A DNA stretch of 64,000 nt from Ectothiorhodospiraceae bacterium WFHF3C12 (lineage in GTDB: Bacteria; Pseudomonadota; Gammaproteobacteria; Nitrococcales; Nitrococcaceae). The stretch spans positions 27,982 to 91,981 of the forward strand of contig JACDUA010000001.1 in assembly GCA_013519935.1 (NCBI GenBank), in the 5' to 3' direction. This document shows positions 1 to 64,000 of this stretch, piece after piece. Under the pieces are notes generated by a model that saw nothing but the letters and a program-made list of their open reading frames with translations, did not search any database and was not told the DNA's origin. Positions within the stretch are counted from its first letter, which is position 1. Each line of letters opens with the position of its first letter. The position numbers were made by a program, and so were the translations under genes.

Positions 1-1172
1 TGGCGGCGAACATCTCCCGCAACTACGCGGAACTGGAACGGCGGGTGAAAAGCAAAACCGCCGCGCTGGAGGAAAGCAACCAGTCCCTGCAGCTGCTCTA
101 TGACGTGAGCCGGCGGCTGAACGCCACGCATGGCGACACTGGCGACCAGTTCCAGGCCGTCCTCTCGGAGGTGGAGCGGGCCCTCGGCCTCGGGCCCATA
201 ACCCTGTGCCTGAGCAATCCGGACAGCGCCACGGCGTACAACCGTCTCACGACCCTCGCCAATGACGTGCCGAATTTCTGCGATGCCCCCCACTGCGCGG
301 CCTGCCTGGGCGAGAGCCCGCCGGCACGGACCCGCCACGTCTCCAAAACCCTGGTGAGCGTCCCGGTAACCGACGGGGAGCGCCGTTACGGTGCGCTGCT
401 GGTGCCCCACGCACCGGGGCACGCACCCTCGCAGCGCCAGCTGCGCCTGTGCGAGGCGGTGGCCGAACATGTCGCGACCGCAATCACCCTCAGCCGCCAA
501 TCCGAGCAGCAGCGCCGTCTCGCGCTCATGGACGAACGCGCCGTCATTGCACGGGAGCTCCACGACAGCCTGGCCCAGGCGCTGAGCTACCTGAAAATCC
601 AGGTCAGCCGGTTGCAGGCCGAGTACCGCAAAGGCGCGCCTGATGTGGCCGCAATGCAGGGGGTCACGGAAGAGCTGCGGGAAGGCCTGAACGATGCCTA
701 TCGCCAGCTGCGCGAGCTGCTCAACACCTTCCGCCTGACCATGACCGATGCCGGTCTGCACAAGGCACTGCAGCGCACCGCCGGCGAGCTCTCGGAACAG
801 TCCCGGCTCCCCATCCGGCTGGACTTCGGTCTTGACCACGTGCCCTTGACGCCCAACGAGGAGGTCCATCTGCTGCAGACGGTGCGCGAGGCACTGATCA
901 ATGTCGTGCGCCACGCCGATGCCAGCCATGCCCGCGTCAGCCTGCAACAGGACGAGGACGGCCGCGTGATTGCCGAAGTGGTTGATGACGGCGTCGGCAT
1001 CCCGGAGAACTGGGAGCGCGTTAATCATTACGGGATCAAGATCATGGAGGAACGGGTCGCCGGCCTCGGCGGTAATCTGGAGATCGAGCGCCCGGTGTCG
1101 GGCGGCACCTGCATACGATTCACTTTCCGTCCCGCCCAGTCAGGGACCATAATCGCGTCCCAGGCCCACTGA
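1..1172 (+). CDS. narX: Nitrate/nitrite sensor histidine kinase NarX-like, 5' truncated by window edge
   Basis: Frame is open upstream of the track's first ATG at 45; Cys cluster CDAPHCAAC, HisKA_3 motif ARELHDSLAQALSYLK, HATPase motif; followed immediately by narL-like regulator. Confidence 0.85.
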   Translation, partial: AANISRNYAELERRVKSKTAALEESNQSLQLLYDVSRRLNATHGDTGDQFQAVLSEVERALGLGPITLCLSNPDSATAYNRLTTLANDVPNFCDAPHCAACLGESPPARTRHVSKTLVSVPVTDGERRYGALLVPHAPGHAPSQRQLRLCEAVAEHVATAITLSRQSEQQRRLALMDERAVIARELHDSLAQALSYLKIQVSRLQAEYRKGAPDVAAMQGVTEELREGLNDAYRQLRELLNTFRLTMTDAGLHKALQRTAGELSEQSRLPIRLDFGLDHVPLTPNEEVHLLQTVREALINVVRHADASHARVSLQQDEDGRVIAEVVDDGVGIPENWERVNHYGIKIMEERVAGLGGNLEIERPVSGGTCIRFTFRPAQSGTIIASQAH

Positions 1173-1182
1173 GCGAGGCACC

Positions 1183-1836
1183 ATGAGCGACGACAGTCCC
1201 ACCGAGATCCTCATCGTCGATGATCATCCCCTCTTCCGCCGTGGCGTCCGACAACTGCTGGACATGGACGAGAGCGTGGCCGCCGTCGGGGAAGCGCAGA
1301 GTGGCGAGGAAGCGCTACGGATGGTTTCGGCGTCGGAACCGGACCTGATACTGCTGGACCTCAACATGCGCGGCATGGATGGCATAGCCACCATCCGGGC
1401 CCTGCGCGATGCCGACGTCCAGGCCCGCATCGTCGTGCTCTCGGTCTCGGATAACGACGAAGACGTGGTCAGCGCCCTGCGCGCGGGCGCCGATGGTTAC
1501 CTGCTCAAGGATATGGAGCCGGAAGCGCTGCTGGAACGCATCAAGGAAGCGGCCGCCGGCCAAATGGTGCTGAGCGAGTCGCTCACGCAGGTCCTCGCGG
1601 AGGCCGTCGGCGGGCAGAGAAGCAGTGACGAAAGCGCTCTGCTGCGCAACCTGACCACCCGGGAGCACGAGGTCCTGCGCGGCCTCGCCAAAGGCATGAG
1701 CAACAAGCTCATTGCCCGTAAATTCGACATCGCCGAAGGCACCGTCAAGGTCCACGTGAAGAACGTGCTGCGCAAGCTCAAGCTGCGCTCGCGGGTGGAG
1801 GCGGCCGTGTGGGCCGTCAATCACGGCGTGCGCTGA
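1183..1836 (+). CDS. narL: NarL/FixJ family two-component response regulator
   Basis: Receiver IVDDHPLFRRG/LLDLNMRGMDG plus LuxR-type HTH (LTTREHEVLRGLAKGMSNKLIARKFDIAEGTVKVHVKNVLRKL). Confidence 0.88.
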   Translation: MSDDSPTEILIVDDHPLFRRGVRQLLDMDESVAAVGEAQSGEEALRMVSASEPDLILLDLNMRGMDGIATIRALRDADVQARIVVLSVSDNDEDVVSALRAGADGYLLKDMEPEALLERIKEAAAGQMVLSESLTQVLAEAVGGQRSSDESALLRNLTTREHEVLRGLAKGMSNKLIARKFDIAEGTVKVHVKNVLRKLKLRSRVEAAVWAVNHGVR

Positions 1837-1861
1837 CCCCCGGATACCGCTTACGGACACC

Positions 1862-2452
1862 ATGCAGGACAAAGTCACCCCAACCCGCGGCCCGGAGGCG
1901 CCCCCCTATCGAGCCCTCTGGCCGGCCAATGCCCGGCGCCCGATTCTCGGCTTTGCCGCCTACAGCGGCACCGGCAAGACCACGCTGCTTCGCGCGGTGC
2001 TGCCGCGCCTTCGCGCCGCCGGCGTGCGCCTGGCGCTGGTCAAGCATGCCCATCACGGCTTCGACATCGATCACCCCGGCAAGGACAGCTACGAGCTCCG
2101 CCGGGCGGGCGCCGATCAGGTGCTGGTCACTTCGCCCCGCCGCCGCGCACTCATGATGGAGCGGCCCGCCGAGGTGGACCCGAGACTGGCCGATGAGCTG
2201 GCCTACCTGCATCAGGATGAGACGGACCTGATCCTCGTCGAGGGGTTTCGCCACGAGCGGTTTCCGAAAATCGAGCTGCGCCGGGGGGCACGGGACGATG
2301 CGATGCTGGCCGATACCGACCCAACGGTCATTGCCGTCGCCAGCGACCGGCCCGCGACAACGCACCCCCTCCCCTGGCTGGATATCAACGATCCCGACGC
2401 GGTCTCGGCATTCATCCTCGGGCGGGTCCTGAACTGGCAGGAAGAGACATGA
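1862..2452 (+). CDS. mobB: Molybdopterin-guanine dinucleotide biosynthesis adaptor protein MobB
   Basis: P-loop GFAAYSGTGKTTLLRAVLPRL, KHAHHGFDIDHPGKDSYELRRAGA, VEGFRHERFPKIEL. Confidence 0.9.
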   Translation: MQDKVTPTRGPEAPPYRALWPANARRPILGFAAYSGTGKTTLLRAVLPRLRAAGVRLALVKHAHHGFDIDHPGKDSYELRRAGADQVLVTSPRRRALMMERPAEVDPRLADELAYLHQDETDLILVEGFRHERFPKIELRRGARDDAMLADTDPTVIAVASDRPATTHPLPWLDINDPDAVSAFILGRVLNWQEET

Positions 2453-3132
2453 ACAGCATCGACGATACTTCGGAAGTACTCGCCGGCCATTATCTGTTCG
2501 CCCCCCTGGACGGACCGCGGCTGCGGCGGCTGGCGGAGACGGCGCGGCGGCTGGAGTTGCGCGCCGGCGAGGCCCTGTTCCAGCGCGGCGACCCGGCGAG
2601 CCGCTTCTTTCTGGTCGAGCAGGGCCAGATCAAGCTCTTCCGCGTCTCGGCGGCGGGTCAGGAGAAGGTCGTCGAGATCATGGGCCCGGGAGATACATTC
2701 GCCGAGGCGGTGATGTTCATGGGCACCAACCGCTATCCCGTGAACGCGGCGGCCGTGGAGCCCACCGTGCTCCACGGCATCGCCAACGCCACCTACCTGG
2801 ACATCCTTCGCGAGGACGCCGAGGCATGCCTGAAGCTGCTCGGCGATCTCAGTCAGCGTCTGCACCGCCGTCTCAACGAGATCGATACCCTGACGCTGCA
2901 GCGCGCCAACGACCGGGTCGTGCGGTTTCTGGTCGAACGCCTGCCCGAGACCGGCCCCCCGGTCATCGAGCTGCCGGCGGCCAAGCACATCGTCGCCTCC
3001 CGGCTGGCGATCCAGCCGGAGACCTTCTCCCGTATACTGCTGCAGCTGAGCCAGGCCGGGGCCATCGAGGTCCAGGGCCGGGAGATACGGGTTCTCGACG
3101 CGGGCACGCTACGCGATCAGATGCCCGATTGA
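2449..3132 (+). CDS. dnr: Crp/Fnr family transcriptional regulator, DNR-like (no FNR N-terminal Cys cluster)
   Basis: cNMP-binding fold (GEALFQRGDPASRFFLVEQGQIKLFR) and HTH with E-xx-SR recognition helix (IQPETFSRILLQLSQ); overlaps mobB by 4 nt. Confidence 0.8.
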   Translation: MNSIDDTSEVLAGHYLFAPLDGPRLRRLAETARRLELRAGEALFQRGDPASRFFLVEQGQIKLFRVSAAGQEKVVEIMGPGDTFAEAVMFMGTNRYPVNAAAVEPTVLHGIANATYLDILREDAEACLKLLGDLSQRLHRRLNEIDTLTLQRANDRVVRFLVERLPETGPPVIELPAAKHIVASRLAIQPETFSRILLQLSQAGAIEVQGREIRVLDAGTLRDQMPD

Positions 3133-3142
3133 TCTGGATCAG
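3129..3142 (+). promoter_or_regulatory. FNR/DNR-type box TTGAT-CTGG-ATCAG upstream of prpE-like gene
   Basis: One mismatch from TTGAT-N4-ATCAA; overlaps the dnr stop codon, ~113 bp before CDS at 3255. Confidence 0.5.
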
Positions 3143-3254
3143 CGCAGGCCATCTGTTAGGCTTGCGATCATTCATAAGAATAAACAATGAAGATGCAAAG
3201 AAATTACAATAATCCAGCCCGAGCTTACCCGGGCCGCGACAATGGAGGCGCAGT

Positions 3255-5156
3255 ATGGGCTACGAAGTGGAGTACCGTCGCTCGATAACGGACCCGGAGG
3301 GCTTCTGGCGAGAGGCCGCGGAGGACATCGAGTGGTTCGACGCCCCCGCCGAAATCCTCGGCACCGACGAAAACGGTAACCATCGCTGGTATCGGGGCGG
3401 CAAGCTGAACACCGCCTACCTCGCCCTCGATCGCCACTGCAAGCTGGGGCGCGGGGACGATGTCGCGGTCATCTACGACTCCCCGGTCACCGATACCAAG
3501 GAACGCTTCACCTTCGCCGAGATGCGCGACCGGGTCGCCCGCTTCGCCGGCGCGTTGCGCGGCCTGGGCGTCGACAAGGGCGACCGGGTCGTCATCTACA
3601 TGCCCATGGTGCCGGAGACCGTAGTGGCGATGCTGGCCTGCGCCCGGATCGGCGCTGTCCACTCCGTGGTATTCGGCGGCTTCTCACCCCATGAGCTGGC
3701 CGTGCGCATCGACGACGCACAGCCCAAGGCCCTGGTCACCGCCAGCTGTGGCATCGAGCTGGACCGGGTCATCCCGTACAAGCCGATCATCGACAAAGCG
3801 CTGGCCCAGAGCGCCCATCCGCCCGGCAACGTGGTGGTTCTGCAGCGCCCCCAGGCCGAGGCCGAGATGCAATCCGGTCGCGACCACTGGTGGGACGACC
3901 TGATGGCCGGTGCCGAGCCCGTGGACCCGGTGCCCGTCGACGCCACCGATCCCCTCTATATCCTGTACACCTCCGGCACCACCGGAAAACCCAAGGGCGT
4001 GGTCCGGGACAACGGCGGCCATGCCGTGGCAATGAACTACAGCATGCGTACCGTCTACGACGCCCACCCCGGCGAGGTTTTCTGGGCTGCCTCCGATGTC
4101 GGCTGGGTCGTCGGGCATTCCTATATCGTCTACGCGCCGCTGATCCGCGGCTGCACGACGGTGGTGTTCGAAGGCAAACCCGTGAAGACTCCCGATGCGG
4201 GCACGTTCTGGCGCATTATCGCGGAACACGACGTGCGCACCTTCTTCACCGCCCCCACGGCCTTCCGGGCCATCAAGAAGGAGGACCCGGAGGCGAAGCA
4301 CCTGGAACGCTACGATATCAGCGGCCTTCGCAACCTCTTCGTGGCGGGTGAACGGCTGGATCCGCCCACCTACGAATGGCTGCACGAGCACCTGCACTGC
4401 CCGGTAATCGACCACTGGTGGCAGACCGAGACGGGCTGGCCCATCGTCGCCAACCCGGTGGGCCTGGAACGGTTCCCGGTCAAGAGCGGATCCGCCACCT
4501 TTCCCGTGCCTGGCTATCAGATGGAAATCATGGGCGACGACGCCCAGGCGCTGCCGCGCGGCCAGTCCGGCAACATCGCCATCCGGCTGCCCCTGCCGCC
4601 CGGCTGCCTGCCCACCCTGTGGAACGATAACGCGCGCTTCCGCAGCAGCTACATGGAGACCTATCCGGGCTATTATTTCACCGGAGATGGCGGCCATATC
4701 GACGAAGATGGTTACGTTTTCATCATGGGCCGCGTCGACGACGTCATCAACGTGGCCGGCCACCGGCTGTCCACCGGCGGCATGGAGGAAGTGGTCGGCA
4801 GCCATCCGGCGGTCGCCGAGTGCGCCGTGGTGGGCATGCCCGACGAGCTCAAGGGCCAGCTGCCAGTGGGCTTCGTCGTGCTCAAGGACGGGGCGGACAT
4901 CGAACCGGCGCAACTGGAGCGCGAGCTCATCAACAGCGTGCGCGAGGAGGTCGGGGCCGTTGCCGCTTTCAAGCGGGTGCTGGTGGTCGACCGCCTCCCC
5001 AAGACGCGATCCGGCAAGATTCTGCGCAAGACCATCCGCGGCTTGGCGACCCAGCAGGAGGTGCCGGTGCCGGCGACCATCGACGATCCGGCCATCATGG
5101 ACGAGATCCGCGACGCTCTGCGGGAACGCTGGGGCGGGCCGGAGGGCGCTTCCTGA
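3255..5156 (+). CDS. Propionyl-/acetyl-CoA synthetase family (PrpE-like) AMP-forming ligase
   Basis: YTSGTTGKPKGVVRDNGGHAVAMNYS, DHWWQTETGWPI, FTGDGGHIDEDGYVFIMGRVDDVINVAGHRLST, KTRSGKILRK. Confidence 0.88.
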   Translation: MGYEVEYRRSITDPEGFWREAAEDIEWFDAPAEILGTDENGNHRWYRGGKLNTAYLALDRHCKLGRGDDVAVIYDSPVTDTKERFTFAEMRDRVARFAGALRGLGVDKGDRVVIYMPMVPETVVAMLACARIGAVHSVVFGGFSPHELAVRIDDAQPKALVTASCGIELDRVIPYKPIIDKALAQSAHPPGNVVVLQRPQAEAEMQSGRDHWWDDLMAGAEPVDPVPVDATDPLYILYTSGTTGKPKGVVRDNGGHAVAMNYSMRTVYDAHPGEVFWAASDVGWVVGHSYIVYAPLIRGCTTVVFEGKPVKTPDAGTFWRIIAEHDVRTFFTAPTAFRAIKKEDPEAKHLERYDISGLRNLFVAGERLDPPTYEWLHEHLHCPVIDHWWQTETGWPIVANPVGLERFPVKSGSATFPVPGYQMEIMGDDAQALPRGQSGNIAIRLPLPPGCLPTLWNDNARFRSSYMETYPGYYFTGDGGHIDEDGYVFIMGRVDDVINVAGHRLSTGGMEEVVGSHPAVAECAVVGMPDELKGQLPVGFVVLKDGADIEPAQLERELINSVREEVGAVAAFKRVLVVDRLPKTRSGKILRKTIRGLATQQEVPVPATIDDPAIMDEIRDALRERWGGPEGAS

Positions 5157-5246
5157 GGGCACGGCCCTTGTCACGCCGGCGGCTCGGCGCCATCTAGGGC
5201 GATAAGGATACGGAATGCGCCAGGTCATGGCGCGGGAGGCGGCACT

Positions 5247-5933
5247 ATGAGCAGCAACACGGTTCGTTTCGACCCAGCACGTGCCGCGCTGCTGGTGGTC
5301 GACGTCCAGCCGGATTTCATGGAGGGCGGCGCGCTGGCCGCTCAGGAAGGCAGCGCGGTGGTCGAGCCCATTCGCCGTTTCATGGAGGCCGGCCATTTCG
5401 GGCTGTACGTGGCCACCCAGGACTGGCACCCGGCCGGTCACATCTCCTTCGCCAGCGAACATGCCGGGCGGGAGCCGTTCGAGGTCATCGACCTCTACGG
5501 CCACGACCAGGTCCTGTGGCCGGACCACTGCGTACAGGGCAGCGACAACGCCGCGTTGCACACCGGGCTACCCTTGAAGCTGTTCTCGGCGATCATCCGC
5601 AAGGGCGAGGACCCGAAGGTCGATTCCTACAGCGGCTTCAAGAACAACTGGAACGCCGAAGGCGAGCGGCCGCCCACCGGGCTCGCGGGCTACCTGCGCG
5701 AGCGCGGCATAACGGATGTCTTCACCTGCGGCCTGGCGCGGGATTTCTGCGTCAAGTGGACCGCGGAGGACGCCGCGGACGAGGGCTTTCGCACCTGGTA
5801 CCTGTGGGACCTGACCCGGCCCGTGGACGAGAACGCCGACGATGACGTGCGCAAGGCCCTGACGGACAAGGGCGTGAGCATCATCGACAGCACGGACGTG
5901 GAAGCCGCGCCGGCGGCGCGCAGCGCCGGATAA
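5247..5933 (+). CDS. pncA: Nicotinamidase / isochorismatase-family hydrolase
   Basis: LLVVDVQPDFMEGGALA, TQDWHPAGHISFAS, WPDHCVQGSDNAALH, CGLARDFCVKWTAEDA. Confidence 0.88.
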   Translation: MSSNTVRFDPARAALLVVDVQPDFMEGGALAAQEGSAVVEPIRRFMEAGHFGLYVATQDWHPAGHISFASEHAGREPFEVIDLYGHDQVLWPDHCVQGSDNAALHTGLPLKLFSAIIRKGEDPKVDSYSGFKNNWNAEGERPPTGLAGYLRERGITDVFTCGLARDFCVKWTAEDAADEGFRTWYLWDLTRPVDENADDDVRKALTDKGVSIIDSTDVEAAPAARSAG

Positions 5934-5961
5934 ACCGGCGAGGCGCCAGTCGATACCCCAC

Positions 5962-5990
5962 AGGCCCCGTTATCGGGGCCTTTCTTTTCT
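5962..5990 (+). terminator. Rho-independent terminator downstream of pncA
   Basis: AGGCCCCG-TTAT-CGGGGCCT followed by TTCTTTTCTT. Confidence 0.85.
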
Positions 5991-6004
5991 TAAAAGCGCG
6001 AGTT

Positions 6005-6163
6005 TAGCCACAGATGAACACGGATGGACACAGATCCTTTGGGGTAGTACGCCGCACTTCTTACTTTCAGGCGTAGGAAAAACCTCTACGTCCCGACATC
6101 AGGTACACCGCCACAGCGACTGATGAGCAATTATCTGCGTCCATCCGTGTTCATCTGTGGCTA
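6005..6163. repeat. MITE-like element / long inverted repeat: 31-bp terminal inverted repeats, 97-bp spacer
   Basis: TAGCCACAGATGAACACGGATGGACACAGAT (6005-6035) versus ATCTGCGTCCATCCGTGTTCATCTGTGGCTA (6133-6163): reverse complements with one mismatch. Confidence 0.85.
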
Positions 6164-6177
6164 AAAAGAGCAGTACG

Positions 6178-7758
<1,581 letters not shown>

Positions 7759-7960
7759 GTAGCCTCAGGAATCCTCGCGAGTTCAGGGCCGGGGATTATA
7801 CTAGCGCTTCCGGGGGTTTTGTCAGCTCTCGGCCGCCTTGCCGTCCGCGGTTACGCGGCCGACCCATTCAGGCGACCATAAATCCCGCGCCGCGTTCCCG
7901 GACCAGGCCGGGAACAGTGGCCATCGCTGCGAGCTGAGCTATCCACGGCAGAGACGCCCC

Positions 7961-8410
7961 ATGACCACCGGACCGCGATTCTGGGAAGAGAAAAGCCTCG
8001 AAGAGATGAGCCTCGAGGAATGGGAGTCGCTGTGCGACGGCTGCGGCAAGTGCTGCCTGCACAAGCTCGAGGATGTGGACACCGGTCGCTTCCACTACAC
8101 CAACGTCGCCTGCCGGCTGCTGGACACCGAAACCTGCCGCTGCACCGATTATCCGAATCGCCACGAACACGTCCCGGACTGCATCCAGCTCACGCCCAGC
8201 GGCGTCCGCGACTACGGCTGGCTTCCCGGGAGCTGCGCCTATCGCCGGATCGCCGAGGGCCGCGGGCTCGCCTGGTGGCATCCCCTCGTCTCCGGCGATC
8301 CGGAGAGCGTGCACCGGGCCGGTGTCTCGGCCAGCCGGCGCATATTCTCGGAGCTGGAAGTGGATCCGGATTTCCTCGAGGACTACGTGGTAGACGATCT
8401 GGGCGGGTGA
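7961..8410 (+). CDS. YcgN family cysteine cluster protein (UPF0260)
   Basis: [38 protein letters not shown]...[17 protein letters not shown] at 7961 preferred over the longer track ORF. Confidence 0.88.
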
Positions 8411-8462
8411 CCGCCAGGAGCGCTATCATGAGCGGCCAAGCCGTCAACCCCGAGCTCGCCTC

Positions 8463-10361
8463 ATGCCGATCCCCGGAAGTTATCCACTGCTGGAGTCCAT
8501 CGACGAGCCGGCCCATCTGCGCGAGCTACCCCGCTCGCAGTTGACGCGGCTCAGCGAGCAGCTGCGCGGGTACCTCCTGGAGAGCGTAGCGCGCAGTGGC
8601 GGTCATCTGGCCGCGGGTTTGGGCGTGGTGGAGCTCACGGTGGCCCTGCACTACGTTTTCAACACCCCCGAGGATCGACTGGTCTGGGACGTCGGCCACC
8701 AGTGCTATCCCCACAAGATCCTCACGGGCCGGCGCCGGGAGATCGGCACGGTACGCCGGCGCGGCGGCCTTGCCGGCTTTCCCAAGCGCGACGAGAGCCC
8801 CTACGACACTTTCGGCGTCGGCCATTCCAGCACGTCGGTGAGCGCGGCGCTGGGCATGGCGCTGGCCGCGCGACTCTCCGGCAGCCGCCGCAAGACCGTT
8901 GCCGTCATCGGCGATGGCGGCATGACGGCGGGCGAGGCCTTCGAGGCCCTCAATCACGGCGGCGACGTGGACCCGGACCTGTTGGTCATTCTCAACGACA
9001 ACGAGATGTCCATTTCGGAGAACGTCGGCGCGCTGTCGCGCACCTTCAATCGCATGCTGAGCGGCAGGTTGTACTCCACCCTGCGCGAGGGCGGCAAGCG
9101 CGTGCTGGCCCAGATGCCGCGAGAGATGCAGGACCTGGCCCGCCGGGCGGAAGAGCACGTCAAGGGCATGATGGTGCCCGGAACCTTCTTCGAGGAGCTG
9201 GGCTTTCGCTACTTCGGCCCCATCGACGGCCACGATCTGGAGGAACTGCTTCCCGTCCTGGAACGGCTGCGGGAGCTCGACGGCCCCCGCCTCCTCCATG
9301 TGGTGACCCGCAAGGGCAAGGGCTACCGGCGCGCCGAAGACGACCCCATCGCCTATCACGGCGTCAAGGCCTTCGATCCGGACAAGGGCCTGCCGGGCGG
9401 CAGCGCCGGTAGCCGCCGGCCCACCTACACGCAGGTCTTCGGCGAATGGCTCTGCGACATGGCGGCCCGGGACGCGGCCCTGGTGGGCATTACGCCGGCC
9501 ATGCGCGAGGGCTCGGGGCTGGTGGATTTCGCCAAGCGCTTTCCGGAACGCTACTTCGACGTGGGCATCGCCGAACAGCACGCCGTCACGCTGGCCGCCG
9601 GACTCGCCTGCGAAGGCATGCACCCGGTGCTCGCCATCTACTCCACCTTCCTCCAGCGCGGCTACGACCAGCTCATCCACGACGTGGCGATCCAGAACCT
9701 GCCCGTGGTCTTGGCCATCGACCGGGCCGGCGTGGTGGGCGCCGACGGGCCCACCCATCATGGCGCCTTCGACCTGTCCTACCTGCGGTGTATCCCCAAC
9801 ATGACCGTGATGGCTCCCGCGGACGAGAACGAATGCCGCCAGATGCTTTTCACGGCCACCCGCTGCGGCGGACCGGCCGCCGTGCGCTATCCCCGCGGCA
9901 CGGGTCCCGGCGTCGACGTGGAAAAGGAAATGCGCGCGTTACGGGTCGGACGCGGCGAGGTGCGCCGCAGTGGCGGCAACGTGGCCATACTGGCCTTCGG
10001 GAGCATGGTCGCCCCGGCACTTGGCGCCGGCGAGAGCCTGGATGCCACGGTCGTGAACATGCGCTTCGTCAAACCGCTGGATACGGAACTGATAGAGCGG
10101 TTGGCGCAGACCCACCAGCTGTTGGTGACCGTGGAGGAAAACGTCGTGGCCGGGGGCGGCGGGTCCGCCGTCGCCGAGGCGCTGGCCAACGCCGATATTG
10201 AAGTGGGGCTCATGCAGATCGGCCTGCCGGACCACTTCGTCACCCATGGCGAGCCCCAGGCGCTGTTGGCGGAGCTGGGCCTGGACGCCGAGGGACTGGA
10301 GGGGCGGATACGAACCCGCCTGCCGCGGGCCTCGCGGGACCAGTCCGGCACGGCGGGCTGA
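8463..10361 (+). CDS. dxs: 1-deoxy-D-xylulose-5-phosphate synthase
   Basis: [75 protein letters not shown]. Confidence 0.97.
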
Positions 10362-10408
10362 GCGACCGCCGGGACCCTTCACCGGGCCCCGGTGTCAGCC
10401 TGGGGGTA

Positions 10409-10741
10409 TCAGCTTACGGTGCCTTCCACGAACTGGATGAGCTGCGACTTCGACAGCGCGCCCACCTTCGTCGCCTCCACTTCCCCGTTCTTGAAGATCA
10501 TCAGGGTCGGGATGCCGCGGACGCCATACTGCGGGGCGGTGCCCGGGTTCTCGTCAATGTTGATCTTGCAGACCCTGAGCTTGTCCTTGTACTGATCGGC
10601 GACCTCGTCCAGCACGGGGGCGATCATCTTGCACGGGCCGCACCACTCCGCCCAGAAATCCACGAGAACAGGCATATCCGAGCCCAGAACGTCGTCCTTA
10701 AACTTGTCGTCAGTCGTATGGACGATGCTGTCACTGCTCAT
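10409..10741 (-). CDS. trxA: Thioredoxin 1
   Basis: [34 protein letters not shown]; start at MSSDS rather than the track's upstream Met. Confidence 0.95.
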
Positions 10742-11026
10742 AAGTTGATTACTCCTGCGTTTGAGCTCCCAGTGGCGATCGATCACGAGCCCCGAAAGGC
10801 GGCCCGACGAGCAACGCGTACGCTACCCCGGTGAACAGGCGCTTGTATAATCGATCATCTCTACCGTGCGCATAGGATAGAGCTATGGACCGCGTTCGGC
10901 CAGATCAACGGCCGGACGGATATCCCGGCGCATTCCCCCGGACCGCCGTCGCAGCTGCGCTTCGACGGTGAGACCGCCCCGCGGCCCGGCTCGCTCATGG
11001 CGCGATGCGCCCATGCCCGGAGCGCC

Positions 11027-11040
11027 TTGACCGTTATCAA
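11027..11040 (+). promoter_or_regulatory. FNR/DNR-type box TTGAC-CGTT-ATCAA upstream of ubiU
   Basis: One mismatch to TTGAT-N4-ATCAA; -10-like TAAACT at 11064-11069, 23 nt downstream (class II-like spacing); ubiU ATG at 11106. Confidence 0.6.
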
Positions 11041-11105
11041 ATACCCTTCAAGGCAAGCCCGCCTAAACTCCGTGCCCAATCGCGAGTCCCGGAGCAGCAT
11101 GGCAT

Positions 11106-12101
11106 ATGACGATGGAACTGGTCTGCCCCGCCGGCGGCATGCCCGCCCTGCGCGCGGCCCTGGAAAATGGCGCCGACGCCGTCTACCTCGGCCTGCGCGA
11201 CGAGACCAACGCGCGCTCATTCCCCGGGCTGAACTTTGCGCCCCGCCAGCTCGGCGACGCCGTTGCCCTCGCGCGGCGCCACGGCGCCCGTGTCCTGCTC
11301 GCCCTCAACACCTACGCCCAGCACGATCGCTACGCGTTGTGGACGGACGCCGTGGATATTGCCGCCGATGCCGGCGTGGATGCCGTTATCGCGGCGGACC
11401 CCGGGGTGATGGCTTATGCGGCCGCGAACCATCCCCGGCTGCGGCTGCATCTCTCGGTTCAGGCCTCCGCCACCACGCCCGAGGCACTGGCCTTCTATCG
11501 CGAACGCTTCGGCATAAGCCGCGCGGTACTGCCGCGGGTGCTGTCGCTGGCCCAGGTCGAGCAGGTAGCCGCCGACTCACCGGTCGAGCTGGAAGTCTTC
11601 GCCTTCGGCTCGCTCTGCGTCATGGTGGAGGGCCGCTGCCTGCTGTCCTCCTATGTCACGGGGCAGTCCCCCAATACCCACGGCGTGTGCTCGCCCGCCG
11701 CGTTCGTTCGCTGGGAGGAAGGTCCGGAGACCCTGGACGCCCGGCTCGGCGGCGTGCTGATCGACCGCTTCTCGCCGGATGAGAACGCCGGCTACCCCAC
11801 GCTTTGCAAGGGCCGGTTTCAGGTCGCCGGGCAGACGTACCACGCGCTGGAGGAGCCCACCAGTCTCAATACGCTGGAGCTGCTCCCACGGCTGCGCGGG
11901 ATGGGCATCACCGCGGTCAAGATCGAGGGACGCCAGCGATCGCCGGCTTATGTCGCGGCGGTAACCCGGGTCTGGCGGGCGGCGCTGGATCAGCTGGAGC
12001 GTGGCGATGCCGGGGACGAGGCCGACTGGCGCAAGACCCTGGCCCGCCTCTCCGAAGGCAGCCAGACCACCCTGGGTGCCTATCACCGCAGCTGGCAGTG
12101 A
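11106..12101 (+). CDS. ubiU: U32 peptidase-family protein UbiU, O2-independent ubiquinone hydroxylation
   Basis: MELVCPAGGMPALRAALENGADAVYLGLRDETNAR; Fe-S type Cys pattern SLCVMVEGRC...THGVCSPA...PTLCKGRF; adjacent ubiV and ubiT. Confidence 0.92.
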   Translation: MTMELVCPAGGMPALRAALENGADAVYLGLRDETNARSFPGLNFAPRQLGDAVALARRHGARVLLALNTYAQHDRYALWTDAVDIAADAGVDAVIAADPGVMAYAAANHPRLRLHLSVQASATTPEALAFYRERFGISRAVLPRVLSLAQVEQVAADSPVELEVFAFGSLCVMVEGRCLLSSYVTGQSPNTHGVCSPAAFVRWEEGPETLDARLGGVLIDRFSPDENAGYPTLCKGRFQVAGQTYHALEEPTSLNTLELLPRLRGMGITAVKIEGRQRSPAYVAAVTRVWRAALDQLERGDAGDEADWRKTLARLSEGSQTTLGAYHRSWQ

Positions 12102-12111
12102 GGATTCGCCA

Positions 12112-12999
12112 ATGAAGATCGCTCTTGGCCCCCTGCTCTATTTCTGGCCACGCCAGGAGATCCTCGCGTTCTATGAACGCATCGCGGCGGCACCGCCGGA
12201 TGTGGTCTATCTCGGCGAGGTGGTGTGTTCCAAACGCCGGGAGCTCACCCTCGCCGACTGGCTGAGCCTGGCCGAAGGTTTCAGGGCACAGGGCGTGGAG
12301 CCGGTCCTCTCCGCCCTCACACTGCTGGAGTCCGCCGCGGAGCGACAACAGTTGAAACGCCTGTGCGAGGCGGGCGACTACCTGGTGGAGGCGAACGACT
12401 ACAGCGCCGTGGGGCTGCTCCAGGGCCTGGGCCGACCGTTCGTCGGGGGCACCACACTGAACGTATACAACCATGCAACCCTGCAGACCCTGCGGGAGGC
12501 CGGCATGGTGCGCTGGGTGCCGCCCCTGGAGCTCTCCGGCGAGGCGCTCTCCGGTATCCTCTCGGCGTGTGCGTCGACAGCGCCCGAGACCGAGGTCTTC
12601 GCCCACGGACGCATGCCGCTGGCCCATGCGGCACGCTGTTACACGGCCCGCGCCTACGATTTGCCCAAGGACAACTGCGGTTTTCGCTGTATCGAACACC
12701 CCGAAGGCATGCCGCTATACAGTCAGGATGGCCGCCATTTCCTCACCATCAACGGCATCCAGACGCAGTCGGCGGAGCCGGTGAACCTGCTCGGCGAGCT
12801 GCCCGCCCTGGCCCGCTCGGGCGCGGACATCGTACGCATCAGCCCCGGCCCGAACGGTACCGAGGCGCGGCTGCGCGACCTGCGCCGAGCCCTCGCCGGG
12901 GATGCCGACGCGGCCGTCGCGCTCACGCGCGAGGGCGGACACCGTGGCTACTGGGACGGCGGACCGGGCATGAACGGACCCGCGGCCCCGGGTCAGTGA
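12112..12999 (+). CDS. ubiV: U32 peptidase-family protein UbiV
   Basis: MKIALGPLLYFWPRQEILAFYE, VVCSKRRELTLADWLSLA, ARCYTARAYDLPKDNCGFRCIEHPEG. Confidence 0.92.
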   Translation: MKIALGPLLYFWPRQEILAFYERIAAAPPDVVYLGEVVCSKRRELTLADWLSLAEGFRAQGVEPVLSALTLLESAAERQQLKRLCEAGDYLVEANDYSAVGLLQGLGRPFVGGTTLNVYNHATLQTLREAGMVRWVPPLELSGEALSGILSACASTAPETEVFAHGRMPLAHAARCYTARAYDLPKDNCGFRCIEHPEGMPLYSQDGRHFLTINGIQTQSAEPVNLLGELPALARSGADIVRISPGPNGTEARLRDLRRALAGDADAAVALTREGGHRGYWDGGPGMNGPAAPGQ

Positions 13000-13484
13000 T
13001 CGCCGATGAGTGTCGATCGCGCCAGGCCGATCAGCCGGGCTGCCCAGCCCGGCAGCATCGCCTCGTCCACCGCATCGAGCGCGTTCTTCACGTACAGCCC
13101 CAGCTCCACGTCACCCTCAATGCGCAGACGGCGCTGGAAAAACAGCGTATCCGGATCCTCCGTGCGGCAGATCAGGCGCAGTGCGTCGGCTGGCCCGACG
13201 GTCAGCTCGGTCTCGGCTGGCCGGCTCGTGACCCGTTCCAGCCGTCCGGCCTGCAAGCCGAGGTCGAGGGACCAGGGGGTGCCGAGCAGACTGACCCGAA
13301 TCACGCGGCCCTCCAGACCATCGAGTCCGCCGTCAGCGAGGTAGGTCCCGAGCGCGGCGTTGAGCGCGCCCATGGCGGCCGGCTCGACGAGTTTCCGGTC
13401 GATATGGTGCAACGCCCCGGCAAATACGCTCCACGGCCCGGGCAAAAGGGGCCTTTCACTGCTTGTCATCGGTGCCCTCTGCAA
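12993..13484 (-). CDS. ubiT: SCP2-domain ubiquinone biosynthesis accessory factor UbiT
   Basis: SCP2-like sequence with ICRTEDPDTLFFQRRLRIEGDVELGLYVKNALDAVD; convergent with and overlapping ubiV by 7 nt. Confidence 0.9.
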   Translation of the reverse strand: MQRAPMTSSERPLLPGPWSVFAGALHHIDRKLVEPAAMGALNAALGTYLADGGLDGLEGRVIRVSLLGTPWSLDLGLQAGRLERVTSRPAETELTVGPADALRLICRTEDPDTLFFQRRLRIEGDVELGLYVKNALDAVDEAMLPGWAARLIGLARSTLIGDH

Positions 13485-13605
13485 GTAGTGTTTCCGCCGG
13501 TCAGGGGCGTGGCGACCCCCGGAGCATGTCGGCGGCGTCCCGGATCCGGAGCGACGCGCCGACGACCGGATGGGCCGAGACTATGGAAGACCCCGCCCGG
13601 GGACC

Positions 13606-13619
13606 TTAATCTTGATCAA
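13606..13619 (-). promoter_or_regulatory. FNR/DNR-type box (TTAAT-CTTG-ATCAA on +; TTGAT-CAAG-ATTAA on -) between ubiT and fabA
   Basis: One mismatch to consensus; -10-like CATAGT on the minus strand ~20 nt downstream toward ubiT. Confidence 0.6.
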
Positions 13620-13729
13620 GAGGGGACGGTGACGGCCGGCGGCATCGCTCACGCGGTGGGGCACATCAGGTCACGAGCGGCCCCCGAATCGCCGAGGACG
13701 GCGACCACCATCACATCACTGGCGGTTTT

Positions 13730-14248
13730 ATGGAACGCAAGCACAGCTTCAACTACGACGAGCTCCTCGCCTGCGGTTACGGCGAGCTCTTCGGTCCGAC
13801 CGGCCCGCAGTTGCCGGTGCCGAACATGCTCATGTTCGACCGCATCACCCAGATCCACGACGACAATGGCCCCTACGAGAACGGCCAGGTCGAAGCGGAG
13901 CTCGACGTACACCCGGACCTCTGGTTCTTTGCCTGCCATTTCCCGGGGGATCCGGTCATGCCGGGCTGCCTGGGCCTGGACGCGCTCTGGCAGCTGGTGG
14001 GTTTCTATCTCGGCTGGCTGGGCCTGGAAGGCAAGGGCCGGGCACTGGGCTGCGGCGAGGTCAAATTCTCCGGCCAGATACTGCCGGACACCAAGCTCGT
14101 CCGCTATCAGCTCGATATTAAAAGGGTGATCAAGCGCCGTCTGGTAATGGGCATTGGCGATGCCCACGTCTTTGCGGACAATACCCCCATCTATCAGGCA
14201 AAGGACCTGAAGGTTGGGCTGTTCAAGGACCCCCAGAAGGCACTCTAG
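13730..14248 (+). CDS. fabA: 3-hydroxyacyl-[ACP] dehydratase/isomerase FabA
   Basis: [56 protein letters not shown]. Confidence 0.95.
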
Positions 14249-14301
14249 CGATGCCGCGGCCAGTGAACGCCGCTGCGGCAAGTGAATGAGGAGTTAAGGC
14301 A

Positions 14302-15519
14302 TTGCGTCGTGTAGTGGTAACCGGAATCGGCATTGTCTCCTGTCTCGGCAATACCGTCGATGCGGTGCGCGAGTCTCTCCGCGAGGGACGGTCCGGTATC
14401 CGGTACAAGGAGGAATACGAGGAGATGGGCCTGCGCAGCCGTGTGGCCGGCGTGGTGGACATCGACCTCGACGAGCGCGTTCCGCGCAAACCCCGGCGTT
14501 TCATGGGCGCCGCCGCTGAATACACCTACGTGGCCATGGAGGATGCCATCGCCGACGCCGGCCTCGCGGAGGACCAGGTGTCGAACCCCCGCACCGGGCT
14601 CATCGTCGGCTCGGGCGGGGGCTCCACCTCCAGCCTCGTCCAGGCCGCGGACATCCTGCGGGAGCGCGGCGTGCGCAAAATCGGCGCCTTTGCCGTGCCC
14701 AAGGCCATGAGCAGCACGGTATCCGCGTGCCTCGCCACCCCCTACCGTATCCAGGGCGTGAACTACTCCATCACATCCGCCTGCGCCACCAGCGCGCATT
14801 GCATCGGCAACGCGATGGAGCAGATTCAGCTCGGCAGGCAGGATGTGGTATTCGCCGGCGGCGGCGAGGAAGAGCACTGGAGCATGACCATGCTCTTCGA
14901 CGCCATGGGCGCCCTGTCCACCAAGTACAACGACACGCCGGAGCGTGCCTCGCGGCCCTACGACGTGGACCGGGACGGCTTCGTCATCGCCGGCGGCGGC
15001 GGAATCCTGGTACTCGAAGAGCTGGAGCACGCCCTCGCCCGGGGGGCGCGCATCCACGGTGAGGTGGTCGGTTACGGGGCGACCTCGGACGGCTACGACA
15101 TGGTGGCGCCGTCCGGCGAGGGTGCCCTGCGGTGCATGCGCCAGGCGCTATCCACGCATGAAGGTCCCGTGGACTACATCAACGCCCACGGCACCAGCAC
15201 GCCGGCCGGCGACATCACGGAGCTCAACGCCATTCGCGAAGTCTTCGGCGAGTCCATGCCACCGGTCAGCTCCACCAAGTCCCTGACCGGCCACTCCCTG
15301 GGCGCAACCGGCGTCCACGAGGCCATTTACAGCCTGATCATGCTCAATGACGGCTTTATTTCCGCCACGGCCAACGTGGAGAACATGGACCCCGACGCCC
15401 AGGGCATGCCGGTGGTCACGCAGCGCCAGGACGGCGTTTCGCTGAACGCCGTGATGAGCAACAGCTTCGGCTTCGGCGGGACCAACGCCACCCTCGTCTT
15501 CGGCCGCTACCAGGGCTGA
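14302..15519 (+). CDS. fabB: Beta-ketoacyl-ACP synthase I
   Basis: [58 protein letters not shown] start. Confidence 0.95.
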
Positions 15520-15570
15520 CGGCCGCCTTCGCGGCCGCCAGGGACGGCGGCCCCGATACGCTCGCCGGCT

Positions 15571-15670
15571 GTAAACCACCGTACGGGGTTTACCCTACGG
15601 CCGTAAGTCGGATTGGCTTGACATCCGACATTTTGGCGGGGATGTCGGCGCCGGCTTCGCCGGTGCCGAC
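15571..15670. repeat. Tandem array of four dyad/hairpin sequences (REP-like) between fabB and convergent NSS transporter
   Basis: GTAAACC-N9-GGTTTAC (15571-15593); TACGGCCGTA (15596-15605); GTCGGAT-N9-ATCCGAC (15607-15629); GTCGGCGCCGGC-TTC-GCCGGTGCCGAC (15644-15670). Confidence 0.75.
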
Positions 15671-15834
15671 CTACGTCTCCAGGGCGCAGCAACGGCTTGA
15701 AATAGCGGGACGGTATGTGCCGGACTCCTCAGCATGCCGTCCCCGGCCACGTTCAGGGTGAACGCGGCCCCGCCTCTCACGGCCAGGGCCGCGCGATCGG
15801 TCTGTTGTCCGCCCGCGCCGGCGGGATTGCCCGA

Positions 15835-17238
15835 TCAGAACACCCCGACGCTGTTCAGCAGAATCAGCACCACCGCCGCCGGTGTCAGCGTACGCACCAG
15901 CCACCACCACGTCCGGAAGATTCCGGAATCGCCCAGGCCGATCTCCTCGATCACCGACTGGCGCTTCATCATCCAGCCCACGAAGACGGCGATACCGAGA
16001 CCGCCCAGCGGCAGCATCACGTTGGCCGTGAGCCCGTCGAGAATGTCGAACACCGTCATGCCGGCGAACGGCCCGGGCCCATCCGCCGTGGCGCCCAGGA
16101 AGGCGAGCGGCGCGAAGCCGGACCAGGCGTTGAATGACAGCACACTGCCGAGTCCCAGCAGCCAGATGATCGCACCCGTGATGCCCACGGCCTTGGGCCG
16201 CGCCCAGCCCCGGTTCTCGACGAAATACGCGGTGATCGGCTCCAGCAGCGATATGCCGGAGGTCAAGGCGGCGAACGAGACCAGCAGGAAAAACAGGAAT
16301 CCGAACAGGCTGCCCATGGGGATGCCGCCGAAGGCCACGGGCAGTGAGTGGAAAATGAGACCGACCTTCTGACTGACCTCGCCGAGCTCACCGAACACCA
16401 CCGGGAACACGGCCAGACCCGCGGTAATCGCGATCAGGGTGTCCGCCACGGCAATGGCGATGGTGGTACGGGGAATCGAGGCGCCGCTCGGCAGGTACGA
16501 GCCGTAGACCATGATCGCGCCCATGCCAAGACTCAGGGTGAAGAACGCCTGCCCCATCGCCTCGAGCACGCCGGTCGCGCTGAGACGGCTCCAGTCCGGC
16601 GAGAACATGAAGGTCAGGGTCCGGGCGAAGTCACCGTAGATCATGCCGTAGACCACCAGCGCCAGCATCATCAGGAACAGCAGGGGCATAAGCCAGCGCA
16701 CGGCCCGCTCCAGGCCCGCCTCCACCCCACGGGCGACGATGGCGTAGCACAGCAGCAGAAACAGGGTATGCCACAACGCCAGCACCCAGGGGCTGCCCAG
16801 CAGGTGGCCGAAGGTCGCCTCGGCCTGGGGAACGGTCAGTCCTTCAAAGGCACCCAGCAGGGCCTTGACCGTGTAGTCGAGTATCCAGCCGGCCACCACG
16901 CTGTAGAAGGAGAGGATGAAGAAACCCGCGAGTACGCCCAGCCAGCCCAGGAGCCGCCAGTTGCGCGTCCGCCCTTCTTCCTGGGCCAGGCTGTCCAGCG
17001 CGTTGATGGGGCTCTGGCGGGCCCGCCGGCCGATGCTGATCTCCGCCATCATCACCGGGATACCGATCAGCAGCACGCAGGCGAGGTACACCAGCAGGAA
17101 CGCACCGCCACCGTTCTCGCCAAGCATATAGGGGAAGCGCCAGATGTTCCCCAGCCCAACGGCCGAACCGGTGGCCGCAAGGATGAACGCCAGCGAGCTC
17201 GACCACTGCCCGTGAATGCTCCGCTTTTCGTTCGCCAT
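15835..17238 (-). CDS. Sodium-dependent transporter, NSS/SNF family
   Basis: WSSSLAFILAATGSAVGLGNIWRFPYMLGENGGGAFLLVYLACVLLIGIPVMMAEI. Confidence 0.93.
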   Translation of the reverse strand: MANEKRSIHGQWSSSLAFILAATGSAVGLGNIWRFPYMLGENGGGAFLLVYLACVLLIGIPVMMAEISIGRRARQSPINALDSLAQEEGRTRNWRLLGWLGVLAGFFILSFYSVVAGWILDYTVKALLGAFEGLTVPQAEATFGHLLGSPWVLALWHTLFLLLCYAIVARGVEAGLERAVRWLMPLLFLMMLALVVYGMIYGDFARTLTFMFSPDWSRLSATGVLEAMGQAFFTLSLGMGAIMVYGSYLPSGASIPRTTIAIAVADTLIAITAGLAVFPVVFGELGEVSQKVGLIFHSLPVAFGGIPMGSLFGFLFFLLVSFAALTSGISLLEPITAYFVENRGWARPKAVGITGAIIWLLGLGSVLSFNAWSGFAPLAFLGATADGPGPFAGMTVFDILDGLTANVMLPLGGLGIAVFVGWMMKRQSVIEEIGLGDSGIFRTWWWLVRTLTPAAVVLILLNSVGVF

Positions 17239-17401
17239 GTTCTTGTTGTCTCCCCGCGCCGTTGCGTTCTTGGCAGACGTGGCTTCGCCGCCGCGGCGTC
17301 GGCCGCGGACACGGATCGGTTCCGATTCTGGGCAATATCGGGTGTGCTGGCAACCGGCCGCCCTGGAGTGGGCACGCCGGCGCGCGGCGCGGGAATCAGC
17401 G

Positions 17402-17488
17402 TGGTGCCCGGACCCGGACTCGAACCGGGACGGCCCTGAGGCCGAGGGATTTTAAGTCCCTTGCGTCTACCAATTCCGCCATCCGGGC
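17402..17488 (-). tRNA. tRNA-Leu (anticodon TAA), CCA encoded
   Basis: Reverse complement GCCCGGATGGCGGAATTGGTAGACGCAAGGGACTTAAAATCCC...GGTTCGAGTCCGGGTCCGGGCACCA, 87 nt. Confidence 0.95.
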
Positions 17489-17723
17489 TTGTGCTCTGGG
17501 CGGGGCTGTGTGGGTGGCCTCGTATCGTGACTATTCGCGACGAATTTCGGGGACCGCCTCTCGACAAGCTTTTCTTGGCCGTTTGGCCCGCCGCGTCCGG
17601 GGCGGTCTTCCCGCGCGGCCAAGGCCACTGAGTGTAACGAACGCGCCACATCGGGTGCAGCCCCTGTCGTCGCGCTGGCGCGCAGCTAGCTCAAACGCCC
17701 ACCACTTGATAGTTTAACCCGAC

Positions 17724-20522
17724 GTGGCAACGCCCTTTTCCATGAACATGCCGATCCCGAACCGAAAAAGCGACAGTATCGGGCGCACCGAGGGCACGCT
17801 CACCGCGCCCTCGGCGTCGACACGCAAGGCGCTGCTGTCGAGCAAGCTCAACCCGCCGACGTTCCGCGCCTCCCAGGTCCCGCGGCGGCACCTGAACGAG
17901 CAGGTCGTGGACGCCCCGACGGGCAAGTTGGTGCTCGTTCGCGCTCCCGCGGGCTTCGGCAAGACCACCACCATGGCGCAGATCGCCGCCCACCTCCAGG
18001 AGAACGAGGTCGCCACGGCATGGCTCACCCTGGACGAGGCCGACAATGACGTCTCCCGCTTCCTCTGGTGCCTGCAATCCGCGGTTTCCCGGCTACTGCA
18101 GGACGATCCCCCCGCCGACACCGCCGAAGAGCAGCGCAACGGCACGGCGGGCGACGTGGCACTCGACATCGTCGCCCGCCTGGCCCGGGAGCGCGGCGCA
18201 TTCACCCTGTTTCTGGACGATTTCGAGCGGATCAGGGAGCAGGCGGTGCTGGGACTGGTCCGCCAGATCATCGAACATCTTCCGCGACGCGGTCAGCTCG
18301 TTATCGGCTCGCGCACCCTCCCCGACCTGACGCTTGGACGGCTGCGGGCGCACGGGCACCTGCTGGAGATCGATGCCGCCCAGCTTCGCTTCACCCCGGA
18401 GGAGACCGCCGATTTCCTGCTCTGTAAACGCGGCCTGGCCTTGGCCCAGCACGAGCTGGAACGCATCCAGGACCGGACCGAGGGCTGGGTCACCGCCCTG
18501 TGGCTCGCCTCCCTCGCGCTGGAAGGCCATGACGCGCCCAGCGAGTTCATCGAGCGCTTCTCCGGCGCGGACCGCGCCATTGCCGAGTATCTCGCCGAGG
18601 AGGTCCTGGCACGGCAGAACGCCCAGACCCGGGACTTCCTGCTCCAGACCAGTGTGCTGCGCCATCTCAACGTGCCACTCTGCCAGGCGCTCGTGCCCGG
18701 CGTGGACTGTGAGGCCATGCTGGAGCGGCTGGATGCCGCGAATGTCTTCCTCACGCCCATCGAGGGCGAACAACGAAGCTATCGGTATCACAGTCTCTTC
18801 GCGGATTTTCTGCGGGCCACCCTGGAGCGCGAGAGACCCGGCGCCGCCCGCGATCTGCACCGGGCCGCATCCGAGTGGTACGAGACCCAGGACAGGCCGG
18901 TCCCCGCCATCGATCACGCCCTGGAGGGCGGCGACCACGCCCGTGCCATCTCGTTGCTCAACGAGCATGCCGACAGCCTGCTGGCCAAGGGCAGAATGCG
19001 GCTACTGGCACGCTGGTTCGACGCCCTGCCCGCGCAGATGCTGCGAGACAACCCCCATCTCCAGGTGGTTCACATCTGGGCGGTCTGCTTCACGCGGGGG
19101 CCGCACGAGACCCTGGCACTGCTGGACAGCACCGGCCTCATGGAGACCCGGGATCCGGCCATCCGCGCCCACATTCAGTCGATCGAGCCCCTCGTTCTGG
19201 CCATGATGGACCGGCACGACCACGCCTACATCCGCGGGCAGACCGGTCTGGAGCGGCTGCCCACTGACTCGCCCTTCGCCGACATGGCCCTGATAAACGC
19301 CATGGCCAACGTCTACTCCGTTCTGGGACGCCACGACGAGGCCCATGCCCTGCTGGACAAGGGGCGCGACATCGAGGGCGGCCACAGCAGCGAGTTCAAC
19401 GTCATGTACTCGGAGTCGGTGGAGGGCATCATCGACCTCCAGGAAGGCCGGCAACGTCAGGCCGCCGCCCGCTTCCGCCTGGCGGTCAACGCCAGCCGGC
19501 GGGGCTTGTCGTTCAGCCACAGCAGCGGCAACGCCTGGGCGGGCGTGCTCCATGCCAGCACCCTCTACGAGGCCGACCAGCTGGCCGAGGCCGCGCGGTT
19601 GCTCCACGTGTACGTGCCCCTGGCCCGGGACGTCGGTCTGGCGGACCACATGATCCTCGGCGACACCATGCTCTCGCGGATCGCCTTCCACAACGGCGAC
19701 GTGGACGGCGCATTCCAGATACTCACCGGCCTGGAACACATTGGCCGGGTCCGTCAGCTCGACCGGGTGGTGGCCGGAGCACGCCTTGAACGCAGCCGCC
19801 TGCTGCTGCTCCAGGGGCATGGCCGGGCCGCCCTCCAGGAGCTGGAACGGGCCGAGGATCCGGATCTCTGGTGCTGGATCGCACGCATGCGGCTGACCGC
19901 CAATGACCTCGAGTACCTGGAGCTGGCGCGGCTGCGCTGGGAGATCAACGCCGGCGACGCGGATAGGGCTAGCGCCGACCTCGCGGCCGCCCATGACCAG
20001 GCCCGGCTGGCCACCCGTCATCGCCGCGCCCTTAAGCTGGCGTTACTGCGTGCCATGGCGTTGTACCGCGCCGGCGCACCGGCCGAAGCCTTTGAACAGT
20101 TCACGGGGGTCCTGCGGGAGGCCTGCGGCGAAGGCTTCCTCCGGCTCATCGTCGACGAAGGCCCACTCGCCGGCCGGCTGCTGCGCGACTTCAATGCCGA
20201 TCGCAAGGGCCGGCAAAGCTCCAGCGACGATCCGATACTCCAGGAATACAGAGAGCGGCTGCTGGAGGCATTCGGCCACCTGCCGGCCGATACCCCGGAA
20301 ACGGATGACCCGCGGCAGGGATTGATCGAGCCGTTGACGCGCAAGGAGATCCGCGTCCTGCAGCTACTGGCGGAAGGCTATTCCAATAGCGCCATGGCCG
20401 AGAAACTGTTCGTCTCGGACAGCACGGTGCGCACCCATCTGCGCAACATCAACGCCAAACTCGGCGCCCGCAGCCGCACCCAGGCCGTGGCCATCGCACG
20501 GCGTCTCGGCCTGATCGGCTGA
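17724..20522 (+). CDS. MalT-like (STAND ATPase) LuxR-family transcriptional activator
   Basis: P-loop LVRAPAGFGKTTTMAQIA, FLDDFERI; C-terminal LuxR HTH LTRKEIRVLQLLAEGYSNSAMAEKLFVSDSTVRTHLRNINAKLGARSRTQAVAIARRLGL. Confidence 0.9.
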   Translation: MATPFSMNMPIPNRKSDSIGRTEGTLTAPSASTRKALLSSKLNPPTFRASQVPRRHLNEQVVDAPTGKLVLVRAPAGFGKTTTMAQIAAHLQENEVATAWLTLDEADNDVSRFLWCLQSAVSRLLQDDPPADTAEEQRNGTAGDVALDIVARLARERGAFTLFLDDFERIREQAVLGLVRQIIEHLPRRGQLVIGSRTLPDLTLGRLRAHGHLLEIDAAQLRFTPEETADFLLCKRGLALAQHELERIQDRTEGWVTALWLASLALEGHDAPSEFIERFSGADRAIAEYLAEEVLARQNAQTRDFLLQTSVLRHLNVPLCQALVPGVDCEAMLERLDAANVFLTPIEGEQRSYRYHSLFADFLRATLERERPGAARDLHRAASEWYETQDRPVPAIDHALEGGDHARAISLLNEHADSLLAKGRMRLLARWFDALPAQMLRDNPHLQVVHIWAVCFTRGPHETLALLDSTGLMETRDPAIRAHIQSIEPLVLAMMDRHDHAYIRGQTGLERLPTDSPFADMALINAMANVYSVLGRHDEAHALLDKGRDIEGGHSSEFNVMYSESVEGIIDLQEGRQRQAAARFRLAVNASRRGLSFSHSSGNAWAGVLHASTLYEADQLAEAARLLHVYVPLARDVGLADHMILGDTMLSRIAFHNGDVDGAFQILTGLEHIGRVRQLDRVVAGARLERSRLLLLQGHGRAALQELERAEDPDLWCWIARMRLTANDLEYLELARLRWEINAGDADRASADLAAAHDQARLATRHRRALKLALLRAMALYRAGAPAEAFEQFTGVLREACGEGFLRLIVDEGPLAGRLLRDFNADRKGRQSSSDDPILQEYRERLLEAFGHLPADTPETDDPRQGLIEPLTRKEIRVLQLLAEGYSNSAMAEKLFVSDSTVRTHLRNINAKLGARSRTQAVAIARRLGLIG

Positions 20523-20548
20523 CACCCGGCCCCGGTGTCTGGCCGGCC

Positions 20549-21697
20549 TCACATGGCCCGGGCGATGACTTCCTTCATGATCTCGTTGGTGCCCCCGTAA
20601 ATGCGCTGGATCCGGGCATCGGTGTACATCCGGCCGATCAGGTACTCGTTCATGTAGCCGTAGCCGCCGAACAGCTGCAGGCACTGGTCCACCACCCGCC
20701 CCTGGACCTCGGAACCATGGAGCTTGGCCATGGATGCCGTGGCCGTATCCAGCCGGCCGGCGACGATGTCCTCCACGCAGCGGTCCACGAACGCCCGCAG
20801 GACCTTGGTCTCGGTGGCCACGTTCGCCAGGCTGAAACGGGTGTTCTGGAATTCCGCAATGGGCTGGCCGAAAGCCGTTCGCTCCCGGACATAGTCCAGA
20901 GTCGCCTGGTAAGCCCCCTCGCACGCCGCGGCGGCGATCACGCCGATCAGCAGTCGCTCGTAGGGCAGATCCGACATGAGCTGTGCGAATCCGCGCCCCT
21001 CCTCTTCGCCGAGCAGGTTCCCGGCCGGTATCCGGACGTCGTCGAAGAACAGCTCCGAGGTGTCCTGGGCCTTGAGGCCGATTTTGTCCAGCACCCGGCC
21101 CACCCGGTACCCGGGCTGGTCCTCGGTGTCCACGAGCATTATCGAGATGCCGCGGGCGCCCTGGCTGGTATCGGTCTTCGCGACCACCAGCACCAGGCCG
21201 GCCAGGTACCCATTGGAAATGAACGTCTTGGAGCCGTTGATCACATACTCGTCGCCGTCTCTCGCCGCGCGCGTCCGAATGGCCTGGAGATCTGATCCGG
21301 TGCCGGGCTCCGTCATGGCGATGGCTCCGACGAGCTCGCCGCGGGCCATCCGCGGCAGATAGCGCTGGCGCTGTTCCTCCGTGCCGTGGTTGAGCAGGTA
21401 GTGAGCCACGATGCTGTGCACCGAGGCATTCATGCCGGTCAGCCCGCGCCGTCCCATCTCGCCGTGGAAGACGGCTTCGTGGCGGAAATCGCCGCCGGCG
21501 CCGCCGTACGCCTCCGGGATATCCGAGCACAGCAGCCCCATTTCACCGGCCTTGCGCCAGATCTCGTGTCCCACATGGCCGCGCTCGCGGGCCGCCTCGT
21601 CGTCGGGGAGCATCTCGGAGTCGAGAAACCGCGCCGCGGCATCCCGATACATGCGCAGCTCCTCGTTCATCCAGCTCGGCTCGAAATCGATTGCCAT
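20549..21697 (-). CDS. Acyl-CoA dehydrogenase
   Basis: AIAMTEPGTGSDLQAIRTRA, TFISNGYLAGLVLVVAKT, QLFGGYGYMNEYLIGRMYTDARIQRIYGGTNEIMKEVIAR. Confidence 0.94.
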   Translation of the reverse strand: MAIDFEPSWMNEELRMYRDAAARFLDSEMLPDDEAARERGHVGHEIWRKAGEMGLLCSDIPEAYGGAGGDFRHEAVFHGEMGRRGLTGMNASVHSIVAHYLLNHGTEEQRQRYLPRMARGELVGAIAMTEPGTGSDLQAIRTRAARDGDEYVINGSKTFISNGYLAGLVLVVAKTDTSQGARGISIMLVDTEDQPGYRVGRVLDKIGLKAQDTSELFFDDVRIPAGNLLGEEEGRGFAQLMSDLPYERLLIGVIAAAACEGAYQATLDYVRERTAFGQPIAEFQNTRFSLANVATETKVLRAFVDRCVEDIVAGRLDTATASMAKLHGSEVQGRVVDQCLQLFGGYGYMNEYLIGRMYTDARIQRIYGGTNEIMKEVIARAM

Positions 21698-21759
21698 GAT
21701 CCGTTCCTTCGTCCAGGAAAACCGTTGGGTTCAATACGCGGCACACCGCGGTCACGGGC

Positions 21760-22902
21760 TCAGATTGCACCGTCGCCCTGCAGCCGGGCCACCAGGTCCG
21801 CGGATACGCCCCAATCCTCGAGAATCCCCTCGCCATTGGCCGGGCCGGCAGCGGGCGAGGTCGGCGTATCGGCGGGGGTGCGACTGAACCGCGGCGCGGG
21901 CGCCGGCTGCGTCACGCCGTCCACGTCGACAAAAGTGCCGCGAGCCTGGTTGTGCGGATGCGCCGGCGCCTCGTCCCAGTCCAGGACCGGCGCAAAGCAG
22001 GCGTCGCTGCCTTCCAGGATGTCGCACCACTCGTCGCGGGTTCGGGTCCGGAATACGTCGGCCAGGCGATTCTTGAGCATCGGCCAGTGGCGCGGATCCA
22101 TCTGCGGCTCGAACGCCGGATCATCAATGCCGCAAAGCCGCAGCAGCTCGGCGTAGAACTGGGGCTCGATGGCGCCCACCGCGATGTACCTGCCGTCCGC
22201 GCACGCGTAGGCGTCGTAGAAGTGGGCGCCGCCGTCCAGCAGATTCTCGCCGCGCTGGTTGCTCCACTGCCCCGCCGCCTTGAAGCCGTACATCATCGCC
22301 GACAGCAGGGCCGAACCGTCGGTCATGGCGGCGTCCACCACCTGACCCTGACCCGACTGCCGCGCCTCAATGATCCCTGCCAGGATGCCGAAAGCCAGCA
22401 TCATCGCGCCGCCGCCAAAATCACCGATGTAGTTCAACGGTACCGTCGGCCCCTCGCCGGAGCGGCCGATGGCGTGCAGCGCACCGCTGAGCGATATGTA
22501 ATTGATGTCGTGGCCGGCGGCCTGGGCCAGCGGCCCGTGCTGGCCCCAGCCGGTCATGCGTCCGTACACCAGTTGCGGCCGGCGGGCCAGGCAAGGCTCC
22601 GGGCCCAGCCCCAGCTGCTCCATGACGCCGGGCCGGTAGCCCTCGATCAGAGCGTCGGCACGGCCCACCAGCTCCAGGACCAGCTCCGCCGAGCCGGGTT
22701 TCTTCAGGTCAACCACGAGCGAGCGACGGCCGCGGGCGGTCACGTCGAACCGGGGGTCGTCGCCGCCGCCGATCGCCTTGCGGCCGGGGCGGTCGATGCG
22801 CACGACTTCCGCCCCCATGTCGGCGAGCATCATCCCGCAGAACGGCGCCGGGCCAATGCCCACCATCTCGACCACTTTCATTCCATGCAGCGGACCTGCC
22901 AT
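21760..22902 (-). CDS. CaiB/BaiF family (type III) CoA transferase, alpha-methylacyl-CoA racemase-like
   Basis: [66 protein letters not shown]. Confidence 0.92.
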
Positions 22903-22995
22903 GAATCAACGACTCCTCTGCTGAAACCGGCCGCCGGGGCGGACCGTGAGCATGACATAACCTGGAATGTACGGCCCGCCCGGGACCCGGGTATA

Positions 22996-23011
22996 TCGTC
23001 GAAAGCGACGA
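22996..23011. promoter_or_regulatory. Operator-like dyad site A: TCGTCG-AAAG-CGACGA
   Basis: 6-4-6 inverted repeat ~94 bp upstream of the CaiB-family gene start (22902, minus); one of five similar sites. Confidence 0.6.
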
Positions 23012-23050
23012 AGTGCCGGACCCGGCGGTGCCGCTGCGTCGGCGGCCGCG

Positions 23051-23851
23051 CTAGCGGAACCGGGGGGCGCGCTTCTCGCGAAATGCCCTGACTCCCTCGC
23101 TGAACGTCTCCCGGTCCAGGAGCTCTTCCTGACGGGAGGTTTCGTACTCCAGCTGATCGGCGAGGCTGTTGAACTCCGCCGCGCGGTAGGCCTGCCGGAC
23201 CTCCGTGGCGCCGTGGGCCGGGAGCTGCGCCAGCCGCGCGCCCAGCTCCAGGGCCGTGTCCATCAACTGCTCGTCCTCCACGCATCGCCAGATCAGCCCC
23301 CACTCGGCCGCCCGCTCGGCCGGCAACCGCTCACCAAGTAACGTCAGCGCTGTGGCGCGGGCGCGGCCAATCAGCCGGGGCAGATGCCAGGTCGCGCCCA
23401 GGTCGGGCACGATGCCCAGGTTCGGCATGAACGGCAGAAGGAAATACGCCGAGCGGCCCGCCACGACGACGTCGGCCGCCAGTGCCAGGCTGGCGCCGGC
23501 GCCGGCCGCCGGGCCGTTGACCGCCGCCACGACCGGCATCTCCAGGCGGGTGATATCCAGGATCACCTGGTTCATCAGCTCCCGCATGGTCCGCGCCACG
23601 CTCTGCCCCAGGGACTCGCCCTCCACGGCCCCCTCGGCGTTCATGCTGGTGAGGTCGGCGCCGGAACTGAATGCCTTACCGCCTCCGGTTATCACCAGGG
23701 CGGCGACCGTTGGATCCTGGCGCAGCGAACGCAGCGCGTCGCGCAACTCGTGCTGTAGCGACAGTGTCAACGGATTCAGCTTGTCCGGCAGGTTCAGGGT
23801 GAGCCTCGCCACGCCGTCGGCGCTTTGCAGCTGTATGGTCTCGTAGCTCAT
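23051..23851 (-). CDS. Enoyl-CoA hydratase/isomerase family protein
   Basis: ALVITGGGKAFSSGADLTSMN, AAVNGPAAGAGASLALAADVVVA; ATG at 23851 (MSYETIQLQSADGVARL) preferred over the longer track ORF. Confidence 0.93.
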   Translation of the reverse strand: MSYETIQLQSADGVARLTLNLPDKLNPLTLSLQHELRDALRSLRQDPTVAALVITGGGKAFSSGADLTSMNAEGAVEGESLGQSVARTMRELMNQVILDITRLEMPVVAAVNGPAAGAGASLALAADVVVAGRSAYFLLPFMPNLGIVPDLGATWHLPRLIGRARATALTLLGERLPAERAAEWGLIWRCVEDEQLMDTALELGARLAQLPAHGATEVRQAYRAAEFNSLADQLEYETSRQEELLDRETFSEGVRAFREKRAPRFR

Positions 23852-23918
23852 GGCCCGTGCACTCTCCTGGAAAAGCATTCCTCCGACCGCAGCATAGGGA
23901 ACCGCCCCACGGGCCGCG

Positions 23919-23934
23919 TCGTCCGAATCGACGA
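23919..23934. promoter_or_regulatory. Operator-like dyad site B: TCGTCC-GAAT-CGACGA
   Basis: Located in the divergent gap between enoyl-CoA hydratase (start 23851, -) and nitroreductase (start 24024, +). Confidence 0.6.
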
Positions 23935-24023
23935 TTGCGAGGGTCGCATCGCCGTGTGAGGCTTGTAGCCCCCGCGAGGCCGCGATCCCTCGCGCCGAGA
24001 CATTCCCGCCAAGGAGACGAGCA

Positions 24024-24713
24024 TTGAAGAGCGAGCCCGCGAACTCCGTCACTGAAGCCGTCGAATCGCGGCTGTCCGTGCGCGCCTTTCTGGACGAGCC
24101 CGTGGACGGCCAGCTGATCAGGCGCATTCTCGAGACCGCCGCGCGGGCGCCGTCCGGCGGCAACCTCCAGCCCTGGCATATCCACGTGGTGGCCAACGAT
24201 ACCCTTGACGAGCTCAAGACGATCATGCGCCGGCGGCTCGAGGAGGCACCGAAGGGAGAGCCCACCGAATACGATGTCTATCCGCCCAACCTGGTCTCCC
24301 CGTATCGGGACCGGCGTTTCCAGGTCGGCGAGGATATGTACGGCCTGATCGGTATCCCGCGTGAGGACAAGGATGCCCGGCGCCGGTGGTTCGCCCGCAA
24401 CTTCCAGTTCTTCGGGGCGCCGATGGCCCTGTTCTGCTACGTCGATCGCCGCATGGGTCCACCACAATGGTCAGACCTGGGCATGTACCTGCAGACGGTC
24501 ATGCTGCTCCTACGCGAGGCCGGTCTGCACAGCTGCGCCCAGGAATGCTGGTCGCTTTACCCGCAGACTATCGCCCGCTTCGTCGACGCTCCGGAGGCGC
24601 AGATGCTGTTCACCGGCATGTCCATTGGTTATCCCGACCCGGACGACCCGGTCAACGGCCTGCGCGCCCGGCGTGCCCCCCTGGAGGAGTTCGCCACCTT
24701 CCACGGCCTGTAG
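24024..24713 (+). CDS. Nitroreductase-family protein
   Basis: VESRLSVRAFLDEPVDGQLIRRILETAARAPSGGNLQPWHIHVV; C-terminal MSIGYPDPDDPVN. Confidence 0.92.
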   Translation: MKSEPANSVTEAVESRLSVRAFLDEPVDGQLIRRILETAARAPSGGNLQPWHIHVVANDTLDELKTIMRRRLEEAPKGEPTEYDVYPPNLVSPYRDRRFQVGEDMYGLIGIPREDKDARRRWFARNFQFFGAPMALFCYVDRRMGPPQWSDLGMYLQTVMLLLREAGLHSCAQECWSLYPQTIARFVDAPEAQMLFTGMSIGYPDPDDPVNGLRARRAPLEEFATFHGL

Positions 24714-24836
24714 CCCTGTCGGCTTCTCCGACCCGGGCGGTGTCCGACCTGCCGGCGTCCTGGCAGCGCGGCACGCAGGCCGCCCTTCGATGGCACCCCG
24801 TTGTTGACCGGGCTCGTCAGGGACCGATCCCTTGAA

Positions 24837-24852
24837 TCGTCCGATCGGACGA
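24837..24852. promoter_or_regulatory. Operator-like dyad site C: TCGTCCGATCGGACGA (perfect 16-bp palindrome)
   Basis: ~70 bp upstream of acyl-CoA ligase start 24922; one of five similar sites. Confidence 0.65.
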
Positions 24853-24921
24853 TGCCCGTGCCGTGACGGGTGACGATACTGCTTCAACAACGCACAAAGC
24901 CGGAAAACCGGAGGAGGCCCC

Positions 24922-26472
24922 ATGCATCTTACACAGCCGCTGCACAAGGGCCGGCGGGAACGCCCCGATGCGCTGGCTTGCGTTTACGCCGAGCGCGGCC
25001 GCAGCTACGCCGAGCTGGTCTCACGCGTGGCGCGCCTGGCCGGGGCCCTGCAACGGCTGGGCCTGGAGACCGGTGACCGGGCCGGCCTGCTGGGTCTGAA
25101 CTCGGACCGCTACATCGAGGGCCTCTACGCCATTCTCTGGGCCGGGGGCGTGGTCAATCCGGTCAACACCCGGTGGGCGTCCGCCGAGATGGCGTATTCC
25201 CTCAACGACTGCGAAACCCGGTTGCTGCTGGTGGACGACAATTTCCTCGACTTTCTCGAGCCACTGCGCGCGAAGTGCCCGGCACTGGAAACCATCGTCT
25301 ACATGGGCGAAGGCGAGGCGCCGACGGGTACGGTCGACTACGAAACCCTGGTGGCCGAATCAGCACCGGCGGAGGATGCCCTGCGGTCCGGCGACGACCT
25401 CGCCGCGATCTTCTATACCGGGGGCACCACCGGAGCGCCGAAAGGCGTCATGCTCTCCCACGCCAATCTGTACGCGGACGCCCTCGGAACCGTTGCCGCC
25501 ACGCCCCGGCCGGCCAGGGCCGTGTGCCTGCACGCCGCGCCCCTGTTCCATATCGGCGGCCTGGGCCTGGTGTTCCAGCTGATGCCTCGCCTGGGCACTC
25601 ACGTCATCATGCCCGGTTTCGAGCCGGCCGCGATGCTGGAGCTCATCGAGCGCGAGCGGGTTCAGGAGACCTTCCTGGTTCCCACCATGCTGCGGTTGCT
25701 GCTGGATCACGAGGACTTCGGTAAGCGGGACCTGTCCAGTCTCCGGTACATGATCTACGGCGCCTCGCCCATGGACGCCGCGCTCATGGACCGGGCGCTG
25801 GAACGCCTGCCGGGGGTGGATTTCATGCAGGCTTACGGGATGACGGAGCTCTCCCCCGTGGTGGTCGTCCTGCCCCCCGAGAACCATGCGGCCGAGGGCC
25901 GCGCGAAGCTGGCCGCCGCCGGGCTCCCTATCAATATCGCCGAGATCCGGATCGTCGACGACGAAGACAACGATGTTCCCACGGGCACCGTGGGCGAGAT
26001 CGCCGCTCGCGGCCCCATGGTCATGCGCGGCTACTGGAACAAGCCCGAGCAGAGCGCCGAGGCCCTGCGCGGCGGCTGGATGCACACCGGGGACGCCGGC
26101 TACGTGGACGAAGACGGCTACGTCTACGTGGTCGACCGAATCAAGGACATGATCGTCACCGGCGGCGAGAACGTCTATTCGGCCGAAGTCGAGGACGTCA
26201 TCCTGCGCCTGCCCCAGGTGGCCCAGTGCGCGGTCATCGGGGTGCCCGACGAGCAGTGGGGCGAGCGGGTCCATGCCGTGCTGGTCCTCCACGAGGGCGA
26301 ATCCCTCTCCCACGAAGACCTGGTCGCGCACTGCCGCGGGCTCATCGGCGCGTACAAAAGCCCGCGCAGCAGCGAGGTGCGCCACGAGATGCCCATGTCC
26401 GGCGCCGGGAAACTGCTCAAGTACAAACTCAGGGACGCTTTCTGGGAAGGCCGGTCGCGACGCATCGGCTAG
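24922..26472 (+). CDS. AMP-dependent acyl-CoA synthetase/ligase
   Basis: IFYTGGTTGAPKGVMLSHANL, YGMTELSPVVVVL, HTGDAGYVDEDGYVYVVDRIKDMIVTGGENVYSAEVED. Confidence 0.93.
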   Translation: MHLTQPLHKGRRERPDALACVYAERGRSYAELVSRVARLAGALQRLGLETGDRAGLLGLNSDRYIEGLYAILWAGGVVNPVNTRWASAEMAYSLNDCETRLLLVDDNFLDFLEPLRAKCPALETIVYMGEGEAPTGTVDYETLVAESAPAEDALRSGDDLAAIFYTGGTTGAPKGVMLSHANLYADALGTVAATPRPARAVCLHAAPLFHIGGLGLVFQLMPRLGTHVIMPGFEPAAMLELIERERVQETFLVPTMLRLLLDHEDFGKRDLSSLRYMIYGASPMDAALMDRALERLPGVDFMQAYGMTELSPVVVVLPPENHAAEGRAKLAAAGLPINIAEIRIVDDEDNDVPTGTVGEIAARGPMVMRGYWNKPEQSAEALRGGWMHTGDAGYVDEDGYVYVVDRIKDMIVTGGENVYSAEVEDVILRLPQVAQCAVIGVPDEQWGERVHAVLVLHEGESLSHEDLVAHCRGLIGAYKSPRSSEVRHEMPMSGAGKLLKYKLRDAFWEGRSRRIG

Positions 26473-26542
26473 CAGCTCGGCTCAGTGGAGAGCCCTGCGG
26501 GAGAAGGCTCGCCGCGTGCATGCTCAACGCACGGCGGCCTTC

Positions 26543-26558
26543 TCGTCCATTCCGACGA
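26543..26558. promoter_or_regulatory. Operator-like dyad site D: TCGTCC-ATTC-CGACGA
   Basis: ~150 bp upstream of TRAP solute-binding protein start 26708; one of five similar sites. Confidence 0.55.
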
Positions 26559-26707
26559 TTTTTGACCAATTGCTTGCTCAGCACCATGGCCTTGGCTAGC
26601 TTCAGGCTTGCGGGCCTCAACGTGCCGGCGCCCCGAGGAGATTACGAAAACGATTTCAGGCTTGACGCGCTGGACGCGTCCGGGCCACGACCGGAGGAGA
26701 CGGAACC

Positions 26708-27871
26708 ATGCACTACAAACGCTATCTGTCCATCGCGCTCACCCTGCTGCTGGGCGCGGCCGCCACGATCGGCGGCACGGCTTCGGCCGAGACCCTGCGC
26801 TATGCCCTCGGGTACCCGCCGGGCTCGGACTCCACCAAGGCGGCGGAACGCTACGCCAAACTGGTGGAGCAATACTCGGATGGCGAGCTCGAGGTCAAGG
26901 TCTACCCGCTGTCTCTGCTCAACTTCGCCGAGACGTCCGCCGGCCTGCGCGACGGCATCGCCGATATCGGCTACCTGCTCAGTCCCTATTTCCCGTCCGA
27001 GTACCCGCACACCAACCTGCTGGCCGAGGCGGCGATGCAGACACAGCTGCTCGGCGAGGCGGTCGAGGGCCGTGAGGGGCCCGCCTACATCGGCGCGCTG
27101 GCCGAATACGTCTTTTTCCATTGCCCCGAGTGCCATGGAGACTTCCGGGACCAGAATCAGGTGTTCACCGGGATCGCTTCCAGTTCCACCTACATGCTGA
27201 ACTGCAATGAGCCGGTCACCAACGCCGAGCAGCTCGAGGGCAAGCGGCTGCGCGCGGCTGGTTCCCAGTGGTCCCGCTGGGCGGAGGAATTCGGCGCGAC
27301 GCCCGTCACGCTCTCCGGCAACGAGGCCTTCGAGGCCCTGGACCAGGGCGTGGTGGACTGCGTGATCATCTCCGCGCCGGACCTGGAGAATCTGGGCATT
27401 ATTGACGCGACCACCGACATCACCACCAACGTCCCCGGCGGTGTGTTCGCCGGCGCCGAAATCACCAACGTCAACAAGGACGTCTGGCAGGGCCTGACCG
27501 ACAACGAGCGCAGAGCCATGCTGCATGCCGGTGCCCATATCTCCGCGGAGATCCCCTGGGTCTATCACCAGCGCGAGGCGGCAGTCCTGGAGCGGGCGAA
27601 GAACGAGCTGGACATCGCGATACACGAGGCCTCTCCAGACCTGGTCGAGGCCACACGCGAGTTCGTGCGCGGCGACATGGAGGCCATCGCCCAGTACTAC
27701 GAGAAACAGTATGGCGTCGAGGACGGCGCCCGGATGCTCGAGGAGTTCCGGCCGATCCTGGAGAAGTGGGTTGGCCTGGTGGAGGATGTCGGCAGCAAGG
27801 AAGAGCTGGCTGAAGTCTACTGGGACGAGGTCTTCTCGAAGGTGGACCCGAGCACTCACGGCATGCAGTAG
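26708..27871 (+). CDS. TRAP-type transporter periplasmic solute-binding protein (DctP family), no DctQ/DctM nearby
   Basis: Signal peptide MHYKRYLSIALTLLLGAAATIGGTASA; LRYALGYPPGSDSTKAAERYAKLVEQYSDGELEVKVYPL; GKRLRAAGSQWSRWAEEFGATPVTLSGNEAFEALDQGVVDC. Confidence 0.87.
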   Translation: MHYKRYLSIALTLLLGAAATIGGTASAETLRYALGYPPGSDSTKAAERYAKLVEQYSDGELEVKVYPLSLLNFAETSAGLRDGIADIGYLLSPYFPSEYPHTNLLAEAAMQTQLLGEAVEGREGPAYIGALAEYVFFHCPECHGDFRDQNQVFTGIASSSTYMLNCNEPVTNAEQLEGKRLRAAGSQWSRWAEEFGATPVTLSGNEAFEALDQGVVDCVIISAPDLENLGIIDATTDITTNVPGGVFAGAEITNVNKDVWQGLTDNERRAMLHAGAHISAEIPWVYHQREAAVLERAKNELDIAIHEASPDLVEATREFVRGDMEAIAQYYEKQYGVEDGARMLEEFRPILEKWVGLVEDVGSKEELAEVYWDEVFSKVDPSTHGMQ

Positions 27872-27903
27872 TCAGCGGCGGACAACCGCCCGCCCCGCTA
27901 CGC

Positions 27904-27935
27904 CCGGTGCCGCCTGCGGCGGCACCGGTTCTTCT
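27904..27935 (+). terminator. Terminator hairpin downstream of TRAP binding protein
   Basis: CCGGTGCCGCC-TGC-GGCGGCACCGG (11-bp perfect stem) followed by TTCTTCT. Confidence 0.65.
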
Positions 27936-28097
27936 CGTCCAGCGGGTGGCCGCTGATCACCCGCCCTTGTCGGCGTGATCGCCCGTGTCGGCTCATCGCT
28001 TCTCTCCCGGATGAACGCCACGGGACACGCACGGACTGTCTGTTTCTCCAGATATTCATTAGTTACCGGCCACATTCGAGAGAGCACTGGAGGTTAC

Positions 28098-29294
28098 TTG
28101 GCTACCCATGGCGCCGGGAACCGATGGCAGACCGCGCCACACCTGCAGGCGGTATTGCTGATTGCCAGCACCATGACGGCCATGTCCGGGGCCATGGTGG
28201 CGCCGGCCCTGCCCGGCATCGGCGCGCATTTCGCTGAATCCTCGGAGGTACTGGTCAAGCTGGTCCTGACCATGCCGGCACTCGTCATTGCCGTGTGCAG
28301 TCCGGCGGTCGGCTACGTGGCCGACCGGATCGGACGCAAACGGGTGCTTCTCGCTTCTCTGGTGCTCTACGGTCTCGCCGGTTGCAGCGGCGCGCTGATT
28401 GACCATATCGCCGTGCTGCTCGCCAGTCGCGCCCTCCTCGGCGTGGCGGTGGCCGGCCTGCTCAGCGTTACCCTGGCGCTCATAGGCGATTATTTCGAAC
28501 ACAACCGACGCGCGCGGCTGCTGGGCCTTCAGGGAAGCTTCATGTCCCTGGGCGGGGTCATCTTTCTGAACCTGGGCGGCGCCCTGGCGGCCTGGAGCTG
28601 GCGCGGCCCGTTTCTGGGTTACGTTGCCGCCCTGGCATTACTGCCATATGCCTGGCGCGTTCTGTATGAACCCGCCCCGCGCGGGCACGATCCGGACGCC
28701 GCGGTGCCCCACGCGCCCACGCCGCTGGGTCGTGTGCTCATGGCCTATGCGATGGGACTGCTATGCATGCTGCTGTTCTACATGGTGCCGGCGCAGCTGC
28801 CGTTCCTGCTGGACCGGGCCTATCAGTCATCGCCGGTGGCCATCGGCGTGGCGGTATCCGGAGCCACGGTGACCGCCGCGGGCGCGTCTTTCGCCTATCC
28901 GCGGATCGCGGCGCGCCTGACGGTGGCGTCGAGCTACGCCCTCGCCATGTTCCTGGTCGGCGCGGGATTCGCCCTGGTTAGCGTGGCCGGCAGCTACGCC
29001 GCCACGGCCGTTGGCGTCGCCGCAAGCGGTCTGGGATTCGGCCTGCTGGTGCCGAACACGACGAGCTGGCTGATGCGCATCGCGCCGGAAGCGGTCCGTG
29101 GGCGCGTTTTCGGGGGCTTCTCGTCCACGTTTTTCCTGGGGCAGTTCCTGTCCCCGCTGGCGATCGCGCCGCTGACCCTTTGGCTGGCTTCCCTTCGCGC
29201 GGTGTACATGGCCGCCGCGCTCCTGTGCTGCCTGCTGGCCGCCGCGATCCTGATAGCGGCGGCGATCCCGGCCAGCCGGCCAACAAGGCACTGA
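28098..29294 (+). CDS. MFS transporter
   Basis: ALPGIGAHFAESSEVLVKLVLTMPALVIAVCSPAVGYVADRIGRKRVLLASLVLYG; TTG start at 28098 with GGAGG RBS (track ORF begins at 27975). Confidence 0.88.
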   Translation: MATHGAGNRWQTAPHLQAVLLIASTMTAMSGAMVAPALPGIGAHFAESSEVLVKLVLTMPALVIAVCSPAVGYVADRIGRKRVLLASLVLYGLAGCSGALIDHIAVLLASRALLGVAVAGLLSVTLALIGDYFEHNRRARLLGLQGSFMSLGGVIFLNLGGALAAWSWRGPFLGYVAALALLPYAWRVLYEPAPRGHDPDAAVPHAPTPLGRVLMAYAMGLLCMLLFYMVPAQLPFLLDRAYQSSPVAIGVAVSGATVTAAGASFAYPRIAARLTVASSYALAMFLVGAGFALVSVAGSYAATAVGVAASGLGFGLLVPNTTSWLMRIAPEAVRGRVFGGFSSTFFLGQFLSPLAIAPLTLWLASLRAVYMAAALLCCLLAAAILIAAAIPASRPTRH

Positions 29295-29341
29295 GCCGCC
29301 TGTGCAGCCGGCACAGCAGGCGCAAGGCGTCTGGTCGGGCC

Positions 29342-29755
29342 TCAGACCGGGCCGATCCAGGCCTCGCCCGTGACGCGCACGATCCCCGCCTCGTTCGTTG
29401 CACTCAACGCAACCGTGGCGAAGGTCTCGTCTCGATCTTCAACGTGGCCGGTCACGACACCTGTCACCGTCAAACGATCATGGACCGGTATCGGGGATAC
29501 GAAGCGCGCCTTGAGCGCCCGGATCGACTGCCGGGGTACGCTGGATGTCAGGGCGCGACCTATGTAGGCCATGGCCAGCATGCCGTGGGCGAGCACATCA
29601 TCGAGCCCGCTCTGGCGCGCGAAGTCGAGATCCACGTGGATGGGGTTGTGATCCCCCGAAGCGCCGGCGTAGAGCGCCAGGGTCAGCCGGGAAATGGGCG
29701 GCGCGCCCAGCTCGGGCAGCTCGTCGCCCACGGACAACGCTCCCGGGTCGATCAT
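29342..29755 (-). CDS. MaoC-like dehydratase (hot-dog fold)
   Basis: DHNPIHVDLDFARQSGLDDVLAHGMLAMAYIGRAL hydratase motif. Confidence 0.88.
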   Translation of the reverse strand: MIDPGALSVGDELPELGAPPISRLTLALYAGASGDHNPIHVDLDFARQSGLDDVLAHGMLAMAYIGRALTSSVPRQSIRALKARFVSPIPVHDRLTVTGVVTGHVEDRDETFATVALSATNEAGIVRVTGEAWIGPV

Positions 29756-30191
29756 GTCTTCACGCCCGCCGCGTTGCGCACCGCTATCACGGAGCGCAGG
29801 TCCGCCACGGGCGAGCCCTCGGGCCGCGAGACGGCCGTATCACGCACGACAAACTCCAACGCCCCGCCCTTGCGGGCGTAGATATCGCTGATGACCGATT
29901 CGAAGCGCAGCCAGTCCCCGGCATGGACCGGGTGGTGATACGTGAAGTGCTGCTCGCCGTGCAGTATCCGTCCCAGATCGATGCCCATGGTCCCCAGGTA
30001 CGCATAAGGCTCGGGCACGTCCATGTCCAGGCAGAACAGGAAGGTCGGCGGCACCGGGAGGGCGGGATACCCGGCCGCCCGTGCCGCCGCCTCGTCTCGC
30101 CGATGACCCGAGCGAAGAACCGCAGCCGCCCCGCCTCCACCTGCACGGTGTGAGGCGGCAGCCGCAAGCCGATGAATCCGCGGTCAATCAA
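29752..30191 (-). pseudogene. FAS1-like dehydratase / MaoC N-terminal domain protein, frameshifted
   Basis: N-terminal part (IDRGFIGLRLPPHTVQVEAGRLRFFARVIGET) and C-terminal part (AARAAGYPALPVPPTFLFCLDMDVPEPYAYLG...) lie in different frames; junction at ~30091-30098. Confidence 0.7.
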
Positions 30192-30239
30192 GACCGATCC
30201 GGCGGTAACATACAGCCCGAGCCATCGGCCGCCTCGGGG

Positions 30240-31883
<1,644 letters not shown>

Positions 31884-32005
31884 GAACTTCCTCCTCCAAG
31901 GTCCTGTTCCGGCGCCCTCGGCACCGGAACCGAATCGGCAGTGGTCCGCAAAGCGGCCACCGCTTCTGTTGTATCCCGACGGTCCTTCGCGAACGCCCGG
32001 AAGCT

Positions 32006-33190
32006 TCAGAGGCGCTCGATTATAGTGACGTTCGCCATACCGCCGCCCTCGCACATGGTCTGCAGACCATAGCGCCCGCCGCGCTGGCGCAGCGCATGTA
32101 CCAGTGTAGTCATCAGCTTGGTGCCGGACCCGCCCAGCGGGTGGCCGAGGGCGATGGCACCGCCGTTGACGTTCAACCGCTCCGGGTCGGCACCAGTCAC
32201 CTCCAGCCACGCCAACGGCACGGGCGCGAAGGCCTCGTTGACCTCGAACAGGTCGATGTCGTCGATGCGCATGCCGGCCTTCTGGAGCGCCTTCTTGGTC
32301 GCCGGAATGGGCGCTTCCAGCATCACCACCGGATCGTGGCCCAGCACCGACATGTGGTGAATGCGCGCCAGCGGCTCCACGCCAAGCGCCTTGAGCCCCT
32401 TCTCGTTGACCACCATGACACCGGTGGCGCCGTCGCAGATCTGGCTGGCGTTCGCGGCGCTGATGTAGCCGCCCTCCTTCAGCGGCTCCACGCCCTGGAT
32501 GCCCTCCAGGGAGGCGTCGAAGCGGATGCCCTCGTCCACCGTATGCATCTCGCCGCTGCTGCCGCCGTCGTAGGCCCGCGCCTCGACGGGCAGGATCTCG
32601 GCATCGAAGCGGCCCGCGTTGGTGGCCTCGATGGCCCGCTGGTGGCTGAGCAGCGAGAATTCATTGAGCTGATCCCGGGTCTGCCCGTATTTCTCGGCGA
32701 TCATCTCGGCGCCCATGAACTGGCTGAACTCCGGGACATCCGGGTAGCGCTCGCGGATCTCCGGGCTCATGTAGTGGCCCATGTCCGCCTTCTCGGGCAG
32801 GCGGATGGTGGAGAGCATGGGCACGCGGCTCATGCTCTCCACGCCGGCGGCGATGGTGACGTCCATGGCGCCGGACATGACGGCCTGGGCGGCGAAGTGC
32901 AGCGCCTGCTGGGAACTGCCGCACTGGCGGTCCACCGAGGTGCCGGGGACGGACTCCGGCAGGCAGGAGGCGAGCACCGCGTTGCGCCCGACATTGATCC
33001 CCTGCTCGCCCATCTGGCTGACGCAGCCCATGATCACGTCCTCGACCAGCGCGGGATCGGCGCCGGTGCGCTCGACAAGGCCATCGATTACCTTGGCGGC
33101 CAGATCCACCGGGTGCCACCCGGACAGCCGCCCGCCCTTCTTGCCGCCCGCGGTTCGCGTTGCGGCGACGATATACGCTTCAGCCATCAC
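32006..33190 (-). CDS. Acetyl-CoA C-acetyltransferase (thiolase)
   Basis: SVDRQCGSSQQALHFAAQAVMSG, NVNGGAIALGHPLGGSGTKLMTTLVHAL, ETMCEGGGMAN-type C-terminus (LQTMCEGGGMANVTIIERL). Confidence 0.95.
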   Translation of the reverse strand: MMAEAYIVAATRTAGGKKGGRLSGWHPVDLAAKVIDGLVERTGADPALVEDVIMGCVSQMGEQGINVGRNAVLASCLPESVPGTSVDRQCGSSQQALHFAAQAVMSGAMDVTIAAGVESMSRVPMLSTIRLPEKADMGHYMSPEIRERYPDVPEFSQFMGAEMIAEKYGQTRDQLNEFSLLSHQRAIEATNAGRFDAEILPVEARAYDGGSSGEMHTVDEGIRFDASLEGIQGVEPLKEGGYISAANASQICDGATGVMVVNEKGLKALGVEPLARIHHMSVLGHDPVVMLEAPIPATKKALQKAGMRIDDIDLFEVNEAFAPVPLAWLEVTGADPERLNVNGGAIALGHPLGGSGTKLMTTLVHALRQRGGRYGLQTMCEGGGMANVTIIERL

Positions 33191-33256
33191 TTATGCTCCT
33201 CATGCGCTGCCGCGGGGTTATCGCCCACGGCGGAATTTGATACGCCGGCCACGCCG

Positions 33257-34039
33257 CTACCGCGGCGCCATGCGGATGGCACCGTCCAGGCGCACGCTCT
33301 CGCCGTTGAGATAACCATTGGTCACCATGGTCTCGGCGAGCTGCGCGAATTCCGCCGGCAGCCCCAGACGTTTGGGGAACGGCACCGACGCCGAGAGCGC
33401 CTCCTTGACGTTGTCGGGTAGTCCCTGCATCAGCGGCGTGTCGAAGATGCCCGGCATGATGGTGTTCACCCGGATGCCCTCGTTCATCAGGTCGCGGGCC
33501 ATGGGCAGGGTCATGCCGACGATACCGGCCTTCGACGCCGAGTAAGCGGTCTGGCCGATCTGGCCGTCCTGGGCGGCGACGGAGGCCGTATGGAGGATGA
33601 CGCCGCGCTCGCCGTCGGTCAGGGGCTCCAGGGTCAGCATACCGGCGGCGGACTTGGCGGCACAGCGGAAACTGCCGATCAGGTTGATCTGCAGGATCTT
33701 CTCGAACTCCGGCAGGGGGTGATGGGATATTTCGCCGCTGTCCTTGGCGCGGCTGGCGGTCTTGTTGGCGCTGCCGATGCCGGCGCAGTTGAACAGAATG
33801 CGCTCCTGGCCGATGGCCTCCCGGGACCTGGCGAAGGCGGCATCGACGCCGTCCTCGGAGGTCACGTCGGTGCGGCAGAAAACGCCGCCCAGCTCCCGAG
33901 CCAGCGCCTCGCCGCACTCCTCGTTCAGATCGAAGATGGCTACCCGCACACCCGAGGCGGCCAGCCGACGGGCAGCCGCCTCCCCCAGACCGGATGCGCC
34001 GCCGGTTACCACTGCAGAGATCGAATCGTCCAGCTTCAT
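33257..34039 (-). CDS. Short-chain dehydrogenase/reductase (3-hydroxyacyl-CoA dehydrogenase type II-like)
   Basis: SAVVTGGASGLGEAAARRLAASGVRVAIFDLNEE, TASVAAQDGQIGQTAYSASKAGIVGMTLPMARDL; ATG at 34039. Confidence 0.93.
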   Translation of the reverse strand: MKLDDSISAVVTGGASGLGEAAARRLAASGVRVAIFDLNEECGEALARELGGVFCRTDVTSEDGVDAAFARSREAIGQERILFNCAGIGSANKTASRAKDSGEISHHPLPEFEKILQINLIGSFRCAAKSAAGMLTLEPLTDGERGVILHTASVAAQDGQIGQTAYSASKAGIVGMTLPMARDLMNEGIRVNTIMPGIFDTPLMQGLPDNVKEALSASVPFPKRLGLPAEFAQLAETMVTNGYLNGESVRLDGAIRMAPR

Positions 34040-34175
34040 TGGAATGTGTCCTCGCTCCGGATGAATAGCTCGCGGCGCGCCACGCGACAACGCCGTGGGG
34101 CCTTCGTCACGACGAAAACCCGCCGATGGGCCGCCTGCCGACCCGCACTCTAGTCTCGACGCCCGGCATGGGGCA

Positions 34176-34191
34176 TCGTCGGAAGCGACGA
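34176..34191. promoter_or_regulatory. Operator-like dyad site E: TCGTCG-GAAG-CGACGA
   Basis: ~137 bp upstream of SDR start (34039, -), the head of the SDR-thiolase-ligase-dehydratase run; nearly identical to site A including flank (ACGAARTGC). Confidence 0.6.
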
Positions 34192-34341
34192 AATGCGTTC
34201 AACCCTCACTGTCACCGGCGCCCGGAGCGCCGTCGGCGTCCCGGCCCCCGCTTCGCGGGGCGTTCGGCGTGCTATCGAGACTGGCGTGAGGGATCGAATG
34301 AACAATAATGGCCAAAGGCACAACGCACGGGAGGGACCCTG

Positions 34342-35643
34342 ATGGACTATGAGACGCTGCTCCAGGATCCGCAGATTCAGGCCCTGCGCGACGAGCTGCA
34401 TGCCCTGCGCGGGAGTGGGCGGGTCTTCAGCGACGTCGTCGACGGCGAGGGCAACCAGTACGTCGATCTGGTCATGGAGGGCGGCGGCACCCTGGGGCTG
34501 GCCCTGGTGGGCTACATCTGGGCCCTGGAAGAGGCCGGGATACGCTTCCTGGGCATTGGCGGCACCTCCGCCGGATCCATCGGTGCGATGCTGCTGGCCG
34601 GACTGGATGTGCCCCAGGCGAGAAAGTCGCCGGCTCTGATGGAAGCCCTGTCGTCCGTCGACTTCATCGAGTTCGTCGACGGCGGCTACAGCGCGCGCAA
34701 GCTCGCCGACGCCATCAGCGATGGGCGCCGCCTGCCCGCCCTTTTCTGGGGGTCCCTGCAGGCCGTGCGCGTGATTTTCGGGAAGTGGCGGCGCTGGGGC
34801 CTCAACCCCGGGGACAGCTTCGAGCAGTGGCTGGAGGGCACGCTGCGGCAAAGCGGTATTGACGACCTTGGCGCCCTGGAGCAACGACATGCGACACGCC
34901 CGGACGGGCTTGGCCTGCGCGGGGAGGCCGACAATGCGGCTGGCGGCCCGAGAACCTGGAAGCTCGCCGTCATCGCCGCCGATGTCGCAACCCAGAGCAA
35001 GGTGGTCTTTCCGGCGATGGGCCCCCTTTACTTCGACGTCGACCGCATTCACCCGGCGCGGTTCGTCCGCGCATCCATGGCCATCCCGATCTTCTTCCGC
35101 GCCCTGCGGCCCGACATCCCCCGCGAGGCCGGCTACCGCGAGCGGTGGAAGGCGCTCATGGGCCTGGATATCGGGGAACGGGACGAGCTCCCGGAATACG
35201 CCGTGTTCGTCGACGGCGGAGTGCTGTCGAACTTCCCCATCGCCGAGTTCCACGTGCGCCAGGGTATCCCCCAGCGGCCCACGTTCGGCGTGAAACTCGG
35301 CAGCTCGCACCAGTTCGAACGCATCGAGGGTGTCTTCGAACTGCTCACGGGCATCTTCAATAGCGCACGGCGGATCCTCGACAAGGACTTCCTGCGCCGC
35401 AACCCGGACTACGACATGCTGGTCGCCGAGGTGGACACGAAGGGCTACAACTGGCTCCGGTTCAGCATGGACGAGGAAGAGCAGCTGGGACTGATCAAGC
35501 TTGGGGCGAGTGCCGCAAGGGACTTCCTCAAGAGCTTCGACTGGGCGGCCTACAAGCGTGTGCGCCAGAGCATGGCCGAAGCGGACCGTATCCACGCGGC
35601 ATCGAGACCCGCGGATACGCAGGGCGATGAAACCGGGCATTGA
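34342..35643 (+). CDS. Patatin-like phospholipase family protein
   Basis: VMEGGGTLGLALVGYIWALEEAGIRFLGIGGTSAGSIGAMLLAG (GxSxG) and VDGGVLSNFPIAEF (DGG). Confidence 0.9.
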   Translation: MDYETLLQDPQIQALRDELHALRGSGRVFSDVVDGEGNQYVDLVMEGGGTLGLALVGYIWALEEAGIRFLGIGGTSAGSIGAMLLAGLDVPQARKSPALMEALSSVDFIEFVDGGYSARKLADAISDGRRLPALFWGSLQAVRVIFGKWRRWGLNPGDSFEQWLEGTLRQSGIDDLGALEQRHATRPDGLGLRGEADNAAGGPRTWKLAVIAADVATQSKVVFPAMGPLYFDVDRIHPARFVRASMAIPIFFRALRPDIPREAGYRERWKALMGLDIGERDELPEYAVFVDGGVLSNFPIAEFHVRQGIPQRPTFGVKLGSSHQFERIEGVFELLTGIFNSARRILDKDFLRRNPDYDMLVAEVDTKGYNWLRFSMDEEEQLGLIKLGASAARDFLKSFDWAAYKRVRQSMAEADRIHAASRPADTQGDETGH

Positions 35644-35676
35644 CGGCGGCGCGGGCCGGCGCCGGGGAATCGGGAA

Positions 35677-35750
35677 TGGAGGCTAGGGCCGGAATCGAAC
35701 CGACGTACACGGCTTTGCAGGCCGCTGCATCACCACTCTGCCACCTAGCC
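35677..35750 (-). tRNA. tRNA-Cys (anticodon GCA), CCA encoded
   Basis: Reverse complement GGCTAGGTGGCAGAGTGGTGATGCAGCGGCCTGCAAAGCCGTGTACGTCGGTTCGATTCCGGCCCTAGCCTCCA. Confidence 0.95.
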
Positions 35751-35887
35751 TGAGTCGCGGGAATCATAACAAGCCGGCCGGACTATGACGAGTGCATGGC
35801 CGGCGTCACGGCCATGCACTGACGCATGGGGGCGCCGCTTTCCAAACACGCTCGAAACCGTGTTTCGGCCGCCCCGGCCGGTGGAAT

Positions 35888-35917
35888 CAAAAAACCCCGG
35901 CCGGGACCGGGGTTTCT
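35888..35917 (-). terminator. Rho-independent terminator downstream of tRNA-Gly
   Basis: Minus strand GAAACCCCGGTCCCGGCCGGGGTTTTTT: GC stem plus T-run. Confidence 0.8.
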
Positions 35918-35923
35918 GAAATC

Positions 35924-35999
<76 letters not shown>

Positions 36000-36039
36000 T
36001 GCGTTGTTGGCGCACATTTTATGCCGTGAAGATTCGGTG

Positions 36040-36621
36040 TCAAGCCCCGCTGCGCCGGCCGGCCTCCTCCCCCAGGGCCCGCCATGCCGCGCGCAGATAG
36101 ATGATCATCGAATACAGCGTCAACACCGCGGCGAGATAGAGAAGCACCATGCCGATTTCCTGCACCGGGATACCGAGCACATCGTACCTCAGCAACAGCA
36201 GCAGGATGGCCAGCATCTGCGCGGTGGTCTTCACCTTGCCCAGCATGCCTACGGCCACGCTCGCGCGCTTGCCAAGCTCCGCCATCCACTCCCGCAGCGC
36301 CGAAACGGCGATCTCCCGCCCGATGATCACCGCCGCCGGGACGGCAAAGGCGGCCGAGGGGTTCACGGTGACCAGTGCCACCAGGGCCACCGCCACCATG
36401 AGCTTGTCCGCCACCGGGTCGAGAAAGGCACCGAACGGCGAAGTCTGCTCCCATCGACGGGCCAGATAGCCGTCCAGCCAGTCGGTGATGGCCGCGACGC
36501 CGAAAACCGTCGCCGCCACGACGTTGGACCACGGATACGGGAGCAGGAACATCAGCCCAAGCACCGGAATGAGCACGATCCGCAGAAGCGTCAGAATGTT
36601 GGGTATGTTCAGGTCCATCAA
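36040..36621 (-). CDS. pgsA: CDP-diacylglycerol--glycerol-3-phosphate 3-phosphatidyltransferase
   Basis: NIPNILTLLRIVLIPVLGLMFLL, DWLDGYLARRWEQTSPFGAFLDPVADKLMV (CDP-alcohol phosphatidyltransferase motif). Confidence 0.96.
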   Translation of the reverse strand: MMDLNIPNILTLLRIVLIPVLGLMFLLPYPWSNVVAATVFGVAAITDWLDGYLARRWEQTSPFGAFLDPVADKLMVAVALVALVTVNPSAAFAVPAAVIIGREIAVSALREWMAELGKRASVAVGMLGKVKTTAQMLAILLLLLRYDVLGIPVQEIGMVLLYLAAVLTLYSMIIYLRAAWRALGEEAGRRSGA

Positions 36622-36693
36622 GGCTCCGCTGTAGTGGCGCGAGGCCGCCCATGTTAACCGTCCGCCGCCCCGCGCGGCACGCCCCCGGGGCTT

Positions 36694-38523
36694 TCAGCCG
36701 TGGAAGGTCTCATAGATCCGTCTCGCCAGGGCCTCGCTGATGCCATGCACCTGGGCCAGATCCTCGACACCCGCCCGGGACACACCCTGCAGCCCGCCGA
36801 ATTGCCGCAGAAGCGCCTGCCGGCGTTTCGGCCCCAGCCCCGGAATGTCCTCCAGAGACGAGCGCGTGCGGCTCTTGCCGCGGCGCTGGCGATGCCCCGT
36901 GATGGCGAATCGGTGCGCCTCGTCGCGGACCTGCTGCAACAGGTGCAGCGCCGGCGAGTGCGGCTCCAGCTCCGCCGACTCATCGCTGTCCATCAGGAAC
37001 AGCGTCTCCTCGCCGGGTCGGCGCTCCGGGCCCTTGGCGATGCCCAGCACCGTCACGTCATCCACCTGCAGCTCGTCGAGTACCGACCGGGCCTGGGCGA
37101 CCTGACCCTTGCCGCCGTCGATGAGCAGCAGGTCCGGCATGACGCCCTCGCCGTCCTTGAGGCGGCGAAAGCGCCGCTCCAGGGCCTGGCGCATGGCGGC
37201 GTAGTCATCGCCGGCGTCCACGTCGCGGATGTTGAAGCGCCGGTAGTCCGATTTCACCGCACCCTGGCGGTTGAATACCACGCAGGAGGCCACCGTCGCC
37301 TCACCGCGGGTGTGACTGATGTCGAAGCACTCGATGCGCTCGGGAATCTCGTTAAGTCCCAGTTCGTCCTGCAGCGCCTCGTAGCGTCGCTCCATGGTGG
37401 CATGGTCCGCGGCCCGCGCCCGCAGCGCGTGCCGGGCATTGTCCAGCGCCATGTCCACCCAGCGCCGGCGCTCGCCACGCACGCTGTCACTGATGCGCAC
37501 CCGGTGACCGGCCGCCTCTCCGAGCGCCTCGGCGATAACCGCGCGGCCCTCGACGGCCTCGCTGAGCAGGATCTCCCCGGGTATCTGCCGGCCCAGATAG
37601 TAGCGCGGGAGGAACTCCGCCAGCAGCTCCTGCGCCGACATACCCTCCGGCAGGCGGGGAAAGAAGGTCTTGTTTCCCAGGTTCTGACCATTGCGGAAGA
37701 CGAACAGCTGAACACAGGCGAGGTCCTCTTCCTGCACCGCGGCCACCACGTCCAGGTCGCCCCTGGCCCCGGCGACGTACTGTCGCTCCTGGACCCGCCT
37801 CAGAGTCGCGATCCGGTCGCGCAGGCGCGCCGCTTCCTCGAACTGCAGGTTCTCCGAGGCCCGCTCCATGCGTTCGACCAGTTCGTCGATGACGCGGTTG
37901 CTCTCTCCTTCCAGAAACAGCACCGCGTGGCGAACGTCACGCTGATAGGCCTCGCGGTCCACGTAGCCGACGCAGGGCGCGGTACAGCGCTTGATCTGGT
38001 ACTGCAGGCACGGACGCGAGCGATTCTGAAAGAAGCTGTCCTCGCACTGGCGTACCGGAAAGATCTTCTGAAGATGATTCAGGGTGTCCCGTACGGCGGA
38101 GGCGCTGGGAAACGGGCCGAAATAGCGCCCGGGCCCGGTACGGGCACCACGGTAGAAGCCCAGCCGGGGGAAATCCTGGTGGGTTGAGACATAGATGTAC
38201 GGATAGCTCTTGTCGTCACGGAGCAGCACGTTGTAGCGCGGCCGCAGGTCCTTGATCAGATTGTTCTCAAGGATCAGCGCCTCGGCCTCGGTGTGGGTCA
38301 GCGTGACCTGCACGTCCGCCACCTGGGCCACCATCGCCCGGGTCTTGGGACCCTGGTCGGAGCGTGTGAAATAGCTGCCGACCCGGCGCCTGAGGCTGCG
38401 TGCCTTGCCCACGTAGATGACCGTGCCGCCCTGGTCCACCATGCGGTAGACACCCGGGCTCTCCGGCAGGGACCGCGCGGTCTCCTGCAGCCGCAGCCAG
38501 CGCTGTTGCTCCGTTTCGGCCAT
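36694..38523 (-). CDS. uvrC: Excinuclease ABC subunit C
   Basis: GIY-YIG PESPGVYRMVDQGGTVIYVGKARSLRRRVGSYF; UVR domain; C-terminal HhH LEDIPGLGPKRRQALLRQFGGLQGV. Confidence 0.96.
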   Translation of the reverse strand: MAETEQQRWLRLQETARSLPESPGVYRMVDQGGTVIYVGKARSLRRRVGSYFTRSDQGPKTRAMVAQVADVQVTLTHTEAEALILENNLIKDLRPRYNVLLRDDKSYPYIYVSTHQDFPRLGFYRGARTGPGRYFGPFPSASAVRDTLNHLQKIFPVRQCEDSFFQNRSRPCLQYQIKRCTAPCVGYVDREAYQRDVRHAVLFLEGESNRVIDELVERMERASENLQFEEAARLRDRIATLRRVQERQYVAGARGDLDVVAAVQEEDLACVQLFVFRNGQNLGNKTFFPRLPEGMSAQELLAEFLPRYYLGRQIPGEILLSEAVEGRAVIAEALGEAAGHRVRISDSVRGERRRWVDMALDNARHALRARAADHATMERRYEALQDELGLNEIPERIECFDISHTRGEATVASCVVFNRQGAVKSDYRRFNIRDVDAGDDYAAMRQALERRFRRLKDGEGVMPDLLLIDGGKGQVAQARSVLDELQVDDVTVLGIAKGPERRPGEETLFLMDSDESAELEPHSPALHLLQQVRDEAHRFAITGHRQRRGKSRTRSSLEDIPGLGPKRRQALLRQFGGLQGVSRAGVEDLAQVHGISEALARRIYETFHG

Positions 38524-38531
38524 GGACTCCG

Positions 38532-39197
38532 TCAAGCCGGCCCCATCCGACTGTCGCGCAGCAGGCTCACCGCCGTCTCGAATACCGCCTGGAACATCGC
38601 CTCCGTCAAGCGCCCTGTCTGGGTGTTGTAGCGGCTGCAGTGATAGGTATCCAGCAGCAGCCGGCCGCTGGGTAGCGGCCAATGGACCCCGTGTCGGAAC
38701 GGATAGTCTTTCTGCCGCGCGCGCTCGGCCTTCACGACGGCCGTGTGGGCCACACGGCCCAGCGCCAGCACCACGTCACCCGGCCCGAGCCGCTCGATGT
38801 CATGGGCCAGATAGCCGTTGCAGTTATTGACCTCCGCCCCCGTCGGTTTGTTCTCCGGGGGCACGCACCGCACCGCGTTGGTGATGCGGCACCCCTTCAG
38901 CAGCAGACCGTCGTCGGGGGACAGCGATTGCGATCGCGAACCGAAGCCGTATGCATGCAGGGTGCGGTAGAGAAGCTCCCCGGCGTAGTCACCGGTGAAC
39001 GGCCGACCGGTGGCATTGGCGCCGTGGAAGCCGGGCGCCAGCCCGACGATCAGCAGCCGGGCATCCGCATCGCCGAAGTCCGGCACGGGAGCGGCGTGAT
39101 AACCGGGATAGCGGACCCGGGCCTCGTCCAGATAGGCGGCTAGCCGCGGGCACCGCCGACAGCTCGGGTCGAACGGTTCAGGGGTGTGAAACGACAT
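38532..39197 (-). CDS. Uracil-DNA glycosylase, family 5 (UDGb)-like
   Basis: CRRCPRLAAYLDEAR, LLIVGLAPGFHGANATGRPFTGDYAGELLYRTL, ITNAVRCVPPENKPTGAEVNNCNGYL, DTYHCSRYNTQTGRL. Confidence 0.88.
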   Translation of the reverse strand: MSFHTPEPFDPSCRRCPRLAAYLDEARVRYPGYHAAPVPDFGDADARLLIVGLAPGFHGANATGRPFTGDYAGELLYRTLHAYGFGSRSQSLSPDDGLLLKGCRITNAVRCVPPENKPTGAEVNNCNGYLAHDIERLGPGDVVLALGRVAHTAVVKAERARQKDYPFRHGVHWPLPSGRLLLDTYHCSRYNTQTGRLTEAMFQAVFETAVSLLRDSRMGPA

Positions 39198-39229
39198 GGG
39201 CAGATCCCGTCCAGGAACACCGGGTGTCC

Positions 39230-39871
39230 TTATTGCAGGCGGTCGATCATACCGTGTCTGATGGCGAGATGCGTCAGCTCGACGTCATTCTCCACCCCGA
39301 GTTTCTCGTAGAGACGGTAACGATAGGTGCTTACCGTCTTGGGGCTGAGGCAGAGCGTGTCGGATATGTCCTGGAGCTTGTACCCCTCGGTCACCATCAT
39401 CATGACCTGGACTTCCCGCTGGGAGAGCTTGTCGAAGGGGTTCTTCTTGCCGCCGTCGAGGCCGGACAGGGCCATCTGCTGAGCGATATCGGCGCCAATG
39501 TAGCGCTCGCCCCGGGAGACGGTGCGAATGGCCTTGACGATCTCGGCCTCGTCGCAGCCTTTGGTCAGATATCCGGACGCCCCGGCCTCCAGAAGCCGGC
39601 TCGGATAGGGCTCGTCCACGTGAACGGTGAGCGCGATGATCTTGAGGTTCTCATCCACCCGCAGCAGCTTGCGGGTGGCCTCCAGCCCGCCGATGCCGGG
39701 CATGTGCACGTCCATGAGGACCACGTCCGGCCGCCCCTGCTTGGCCAGGCGCAGCGCCTCTTCGCCGGACTCCGCCTCGCCCACGACCTCGATGCCGTCC
39801 GCGTCGTCCAGAATGCGACGTATGCCGGTACGCACCAATTGGTGATCGTCCACCAACAGGACCTTGATCAT
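39230..39871 (-). CDS. uvrY: GacA/UvrY-type response regulator
   Basis: MIKVLLVDDHQLVRTGIRRILDD, DVVLMDVHMPGIGGLEATRKLL, LSQREVQVMMMVTEGYKLQDISDTLCLSPKTVSTYRYRLYEKL; next to uvrC-pgsA. Confidence 0.92.
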   Translation of the reverse strand: MIKVLLVDDHQLVRTGIRRILDDADGIEVVGEAESGEEALRLAKQGRPDVVLMDVHMPGIGGLEATRKLLRVDENLKIIALTVHVDEPYPSRLLEAGASGYLTKGCDEAEIVKAIRTVSRGERYIGADIAQQMALSGLDGGKKNPFDKLSQREVQVMMMVTEGYKLQDISDTLCLSPKTVSTYRYRLYEKLGVENDVELTHLAIRHGMIDRLQ

Positions 39872-40158
39872 TGACCGAGCGAACCTCCTGTGGAAGCCGT
39901 CCACCGCCGCCAATGGGCCAGCGGGGCGGCAAGAGAAAGCGATCGACGCACGCTTGCCGGAAGCTGGCGCTGATCAACCGCCCTTCGGAATTCTAACGCG
40001 AAAACCGCCCGTAAAAAGGTGGCTGCGTCGCAGGATGGCCGACCGGAGGCGCCATGACCCACCATCAATCACCCCGGGGCGCGGTAGGCTGATGCATTGG
40101 CGTGGGCCCGCGCAAGGTGGGTTCTTGACCAGGGGCCAGGGCGTGATGCAGCTGCACG

Positions 40159-41520
40159 CTAGGCGCCGGAGTCGCCAACCATGCGCTCGGCCGGCGGCGT
40201 GGCGGCAACGACCGCCAGTCCCAGGACGCCAAGCAGCCCCAGCACGGCCACGAGCGTGGCTGGCGAGAACGCATCGGCCAGCACCCCGAGAAAGCCGAGC
40301 CCCAGGGCGAACACCCCCACCGCGGTATTGGCGAAGGCCACGAACAGCGGCCGTTCCTCCGACGGCGCGGCATCGACCAGGTAGGTCTTGCGGCCGAGCC
40401 GAACACCCTGTTCCGCGAACCCCAGCAGTATGAACACCAGCGCATAGAGGTAGGGCGACGCCCCATCGGCGCCCAGCGAGCCGATCGCCAGGGCGCAAAC
40501 GGCCGTGATGACGGCAAGCCCCGAGGCCAGGGCCATCACGCCCCGGCTGTTGCGATCGGCCAGACGTCCCAGGAAGCGGCTGCTGAGCACGTTTGCGAGG
40601 CCCACGGTGAGAACGAACACCCCTAACGCCGGCAGATCCCCGCCGAAAAGGCTCTGCGCATGCAGCGCGTAGAAGGGCATGGAGATTTCCACCACCAGCA
40701 ACACGATACGGGCCAGCAGAAACCGCCTGTAGCCACCATAGCGCGCGAGCAGCCCAACGCCGCCGCGCAGCTCCGAGATCAGGTTGCGCCCGCCTTCGGT
40801 GGCCCCCGGATCCTCCCTCACCGCCGCGAACGCGGCCGCCGCCAGCAGCCACAGCACCCCGCCCGCGGCCAGCAGCGAAGCGGAGATGCCGACACTGTCC
40901 GCGCCGGCAACGCCAAGCTGGAGATAGGCGCCGGCCGCCACCGCCAGGGCCCCGCCGATGGTGGCGCGGTTGCCAAGCAGTCCGCCCCGCTGACCCTTGG
41001 GCACCGTCTTGCCCATCACGTCCTGAAAGGCGACGGATGCCGTGCCGCTGGCGATGCTGAATGCCAGTATCAGGACCAGGGTAACCGCCCCGGCGGCGAG
41101 TGGTGGCAGCAGGAGCGCGGCCACGGCCACCAGCACCAGGGCGAGCGCCTGGACCGTGCCGGCTCCCACCCAGACCCACTTGCGCCGGGGCAACCGCCGG
41201 ATGGCCCCCGAAACCAGCATCTGCGGGATCAGGGAGCCGGCCTGCTTGAGCGGCATCAGGAAGCCGATGAACACCGCCGGCGTGCCAATGGCGGCCAACA
41301 GCCAGGGAATCACCAGGTTGGGCCCGGCCACCTGTTCGGACAGCTTGCTCGCCGCGCCGTTGAGCACGTTAAGCACGTAATTGCGGGGCAGCTCCGTGCA
41401 GGCCGATTCCGGAATGGCGCTGCAGGCCCGCTCGTCGCTGTCATCGCCGCTGAGAATGCGGTAGGCGCGATCCAGGCGGTCGCCCTGCGGACTTCCAGTC
41501 ACGCCTGAAAGATCAGGCAT
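40159..41520 (-). CDS. MFS transporter with ~60-aa N-terminal extension
   Basis: Multiple TM segments; N-term MPDLSGVTGSPQGDRLDRAYRILSGDDSDERACSAIPESACTELPRNYVLNVLNGAASKLSEQVAGPNLVIPWLL. Confidence 0.8.
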   Translation of the reverse strand: MPDLSGVTGSPQGDRLDRAYRILSGDDSDERACSAIPESACTELPRNYVLNVLNGAASKLSEQVAGPNLVIPWLLAAIGTPAVFIGFLMPLKQAGSLIPQMLVSGAIRRLPRRKWVWVGAGTVQALALVLVAVAALLLPPLAAGAVTLVLILAFSIASGTASVAFQDVMGKTVPKGQRGGLLGNRATIGGALAVAAGAYLQLGVAGADSVGISASLLAAGGVLWLLAAAAFAAVREDPGATEGGRNLISELRGGVGLLARYGGYRRFLLARIVLLVVEISMPFYALHAQSLFGGDLPALGVFVLTVGLANVLSSRFLGRLADRNSRGVMALASGLAVITAVCALAIGSLGADGASPYLYALVFILLGFAEQGVRLGRKTYLVDAAPSEERPLFVAFANTAVGVFALGLGFLGVLADAFSPATLVAVLGLLGVLGLAVVAATPPAERMVGDSGA

Positions 41521-41636
41521 ACCTTATTGTTCCTTATGCACTTTAAGACAGCATCAGGATGGCACGTTGCGCGATCACCGAGCATAGCATAGGGTCTTTC
41601 GGGCCATGCGCTGCCACCGACCGGAGATGCCGCCTC

Positions 41637-42473
41637 GTGAAACTCGATGACCCGGTAACCACTCTCTATCCGCCAACGGGCCGGACGCGCCCCCTGCGCA
41701 ATCTCTACCTGGAGCAACCGCTGGAACCCGAAAACTGGGACGGCTCACTCTTCCTGTACAGCAATTTCGTCACCAGCCTGGACGGTCGTATCGCCCTCGA
41801 CGCGCCCACCGCCGGAGCCTCGGGGGTGCCGCCCCACACCGCCAACCCGCGGGATTGGCGCCTGTTCCAGGAACTGGCCGCACAGGCCGGGGTACTGATC
41901 ACCAGTGGCCGCTATCTTCGGCAGTTCGCCGCCGGCACCGCCCAGGACGTCCTGCCGGTCGGCAGCGACGAGGCGTTTGCGGATCTCCTGGCATGGCGCC
42001 GGGCGCAGAACCTGCCCCCCCAACCCGACGTCGCGGTCGTCAGCGCCAGCCTGGACTTCGACGTGCCCGAAGCGCTCGTGGAAAGCCGCCAACGCATCCT
42101 GGTCCTCACCAGTGCCCACGCCCCCCGGGACCGCCGGCAGGCCCACGAAGCCCGCGGCTGTCAGGTGGTGGTATGTGACCAGGGGGCGACCGTCACGGGC
42201 GCCGGGATCTACCGTGCCCTGGAGGCCGCCGGATACCGGCGCGCCTACTCGGTGACCGGGCCCCAGATTCTGCGGCTGCTACTGGCGGACGGGGTGCTGC
42301 ATGCGCTCTTTCTCACGCAGGCGTTGAGGATGCTGGGCGGTGAAGCCTACGACACCCTCGTCGAGGGCGACGTGCTGGCGGACGCGCCGGCCTTCGAACT
42401 GCGCACGCTGTTCCACGACCCGTACGCACCCGAGGCGGCATCCCAGCTACTGGCCTGCTACGACCGGCGCTGA
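41637..42473 (+). CDS. RibD C-terminal-domain (DHFR-fold) reductase
   Basis: SNFVTSLDGRIALDAP, DWRLFQELAAQAGVLITSGRYLR; GTG start at 41637 likely (track ORF starts at 41559). Confidence 0.8.
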   Translation: MKLDDPVTTLYPPTGRTRPLRNLYLEQPLEPENWDGSLFLYSNFVTSLDGRIALDAPTAGASGVPPHTANPRDWRLFQELAAQAGVLITSGRYLRQFAAGTAQDVLPVGSDEAFADLLAWRRAQNLPPQPDVAVVSASLDFDVPEALVESRQRILVLTSAHAPRDRRQAHEARGCQVVVCDQGATVTGAGIYRALEAAGYRRAYSVTGPQILRLLLADGVLHALFLTQALRMLGGEAYDTLVEGDVLADAPAFELRTLFHDPYAPEAASQLLACYDRR

Positions 42474-42481
42474 TCGGGCAG

Positions 42482-43867
42482 TCACGGCTTCCCGACCGTG
42501 GTCAGCGCCCTCGGGTCGAGCAGCCGCTGCAGGGTCTGCTCGTCCAGGTCGGTCATCTCCCTGGCCACCTCCATGACCGGGCGGCCTTCCTTGTACGCCC
42601 GCTTCGCGATCTCCGCGCCCTTCTCGTAGCCGATCTCGTTATTCAACGCCGTCACCAGGATCGGATTCCGGGACAGTGCCGCCTGCAGGCGCTCGTCGTT
42701 CACCGTGAAGCCCTCGATGGACTTCTCCGCCAGCACCGTGGCCGCATTGGCCAACAGCTCGATGCTCTGCAACAGGTTGTAGCCGATCACCGGTAGCATG
42801 ACGTTGAGCTGGAAGTTGCCGGACTGTCCGGCCACCGTGATGGTCGTGTCGTTGCCCATCACCTGGGCACTGACCATGGCCACGGCCTCGGGAATCACTG
42901 GATTGACCTTGCCCGGCATGATGCTGCTGCCCGGCTGCAGCGCCGGCAGCGCGATCTCGCCGAGCCCCGCCAGGGGCCCGCTGTTCATCCAGCGCAGGTC
43001 GTTGCTGATCTTCATCAGCGAGACGGCGACGGTCTTGAGCTGGCCGGACAGCTCCACGGCGGCATCCTGGCTGCTGAGGCTCTCGAAACGGTTGGGGCTG
43101 ACACCGAAATCGACCCCGGTCTCCCGCGTCAGCCAATCCGCCACCCGCTCTCCAAGCTCCGGGTGCGCGTTGATGCCCGTGCCCACGGCGGTGCCGCCCT
43201 GGGCCAATAGCCGCAGCCTGGCGAGCGCCCCGGCCACCCGCTCGTGGCCATGGCGTGCCTGGCTCGCCCAGCCCGAAACCTCCTGCCCGAGGGTCACCGG
43301 CATGGCGTCCATGAGGTGCGTACGGCCCGTAGTCACGACTTCGGCCAGGTCGGCGGCTCTGGCGTCCAGCGCCTCGGCCAGTCGCTGGAGCGCCGGCAGC
43401 AGCTGGCGCTCAGCGCGCAGGACGGCACTGACGTGAATGGCCGTGGGTATGACGTCGTTGCTGCTCTGACCCTGGTTGACGTGATCGTTGGGGTGGACCG
43501 TGCGGCCGAGACGCTCGGAGGCGAGGCGGGCAATGACCTCGTTGGCGTTCATGTTGGTGCTGGTCCCGGAGCCGGTCTGGAAGACGTCCACCGGGAAGTG
43601 GTCGTCGTAGGTGCCGGCGGCAACTTCCCGCGCTGCCGACTCGATGGCGTCCGCGACATCGCCCTCCAGGGCGGCCAGCTCGGCATTGGACCGTGCCGCC
43701 GCGGCCTTGATCAGGCCCACTGCCTCGATGAAAGCCCGCGGCATGGGCAGCCCGCTGATAGGGAAATTCTCCACGGCGCGCTGGGTCTGGGCACCGTAGA
43801 GGGCGTCCCTGGGCACCTGGAGCTCCCCCATGCTGTCGCGCTCGGTCCGGAATTGGTTCTGACTCAT
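42482..43867 (-). CDS. fumC: Class II fumarate hydratase
   Basis: ALYGAQTQRAVENFPISG, GSGTSTNMNANEVIARLA, HPNDHVNQGQSSNDVIPTA, GSSIMPGKVNPVIPEA; ATG at 43867. Confidence 0.95.
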   Translation of the reverse strand: MSQNQFRTERDSMGELQVPRDALYGAQTQRAVENFPISGLPMPRAFIEAVGLIKAAAARSNAELAALEGDVADAIESAAREVAAGTYDDHFPVDVFQTGSGTSTNMNANEVIARLASERLGRTVHPNDHVNQGQSSNDVIPTAIHVSAVLRAERQLLPALQRLAEALDARAADLAEVVTTGRTHLMDAMPVTLGQEVSGWASQARHGHERVAGALARLRLLAQGGTAVGTGINAHPELGERVADWLTRETGVDFGVSPNRFESLSSQDAAVELSGQLKTVAVSLMKISNDLRWMNSGPLAGLGEIALPALQPGSSIMPGKVNPVIPEAVAMVSAQVMGNDTTITVAGQSGNFQLNVMLPVIGYNLLQSIELLANAATVLAEKSIEGFTVNDERLQAALSRNPILVTALNNEIGYEKGAEIAKRAYKEGRPVMEVAREMTDLDEQTLQRLLDPRALTTVGKP

Positions 43868-43949
43868 GTCGCTGTCTCTCCGTTTTCCCTTGCCACCACG
43901 GGGCGCCGGATGCGCCTTGACGTGCTTGGCGATACAATGCGCGCCTTGA

Positions 43950-45374
<1,425 letters not shown>

Positions 45375-45478
45375 GGTTCCCGACCCCGTCCCGGGGGCGG
45401 CCGGCTTGCCTGCGCACAGCGCGCCGTCGCATAGTTGAGGGCAGTCCATGGATCCCTGAACGCCAACGAGGACCGTCC

Positions 45479-45994
45479 ATGAGCGAGCCGTGGAGCGAGG
45501 CCGAGATCGGCGGCGACAGCAACGTCTACCGGGTGGACAGCCTGGAGGGCGCTCAGCAGGCTCACTGGCGTCTCGCCCGGCAGGCCCGGCGCAACATCCA
45601 TCTGTTGAGCCGCGACCTGGACGCCCGGCTGTTCGATCAGCGCCCTTTCCTCGACGCGGTCCGGACACTGGCCACCTCGTCCCGCTACGCCCGTTGTCAG
45701 ATTCTGGTCCAGGACCCGGCGCCCGCTGTGCAGCACGATCACCGGCTGCTGGAGACGGCCCGGATGCTGTCGAGCTTCGTCGAGATCCGCCGCATGCACT
45801 CCGACTACAAGGATTTCAACGAGGCCTTTCTCACGGTTGACGAACGCGGCTATTACTATCGCAGCCGGGCCGACCACCACGAGGGAGAGGTCTGCTTCAA
45901 CGGCCCGCTGCGGGCCCGGGAGCTCAACCGGCTCTTCGACGAGATCTGGCAGGTGAGCGAAGTGGACCCGCAGTTCCGGCGGCTGCACATCTAG
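45479..45994 (+). CDS. Conserved small protein of unknown function (possibly DUF7931-like)
   Basis: Good RBS, coding-like composition; no confident motif by eye (NIHLLSRDLDARLFDQRPFLDAV...FNEAFLTVDERGYYYRSRADHHEGEVCFN). Confidence 0.7.
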   Translation: MSEPWSEAEIGGDSNVYRVDSLEGAQQAHWRLARQARRNIHLLSRDLDARLFDQRPFLDAVRTLATSSRYARCQILVQDPAPAVQHDHRLLETARMLSSFVEIRRMHSDYKDFNEAFLTVDERGYYYRSRADHHEGEVCFNGPLRARELNRLFDEIWQVSEVDPQFRRLHI

Positions 45995-46006
45995 CCGTCT
46001 CCCGCC

Positions 46007-46840
46007 ATGACAGGACGCGACAGACATTCTCGCCTCCCGCCCCGCTCCAGCGCCGCGCGGCTCGTCCTTTTGACCCTGCTGTGCCTTGGCCTGGCGGCAC
46101 CACCCGCCCTCGCCCAACAGCGCCTGCGCGTGTTCGAGCTGCAGCACCGCACGGCCGCGGAGGTCAAGGCCCTGGTCGAGCCCGTCATGCCGGACGGCGT
46201 CGCCCTCAGCGCCACCGGCTACAAGCTCATCGCCCGCGGCAGCGAGGCGGATCTCTCCGAGCTGTCCGGACTCATTCGCGATCTGGACGCGGCGACGCCC
46301 GACGTCGTCATCGAGACGCGCCGCAGCCGCGAAAGCAATCTGGACCGACGCGGGGCCGGCATTGAAGGCTCGGTGGACGACGGGGAGAAACGTTTCCGGG
46401 CGCGGGTCTACACGGAGCGCGACGATGACGAGCTGGAGCGCGTGCAACGGGCGCGGGGCCAGGCCGGCCGCCCCGTATACATCAACCGCGGCCTCGAGGT
46501 ACCCGTGCGCGACCGGAGCGTATGGTCCGGCGAAGAAAGCACCGGCGTGCAGGAACGCACCCACTACCGCGCCTACCGGCGCGGCTTCTATGCCACCGCC
46601 ACCGTCTCGGGCGAGCGCGTCCGCGTCGAGATCAGTGTCGCCGGCGACGAGCCGGGCCGCGGCGGCGCCGCCGAGCGGCGCCGCCTGGTCACGACCGTCA
46701 ACGGGCGGCTGGGTGAATGGCTTTTGCTCGGTGCCACGCAGAGGCAGAGCCGGGAGAACGACAGCGGCCTGACTTACAGCACCCGGGAGGCGGAGTCCAC
46801 CGGCGAGCAGCTCTGGTTGCGGGTTCGCCTGGCGGAGTGA
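46007..46840 (+). CDS. Periplasmic secretin-N-domain-like protein without a secretin pore domain
   Basis: Signal peptide ending LAAPPALAQQ; RLRVFELQHRTAAEVKALVEPVMPDGVALSATGYKLIARGSEADLSELSGLIRDLD resembles secretin N domains. Confidence 0.65.
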   Translation: MTGRDRHSRLPPRSSAARLVLLTLLCLGLAAPPALAQQRLRVFELQHRTAAEVKALVEPVMPDGVALSATGYKLIARGSEADLSELSGLIRDLDAATPDVVIETRRSRESNLDRRGAGIEGSVDDGEKRFRARVYTERDDDELERVQRARGQAGRPVYINRGLEVPVRDRSVWSGEESTGVQERTHYRAYRRGFYATATVSGERVRVEISVAGDEPGRGGAAERRRLVTTVNGRLGEWLLLGATQRQSRENDSGLTYSTREAESTGEQLWLRVRLAE

Positions 46841-46844
46841 GGCC

Positions 46845-47441
46845 TCAGAGCCAGGCGTCGCGAACCTGCTCCCGGTTCAGTGCCAGCCACTGGAGGGCGA
46901 TGATCGGCATGGCGGCGTGGATGACGCCCGTTCGCACCATCTCCAGGGCCTCGTCGGTGGACACCACATGCACGCGGATGTCCTCCCCCTCCTCCGGCTT
47001 GCCGTGGATGCCGCCGAGCCCGCCGCTATCGGCGCGGGCGCAGTAGAGCTTGACGGTCTCCGAGCTCACACCGGGGGTCACCACGTATTCGCAGATCGGC
47101 CACAGTGCATCGAGCCGGCAATCGGCCTCTTCGGCGGACTCGCGATGCGCCACGGACTCCGCGGTCTCGCCTGGCTCCACCATGCCGGCGATCACTTCCA
47201 TGAGCCACGGGCCGGAGGCCATTTCCATGGCACCCACGCGAAACTGTTCCACCAGGACCACCGTGTCGCGTTCGGGGTCGTAGGGCAGAACGCCGACACA
47301 GCGGCGGTGGGCGTAGACCTCGCGCACGAGGACGTCGCTCAGGCCACCCTCGAACAGCGCATGGCGCAAGCGAAGCCGCTCCACCGGAATGAAACCGTCG
47401 TGAACCCGCTGGCGCTCCAGGACTTCCACGCGCCCGGGCAT
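46845..47441 (-). CDS. nudF: ADP-ribose pyrophosphatase (Nudix)
   Basis: EVIAGMVEPGETAESVAHRESAEEADCRL Nudix box; VLPYDPERDTVVLVEQFRVGAM. Confidence 0.93.
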   Translation of the reverse strand: MPGRVEVLERQRVHDGFIPVERLRLRHALFEGGLSDVLVREVYAHRRCVGVLPYDPERDTVVLVEQFRVGAMEMASGPWLMEVIAGMVEPGETAESVAHRESAEEADCRLDALWPICEYVVTPGVSSETVKLYCARADSGGLGGIHGKPEEGEDIRVHVVSTDEALEMVRTGVIHAAMPIIALQWLALNREQVRDAWL

Positions 47442-47444
47442 GCC

Positions 47445-48776
47445 TCAGTCTCCTTTCTCGAAAACCGCCATGCTCTCCACATGGGCGGTGTGGGGGAACA
47501 TGTCCATGACGCCCGCCGCCTTGAGGCGGTAGCCATGATTGTGCACCAGCAGGCCGGCGTCGCGGGCCAGTGTCGCCGGACCGCAGGAAACGTAGACGAT
47601 GCGCCGGGCGCCGGTGGCGGCAACCGACGGTAGCACCTCGGCCGCACCGGTCCTTGGCGGGTCCAGGAGCACCTGATCGAAGCCGTTGCCCCACCAGGAC
47701 GCGCCGGTGTGATCACGGGTCAGGTCGGCACCGTGGAAGGCGACGTTCTCGATACCGTTGGCGCCGGCGTTCTGCCGCCCTCTTTCCACGAGGGAATCGG
47801 CGCCTTCGACGCCCACGACCTCGCGGCAGCGACGGGCCATGGGCAGCGTGAAATTGCCCAGGCCGCAGAACAGATCCAGCACCCGGTCAGCGGGCTGCAG
47901 ATCCATCAGCTCCAGCACCCGGTCCACCATTTTCCGGTTGATCTCGGCATTGACCTGGGTGAAATCCGCCGGCAGGAACCCGATTTCCACCTCATGCGCG
48001 GGTAACCGGTAGCTCAGCCGGGGCGCGGCCGGATGGACCGGCGTGATCGTCGATTCGTTGCCGGGCTGCTGGTAGACGCAGAACCCGTGCTCCTCGGCGA
48101 AATCCCGCAAGAGGCGCAGATCCCCCTCACTGAGCTCGCGCAGGGTCCGGAAAACCAGGCCCACTTGGTCGTCCCCCGCGGCCACCTCGATCTGCGGCAC
48201 GCTGTCATGGATCGACAGCGAAGCGATCAGATCCGATAGCGCCTGCAGGCGCGTCCCCACCCGCGGGTCCAGTACCGGGCATTCGGCGAGATCGGCCACG
48301 AACGGCGAATGCTTCTCACGAAAGCCCACCAGGACCCGCTCGCCCTTGGCGGGCACGTACTTGGCCGCCAGGCGCGCCTTGCGCCGGTATCCCCACACCG
48401 GACCGGTCATGGGCGCCAGCCACTGCTCGGGCGTGACGCCGCCCATGTGTCTGAACTGCTCGGCGAGGACCTGCGCCTTGTGGCGGATCTGCGCTTCCGG
48501 AGGCAGGTGCTGCAGGCTGCAGCCACCGCAGATCCCGAAATGCGGGCAGCCGGGCTCGATGCGTTCCGGCGCTGCCTCCAGCACCTCCACCGTCCGGCCT
48601 TCCGCCTTCTTCCGGTTGCGCTTCGTGTACTGAAACAGCACCCGTTCGCCGGGCAGGGCGTTGGTGATGAAGACGGCGCGTTCACCGACCTGGGCAATAC
48701 CGCGGCCTTCGTGGCTGAGCCGGTCCACGGCGGCTTCCACCGGTTCCCTGGGGAGTCTGTTGCGCCGGCGGCTCAT
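47445..48776 (-). CDS. rlmD: 23S rRNA (uracil(1939)-C(5))-methyltransferase
   Basis: TRAM domain, CPHFGICGGCSLQHL Fe-S cluster, DLFCGLGNFTLPMAR, LLDPPRTGA, YVSCGPATLARD. Confidence 0.95.
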   Translation of the reverse strand: MSRRRNRLPREPVEAAVDRLSHEGRGIAQVGERAVFITNALPGERVLFQYTKRNRKKAEGRTVEVLEAAPERIEPGCPHFGICGGCSLQHLPPEAQIRHKAQVLAEQFRHMGGVTPEQWLAPMTGPVWGYRRKARLAAKYVPAKGERVLVGFREKHSPFVADLAECPVLDPRVGTRLQALSDLIASLSIHDSVPQIEVAAGDDQVGLVFRTLRELSEGDLRLLRDFAEEHGFCVYQQPGNESTITPVHPAAPRLSYRLPAHEVEIGFLPADFTQVNAEINRKMVDRVLELMDLQPADRVLDLFCGLGNFTLPMARRCREVVGVEGADSLVERGRQNAGANGIENVAFHGADLTRDHTGASWWGNGFDQVLLDPPRTGAAEVLPSVAATGARRIVYVSCGPATLARDAGLLVHNHGYRLKAAGVMDMFPHTAHVESMAVFEKGD

Positions 48777-49555
48777 GCCGTCACTCCGTTCTCCCAGGCC
48801 TGCAGAAACGCCGTCAGGTGAGGCCGTTGCGACTCACGCAGGGCGGTCTTCACCTGCTCGCAGGCCGCCTGATAGCCCGCCTCGTCCAGCCGCCCGCGCA
48901 TCCGGTCGAAGCGCAGGTAGAGCAGGCAGGTGTTGAGCACGTCGGTCTCGCAATAATCCCGGACCGGCGCCAGCTCGCCGCGCCGGACATGGTCCAGCAC
49001 CTGCCCGCCGCTCATCCCCATCTTTCCGGGGAAGCCGCAGAGCGCGGCCATTTCGTCCAGCGGCGCGGCGCCCCGGCCCTGGTAGCCGGCCAGCACGTCC
49101 ATCAGGTCCGTATGCCGCTCATGGAAGCGGTTTAGATAGTTGTTCCAGCGGAAGTCGGCGTCGCGGCCACCGCTCTCCCAGTACCGCGGGGCGCTGACGC
49201 CATGGATGAGGGCGCGGTAATGGAGCACCGGCAGGTCGAACCCGCTGCCGTTCCAGGAGACCAGGGTGGGCACGTAGCGGTCGACGCCCTCGAAGAATCG
49301 CTCGATGAGCTCGCGCTCGCCGCTGTCCTCCTCGCCCAGGGACCAGACCCGGAAGCGCTCGCCCACCCACCCGGCCACCGAGATCACCACGATGCGGTGC
49401 AGATGCAGCCGCTGGAACTCGCCGCCCGTGGCCTGCCGCCGAAGCGCCGCCATGGCGTCCCAGACCTGGTCGTCGTCGAGCCCATCCAGGCCGAATAGCC
49501 GCCGGCCGCCGTCGGTGTCGGGTACGGTCTCGATGTCGAATGCCAGAACGTTCAC
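48773..49555 (-). CDS. Predicted 3'-5' exonuclease (PolB-exonuclease-like, DEDD)
   Basis: VNVLAFDIETVPDTDGG, LVSWNGSGFDLPVLHYRALIHG, CETDVLNTCLLYLRFDRMRG; GTG start at 49555 avoids overlap with cysM. Confidence 0.87.
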   Translation of the reverse strand: MNVLAFDIETVPDTDGGRRLFGLDGLDDDQVWDAMAALRRQATGGEFQRLHLHRIVVISVAGWVGERFRVWSLGEEDSGERELIERFFEGVDRYVPTLVSWNGSGFDLPVLHYRALIHGVSAPRYWESGGRDADFRWNNYLNRFHERHTDLMDVLAGYQGRGAAPLDEMAALCGFPGKMGMSGGQVLDHVRRGELAPVRDYCETDVLNTCLLYLRFDRMRGRLDEAGYQAACEQVKTALRESQRPHLTAFLQAWENGVTA

Positions 49556-49592
49556 GTTGCTGCCGTCGAGGTGAAAAACGCGCCGCGGGCTG

Positions 49593-50486
49593 TCATTCCG
49601 GGAATACGCCGCTGGAGAGGTAGCGGTCGCCTCGGTCACAGACGATGCTGACGATGGTGGCCCCGTTGACCTCCCGGGAGAGCTCCAGGGCCGCGGCCAG
49701 GGCCCCGCCGGAGGAGATTCCGGCGAACACGCCCTCTTCCCGGGCGAGCGCGCGGGTCATTTCCTCGGAATCGGGCTGGCCGACACGGATGATCCGGTCC
49801 ACCCGCGCGGCATCGTAGATCCTCGGCAGGTAGGCCTCGGGCCAGGCGCGGATACCCGGAATGCTCGCGCCCTCCGCTGGCTGGACGCCGACGATCTGGA
49901 TGTCCGCGCGCTTTTCCTTGAGATACGCCGAGACCCCCATGATGGTCCCCGTGGTGCCCATGGAGCTGACGAAGTGGCTCACCTCGCCGCCGGTATCCCG
50001 CCAGATCTCCGGCCCCGTGCCCTCGTAGTGGGCCAGGGGATTGTCGGGATTGGCGAACTGATCCAGCACCTTGCCCTCGCCCTCGGCCTGCATGCGCTCG
50101 GCCAGGTCCCGGGCCTCCTCCATGCCGCCGTCCTGGGAGACCAGGATCAGCTCGGCTCCGTAGGCCTTCATGGACGCGCGGCGCTCGGCGGTCATGTTCT
50201 CCGGCATGATCAACCGCATGCGGTAGCCACGCATGGCCGCCGCCATAGCGAGGGCGATGCCCGTATTGCCGCTGGTAGCCTCGATGAGGGTATCGCCGGG
50301 GCGGATCTCGCCGCGCTCTTCCGCCTTCCGGATCATGTTGACCGCCGGGCGGTCCTTTACCGAACCCGCCGGATTGTTACCCTCGAGCTTGAGGAGCACC
50401 GTGTTGCGCGGGTTCGGATTAAGGCGCTGCAGGCGCACCAGGGGCGTATTGCCGACGAACGCTTCCAGGGTGGGATAGTCTTTCAT
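49593..50486 (-). CDS. cysM: Cysteine synthase B
   Basis: EAFVGNTPLVRLQRLNPNPRNTVLLKLEGNNPAGSVKDRPAVNMI, EATSGNTGIALAMAAAMRGY; ATG at 50486. Confidence 0.94.
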   Translation of the reverse strand: MKDYPTLEAFVGNTPLVRLQRLNPNPRNTVLLKLEGNNPAGSVKDRPAVNMIRKAEERGEIRPGDTLIEATSGNTGIALAMAAAMRGYRMRLIMPENMTAERRASMKAYGAELILVSQDGGMEEARDLAERMQAEGEGKVLDQFANPDNPLAHYEGTGPEIWRDTGGEVSHFVSSMGTTGTIMGVSAYLKEKRADIQIVGVQPAEGASIPGIRAWPEAYLPRIYDAARVDRIIRVGQPDSEEMTRALAREEGVFAGISSGGALAAALELSREVNGATIVSIVCDRGDRYLSSGVFPE

Positions 50487-50815
50487 GGCCCCGCATTCTA
50501 ATCGAACTGCCCCGCCTACAGAACCTGGCAGGCCCTGAACGGTCCGCGCGGTATCACGCCGCAGTTTCGGTGTTGAGCCGTTCCCACGGGCCCCGGCGCT
50601 CAAGCAAACGCTGAACGATTCCCGCGAGCCTGCGCGGGTCAGGACACGGCCCTGGCTGCATCCGCGCCGTGCGGCCAGAGGCACGCGCGAATTGTTCGGC
50701 GTTTGCTTAATGTACAATCGGCGCAGGGGCACACACCGGCACGAGCACTCGACGGGTGCCGGGCGACAGGGACATTCGCTATCCACCAGGGCCGGGCGAT
50801 CGGGATTTACATTCC

Positions 50816-53614
50816 ATGCAAAGGACGATTCGCAAACGGCTGATCCCGTTAACCTTGCTGCCCGCGCTCGCGGTGGCCGGCGCCGGCGCGCTGGTATTCC
50901 TCCACTTCGCCACGCAGGACGCGGCGCGAGCGCTCCAGCAGACGGCGGATCTCGTCGCCGCCCGCACGGCCCGCAAACTGGAACATGGCGGCGGCGACTA
51001 CCAGGGCAACCGCGTCGAACGGACGCTCTCCGAGGCGCTCAGCACGCCTCACGTCGCCGCCATAGCAGTGACACAGGACGACGGCAGGGTGGTCATCGCC
51101 CGGGAGCTGCCGGGTCTGGAGGACGGTTGGACGGTCGGGGCGAACCGGCTGCTGCGCTATATCGGCGGCGGCATTCCGGCTCGGTTCGAGGCCGAAACCA
51201 CCCTGTCGCGCATCACCAGCCCCTTTGACGTGCCTTTCCGCGCCGCGCCGCAGGGGCCGCCGGAACACCGGCTGTCCGTGGCCACGCGCCTGTCACCGGG
51301 CGCCGTGCTCTCGCCCCGGGCGAGCACCGCCTTCGCGCTGGTCGTCCTGGGCATATTGCTGCTCTCCAGCCTCGCCGCCGGCCATACCGCCCGGCAGTTG
51401 CGCCTGCCGCTGCATTCCCTGGCACGTACCATCAAGCGGCTGCAGCTCGGCCGTCTGGACACCCAGATCCGGGCCCGTTCCCCGGGCGAGATCGGCGAGC
51501 TCGAGCACGCCGTCAATGCCATGGCTGCCTCCCTGCACCGCGGCCAGCAGGAGTTGCAGCGTCAGGTGGAGCAGACCACCTCCGAGCTGCGCCAGACGCT
51601 CCAGGCGGTCGAGGTCCAGAACGTGGAACTGGACGTGGCCCGCAAACGCGCCCTGGAGGCCAGCAAGGTCAAGTCCGAGTTCCTGGCCAACGTCAGTCAC
51701 GAGATCCGCACGCCCATCAACGGCATCCTCGGCTTCGCCGACCTGCTCATCCACAGCCCGCTGGACGCCGAGCAGCGCGACTACGTCAACACCATCAAGG
51801 AGTCGTGCACGAACCTGCTCACCATCGTCAACGACATCCTCGACTTCTCCAAGATCGAGGCCGGCAAGCTGGTGATCGACAACGTGGCGTTCGACCTGCG
51901 CGACAGTGTCGAGGAAGTCCTGTCCCTGCTCGCGCCGGCCGCCTACGGCAAGAGCCTGGAGCTGGTTCACCTGATCTACTCCGATGTGCCCCTGAAGCTA
52001 TACGGCGACCCCATCCGGATCCGCCAGGTGCTGACCAACCTGGTGCACAACGCCATCAAGTTCACGCCCCAGGGCCGCATCGTCGTCCGCGTGATGCTGG
52101 AGGACGAGACCGACAAGGAGGCGGTGCTGCGCGTGACCGTCACCGACACGGGCATCGGCCTGAGCCCCGCGGATCAGTCCAAGCTGTTCAAGGCCTTCAG
52201 CCAGGCGGACACCTCCCTGACCCGGCGCTTCGGTGGTGCCGGGCTGGGTCTGATCATCTCCCGGAAGCTGCTGGAGCAGATGGGCGGCACCATCGGCCTG
52301 GAGAGCGAGCCGGAACAGGGCTCGACGTTCTGGTTCACGCTGCGCTGCCTGAAACAGCCGGCATCCACCGCCAGCGAGCCGGCCCAGCGCCAGACCGCGC
52401 TGCTGGAACGCCACATCCTTCTCTACGACGAGGAGCCGCTGTCGCGACTCGCCACCAAACACGTGCTGGAGTCCTGGGGCGTGCGGGTGAGCGAGGTGGA
52501 CGACCGTCAGAGCTTCCAGTCGATGATATCGGCGGGCAAACGCTGGGACGCCGCTGTGGTGGGTCTGACCCGCGGCGAGCTCAACGACCGCAGCTATCAG
52601 AGCGTGCTCCCGAAGGCCGAGCAGCTCGGCGTACCGTTGCTGGTCATGGCGAGTACTGTGGACCGCAACGAGCTTCGCAGCCTCTACCAGCAGGGCGCCC
52701 GTGTCTGCCTGCCCAAGGCCGTTCGCCGCCAGACGCTATACCGGGAGCTCTGCCGCCTGCTCTCCGGCGGGCGCAACGAGCCCGCGCCGCTGCCGGGCAG
52801 CGAGCTGCCAGAGTTCTCCCTGCCGAGGCCCGCCACTCAGCAACCGGCCGCCTCCGGGCTTCGCGTGCTGGTGGTGGACGACAACGACATCAATCGCAAG
52901 CTGGTCTGCACCATTCTGCGCCGCCACCAGGTGGACGTCCGTGAGGCCGAGGACGGCCGCCGGGCCGTGGATATCGCCACGGCGGAGCACTTCCACCTCA
53001 TCTTCATGGATATCCAGATGCCGACCATGAGCGGCGAGGAGGCGGCTCGCCTCATCCGCGAGCATTACGCTGAGGCGCGGGCACCACGCATCGTGGCGCT
53101 CACCGCCAATGCCATGCACGGCGAGCGCGAACGCCTGCTCACGGCCGGAATGGACGATTGCCTGATCAAGCCGATCACCGAGGACCAGGTGACGGCCATA
53201 CTCGGGGAGATCGCCGGCTCGGAAGCCGTCCGGGGCGAAACCCCGGCGTCCGGCGACGAAGCGATAACGGTCGGGAGCGAGGAGAAAGGAGACGACGAGC
53301 TGCCTTCCCGCGACGGCCTGCGCGCCGAGATGCGCGAGATGCTGGTCGCCGAGTTGCCCCAGCACAAGCGGGCCATTCAACGTGCCTACCGGCGCAACGA
53401 CGTGGCAGAGCTCAAGGAAAAGGTGCACAAGCTCCACGGCGCGGTCAGCGTCTGCCACATGCCGGACCTGAAGGCCGCTTGCGCGGACCTGGAGAACAGC
53501 GTCATATCGGAAGACCGGGTTAGCATCCCCTCCGGCGTGCAGCGGCTGATGGCGGCCATCAACGAAACGGTGCGGGCGGAGGATCGGCAGCGGGCGGCCA
53601 GCCAGGGCGGCTGA
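50816..53614 (+). CDS. barA: BarA/GacS-type hybrid sensor histidine kinase (HAMP-HisKA-HATPase-REC-REC-Hpt)
   Basis: FLANVSHEIRTPINGILGFADLL; HATPase DTGIGLSPADQSKLFKAFSQADTSLTRRFGGAGLGL; REC LVVDDNDINRKL...IFMDIQMPTMSGEE; Hpt KVHKLHGAVSVC. Confidence 0.93.
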   Translation: MQRTIRKRLIPLTLLPALAVAGAGALVFLHFATQDAARALQQTADLVAARTARKLEHGGGDYQGNRVERTLSEALSTPHVAAIAVTQDDGRVVIARELPGLEDGWTVGANRLLRYIGGGIPARFEAETTLSRITSPFDVPFRAAPQGPPEHRLSVATRLSPGAVLSPRASTAFALVVLGILLLSSLAAGHTARQLRLPLHSLARTIKRLQLGRLDTQIRARSPGEIGELEHAVNAMAASLHRGQQELQRQVEQTTSELRQTLQAVEVQNVELDVARKRALEASKVKSEFLANVSHEIRTPINGILGFADLLIHSPLDAEQRDYVNTIKESCTNLLTIVNDILDFSKIEAGKLVIDNVAFDLRDSVEEVLSLLAPAAYGKSLELVHLIYSDVPLKLYGDPIRIRQVLTNLVHNAIKFTPQGRIVVRVMLEDETDKEAVLRVTVTDTGIGLSPADQSKLFKAFSQADTSLTRRFGGAGLGLIISRKLLEQMGGTIGLESEPEQGSTFWFTLRCLKQPASTASEPAQRQTALLERHILLYDEEPLSRLATKHVLESWGVRVSEVDDRQSFQSMISAGKRWDAAVVGLTRGELNDRSYQSVLPKAEQLGVPLLVMASTVDRNELRSLYQQGARVCLPKAVRRQTLYRELCRLLSGGRNEPAPLPGSELPEFSLPRPATQQPAASGLRVLVVDDNDINRKLVCTILRRHQVDVREAEDGRRAVDIATAEHFHLIFMDIQMPTMSGEEAARLIREHYAEARAPRIVALTANAMHGERERLLTAGMDDCLIKPITEDQVTAILGEIAGSEAVRGETPASGDEAITVGSEEKGDDELPSRDGLRAEMREMLVAELPQHKRAIQRAYRRNDVAELKEKVHKLHGAVSVCHMPDLKAACADLENSVISEDRVSIPSGVQRLMAAINETVRAEDRQRAASQGG

Positions 53615-53623
53615 CGGGGCCGA

Positions 53624-54007
53624 TTAGCGCCCTTCCAGCACCACGAACGCCACCGCGAACTCCCGCTCGTCACTCAGGCTCAGATGCGTGTCGACCACGC
53701 CCAGCGCCCGGGCCCGCTCCACTGCCCCCGCCGCCAGCGCGAGGCGGGGCTTGCCGAGCGAATCATGGGCGACGGTGATGGATTTCAGCGTCACGCCTTC
53801 GGCGATACCGGTACCGAGGGCCTTGGCGGCGGCTTCCTTGGCGGCGAAGCGCTTGGCGAGCAGACCCGGTGTTTCGCCGCGCCGGCGCCACTCTTCCAGC
53901 TCCTCGGGAGCGAGTATGCGGCGGGCGAAGCGTTCGCCGTGGCGATCCAGGGCCGAACGCATCCGCGCGATGGCGACGATATCCGTGCCGATGCCGACGA
54001 CGCTCAC
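53624..54007 (-). CDS. acpS: Holo-[acyl-carrier-protein] synthase
   Basis: [49 protein letters not shown]. Confidence 0.95.
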
Positions 54008-54741
54008 CCGCCGGCCTCCCGAATCAGCCGTTTCATTTCCCGCACCGCCTCGTCCAGCCCGGTGATCACCGCCCGGGCGACGATGCCGTGACCGATATTG
54101 AGTTCACTGATGCCTTCGAGCGCGGCCACCGGCTGCACGTTGTGGTAGTGAAGGCCGTGGCCGGCGTTCACCTGCAGGCCGGACTCGAGCCCCAGAGCGA
54201 GGCCCTCCCGCAGCCGCCCCAGACAGGCCGCACGGCTTTCGTCGTCCACGGCGTCGGCATAAGCCCCGGTATGCAGCTCGATAGCCGGCGCGCCAACCGC
54301 GGCGGCAGCCTCGATCTGGGTCGGCTCCGGATCGATGAACAGCGACACCCGCACACCGGCCGCCGACAGACGCTGACACGCCTCCCGCAACCGCGGCATC
54401 TGCCCCTTGACGTCCAGTCCGCCTTCCGTCGTCAGCTCCTGGCGCCGCTCCGGAACCAGACAGCAATCGGCCGGGCGGTAGCGCTCGGCGATCCCGAGCA
54501 TTTCTTCGGTCACCGCCATTTCCAGGTTCAGCTTCGTCTGCACCAGTCCTCCGGCGAGCTCGATGTCCCGGTCCTGGACGTGGCGGCGATCCTCCCGCAG
54601 GTGCAGCGTGATGCCGTCCGCTCCGGCCTGCTCGGCCACGAACACGGCATGCATGGGATCCGGGTAGCGAGTCCCCCGGGCCTGGCGCAGCGTGGCTACG
54701 TGATCCAGGTTGACCCCCAGCGTCGGTCTTGCGCTCGTCAT
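54004..54741 (-). CDS. pdxJ: Pyridoxine 5'-phosphate synthase
   Basis: [45 protein letters not shown]. Confidence 0.96.
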
Positions 54742-55520
54742 GGCTCCGAACCTCCCGTCTGTGTGTTCCCGGGCGCGCGCCCGTCCCGCTCCCGCTCCCT
54801 GGTGCCACTGAGCTGGCGATAGAGCTCACGGCTCTTCAGCGGCCTCGGTCCGAGGTGAGCCTGCAGCGCCATGCGCAGCAGGCGTTTCGCGTCCGCCGCG
54901 GCATCGGGGCCCAGCGAGCGTTCGGAGCACAGCGCCAGAAGCGAGCTGCCACGGAATACGTGGGTGGCTGCCTCCTGTGTTTCCACCCGCACGGGCAGCC
55001 CCTCGGCATGCACGCTGTACCAGCCCTCGGGTTCGATGGGTTCGCCCGCGGCATCGTGGTCCAGGGTCAGACCGTAGCCGATCTCTTCCAGCAGGCGCTT
55101 CTCGAATACCCGCAGCGGGGGCTCGGCGTCGCCGCTCGCGGCAAGCGCCGAAATGGCCTCACGATAGGCTGCGTACAATGCCGGGTGGGGGTCGTCCCTG
55201 CGGACCAGGCGCATCAGGAGCTCATTGAGGTAGAAGCCCGCGGCGACCCGCGCCCCGCCGATGCGCAGCGCCCCACCCTGCGGCTCCGCGCCGGTCAGCG
55301 TGGCGAGCTCGCCGCGACCGCTCCAGCTCAACAGCAGAGGGCCGAAGGGTTGCAGCACGCCCCGCAACCGCGAGCGCTGACCGCGCACACCCCGGCCGAC
55401 CAGACCCACCCGCCCGTGGTTCTCGGTAAACGCCTCTATGATGGCGCTGGTATCACGGTAAGGGCGGACATGGAGCACGAAAGCCGGCTCCAGGTTGACC
55501 ACCCTGCGCTCCGCGGTCAT
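54738..55520 (-). CDS. recO: DNA repair protein RecO
   Basis: [35 protein letters not shown]; gene order pdxJ-recO-era. Confidence 0.93.
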
Positions 55521-56431
55521 GGCCCTTCGTCGTAGCCCAGCGAGCGCAGGGCGCGCTCGTCATCGGACCAGCCTTCGCGGACCTTGACCCATAGCTTGAG
55601 GTAGACCCGGCAGTGAAAGAGCCGCTCCATTTCCCGGCGCGCCGCGCTGCCAACCCGTTTGAGCAACTCGCCGTTCTCGCCGATGACGATGGCCTTCTGA
55701 CCCTTGCGCTCCACCCAGACAACGGCACTGATGCGGCGCAGATTGCCGGTCTGTTCGAAGGCCTCCACTTCCACCGTGGTGGCGTACGGGACTTCCTTTC
55801 CGAGTAGCCGCATCAGCTGCTCACGAACCAGCTCGGCAGCCAGGAAGCGCTCGCTGCGATCCGTGATCTGGTCATCCGGGAACATCTGCGGGCCCGCCGG
55901 CATCCGTTCCTCCACGAGCCGGGCAAGGGTGTCCGTGTTCTCGCCCGAGCGCGCCGACAGGGGTACGACATCGGAGAAATCCCGCCCCTTGACCACCGAT
56001 TCCATGAACGGGAGCAGCTCGTTCTTGTTTTTCGCCCGGTCCACTTTGTTGATCACCAGGACCACCGGCGCCTGGATGCCCTTCAGCAGTTGCAATACCG
56101 CCTCGTCCTCGTCCGTCCACTTGAGGGCGTCGATGACGAAGAGCACGCAATCCACGTCCGCCAGGCTGTTCCTCGCCGCCTGATTGAGATACCGGTTGAT
56201 GGCCCGGTGCTCACGCTGATGCAGACCCGGGGTGTCGACGTAGACCACCTGGACGCCCGGCGTCGTATGCACGCCCATGATGCGGTGACGCGTGGTCTGA
56301 GGCTTGCTGGAGACGATACTGATCTTCTCGCCCAGCAGGCGGTTCATCAGCGTGGACTTGCCCACATTCGGGCGGCCCACGACGGCTACGAAGCCGCAGC
56401 GATACTCGGCGGAATCTCGGGCTTCAGTCAC
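55517..56431 (-). CDS. era: GTPase Era
   Basis: VAVVGRPNVGKSTLMNRLLGEKISIVSSKPQTTRHRIMG, VYVDTPGLHQREHRAINRYLN, KH domain. Confidence 0.97.
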   Translation of the reverse strand: MTEARDSAEYRCGFVAVVGRPNVGKSTLMNRLLGEKISIVSSKPQTTRHRIMGVHTTPGVQVVYVDTPGLHQREHRAINRYLNQAARNSLADVDCVLFVIDALKWTDEDEAVLQLLKGIQAPVVLVINKVDRAKNKNELLPFMESVVKGRDFSDVVPLSARSGENTDTLARLVEERMPAGPQMFPDDQITDRSERFLAAELVREQLMRLLGKEVPYATTVEVEAFEQTGNLRRISAVVWVERKGQKAIVIGENGELLKRVGSAARREMERLFHCRVYLKLWVKVREGWSDDERALRSLGYDEGP

Positions 56432-57128
56432 CGGCGGTCTCCGCTTCCGTGGCGCCCCGGCGCAGCCGCGTCAACATGGCATCCGCGGCTCGCTGCTCGG
56501 CCTGGCGGCGACTCCTGGCCTCGCCAATGGTGGCGCCGCTGACCCCCTCGATGGTGCACTCCACCGAGAAGGTCTGGTTGTGGGCCTTGCCGGTGACATC
56601 CAGTACCTGATAGCTCGGTAGGGGCAGGCGGCCGGATTGCAGGTATTCCTGCAGCCGGGTCTTGGGATCCTTCAGCTCGTCCACGTCGGGCAGGTCGTCC
56701 AGCCGTTCCCCGTAGCACGCGACGATGATCCGCCGCGTCGTCTCGAAATCGCTGTCGAGGTAGACGGCGCCGAATACCGCCTCCAGGCCATCTGACAGTA
56801 TGGACTCGCGCCGGTGACCGCCGGACTTGAGCTCGCCGGTTCCCAGCTTGAGAAAAGCGCCCAGCTCCAGCTGCCTCGCCAGGCGGGCGAGGCTGGACTG
56901 GTTCACCATGCTTGCGCGGAGACGGCTGAGGTCGCCCTCCGGAAGGTCCGGCTTGCGCCGGTAGAGCTCGGCGGCGACCACGAAATTGAGAATGCCGTCG
57001 CCCAGGAACTCGAGACGCTCGTTGTTGGCCGGCGCGGCGCTGCGGTGGGTGAGCGCCTGCGCGAGCAACGCCCGATCCCTGAAACGGTAACCGAGCCCCT
57101 GCTCGAGCTTGTCCAGTTCCTCGGTCAA
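56424..57128 (-). CDS. rnc: Ribonuclease III
   Basis: LTHRSAAPANNERLEFLGDGILNFVVAAELY, C-terminal dsRBD. Confidence 0.97.
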   Translation of the reverse strand: MTEELDKLEQGLGYRFRDRALLAQALTHRSAAPANNERLEFLGDGILNFVVAAELYRRKPDLPEGDLSRLRASMVNQSSLARLARQLELGAFLKLGTGELKSGGHRRESILSDGLEAVFGAVYLDSDFETTRRIIVACYGERLDDLPDVDELKDPKTRLQEYLQSGRLPLPSYQVLDVTGKAHNQTFSVECTIEGVSGATIGEARSRRQAEQRAADAMLTRLRRGATEAETAGD

Positions 57129-57496
57129 TTGCGCAGCACGGCCTCCTTCCGGAATGTCGCCACCGCGTCCAGGTTGCCCATCAAGTCCACCCGGTGATCG
57201 TACTCCACCACCAGGCGCACGCCGCCCGCCACATCCTCGAACTGGAGCATGGACGCGCCGACGACACTGACGTCGTTGATGTTCAGCCGCTTCTCGAACG
57301 CGCGCCGGACCTCGCCGCGGTCCCGGCTGTTGAGCGAAGCGTCGGTGGCCAGGCCGTCGACGATGGAGCCGACGGTGAAGGAATTCATGTAAACCGGCAC
57401 CAGGCGCAACGCAATCAGTGCCACGAGACCGATGATGACCAGCGTGATCACCCAGCCGATCAACGTCATTCCCTGCTGCTTGTGCGGCATACGCAT
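57125..57496 (-). CDS. DUF4845 domain-containing protein
   Basis: KQQGMTLIGWVITLVIIGLVALIALRLVPVYMNSFTVGSIVDGLA; between lepB and rnc. Confidence 0.88.
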   Translation of the reverse strand: MRMPHKQQGMTLIGWVITLVIIGLVALIALRLVPVYMNSFTVGSIVDGLATDASLNSRDRGEVRRAFEKRLNINDVSVVGASMLQFEDVAGGVRLVVEYDHRVDLMGNLDAVATFRKEAVLRN

Positions 57497-57516
57497 TCTT
57501 CTACTCCTTCTACCGC

Positions 57517-58296
57517 CTATTCTATGGCGTTGCCGATGCGGCTCCAGTGGACGGAGGTGTCTTCGGCGTCCCAGCTCATCCAGATGAAGAAGGCCTGCCC
57601 GACCAGATTGTGGGCCGGCACCGCGCCCCAGAAACGGCTGTCACTGCTGCGATCGCGATTGTCACCCATGACGAAATAGCTCCGCGCCGGCACCTCGTAC
57701 TCGAAATCCTGCCCCCGGTGATCCCGATGCACGAGTATCTGGTGCCGGACTTCGCCGAGCACCTCCTCGCGGACCTGCGCGGCCTCCGGACCGGGCCAGG
57801 CACCCACCGGCTGCTGTTCCGCAAGCTTACCATTGATGTAGAGACGCTTGTCCCGGTAGCTCACCATGTCGCCGGGCAGGCCAACGATGCGCTTGATGTA
57901 ATCCTGGGATTCGTCCAGCGGGTAGCGGAACACGGCCACGTCTCCCCGGTCCGGTTCGCCTATGGGCACGATCCTGTGATGGGTTACCGGCAGACGCAGG
58001 CCGTAGGCGAACTTGTTCACCAGTATGAAGTCCCCCGTGAGCAGCGTCGGGACCATGGAGCCGGAAGGGATGCGGAACGGCTCGACCGCGAAGGAACGGA
58101 TCACCAGCACGATGAGGATGACGGGGAACAAGGAGCGGGAAAGGTCCACCCACCAGGAGACGTCCGTCTCCGCAGACTGCCCCTTGCCTTTGTCCTCCTG
58201 CGCCTCGTCGTCCTTGCGGCGAAAGCGGTCCCAGGCCCAGATGACGCCGGTAACCAGCGTCAGGAGGACCAGCAGGGCCTCGAAATCGAAATGCAT
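57517..58296 (-). CDS. lepB: Signal peptidase I
   Basis: RSFAVEPFRIPSGSMVPTLLTGDFILVNKFAYGLRLPV, YIKRIVGLPGD, YFVMGDNRDRSSDSRFWGAVP. Confidence 0.96.
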   Translation of the reverse strand: MHFDFEALLVLLTLVTGVIWAWDRFRRKDDEAQEDKGKGQSAETDVSWWVDLSRSLFPVILIVLVIRSFAVEPFRIPSGSMVPTLLTGDFILVNKFAYGLRLPVTHHRIVPIGEPDRGDVAVFRYPLDESQDYIKRIVGLPGDMVSYRDKRLYINGKLAEQQPVGAWPGPEAAQVREEVLGEVRHQILVHRDHRGQDFEYEVPARSYFVMGDNRDRSSDSRFWGAVPAHNLVGQAFFIWMSWDAEDTSVHWSRIGNAIE

Positions 58297-58358
58297 AGTC
58301 TGTTTTTCCCCGAAACGACCCGCCGGCCCCGCGGACCGGACCGGGCCAGGACATCCTG

Positions 58359-60155
58359 TTACTTGTTATCCACCTGGAGCACGGCCAGGAAAGCCTCCTG
58401 GGGCACCTCGACCTTGCCCACCTGTTTCATGCGCTTCTTGCCGGCCTTCTGTTTCTCCAGCAGCTTGCGCTTGCGCGTAATATCGCCACCGTAGCACTTG
58501 GCGGTGACGTTCTTGCGCATGGCCTTGACCGTCGAGCGCGCGATGATCTTGCTGCCCACGGCGGCCTGTATGGCCACCTCGAACATCTGCCGCGGGATGA
58601 TCTCCTTGAGTCGCTCGGTGACGTCGCGGCCCCGGCTCTCGGCATGGTCCCGATGCACGATTATGGACAGCGCGTCCACCCGGTCGCCATTGATGAGTAT
58701 GTCGAGCTTCACCAGGCGCTCCGCCTGAAACCGCCGGAACTCGTAATCGAACGAGGCGAAGCCGCGGCTCGCGGACTTCAGACGGTCGAAAAAATCCAGC
58801 ACCACCTCGCTGAGCGGCAGCTCGTATTCCAGGGACACCTGGTTGCCCACGAACTGCATGTTCTTCTGGGTGCCACGCTTCTCTTCGCACAGGCCGATCA
58901 CCGGCCCCACGTGTTCCTGGGGCACCAGAATGCTGGCATGGATGATGGGTTCGCGGATTTCCTCGATCTGCCCGTTCGGCGGCAGCTCCGCCGGGTTGTC
59001 CACCATGATGGTCTCACCCGAGGTCGTGGTGACCTCGTGGACGACCGTGGGCGCCGTGGTGATCAGGTTGAGGTTGTACTCGCGTTCCAGGCGCTCCTGG
59101 ACGATCTCCATGTGGAGCATGCCCAGGAAGCCGCAGCGGAAACCGAAGCCGAGGGCCTGGGAGACCTCCGGCTCGTAATGCAGGGCCGCATCATTCAGCC
59201 GCAGCTTGCCGAGGGCGTCGCGGAACGCCTCGTAGTCGTCGGCATCCACTGGAAACACGCCGGCGAAGACCCGCGGCTGGACCTTCTTGAAGCCCGGTAC
59301 CGGCTGCTCGGTGGGTTTGGCTGCATGGGTCAAGGTATCGCCAACCGGTGCCCCGTCGATATCCTTGATCCCGGCCACCACGAATCCCACACGGCCCGCC
59401 GACAGCCCCTTGTCCCAAGGCGTGCGCTTGGGACTGAAAAAGCCGACTTCATCCACCTGGAATTCCCGGGCCGTGGACATGACGCGGATCTTGTCCCCCT
59501 TGCGGATCAGGCCGTCGAAGACACGCACCAGGCAGACCACGCCCAGGTAATTGTCGAACCAGGAATCAATGATCAGCGCCTTCAGCGGCGCCTCGGGATC
59601 GCCCTGCGGCGCGGGGATGCGCTCGACGATGGCCTCCAGCAGGTCGTCGATGCCATAGCCGGTCTTTGCGCTGACATGCAGCGCGTCGCTGCCGTCCAGG
59701 CCGATGATCTCCTCGATCTGGTTAATGACCCGGTCGGGCTCCGCGGAAGGCAGGTCCACCTTGTTGAGCACCGGCACGATTTCCAGGCCCTGGTCCACTG
59801 CCGTGTAACAGTTCGCCACGCTCTGTGCCTCGACGCCCTGGGAGGCGTCCACCACCAGCAGAGCGCCCTCGCAGGCATACAGCGAACGGCTCACCTCATA
59901 GGAGAAGTCCACGTGGCCGGGCGTGTCGATGAAGTTGAGCAGGTAGGTCTCGCCGTCCCGGGCCTTGTACTCCAGGGACACGCTCTGGGCCTTGATGGTG
60001 ATCCCGCGCTCGCGTTCCAGGTCCATCGAATCGAGGACCTGCTCAGCCATTTCCCGGCTGCTCAGCGTGCCGCAGTGCTCGATGAAGCGATCCGCCAGCG
60101 TCGACTTGCCGTGGTCGATATGGGCGATGATCGAGAAATTTCGAATGTGTTTCAT
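58359..60155 (-). CDS. lepA: Elongation factor 4
   Basis: [60 protein letters not shown]. Confidence 0.97.
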
Positions 60156-60345
60156 GGATTCCGTAGACGATCAGGTCGGCGGACGGGCCGTGGACGACGC
60201 CAGGTACCGGCGCGCCCGGCAAGCAGCTGACGCGGTGATTCTACCGTCCGCGTCCGGAGGCGAAGAAGATACGCACTCAGGCGGAAAGTCTCAAATGTGA
60301 CGACGACCGCAACGCCGGGCCACCGTCGTCATGATCGCCCTGCGC

Positions 60346-61815
60346 CTAGTCGGGAAGGCGCAGGGCGAGGAACCGCGGACCGTTGGGGCGCTGAACGAGC
60401 ACCGGAACCGACGTGCCGGGCTCCAGCGCATCGACCCGCTCCATGAAGTCGTCCACCGAAGTGACCCGCTCACCGTCGAGCATCGTGATGATGTCCCCGC
60501 GCTGAATGCCCGCCCGGCTTGCCGGGCCCTGCTCAATGCTCTCGACCACGACGCCCAGGTTGTCACCGAGCTCCAGGCGTTCGCGTTCCGTGTCGTTCGG
60601 GCTGCGCACCGTCAATCCCAGCCGCTCGCTCTGTCCCGGCGCCATTTCCGGTTCCGGTTCCGGCGCGGTCCGCTCGCCCCGCCGCGGGGTCTCCTCCGGC
60701 AGCTCGCCGATCGTAACGGTCAGGGTCTCACGCTCGCCGTTGCGAATGACGGTGATCCCCACGTCCTCGCCGATCTCCGTGCGCCCGACCATTGGCGGCA
60801 GCGCCCCCGAGCGCGGCACGGCCTTGCCCTCGTATTCGACGATCACGTCACCCGCCTGGAGGCCACCCGCGGCGGCCGGACTGTCCGGCATCACCTCCGC
60901 CACCAGTGCCCCCTGGGGCCGGCTCATGCCGAAGGACTCGGCCAGGTCGCGCGTCACGTCCTGAATCAGCACTCCGAGCCAGCCCCGCGTGACCCGTCCC
61001 TTGGTGCGCAGCTGCTCGCTGACGCTCATGGCGAGCTCGATGGGGATGGCGAACGACAGCCCCATGAAGCCACCCGTGCGGCTGTAGATGTGAGAGTTGA
61101 TCCCTACGACCTCGCCGTCCAGGTTGAACAGCGGACCGCCGGAATTGCCGGGATTGATGGCGACGTCCGTCTGAATGAACGGTACGTAGTTCTCGGTGGG
61201 CAGGCTGCGGCCTTTGGCGCTGACGATACCCGCCGTGACCGAATGCTCGAACCCGAAGGGCGAGCCGATGGCCAGCACCCACTCGCCGACCTGCAGCTCC
61301 GAGGACTCCCCGATCGTCACCACCGGCAGGTCCTCGGCGTCGATCTTCAGCAGCGCCAGATCACTTCGCGGGTCGCCGCCGATCATCTCGGCCACGAACT
61401 CGCGACGATCGCTCAGGCGCACGATGATCTCGTCGGCGTCCTCCACCACATGATGATTGGTGAGCACGTAACCGTCTTCCGAGATGATGAACCCCGAGCC
61501 CAGGGAACGGGCGTCGTAGCTCTCCGGCGGTTCGCCATCATTGAAGAAACGGTCGAAGAAGTCGCGGAACGGATGGTTCTCGGGCAGGTCCGGCATCGGC
61601 CCCAGCCCGCCCGGTCCCCGCCGTTCCACCGTCTGCGTGGTGCTGATGTTGACCACCGCCGGGCTGTTGCGCTCCACCAGTTCGGTAAAATCAGGCAGCT
61701 GTGCCCGCGCGCCGAACGACACGAGCAGCATCGCGGCTAGCAATGCCAGCCACGCCGGTGCCTGCGCCACTCGCGCGCCCGCCATCCGGACGCCGTGAAG
61801 ACCCATACTCCTCAT
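60346..61815 (-). CDS. mucD: DegP/MucD-type periplasmic serine endoprotease
   Basis: LTNHHVVEDADE (His), DLALLKID (Asp), NPGNSGGPLFNLDGEVVGINSHIYS (Ser), two PDZ domains. Confidence 0.94.
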   Translation of the reverse strand: MRSMGLHGVRMAGARVAQAPAWLALLAAMLLVSFGARAQLPDFTELVERNSPAVVNISTTQTVERRGPGGLGPMPDLPENHPFRDFFDRFFNDGEPPESYDARSLGSGFIISEDGYVLTNHHVVEDADEIIVRLSDRREFVAEMIGGDPRSDLALLKIDAEDLPVVTIGESSELQVGEWVLAIGSPFGFEHSVTAGIVSAKGRSLPTENYVPFIQTDVAINPGNSGGPLFNLDGEVVGINSHIYSRTGGFMGLSFAIPIELAMSVSEQLRTKGRVTRGWLGVLIQDVTRDLAESFGMSRPQGALVAEVMPDSPAAAGGLQAGDVIVEYEGKAVPRSGALPPMVGRTEIGEDVGITVIRNGERETLTVTIGELPEETPRRGERTAPEPEPEMAPGQSERLGLTVRSPNDTERERLELGDNLGVVVESIEQGPASRAGIQRGDIITMLDGERVTSVDDFMERVDALEPGTSVPVLVQRPNGPRFLALRLPD

Positions 61816-61971
61816 GCCCTATCGCCCCTTCTGGATGCAGTAGTCGGGTGGGTTCCCAAAGCGAATCCGCGGACCACGTGACAGAGCCTCACCGGCGGTG
61901 AGCCCCATGACCGAACCGACGAACCGCGTATGTCATTCGAGCCTACGGGGCAGTCCGGATACGCGCAAGCA

Positions 61972-62427
61972 TCACCACGTCGTGGTGGCGCCCCCGTCGC
62001 GGCGCAGCATCGTCGGTGCCAGTGCAACGTGCTGACGTCGCAACCGGCGCCTGGCCCAGATCAGGCCGGCTGTCAGTCCGCACACCCCTCCTGCGGCGAC
62101 CCACAGCTCGACGCCGCCGCTCAGGGCACTGCCCGCGGCGGCGCCCAGGAGCAGCCCGAGCACCGGAACGAGATAGGTGTAGATCGCACCAAGGACCAGC
62201 GCCCGTGGCGCCAGGCCTAGCGTCACCCGCGTACCGACATCGAACCGCCCCGGGTTGTCCACGCGCAGCCGGCGCGGTGCACGCCGAAGGGCCTGACCCA
62301 ACAGCGCCGTCCCGCAGTGGCCGGACGCGCTGCAGCCACCGCAGCCGGCGTCGTTGGCGGACTCCACCCAGGCTGCACCATCGTCGTCCACGGCCACGAT
62401 GACCGCCGGTTCTTCCAGCAGCTTCAT
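61972..62427 (-). CDS. rseC: RseC/MucC family protein (SoxR-reducing system)
   Basis: CGGCSASGHCGTALLGQ Cys motif plus two TM segments; between mucD and rseB. Confidence 0.88.
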   Translation of the reverse strand: MKLLEEPAVIVAVDDDGAAWVESANDAGCGGCSASGHCGTALLGQALRRAPRRLRVDNPGRFDVGTRVTLGLAPRALVLGAIYTYLVPVLGLLLGAAAGSALSGGVELWVAAGGVCGLTAGLIWARRRLRRQHVALAPTMLRRDGGATTTW

Positions 62428-63404
62428 TGCGCCCCGCGCCGTTCGATGCCGCGGCCAATCATGCGCACGGTCTGCACCGGCACCTCGCCGACCACCACCG
62501 TCTGATGACCCTCGACGACCCGTCCGAAGGCACTGACCGCGCCCATGGACGAGGTCCCGGCGAAGCCGTTGGTGCCATTCGACGGCTCTACGTAGACGGA
62601 AACCGTGGCCAGCCCGTCCGTGTAGAGGTGGTGCTCGGCGGCCGGCGCATCACCGCCCCCGCGCCACTCCCGCGCACCGAGCGAAAACCCGGGTGGTAGC
62701 TGCGTGATGGCCCACACCGATTCACCGGAGGCCGGTCGCGCCTCCTCGTCGTGGTGGTACCAGGTGAAGCCATCCCCTCCCACGGTCTGGTCGAATGCCT
62801 CGGTCGGGAGGCTGTCGCGGATCTGGATGTCCGTGAACATCAACTGCTCGACTGCTTCGCCATCGCTGCCCACCAGGTCGGCCCGGAGGAGCAGCCGCGA
62901 TTCCCGGTCCACCCACAACCGGTAGCCATAGCGGTACTCGTCTGCCGGCTCAATGGCGATACGAACTGCGTCGCGGCCCGCCACGCGGCCGTCGCCCAGG
63001 ACGCTGAACCGATAGGATTGCTTCAGGGTCTCCACGTCCATGGGAACCACGTCCGCGAGCGGATTACGCGAGCGGCGACGGTCCACGACCACGGAGCGAA
63101 CCTCCGGCAGCACGCACGTAACCTTCGCGCCCTTGCGGATCACCTCCCGCGGGCTGCCGCTGAGGGCATAGAGCCGTTCCTGCTCGGCGCCGTCGTGAAC
63201 CCGGTGGAGGATTCGCATGGACTCGAGCTTTCCGCGGTAGCGGTAGACGAAGACGCCTTCGTAGGTCTCGCTGCGCACGGCCTCCACCATACGCTCCAGC
63301 CAGCGCTGTGCGTCGACCTCCCGGCCGGCGTCATCCGCTATTGCCACGGTCGTCACGAGCAGGAGCGCGGCCGCGAGCAGGCGGCACGGGGAAAGCGTCA
63401 TCAC
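62424..63404 (-). CDS. rseB: Sigma-E regulatory protein RseB/MucB
   Basis: AQRWLERMVEAVRSETYEGVFVYRYRGKLESMRILHRVHDGAEQERLYALSGSPREVIRKG. Confidence 0.93.
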   Translation of the reverse strand: MMTLSPCRLLAAALLLVTTVAIADDAGREVDAQRWLERMVEAVRSETYEGVFVYRYRGKLESMRILHRVHDGAEQERLYALSGSPREVIRKGAKVTCVLPEVRSVVVDRRRSRNPLADVVPMDVETLKQSYRFSVLGDGRVAGRDAVRIAIEPADEYRYGYRLWVDRESRLLLRADLVGSDGEAVEQLMFTDIQIRDSLPTEAFDQTVGGDGFTWYHHDEEARPASGESVWAITQLPPGFSLGAREWRGGGDAPAAEHHLYTDGLATVSVYVEPSNGTNGFAGTSSMGAVSAFGRVVEGHQTVVVGEVPVQTVRMIGRGIERRGAQ

Positions 63405-63988
63405 TGGTTCTCGGGCTCCTGACCGGCAATGCGCGCGTAGTTGATCATGCCGCCGAGCTGTGCGCTGCCGGCGTGCTCACTGTGGTCCACGATGTAGCCG
63501 TTGAGCCAGCTCTGGACGCGGGGATCCAAGCGATCCCACTCCTGGGGCTCGGTCGCTGGCGCGCTCTGTCCGGCGCTGATCGCCAGGCCCCCGCCGGAGC
63601 CCGTGGAGACCCGCATGGTGCCGCTCTGGGAGGTAATTCCGGTGATGGCGTTACTGGTGAAAGACTGGGGCTGAGGGGTGGAGGTGGGACCGGTGGGCCA
63701 CAAGCTGACGGCCAGTACCGCGACACTCGCGGCGATGGCCAGTCCCGCCGCCGGTTTCAGCGCATGGCTGCGCGGCCTCGTGCGGCGGGGGCGGCCCTGA
63801 TGGGCGGGTTCCGCCTCCAGGGATGCCGATACGCGATCGGCGAGCCCGAGCGTGTCCACGCCGGGCAGCTCCCGGCGTATGGCATCGCGCATGAGATAGT
63901 ACCGCTCCAGGCGACCGGTGAGCTGGTCGGAGCCCTCCAGTTGCCGCAGCAGCAGCGGCAGCTCCTGACTGTCCAACTCGTCGTCCAC
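63401..63988 (-). CDS. rseA: Sigma-E anti-sigma factor RseA/MucA
   Basis: N-terminal QELPLLLRQLEGSDQLTGRLERYYLMRDAIRREL anti-sigma motif, single TM; located before rseB. Confidence 0.88.
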   Translation of the reverse strand: MDDELDSQELPLLLRQLEGSDQLTGRLERYYLMRDAIRRELPGVDTLGLADRVSASLEAEPAHQGRPRRTRPRSHALKPAAGLAIAASVAVLAVSLWPTGPTSTPQPQSFTSNAITGITSQSGTMRVSTGSGGGLAISAGQSAPATEPQEWDRLDPRVQSWLNGYIVDHSEHAGSAQLGGMINYARIAGQEPENQ

Positions 63989-64000
63989 GAGGGCGGATAA

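Follow-up and report, generated by a model that had tools for sequence, protein, structure and literature searches.

The window, by which we mean the whole 64,000-nucleotide stretch of DNA from Ectothiorhodospiraceae bacterium WFHF3C12 that was analysed, carries ubiUV and a convergent ubiT, with an FNR/DNR-type palindrome upstream of each transcription unit, and we consider it highly probable that a dimer of the FNR/DNR family activates ubiUV and ubiT through these two palindromes when oxygen falls. In the proposed mechanism, the two palindromes would act as class II-type activator sites, so that upon a drop in oxygen the dimer would switch on ubiUV as well as ubiT, the latter from a promoter of its own; UbiUV would then hydroxylate ubiquinone precursors without O2, UbiT would serve as an accessory factor, and the ubiquinone so made would let the quinol-fed NarGHI and the quinol NorB run. 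The main activator is probably a [4Fe-4S] FNR encoded on contig C114, and a DNR encoded in the window is probably able to bind the same sites. Taken in this way, the locus supports a synthesis of ubiquinone without oxygen that is co-controlled with nitrate respiration, in an unstudied bacterium with no MenA found.

Identity of the ubi genes

An earlier note on this DNA had named the three genes as ubiU, ubiV and ubiT, and all three products score over the cut-offs of the corresponding NCBIfam equivalog models:

11106..12101, plus strand: ubiU, 331 aa (NF047963, 540.7 bits, cut-off 440)
12112..12999, plus strand: ubiV, 295 aa (NF047965, 337.8 bits, cut-off 275)
12993..13469, minus strand: ubiT, 158 aa, convergent with ubiUV (NF047962, 99.7 bits, cut-off 46.9)

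The closest named homologue of UbiU is 66-67% identical to it. The cysteine patterns of UbiU (Cys171, Cys178, Cys195 and Cys234) and UbiV (Cys39, Cys176, Cys189 and Cys193) are intact, and we take these four residues in each protein to be the ligands.

Two near-perfect palindromes at a predicted activator spacing

The upstream regions of ubiU and ubiT contain the following features:

11027..11040, plus strand: predicted FNR/DNR-type box before ubiU, TTGAC-CGTT-ATCAA, TTGACCGTTATCAA (sequence, shuffle test)
11064..11069, plus strand: -10-like TAAACT, 23 nt past the ubiU box, predicted class II activator spacing
13606..13619, minus strand: predicted FNR/DNR-type box before ubiT, TTGAT-CAAG-ATTAA, TTGATCAAGATTAA (sequence, shuffle test)
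13580..13585, minus strand: -10-like CATAGT, 20 nt past the ubiT box

The coordinates of both boxes, the hexamers and the two spacings agree exactly with what had been claimed for them, as does the single mismatch of each box to TTGAT-N4-ATCAA (9 of 10 bases); the ubiU box becomes a perfect match when the consensus is taken as TTGAY-N4-RTCAA. Measured from its centre, the ubiU box lies 72.5 nt upstream of the ubiU ATG, and the ubiT box lies 143.5 nt upstream of the ubiT ATG and 117 nt upstream of the divergent fabA. A class II site of the FNR/DNR family is centred near -41.5, which leaves a gap of about 22 nt from the box to the -10 element. The spacings given here, as predicted from the sequence, would fit this and lead to weak hexamers (identity to TATAAT at just 4 of 6 positions); that of the ubiT box is 2 nt short, and this box is also distant from the ATG. 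The 23-nt spacing from box to hexamer recurs at a second ubiU in the same genome (ubiU2, TATGCT; see below) and at loci L128 (TATAGT) and L135 (TATACT).

One rival reading is that the boxes are chance palindromes. Some 0.5 14-mers with at most one mismatch are expected per window, and the closest same-family carriers of the genes have no boxes. Against this, the two sites stand in two relevant promoters at predicted activator spacing, a perfect degenerate match stands before ubiU2, and the motif is both enriched across the genome and conserved in many relatives (see below), so that we regard chance as extremely unlikely. In dinucleotide shuffles of the DNA upstream of ubiU, an equal match appeared at a frequency of 0.0024 under the strict consensus and 0.0002 under the degenerate one; the corresponding values for the ubiT/fabA intergenic DNA were 0.0012 and 0.0064. 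The whole window holds three matches with at most one mismatch (at 3129, 11027 and 13606), compared with a shuffle mean of 0.5. The third of these near-perfect boxes, TTGATCTGGATCAG (3129-3142), spans the dnr stop codon and lies about 120 nt ahead of an acetyl/propionyl-CoA synthetase gene (3255-5156).

Relation to known ubiUVT regulation

Control of ubiUV and ubiT by Fnr has been proven in E. coli, at sites F1 and F2 (PMC10470549). As in that system, ubiUV and ubiT in the window have two separate sites, each with its own promoter; however, the E. coli genes diverge from a common intergenic region, whereas those of the window converge and have their promoters about 2.6 kb from each other, and the E. 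coli sites TTGATTTAAGGCAG and TTGATTTATACCGC have one good half-site, whereas both boxes here are near-perfect palindromes (PMC10470549). E. coli has demethylmenaquinone too, whereas MenA was not found in this genome. In P. aeruginosa, the ubiUVT operon is under Anr, as has been proven, and under the sRNA SicX (PMC10247376). That case resembles ours in that a denitrifier equipped with DNR has an FNR-type activator as well, and differs in its single operon, where we see convergent ubiUV and ubiT (PMC10247376). A survey of Pseudomonadota predicted an FNR motif ahead of ubiU, ubiT or both in 87% of 1566 loci (PMC11707229), and the window locus, identical in motif, genes and placing, is one more of the 87%. 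Because FNR control of ubiTUV is published, the locus is already known in kind. The survey text describes four main architectures without clearly setting out the convergent arrangement as one of them, and it leaves nar and dnr neighbours unmentioned (PMC11707229). What the present analysis adds is a second ubiUVT set, a dnr-ubiU neighbourhood in sister families, and the absence of boxes in some carriers.

Candidate regulators

The start of the window is occupied by a string of genes that ends in dnr:

45..1172, plus strand: narX, start outside the window (NarQ/NarX models, 280-288 bits)
1183..1836, plus strand: narL (NF007935, 311.6 bits, cut-off 250)
1862..2452, plus strand: mobB (TIGR00176, 140.9 bits, cut-off 76.2)
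2449..3132, plus strand: dnr, DNR-family regulator (homology, recognition helix QPETFSR, no N-terminal cysteines)

The last two genes overlap by 4 nt. The earlier note had placed narXL and a DNR-like regulator with an E-x-x-S-R helix in the window, and both attributions hold: NarL is over its cut-off, the NarX fragment falls under the whole-protein cut-offs because the gene start lies outside the window, and the best solved relative of the regulator is the DNR protein 3dkw (E 1.5e-47). The regulator thus combines DNR homology, an absence of Fe-S cysteines and an E-x-x-S-R helix. Upstream of the window, on the opposite strand, lie narK1, narK2, narG, narH, narJ and narI, and between narK1 and narX, in the divergent promoter of narXL-mobB-dnr, there is a box, TTGACACACGTCAA.

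The genome has 16 matches to the cNMP-binding domain. Among them, one protein, encoded on contig C114, qualifies as a true FNR, with 288 bits to the Fnr model (cut-off 228), the cysteine motif CGDCSLYQLC (C-x2-C-x5-C), a central cysteine in SICEI and the helix APETMSR. FNR and DNR both recognise the same palindrome, and the letters of the boxes do not separate them. Two further FNR-like proteins with N-terminal cysteines are encoded on contigs C103 and C112 (L087 and L089, respectively); the helix of the C103 protein, TPATLSR, lacks the glutamate normally found in E-x-x-S-R.

The motif and the respiratory genes across the genome

A genome-wide pattern search for TTGAY-N4-RTCAA found 42 sites in 4.6 Mb, as opposed to 3 for the reversed control, and 40 of these fall outside genes called with a simple codon-usage gene caller. 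Their neighbours include ccoN of the cbb3 oxidase (site upstream), narK and narX (site between them), ubiU and ubiU2; further sites stand before aidB, ompW and ftsH. Because it is enriched genome-wide, mostly intergenic and near such neighbours, the motif very probably functions in regulation in this genome, with the ubi boxes as part of the set.

With NarGHJI, the copper enzyme NirK and the quinol NorB, the genome encodes a respiratory set leading from nitrate to N2O. The nirK and norB genes are adjacent:

L172 (contig C106), 3944..5359 and 5779..8133, minus strand: nirK and quinol norB (nirK/norB matches)

The genome gives no match to NirS (cytochrome cd1) and only fragments at 26-28 bits for NosZ (cut-off 625). 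A side-by-side pair of nirK and quinol norB, with no nosZ reaching full score, is the predicted genotype of a denitrifier ending at N2O; full denitrification to N2 is unsupported, given the lack of a NirS match and a NosZ score far under the cut-off. About 130 nt ahead of nirK there is a further site, TTGATCCAGGTCAC.

Conservation of the boxes in relatives

The earlier note had counted a lack of conservation in close relatives as a refutation, and the outcome of this check is mixed. Within 300 nt upstream of ubiU, a box of at least 9/10 is present at 52 of 102 loci, compared with 2.1% in shuffles, and upstream of the operon-internal ubiV at 1 of 100. The signal is strong in two sister families of the same order (f2 and f4), where 8 of 9 loci have a 10/10 ubiU box (seven at 62-75 nt before ubiU and one at 138 nt); among order relatives outside these families, only L129 has a ubiU box of 9/10. 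Contrary to expectation, conservation failed in two same-family carriers of ubiTUV (L142 and L144) and in genus g12 of family f5 (L137-L141, L143 and L145), which have no box of at least 9/10 even within 600 nt. We treat the missing boxes as loss or re-wiring in some lineages. For the anaerobic or denitrification-linked control of ubi that the earlier note had predicted, the activator geometry, the box in many relatives, the presence of both regulators and the nitrate-to-N2O set thus speak in favour, and the lineages without boxes speak against. In L142 and L144, ubiT and ubiUV are divergent.

The relatives also bear on the possibility that the palindrome at 13606-13619 serves fabA instead of ubiT. 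Palindromes act in both directions, and with 117 nt to fabA this one is closer to fabA than to ubiT. However, a box of at least 9/10 precedes fabA in none of 21 family relatives, on which ground we reject fabA as the target of the box; moreover, among five order relatives with convergent ubiT, a 9/10 box stands before ubiT in four (L128, L130, L135 and L136), and in these four ubiT is not beside fabA. We therefore hold a role at fabA to be very unlikely, and take ubiT as the probable target.

A nar-dnr-ubi neighbourhood in sister families

Each of the nine f2/f4 loci encodes, ahead of ubiU and in the same orientation, a DNR homologue (47-52% identical). At seven of them, 121-152 nt separate ubiU from the nearest dnr or fnr, the gene directly before ubiU being dnr in five and fnr, with dnr behind it, in two (L130 and L136). 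Locus L226 reads narIJHGK2K1 (divergent), narX, narL, mobB, dnr, fnr, ubiU, ubiV, followed by ubiT in convergent orientation; its 19 kb contain just two perfect boxes, one ahead of ubiU and the other in the gap from narK1 to narX. The order narXL-mobB-dnr-(fnr)-ubiUV is found, whole or in part, at L226, L225, L227, L228 and L232, and in some sister-family loci narXL and narGHJI join mobB-dnr-(fnr) upstream of ubiU. This neighbourhood strengthens the predicted tie between nar/dnr and ubi, and in the order that runs on to ubiT it keeps quinone supply and nitrogen-oxide respiration physically together. No description of a nar-dnr-ubi cluster came up when the open-licence literature was searched for ubiU next to dnr, narG or U32 peptidase genes. 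In the window, about 8 kb of other genes separate dnr from ubiU (an acyl-CoA synthetase gene, a nicotinamidase-like gene and, after these, apparent prfC, dxs and trxA genes), and the arrangement looks like the sister-family cluster split open between dnr and ubiU by this insert of about 8 kb.

Such an association raises the question of whether the presumably NO-responsive DNR is itself the main activator, in which case ubiquinone synthesis would track denitrification and not the oxygen level as such. The presence of dnr in the same window, its position upstream of ubiU in all f2/f4 loci, and the concentration of 10/10 boxes in these same families (8 of 9, with only L129 reaching even 9/10 among the other order relatives) would fit that reading. 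Yet in L130 and L136 the gene immediately ahead of ubiU is fnr and not dnr, the box letters fit both proteins alike, and the association comes from two families and is confounded by ancestry. The published proofs, in turn, concern Fnr (PMC10470549) and Anr (PMC10247376). On balance we find DNR unlikely as the main activator, and favour the FNR of contig C114 in that role.

A second, diverged ubiUVT set

Contig C102 of this genome carries another full ubiUVT set, diverged from the first and provided with an FNR/DNR-type box of its own:

L124 9844..10842: ubiU2, 67% identical to UbiU
L124 10858..11745: ubiV2, by position and homology only
L124 12033..12500, minus strand: ubiT2, convergent, over the model cut-off
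L124 12610..13272, minus strand: gene for an FNR-like protein, before ubiT2 (C-x2-C-x5-C; helix SVATVRD, without E-x-x-S-R)

The box, TTGATGAAGGTCAA (L124 9753-9766), is a perfect degenerate match 84.5 nt before ubiU2, with TATGCT 23 nt further on. The cysteine patterns of UbiU2 and UbiV2 are kept, with 39 residues and not 38 before the last cysteine of UbiU2. Ahead of the gene for the FNR-like protein lies a TTGAC-N4-GTCAA box, TTGACGTGCGTCAA; the loss of E-x-x-S-R from this protein would suit an FNR in decay as well as one directed at a different target.

A tree built from UbiU plus UbiV places the second copy within the f2 loci (support 0.998); the first copy branches deeply and on its own inside the order (placement support 0.73). 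One possible reading, which we offer tentatively, is that both sets are under FNR/DNR control and serve different anaerobic regimes, the window set being linked to nar and dnr for nitrate respiration and the C102 set, with its ubiT behind an FNR-like protein devoid of the E-x-x-S-R residues, having been acquired from a sister family. The presence of a second set opens the question of redundancy versus specialisation. Genomes with two triplets number 4 of 1562 in the published survey (PMC11707229), beside which this genome is another such case. In our sample of the class, UbiU is present in 100 of 370 genomes, and two of those, this genome included, have two strong matches.
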